A DNA stretch of 5,056 bases, from assembly GCA_018899795.1 (NCBI GenBank), contig JAHIHJ010000219.1, forward strand, positions 1 to 5,056. The letters run 5' to 3'. This stretch comes from Methanobacteriota archaeon (GTDB lineage Archaea > Halobacteriota > Methanosarcinia > Methanosarcinales > Methanoperedenaceae). The notes beneath the pieces are model-generated. The model was given only the letters and a program-made list of their open reading frames with translations, was not told the origin of the DNA and made no database searches. Position numbers and translations under genes: made by a program. Below, one piece after another: positions 1 to 5,056 of the stretch. How positions within the stretch are numbered: the stretch's first letter is position 1; every line of letters starts with the position of its first letter.

Positions 1-98
1 AACTCGAAGCCGGGCAGATCGACGTGGATAAATTCAAGGAAACGGTTGAGAAGCAGAGCGAGAAAATGATCGTGAAGAGAGAGACTGAATCCAGTTAG
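1..98 (+). CDS. C-terminal tail of an unidentified protein (5' partial)
   Basis: The reading frame starting at base 3 is open to a TAG at 96-98 and gives 31 residues beginning LEAGQIDVDKF and ending RETESS. The tail is rich in Lys and Glu (for example KFKETVEKQSEKM) and looks like a charged amphipathic helix, as in the end of a coiled coil. The other two forward frames meet stops at TAA 29-31 and TGA 67-69, so this frame is the best candidate. The 3' end is followed within 30 bases by a hairpin and T-run, which fits a true gene end. Too little is visible to name a family. It lies on the same strand as the AAA gene, but the probable terminator between them argues against one transcript. Confidence 0.6.
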   Translation, partial: LEAGQIDVDKFKETVEKQSEKMIVKRETESS

Positions 99-125
99 CC
101 ATATTCTCTTCAATCGATGGCTTGC

Positions 126-148
126 ATGGATCACGATCCATTTTTTTT
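126..148 (+). terminator. Hairpin plus T8, probable terminator of the upstream partial gene
   Basis: ATGGAT (126-131) and ATCCAT (136-141) form a perfect 6-bp stem around the loop CACG, and a run of eight T (141-148) follows at once, with a further T-rich stretch to about 160. In archaea a T-run alone is often enough for termination, so the hairpin may be incidental. The site lies 28 bases after the upstream stop and about 30 bases before the next start. The same T-rich stretch could also overlap the promoter of the AAA gene, but I see no clear TATA box there. Confidence 0.55.
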
Positions 149-167
149 ATCATTTTTATCATCATAT

Positions 168-172
168 AGGAG
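168..172 (+). promoter_or_regulatory. Shine-Dalgarno site of the AAA-DAC gene
   Basis: AGGAG lies six bases before the ATG at 179, which is ideal spacing. It supports ATG 179 as the start of the 597-aa protein. It also shows that this gene is translated from a leadered mRNA, unlike the last gene in the window. Confidence 0.8.
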
Positions 173-178
173 ACTAAA

Positions 179-1972
179 ATGGGCATATCGGATGAATTTG
201 AAGCTCTTCAGCGTAAGGAATTCATAAAGAATAAACAGATCGCTGAGAAAGCCTTTGAAGAGGGGAAATACGATGAGGCAAAAAAGGCATTTACCACAGC
301 TGCGAACGCTGCCAGGAAGATCAGCAATTCAACTTCAGGAAAACAATCAAAAGAAAAATGGCTTCAGCTCTCGAAGAATTATTTCTATGCCTCAGAGCAA
401 TTGAACAAAGGAAAAATACCAGCAGTAAATAAGCCAAAAGAATATGTCCAGATGCCGACAGAAGCTCCGGAGCGGACAGGTGAAACAGGGCAGGAGAAAG
501 AAGAGAATTTCGAGAAATATATTGAAGAGAACCTGATAACATCGAGCACTGTCACCTGGGGCGACATAGCGGGTCTTGAGAACACCAAAGAGACCATCAA
601 GGAATCCATCGTATTAAGCATAATCGAGGGAAAGCCTGAAGCAATAAAGCCCTGGAAAGGGATACTTCTTTTCGGTCCTCCGGGAACAGGCAAGACCCTG
701 CTTGCAGCAGCCACAGCGGGTTCCCTGAGATCCACATTTTTCAATGTTAAAGTGAGCCAGATGTTATCCAAATACTTCGGGGAATCTTCAAAGATAGTAT
801 CAGCCCTGTACAATGTGGCGCGCAAGAAGGCGCCGTCTATCATTTTTCTTGACGAGTTCGATTCTATCGCAATGACAAGATCGGCGGAGATATCAGAATC
901 CTCGCGCAGGGTGCTGTCCACGCTGCTTTCAGAACTGGATGGACTGCAGGATAAGAAATCAAGCAGTTATATTCTCACAATGGCTGCGACAAACACGCCC
1001 TGGGATCTCGACACCGCTGTTCTGAGCCGGTTCCAGAAGAGGATATATGTCCCCATGCCTGATCTTGCTGCGGTCATGGAGATGATAAAGCTCAATACCC
1101 AGAAAAAAGGTATCGAGTTCCAGGGAGACCCGAACGAGATAGCACAGGAATGCGTCTCAAAGCTGTTCGCAGGGCGGGATGTAAGCACGCTGTGCAATGA
1201 AGCTATATGGACGATGGTGCGGGAGCAGAATGTGGGTCTAAGCCAGCTTGCGGACAGGTCGATAGATGATGTCAGGAACTATAATCTTAAGGTGAGACCG
1301 CTTGTTAAATCGGATTTCCAGAAGTCTTTTGAATCTATTGAAAGCGCGGTTAAGCAGCGCGATCTGATGAAGCATGAAGCCTGGGCGCAGGAATACGGGG
1401 GGTACGAACCGAATAAAAAAAAACGACCTGAACTGATCGATAATAAAAAGCAGGCAATGGAAAAGAACAAAAATGAACTTTTAAGACCAATAATTGAAAA
1501 AATGCCTTTTTTGTTAGAAGGTTCTGATATTAAACCTGAGGTTTTCGAAGCAGCAATTAATATTGCTCTGGAGATAGCCCAGGAAGGAAGGGAAGGAAAG
1601 CCTGTTGGCACGGCATTTGTCATGGGGGATAGCGAGAATGTAATGAAGAATTCAAGACAGCTTATTCTTAATCCCTTCGCAGGGCATCCGCAGGAAGAAA
1701 GGATGATCACGCTTCCTGATCTAAAGGATAATGTCAAGGAATTGGCGCAGCTTGATGGTGTTTTTGTGATCAGGGGAGATGGTCTTATTGAGGCTGCGGG
1801 AAGGTATCTGACATCAAATGCCAGCGGCATTAACCTGCCAAAAGGATTCGGGACGAGGCATTCTTCGGTTGCGGCTATTACTATGGCAACGAATTCTATT
1901 GGTGTTGTGGTTTCGCAGAGCGGGGGAGGGATACGAGTGATCAAGAAGGGGAGGATTGAAGCGAAGATATAG
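179..1972 (+). CDS. MIT-like + Vps4/katanin-type AAA ATPase fused to a C-terminal DisA_N (diadenylate cyclase-like) domain
   Basis: Cytoplasmic, 597 aa, no signal or membrane helix. Residues ~5-78 form a three-helix MIT-like region (AEKAFEEGKYDEAKKAF), which in Vps4/CdvC binds ESCRT-III tails. Residues ~124-409 are a meiotic-clade AAA domain: Walker A GPPGTGKT 166-173, pore loop SKYFGES with aromatic Y199, Walker B IIFLDE 221-226, sensor 1 N272. A Vps4-like C-terminal helix (residues ~379-409) ends at EYGGY. The arginine-finger position reads VLSRF (281-285), so only R284 of the usual Arg pair is kept. After a Lys-rich linker, residues ~455-597 resemble the DAC fold: GTAFVMGD 477-484, QLILNPF 494-500, DGV 526-528 for the canonical DGA, GTRHS 558-562 for GTRHR, then VVSQSGG where VSEE is usual. 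The fold call is firm. Cyclase activity is uncertain because three active-site motifs are altered, and it may instead bind a cyclic dinucleotide. The next gene starts 65 bases on. Confidence 0.88.
   Translation: MGISDEFEALQRKEFIKNKQIAEKAFEEGKYDEAKKAFTTAANAARKISNSTSGKQSKEKWLQLSKNYFYASEQLNKGKIPAVNKPKEYVQMPTEAPERTGETGQEKEENFEKYIEENLITSSTVTWGDIAGLENTKETIKESIVLSIIEGKPEAIKPWKGILLFGPPGTGKTLLAAATAGSLRSTFFNVKVSQMLSKYFGESSKIVSALYNVARKKAPSIIFLDEFDSIAMTRSAEISESSRRVLSTLLSELDGLQDKKSSSYILTMAATNTPWDLDTAVLSRFQKRIYVPMPDLAAVMEMIKLNTQKKGIEFQGDPNEIAQECVSKLFAGRDVSTLCNEAIWTMVREQNVGLSQLADRSIDDVRNYNLKVRPLVKSDFQKSFESIESAVKQRDLMKHEAWAQEYGGYEPNKKKRPELIDNKKQAMEKNKNELLRPIIEKMPFLLEGSDIKPEVFEAAINIALEIAQEGREGKPVGTAFVMGDSENVMKNSRQLILNPFAGHPQEERMITLPDLKDNVKELAQLDGVFVIRGDGLIEAAGRYLTSNASGINLPKGFGTRHSSVAAITMATNSIGVVVSQSGGGIRVIKKGRIEAKI
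1415..1423 (+). other. A9 homopolymer at the AAA/DAC border (possible slippage site)
   Basis: Nine A residues encode K413-K415, four residues after the end of the Vps4-like C-terminal helix (Y409) and before the linker to the DAC domain. One base of slippage gives a stop almost at once in either direction: TGA 1429-1431 in the -1 frame and TGA 1434-1436 in the +1 frame. The short product would be about 418 residues, close to an ordinary Vps4/CdvC ATPase. Whether slippage happens is inference. Confidence 0.4.
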
Positions 1973-1993
1973 GGGCCGCGAATTTGCAAATAA

Positions 1994-2001
1994 TTTTATA
2001 C
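1994..2001 (+). promoter_or_regulatory. Possible TATA box of the appendage-TM-FGE gene
   Basis: TTTTATAC lies in the 65-base gap between the AAA-DAC stop and the TTG start. Its position predicts a transcription start near 2022-2026 and a leader of about 12-16 bases carrying the GGTGGT site. The gap is AT-rich here (AATAATTTTATA). Read-through from the AAA-DAC gene is equally possible, as I see no terminator in the gap. Confidence 0.4.
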
Positions 2002-2025
2002 TTCTCAAACATATGAAACATACAT

Positions 2026-2031
2026 GGTGGT
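2026..2031 (+). promoter_or_regulatory. GGTGGT ribosome binding site deciding the TTG start
   Basis: GGTGGT lies six bases before TTG 2038 and can pair with the archaeal 16S 3' end. The frame is closed upstream by TGA 2014-2016, with no ATG or GTG between, and the next in-frame ATG (2335) would delete the whole first domain. TTG 2038 is therefore the likely start. Confidence 0.6.
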
Positions 2032-2037
2032 AAAGAA

Positions 2038-4002
2038 TTGCCTGATATCGAAATAAAACGCGGATATGAAGTCCTTCCTGACAATAATATCAGATTTGGT
2101 ATCAGGATAACCAACATCAGCGATCTTGCCATATTTGATGTGGAGGTCATTCTTGATTTTCCCGAAACCCTCTTCAAACTTGAAGGGGAGCGGTTGCAAA
2201 AAATCGGTGTCATCCCCTCTGCCAGCGCCCGAACCGCAGAGTTCGTATTAAAGCCGCTTGGCTGCGTGCATAAAGTCAATATCGAGGCGCTCATAACCTA
2301 CCGTGACGCAAAGTCAAAGAAGTACAGGATTGACATGCATCCCAAGGAGGTGCACTGCGTATGTCCTTTCCTGAAAGGGAAGAAGATGCCAAAGCTTGAG
2401 TTCCTTGAACTTTCAGGCGCAGGTCATTCTGCCGAGATGGGGCTGAATTTTAAGGGTGTAACTGTTGAGCGGCTCACCTCATTTCTTGTACAGACCTGCA
2501 AGAGCAGGCATTATAAGGTAGATGATTTCTCAATAGACGGCGGGAGGATGCTCTATCTTGCCAGTGAGTCCATCGGGGAGAAGGCATACTACCTTTTGAC
2601 TGCCCTCATCAAAGAAGAAGACGATCTGACCCAGGTGATGCTGAGGGCTGTTTCTGATAAGCCGCATGGATTGAACGGTTTCCTGAACGAGACTGTAGCT
2701 GACCTGCGGCATGTGGTGAGCGCTGTGCGGTCGGCTCAGGAGATAGGGGTGATAAAGAAAGAGCAGGTCATTAATATCATAGATTCTGTTGTGCAGAGGA
2801 CTACGTTTGCCGGAGGGGAGGGTGGAGCATCAGTTAATATTAAGGACAGTGTGGTGCAGCGCACTGAATTTAAAGGGGATGAGGAGAGAAAGAGGCGCGA
2901 GGAGGAAAGGCGAAGTAAGGAAAGGGAAGAACAGGAGAGACTGCGCAGGGAGAGGGAGGAAGATGCACAGGCTCAGAGGGAAAAAGAAGATGAAGAGCGT
3001 CGGCGCAGGGAAGAAGAGGAAAGAGCAAGGGAAGAAGCTGAAAGGCGCAGGATTGAAGAGGAACAGAGGCGGGAAAAGGAAGATAAGCGCGCGCGGATTG
3101 AGCAGGGGGAAAAATCCTCAGGTGGGAAATGGTTTTATGCAGTGATTATAATATTTGGAGTACTGGCTCTGGGCTGGTATGGTACCCAGGATTCAAACAA
3201 TCCCGCTATCTCTACTCCTCAAAAAACTACTTCTTCTGTAACTACCACACCTGTAATGACATCGAAAGCGACCCCATCTGTTGCAGCAGTAGTGACAGCT
3301 TCCGCAGACCAGAAGACTTACACCAACTCCATCGGCATGGAGTTCGTCATGATACCGGCAGGCGAGTTTGACATGGGCTCGCCATCGAATGAGAAGAACA
3401 GGGATAGTGATGAAGGTCCAGTCCACCGCGTGAAAATCTCAAATGCATTCTACATGGGCAAATATGAGGTTACGCAGAAACAATGGCGCGATGTCATGGG
3501 AAACAACCCCTCATCTGACAAAGGCGATAACCGTCCGGTTGAAATGGTTTCATGGAATGATGTTCAAGATTTTATCAAGAAGCTCAATGAGAAAGAAGGT
3601 GGGAACAAATATCGTCTTCCTTCAGAGGCAGAATGGGAATATGCCTTGCGTGCAGGCACTAAGACAAGGTATTCCTTTGGCGATGATGAATCAAACCTCG
3701 GCGATTATGCCTGGTATTATTCAAACTCTGGCGGAATAACTCGCGGTGTTGGTCAGAAGAAGCCTAATCTATGGGGTCTGTACGATATGCATGGGAATGT
3801 TTGGGAAATGGTGCAGGATAACTGGCATAGCGATTATAGCGGTGCGCCCACTGATGGAAGTGCATGGGAAGGAAGTGGCTCCGTCCGGGTTGTTCGGGGC
3901 GGCTGGCTGAACACCATTGAGGGCTGCCGGTCAGCGAATCGCGACGAACTCAACCCGGGCCGCTTCAGCGACGTCGGCTTCCGCCTTGTGAGGGACGTGT
4001 AG
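2038..4002 (+). CDS. Membrane-anchored FGE-sulfatase-fold protein with appendage-like N-terminus, coiled coil and one TM helix
   Basis: 654 aa from a TTG start. Residues ~1-105 look like an Ig-type beta sandwich (FGIRITNIS, VEVILDF, AEFVLKPLG). Residues ~118-240 are an alpha/beta region (MLYLAS 171-176, QVMLRAVSD ~199-207); the pair resembles the sandwich-plus-platform order of adaptin/coatomer appendages. DSVVQRT occurs twice (249-255, 270-276). Residues 281-356 are a nearly pure Glu/Arg/Lys coiled coil. W365-G382 is a single membrane helix, with charged residues before it and a Thr/Ser/Pro linker (~383-425) after, predicting N-inside, C-outside. Residues ~427-654 are an FGE-sulfatase domain: NSIGMEFVMIPAGEF, RLPSEAEWEYA, HGNVWE 585-590, VVRGG 618-622, VGFRLV 646-651. 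Catalytic FGE cysteines are absent; the only Cys in this C-terminal section, C630, aligns elsewhere. A ligand-binding sensor is more likely than sulfatase activation. The C-terminal ~100 bases are unusually GC-rich. Confidence 0.88.
   Translation: MPDIEIKRGYEVLPDNNIRFGIRITNISDLAIFDVEVILDFPETLFKLEGERLQKIGVIPSASARTAEFVLKPLGCVHKVNIEALITYRDAKSKKYRIDMHPKEVHCVCPFLKGKKMPKLEFLELSGAGHSAEMGLNFKGVTVERLTSFLVQTCKSRHYKVDDFSIDGGRMLYLASESIGEKAYYLLTALIKEEDDLTQVMLRAVSDKPHGLNGFLNETVADLRHVVSAVRSAQEIGVIKKEQVINIIDSVVQRTTFAGGEGGASVNIKDSVVQRTEFKGDEERKRREEERRSKEREEQERLRREREEDAQAQREKEDEERRRREEEERAREEAERRRIEEEQRREKEDKRARIEQGEKSSGGKWFYAVIIIFGVLALGWYGTQDSNNPAISTPQKTTSSVTTTPVMTSKATPSVAAVVTASADQKTYTNSIGMEFVMIPAGEFDMGSPSNEKNRDSDEGPVHRVKISNAFYMGKYEVTQKQWRDVMGNNPSSDKGDNRPVEMVSWNDVQDFIKKLNEKEGGNKYRLPSEAEWEYALRAGTKTRYSFGDDESNLGDYAWYYSNSGGITRGVGQKKPNLWGLYDMHGNVWEMVQDNWHSDYSGAPTDGSAWEGSGSVRVVRGGWLNTIEGCRSANRDELNPGRFSDVGFRLVRDV
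2767..2871 (+). repeat. Tandem DSVVQR motif inside the FGE anchor protein
   Basis: Residues 244-257 (VINIIDSVVQRTTF) and 265-278 (SVNIKDSVVQRTEF) are an imperfect duplication with a 21-residue period. It links the appendage-like region to the coiled coil. The DNA copies have drifted at third positions while the core DSVVQRT is unchanged, which suggests selection on the protein. I recall similar short DSVVQR-type motifs in other archaeal proteins but know of no assigned function. Confidence 0.75.
2878..3105 (+). other. Purine-rich low-complexity tract encoding the charged coiled coil
   Basis: The + strand is almost all A and G over about 230 bases because it encodes Glu, Arg and Lys (GAG, GAA, AGG, AAG, with some CGC). 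This opens a second forward frame through 2789-3145 that is only a by-product of the base bias. The helix predicted here (residues 281-356) would be long enough to act as a stalk or dimerisation arm just inside the membrane. Confidence 0.7.
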
Positions 4003-4040
4003 CCGCTTTCCACTTTACCCCTTGCCACTTACCACAAAGC
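4000..4040 (+). repeat. 3'-flank repeat, copy 1 (after the first FGE gene)
   Basis: From the TAG stop onward this reads TAGCC, CTTTcCACTTTACCCC, CACTTAC, CCACAAAGC. The same blocks in the same order follow the second FGE gene at 4993-5043, with a short insertion (ATAAATTA) in that copy. Shared sequence beyond the stop codon shows that the duplicated unit includes noncoding DNA, or that the flank itself is conserved for a reason. Confidence 0.75.
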
Positions 4041-4045
4041 TTACA

Positions 4046-4120
4046 TCCATGCGAAGCCTGAAGGCTGTGCGTGCGCAAGCCGCAAAGCTGAAGCGCGAAG
4101 CCACCGCAATCCCGCATGGA
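4046..4120. other. GC-rich structured inverted-repeat element between the two FGE genes
   Basis: Outer arms TCCATGCG (4046-4053) and CGCATGGA (4113-4120) are a perfect 8-bp inverted repeat enclosing 59 bases. Inside, GGCT-g-TGC (4063-4070) pairs with GCAAGCC (4075-4081) around the loop GTGC, giving a 7-bp stem with one bulged G. GCGAAGCC occurs twice (4051-4058, 4095-4102). The element is much richer in G and C than the AT-rich promoter just after it, and no T-run follows, so it is not a standard terminator. It could be a small structured RNA, a repeat-family element, or a cruciform site. There is no ORF with any family resemblance in it. Confidence 0.5.
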
Positions 4121-4172
4121 GGGCGGGCGCGAAACAGTGAAAATTTGAAAAATGAAACACCTGTCATAATGG

Positions 4173-4180
4173 ATATATAT
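4173..4180 (+). promoter_or_regulatory. TATA box of the stand-alone FGE gene; leaderless transcript predicted
   Basis: ATATATAT is centred about 27 bases before ATG 4204, which is the usual distance from an archaeal TATA box to the transcription start. No Shine-Dalgarno-like sequence lies before this ATG (ATAACACCATAAA). The two facts together predict a leaderless mRNA starting at or next to the start codon. Confidence 0.65.
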
Positions 4181-4203
4181 GTTGTCTATTATAACACCAT
4201 AAA

Positions 4204-4995
4204 ATGAGAAATATAAACATAAACGAAGAGATTGAAACAGAGCAGAAAATCATTACCAATTCCATCGGTATGAAATTCACGCTTATCCCGGAAGGTGAGT
4301 TCATGATGGGTTCAGAAGAAACTGATGATGAAAAACCTGTGCATAAGGTAACGATAAGCAAACCGTTCTATCTTGGTGTCTATCCGGTGACCCGGCGAGA
4401 ATGGAAAGCCATTATGAAACATAATCCTCCGGGTTTCAGGGGCGGCGACCTGCCTGCAGAGACAATCTCATGGTTTGATGTTCAGGGATTTATTAGAACA
4501 CTTAATGATATAGAAGGCACAAACAAGTATCGTCTCCCTTCAGAGGCAGAATGGGAGTATTCTGCAAGAGCCGGTACGATAACACGATATTCTTTTGGTG
4601 ATGATGAATCCGGACTTAATGAATATGCATGGTATGTTGAGAACTCCGGGTCAAGAGCACCTAAGAAAGGAGATTTTTTTGGATATGACAAAAATGACTG
4701 GGAAGAACTTAAATGGAAGGGAAAAACACATCCCGTCGGCGAGAAGAAGCCAAATCCACGGGGACTGTATGATATTCATGGTAACGTCTGGGAATGGGTG
4801 AAAGATAAATGGCATGATGATTATCAAGATGCTCCGGTTGATGGAAGTGAATGGGAAGGTAATGATTTCTTCCAGATCGTTCGCGGTGGCAGCTGGAGCA
4901 GCTTCGGCGGGTACTGCAGGTCGGCGGTACGTACGCGTGTTTTCCCCACCATCCGTTCCGACGGCATTGGCTTTCGTCTTTTAAGGATTTCGTAG
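4204..4995 (+). CDS. Stand-alone FGE-sulfatase-fold (C-type-lectin-like) protein
   Basis: 263 aa, almost entirely one FGE-sulfatase domain (residues ~17-263) after a short charged N-terminus; no signal peptide or membrane helix, so probably cytoplasmic. Visible family motifs are NSIGMKFTLIPEGEF, FYLGVYPVTRREW, RLPSEAEWEYSARAG, HGNVWEW 192-198, IVRGGSW 225-231 and IGFRLL 255-260. It is a paralogue of the C-terminal domain of the preceding gene, with long near-identical blocks at both protein and DNA level, but carries an insertion of about 24 residues before the HGNVWE motif (GDFFGYDKNDWEELKWKG). Only one Cys (C238) lies in the C-terminal section, at a position that does not match the catalytic cysteines of true FGE, so sulfatase activation is unlikely. 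It may bind a peptide or ligand. G+C counted by hand rises from 42 of 100 bases (4781-4880) to 63 of 100 (4881-4980). Confidence 0.85.
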   Translation: MRNININEEIETEQKIITNSIGMKFTLIPEGEFMMGSEETDDEKPVHKVTISKPFYLGVYPVTRREWKAIMKHNPPGFRGGDLPAETISWFDVQGFIRTLNDIEGTNKYRLPSEAEWEYSARAGTITRYSFGDDESGLNEYAWYVENSGSRAPKKGDFFGYDKNDWEELKWKGKTHPVGEKKPNPRGLYDIHGNVWEWVKDKWHDDYQDAPVDGSEWEGNDFFQIVRGGSWSSFGGYCRSAVRTRVFPTIRSDGIGFRLLRIS

Positions 4996-5043
4996 CCACT
5001 TTAAACTTTACCCCTTTACAACTTACATAAATTACCACAAAGC
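4993..5043 (+). repeat. 3'-flank repeat, copy 2 (after the second FGE gene)
   Basis: Begins at the TAG stop and matches copy 1 (4000-4040) in blocks TAGCC, ACTTTACCCC, ACTTAC and ACCACAAAGC. Copy 2 is longer by an AT-rich insertion before ACCACAAAGC. After AAAGC the two diverge: this copy continues GTGAAAAAGACCA to the window edge, and the GC-rich inverted-repeat element seen after copy 1 has not begun by then. Confidence 0.75.
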
Positions 5044-5056
5044 GTGAAAAAGACCA

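Follow-up and report, generated by a model that had tools for sequence, protein, structure and literature searches.

A Vps4-type AAA ATPase joined to a diadenylate cyclase domain in Candidatus Methanoperedens and uncultured relatives

Results

The window (the whole stretch of DNA that was analyzed, 5,056 nucleotides of a Methanoperedenaceae archaeon; assembly GCA_018899795.1, contig JAHIHJ010000219.1) begins inside a gene for a coiled-coil protein of about 205 residues, the proposed polymer partner of the ATPase described below. The 3' end of this gene, 31 codons and the stop, occupies positions 3–98 (frame 2, LEAGQIDVDKFKETVEKQSEKMIVKRETESS before the stop), and the label ESC208 was coined for its family in this analysis. 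Just downstream, an open reading frame (ORF) of 597 residues with no internal stops (179–1972) was identified from the ORF itself, Pfam and homologue alignment as a fusion of an MIT-like domain, an AAA ATPase and a diadenylate cyclase (DAC) domain. The next gene (2038–4002, TTG start as listed) encodes an N-terminal domain, an R/E-rich stretch, a segment that by eye appears to be transmembrane and an FGE-sulfatase domain; a second FGE-sulfatase-domain protein (Pfam) is encoded at 4204–4995. All features lie on the forward strand. The fusion is part of a gene cluster, with the coiled-coil gene upstream and the FGE-domain genes downstream, which was absent from an earlier, sequence-only reading of this DNA. 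An Rfam search of the window gave no match.

The domain order of the fusion is MIT-like, AAA with Vps4_C, and DAC. Pfam placed AAA at residues 162–292 (E = 8.1e-37, 127 bits) and Vps4_C at residues 361–407 (30.2 bits, cut-off 21.3); both are above cut-off, as in Vps4-type AAA proteins, and the Vps4/katanin/spastin-type module as a whole spans residues 106–410 (494–1408). The DAC domain covers residues 447–597 (1517–1969), with the Pfam match (PF02457) at residues 467–592 (E = 9.8e-17, 61.1 bits against a cut-off of 27). When the C-terminus was compared with PDB sequences, 18 matches were obtained at E <=1, and all 13 with E <0.01 were diadenylate cyclases, the best being 6hvl (E = 6.6e-6). The result list of a fold search with the whole chain was filled by AAA chains. 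These Pfam assignments (AAA, Vps4_C and PF02457) bear out the sequence-only reading, which had placed a Vps4-like AAA domain before a DAC fold and proposed PF02457 as one check.

An MIT-like N-terminus had also been proposed. No MIT domain was called in the fusion protein by Pfam; the N-terminus appears MIT-like by fold and profile only. Residues 3–76 (185–406) were modeled by AlphaFold2 as a three-helix bundle, and a profile of the fusion-family N-terminus, built from 8 fusion and 23 AAA-only rows, matched the N-termini of MIT-DAC proteins (Pfam MIT) with an hhalign probability of 90 (E = 1.6e-6). With the 8 fusion rows without the AAA-only rows the probability was 48.9, across 22 columns, and the full profile gave 0.1 against each of two other domains.

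The closest named relatives of the window belong to Candidatus Methanoperedens (P0003; loci L002 and L003), and the window is therefore assigned to a relative of Methanoperedens. Among the best 10 of the 120 listed homologues (P0002–P0011, 75–95% identity), every one carries AAA and DAC in a single ORF of 596–622 residues that aligns end to end with the window protein, Vps4_C being listed in 5 of the 10. Both domains are likewise encoded as one ORF in L001; P0008 and P0005 seem to be encoded on the contigs L002 and L003, respectively. Both Candidatus Methanoperedens and uncultured relatives conserve the MIT-AAA-DAC architecture. Purifying selection acts on the DAC (dN/dS of 0.023, 0.099 and 0.076 for the window against L001, L002 and L003), and the AAA domain gave 0.055 and 0.047 against L001 and L003, dS being saturated against L002. 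The linker (residues 411–446) is looser, at 0.581, 0.354 and 0.195 against L001, L002 and L003.

Because the linker between AAA and DAC contains a run of nine A (1415–1423), a frameshift there, arising in sequencing or assembly, might have joined two separate genes, and the sequence-only reading had named such an error as the way in which the fusion could prove false. This explanation was rejected as vanishingly improbable: the single-ORF architecture recurs in other assemblies, in 10/10 related database proteins and in L001, and a second fusion (fusB, below) is fused although it has no A run longer than six. The fusion is a real, unexpected domain combination in a methane-oxidizing archaeon; it joins a motor of a type that takes apart membrane-shaping filaments to a domain of a kind that produces the signaling molecule c-di-AMP.

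The run itself is kept as nine A at the same codons in 4/4 DNA sequences (window, L001, L002 and L003). In the other frames, translation continued from the run meets a stop within 2 to 19 codons of the third Lys, and a one-base slip would end the protein soon after AAA. Slippage at nine A in Thermus dnaX reportedly gives both short and long products. Programmed slippage into short MIT-AAA and full MIT-AAA-DAC forms was considered as part of a wider reading, in which an ESCRT-like machine of Euryarchaeota contains its own c-di-AMP output, switched on at ring assembly; taken as a whole, this is doubtful. In favor of slippage, 2/29 Lys-Lys-Lys windows elsewhere in the scanned loci (by subtraction) were all AAA. 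Against it, the four genes are related, and Lys codon bias may account for the run: of 40 Lys codons common to the four sequences, 19 read AAA in every one, which gives three in succession a naive chance of about 0.1. P0011 reads K-K-N at the site, and fusB has no comparable run.

DGA and RHR are the motifs of bacterial DACs. Among the fusion rows, 16 in number from 11 distinct proteins, no row departs from D, G, T, R, H and S-Q-S-G, including D526-G527 (1754–1759) of the first motif, which reads DGV in the fusion, and R560-H561 (1856–1861) of the second, which reads RHS; P0002, outside this count, agrees with the motifs in the homologue alignment. The third residue of RHR is thus not matched (Ser). 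In 47 archaeal DAC rows of 270–500 residues, mostly DacZ-like with at least four PAS-DAC proteins let in by the length classes, D, G and H were found in 47/47 and R in 46/47, and the residue after R-H was A in 17, L in 9, V in 5, R in 5, S in 3 and N in 3, with others in the rest. By this alignment the third RHR residue is not defining in archaea. DGV and RHS are the archaeal norm, and a decayed DAC was rejected, D-G and R-H being kept. With the catalytic Asp and Arg-His invariant within an archaeal pattern, cyclase activity is expected, and the fusion DAC is probably an active diadenylate cyclase. DacZ of Haloferax volcanii is reported to be active with Mn (PMC6741144).

Among 31 genomes of the genus, the fusion of the window (fusion A) was found in three (G001, G002 and G003) and a different one, fusB (L111 9218–10897, on G012:C15), in one (G012). 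The MIT-AAA part of fusB is 73% identical to standalone proteins of G333–G336, and its AAA domain groups with another lineage (SH-aLRT 100, in a quick tree of 34 hand-picked rows with long branches). The fusB DAC branches as the sister group of those of fusion A at a modest SH-aLRT of 83, apart from the common MIT-DAC clade (quick tree, 127 of 237 rows picked by hand). As DACs of one subclade sit on two MIT-AAA lineages, the two parts appear to have been brought together on two occasions. Over 297 aa, the gene that follows fusB is 82% identical to the one that follows fusion A in L001; the L003 downstream gene is of the same type; in the window and L002 the downstream gene is of another type, only 23–27% similar. 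The partner is therefore common to fusB and two of the four fusion-A loci. A coiled-coil gene of about 190 codons, from the partner family of the fusB AAA lineage, was seen about 12 kb away on the fusB contig.

The C-terminal partner of the lineage-A AAA domain varies, being absent (P0012, P0013), a DAC or HEAT repeats (Pfam HEAT models in P0058–P0061). HEAT-like repeats replace the DAC in L112 (106–1755), L113 (7015–9507) and L114 (1239–4034), which are nested among the fusion-A AAAs. In P0122 and P0123 a DAC of the fusion subclade follows a different helical N-terminus of about 110 residues, with no Pfam family above cut-off. P0003 is nearest to the window in the AAA tree (94%), a tree that does not include P0002 and L001; its DAC is only 80% identical to that of the window, which groups with L001. 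This mismatch of AAA and DAC affinities suggests recombination at the level of domains. No mobile copy of the fusion was confirmed in viral contigs, and of 758 plasmid records with a match, none reaches 80% coverage of the protein.

ESC208 gave 93 protein-database matches and is present in 5/185 genomes of the order, one of them a weak case. The C-terminus encoded in the window is nearly identical in L002:223-846 and L003:7992-8600. In all four strong cases (G002, G003, G328 and G347) the gene lies directly upstream of a lineage-A MIT-AAA gene, with a gap of about 85–100 bp; the AAA is fused to a DAC in G002 and G003 and carries none in G328 and G347. In G001 the fusion gene is at a contig edge. 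For the other MIT-AAA lineage, hand pairing of search rows placed a coiled-coil gene of about 190 codons within about 250 bp upstream in 26/37 genomes with a match; in the remaining 11 it is farther off, on a different contig or fragmentary. The copy in G296 is weakly Snf7-like. A coiled-coil gene followed by an MIT-AAA gene is thus a recurring layout, and a similar one is described for archaeal Snf7/VPS4 gene pairs (PMC11237479). By layout, ESC208 resembles an ESCRT-III partner. A second coiled-coil and MIT-AAA pair, without DAC, was seen on the contig of the fusion in G002 (L145, G002:C44:48987-50647).

Homology searches of ESC208 against ESCRT-III gave no decisive match by PDB profile, Foldseek or VIA. 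Comparison by hhalign with two Snf7-like families of archaea, with reversed sequences as controls, was no more decisive. Pfam listed 42 families for 56 ESC208 members, and Snf7 is not among the first 25. A PF03357 search of the ESC208-bearing genome G002 found nothing, the Sulfolobus control also falling under the cut-off. A single bridge emerged, a weak one, in which the ESC208 profile matched the L191 coiled-coil protein (tblastn-type E 5e-4, 21% identity; hhalign probability 19, P 0.0012). The two Snf7-like families matched each other marginally (global P 2.3e-4, reversed 0.19), and no CHMP or Cdv chain was found when one of them was compared with PDB sequences. ESCRT-III-like proteins are reported from some Borgs (PMC12660748).

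The N-terminal domain of the 2038–4002 product is 64% identical to its counterpart in L002:5983-7602 and 51% identical to those of the L003 and L111 genes. Over the C-terminal 35 or so codons, this gene and that at 4204–4995 have CRSAxR...GFRL ends with very variable residues between. Variable regions of diversity-generating retroelements (DGRs) have a similar pattern. None of 8 RVT_1 matches in four related genomes was a DGR-type reverse transcriptase, as judged by eye, and a DNA search with the 3' end of the FGE gene gave partial matches only (71–90%); a DGR origin is unsupported. A motif resembling I-x-D-S-V-V-Q-R-S was noticed in several cluster proteins, including a zinc-ribbon protein (window 2038–4002, L111 8347-9114, L003 6386-7708). 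A regulator that we read as HTH-like and a protein of about 135–195 residues are linked within about 4 kb of MIT-AAA genes with any C-terminal partner (L189, L190, L003, L112, L113 and L146).

The two downstream FGE-domain genes allow a reading of the cluster as the core of a conflict (defense) system, in which FGE/C-type-lectin-like proteins would sense an invader, the AAA would transduce and c-di-AMP would be the alarm. FGE domains, a subtype of C-type lectins, are described as targets of DGRs in putative conflict systems of bacteria that include STAND NTPases, and the DGRs of CPR bacteria as commonly targeting lectin-AAA fusions (PMC10907252). The patchy distribution of the fusion, the swapping of partners (AAA-DAC, AAA-HEAT and helical domain-DAC) and PADLOC IetA models that match the AAA of both fusions point the same way. 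These PADLOC matches, however, reflect general AAA/DAC similarity, 0/8 submitted neighbor proteins match a PADLOC family, and the same search of RVT_1 matches counts against it; a defense role is unlikely.

Discussion

The reading that we prefer, and to which we give an even chance, is that of a Vps4-type remodeling ATPase carrying its own c-di-AMP synthase, with ring assembly on the upstream polymer driving, or reporting through, c-di-AMP. The architecture was observed directly; cyclase activity and its coupling to the ATPase we infer. Vps4 and katanin are hexamers, and the AAA of the fusion would assemble as one. The MIT-like bundle would bind the coiled-coil protein encoded upstream by its C-terminal tail; that protein would act as an ESCRT-III-like polymer and be dismantled by ATP hydrolysis. 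As the DGA aspartate is reported to act on ATP bound by a second DAC (PMC6741144), ring assembly would pair the DACs and turn on c-di-AMP synthesis. The c-di-AMP made by the assembled ring would report remodeling, and the neighboring FGE-domain proteins would likely provide its input, or be its client, at the envelope.

The weakest step of this proposal is the direction from ATPase to cyclase: the DAC could instead be a regulatory sensor of ATP or c-di-AMP, the messenger from the cell's other DACs gating the ATPase. A supply of messenger would exist, as 2–3 DACs were found in each of G001–G004 (PF02457 search) and a standalone DAC in 30/31 genomes of the genus, among the matches listed; moreover, close relatives of the ATPase do not have the DAC that is added to it here. 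Enzyme-derived sensors often lose some active-site residues, however, and the columns examined here are conserved just as they are in other archaeal DACs. We consider a sensor improbable, if a serious contender.

In titles and abstract openings of the papers listed by searches of the open-licence literature no MIT-AAA-DAC or Vps4-DAC fusion was found, in agreement with the sequence-only reading, which knew of none; a description elsewhere is possible. The AAA between MIT and DAC is unique to the fusion. The MIT-DAC link is not, since MIT-DAC proteins of about 250 residues without AAA are common in Methanoperedens. To our knowledge, little is known of how archaeal c-di-AMP synthesis is controlled. 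One survey describes the Cdv domains of Euryarchaeota as making no common functional system (PMC8970359). A motor-cyclase fusion, seemingly assembled twice, offers a handle on both matters; it could tie filament remodeling to intracellular signaling, and both are measurable in one protein.

Comparison with known systems

The fusion DAC is closest to the DacZ/CdaZ(DacY) class, with which it shares D-G, R-H and S-x-S-G. It scores 116.3 bits over residues 447–593 with the DacZ equivalog NF041371, far under the cut-off of 430 and with only model positions 118–261 matched; in place of the PK_C-like N-terminal domain of DacZ/CdaZ, the fusion has the MIT-like and AAA domains. From Vps4/CdvC, katanin and spastin (meiotic-clade AAA proteins) it differs by the C-terminal DAC, scoring 182.7 bits against a cut-off of 650 with the CdvC equivalog NF041006. 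Its proposed partner is not recognizable as Snf7. With DisA the fusion shares the DAC fold and, as proposed here, control of the DAC by a substrate-binding part. DisA uses helix-hairpin domains to sense DNA junctions, and no such domain was found by Pfam in the fusion.

The Methanoperedens MIT-DAC proteins combine an MIT-like N-terminus with an archaeal DAC, as the fusion does, but have no AAA and form a separate DAC clade (SH-aLRT 99). In many of their loci the next gene is DUF1015-like, in contrast to the coiled-coil/FGE cluster of the fusion; this gene is of one family (15 members, 22 loci scanned; L004, L013, L014, L016 and others), and Pfam assigns the L004 copy to DUF1015. In the REC-PAS-DAC proteins of Methanomicrobiales (L006) the DAC is likewise carried on a large regulatory N-terminus, the sensor there being a response-regulator/PAS module and, in the fusion, an ATPase.
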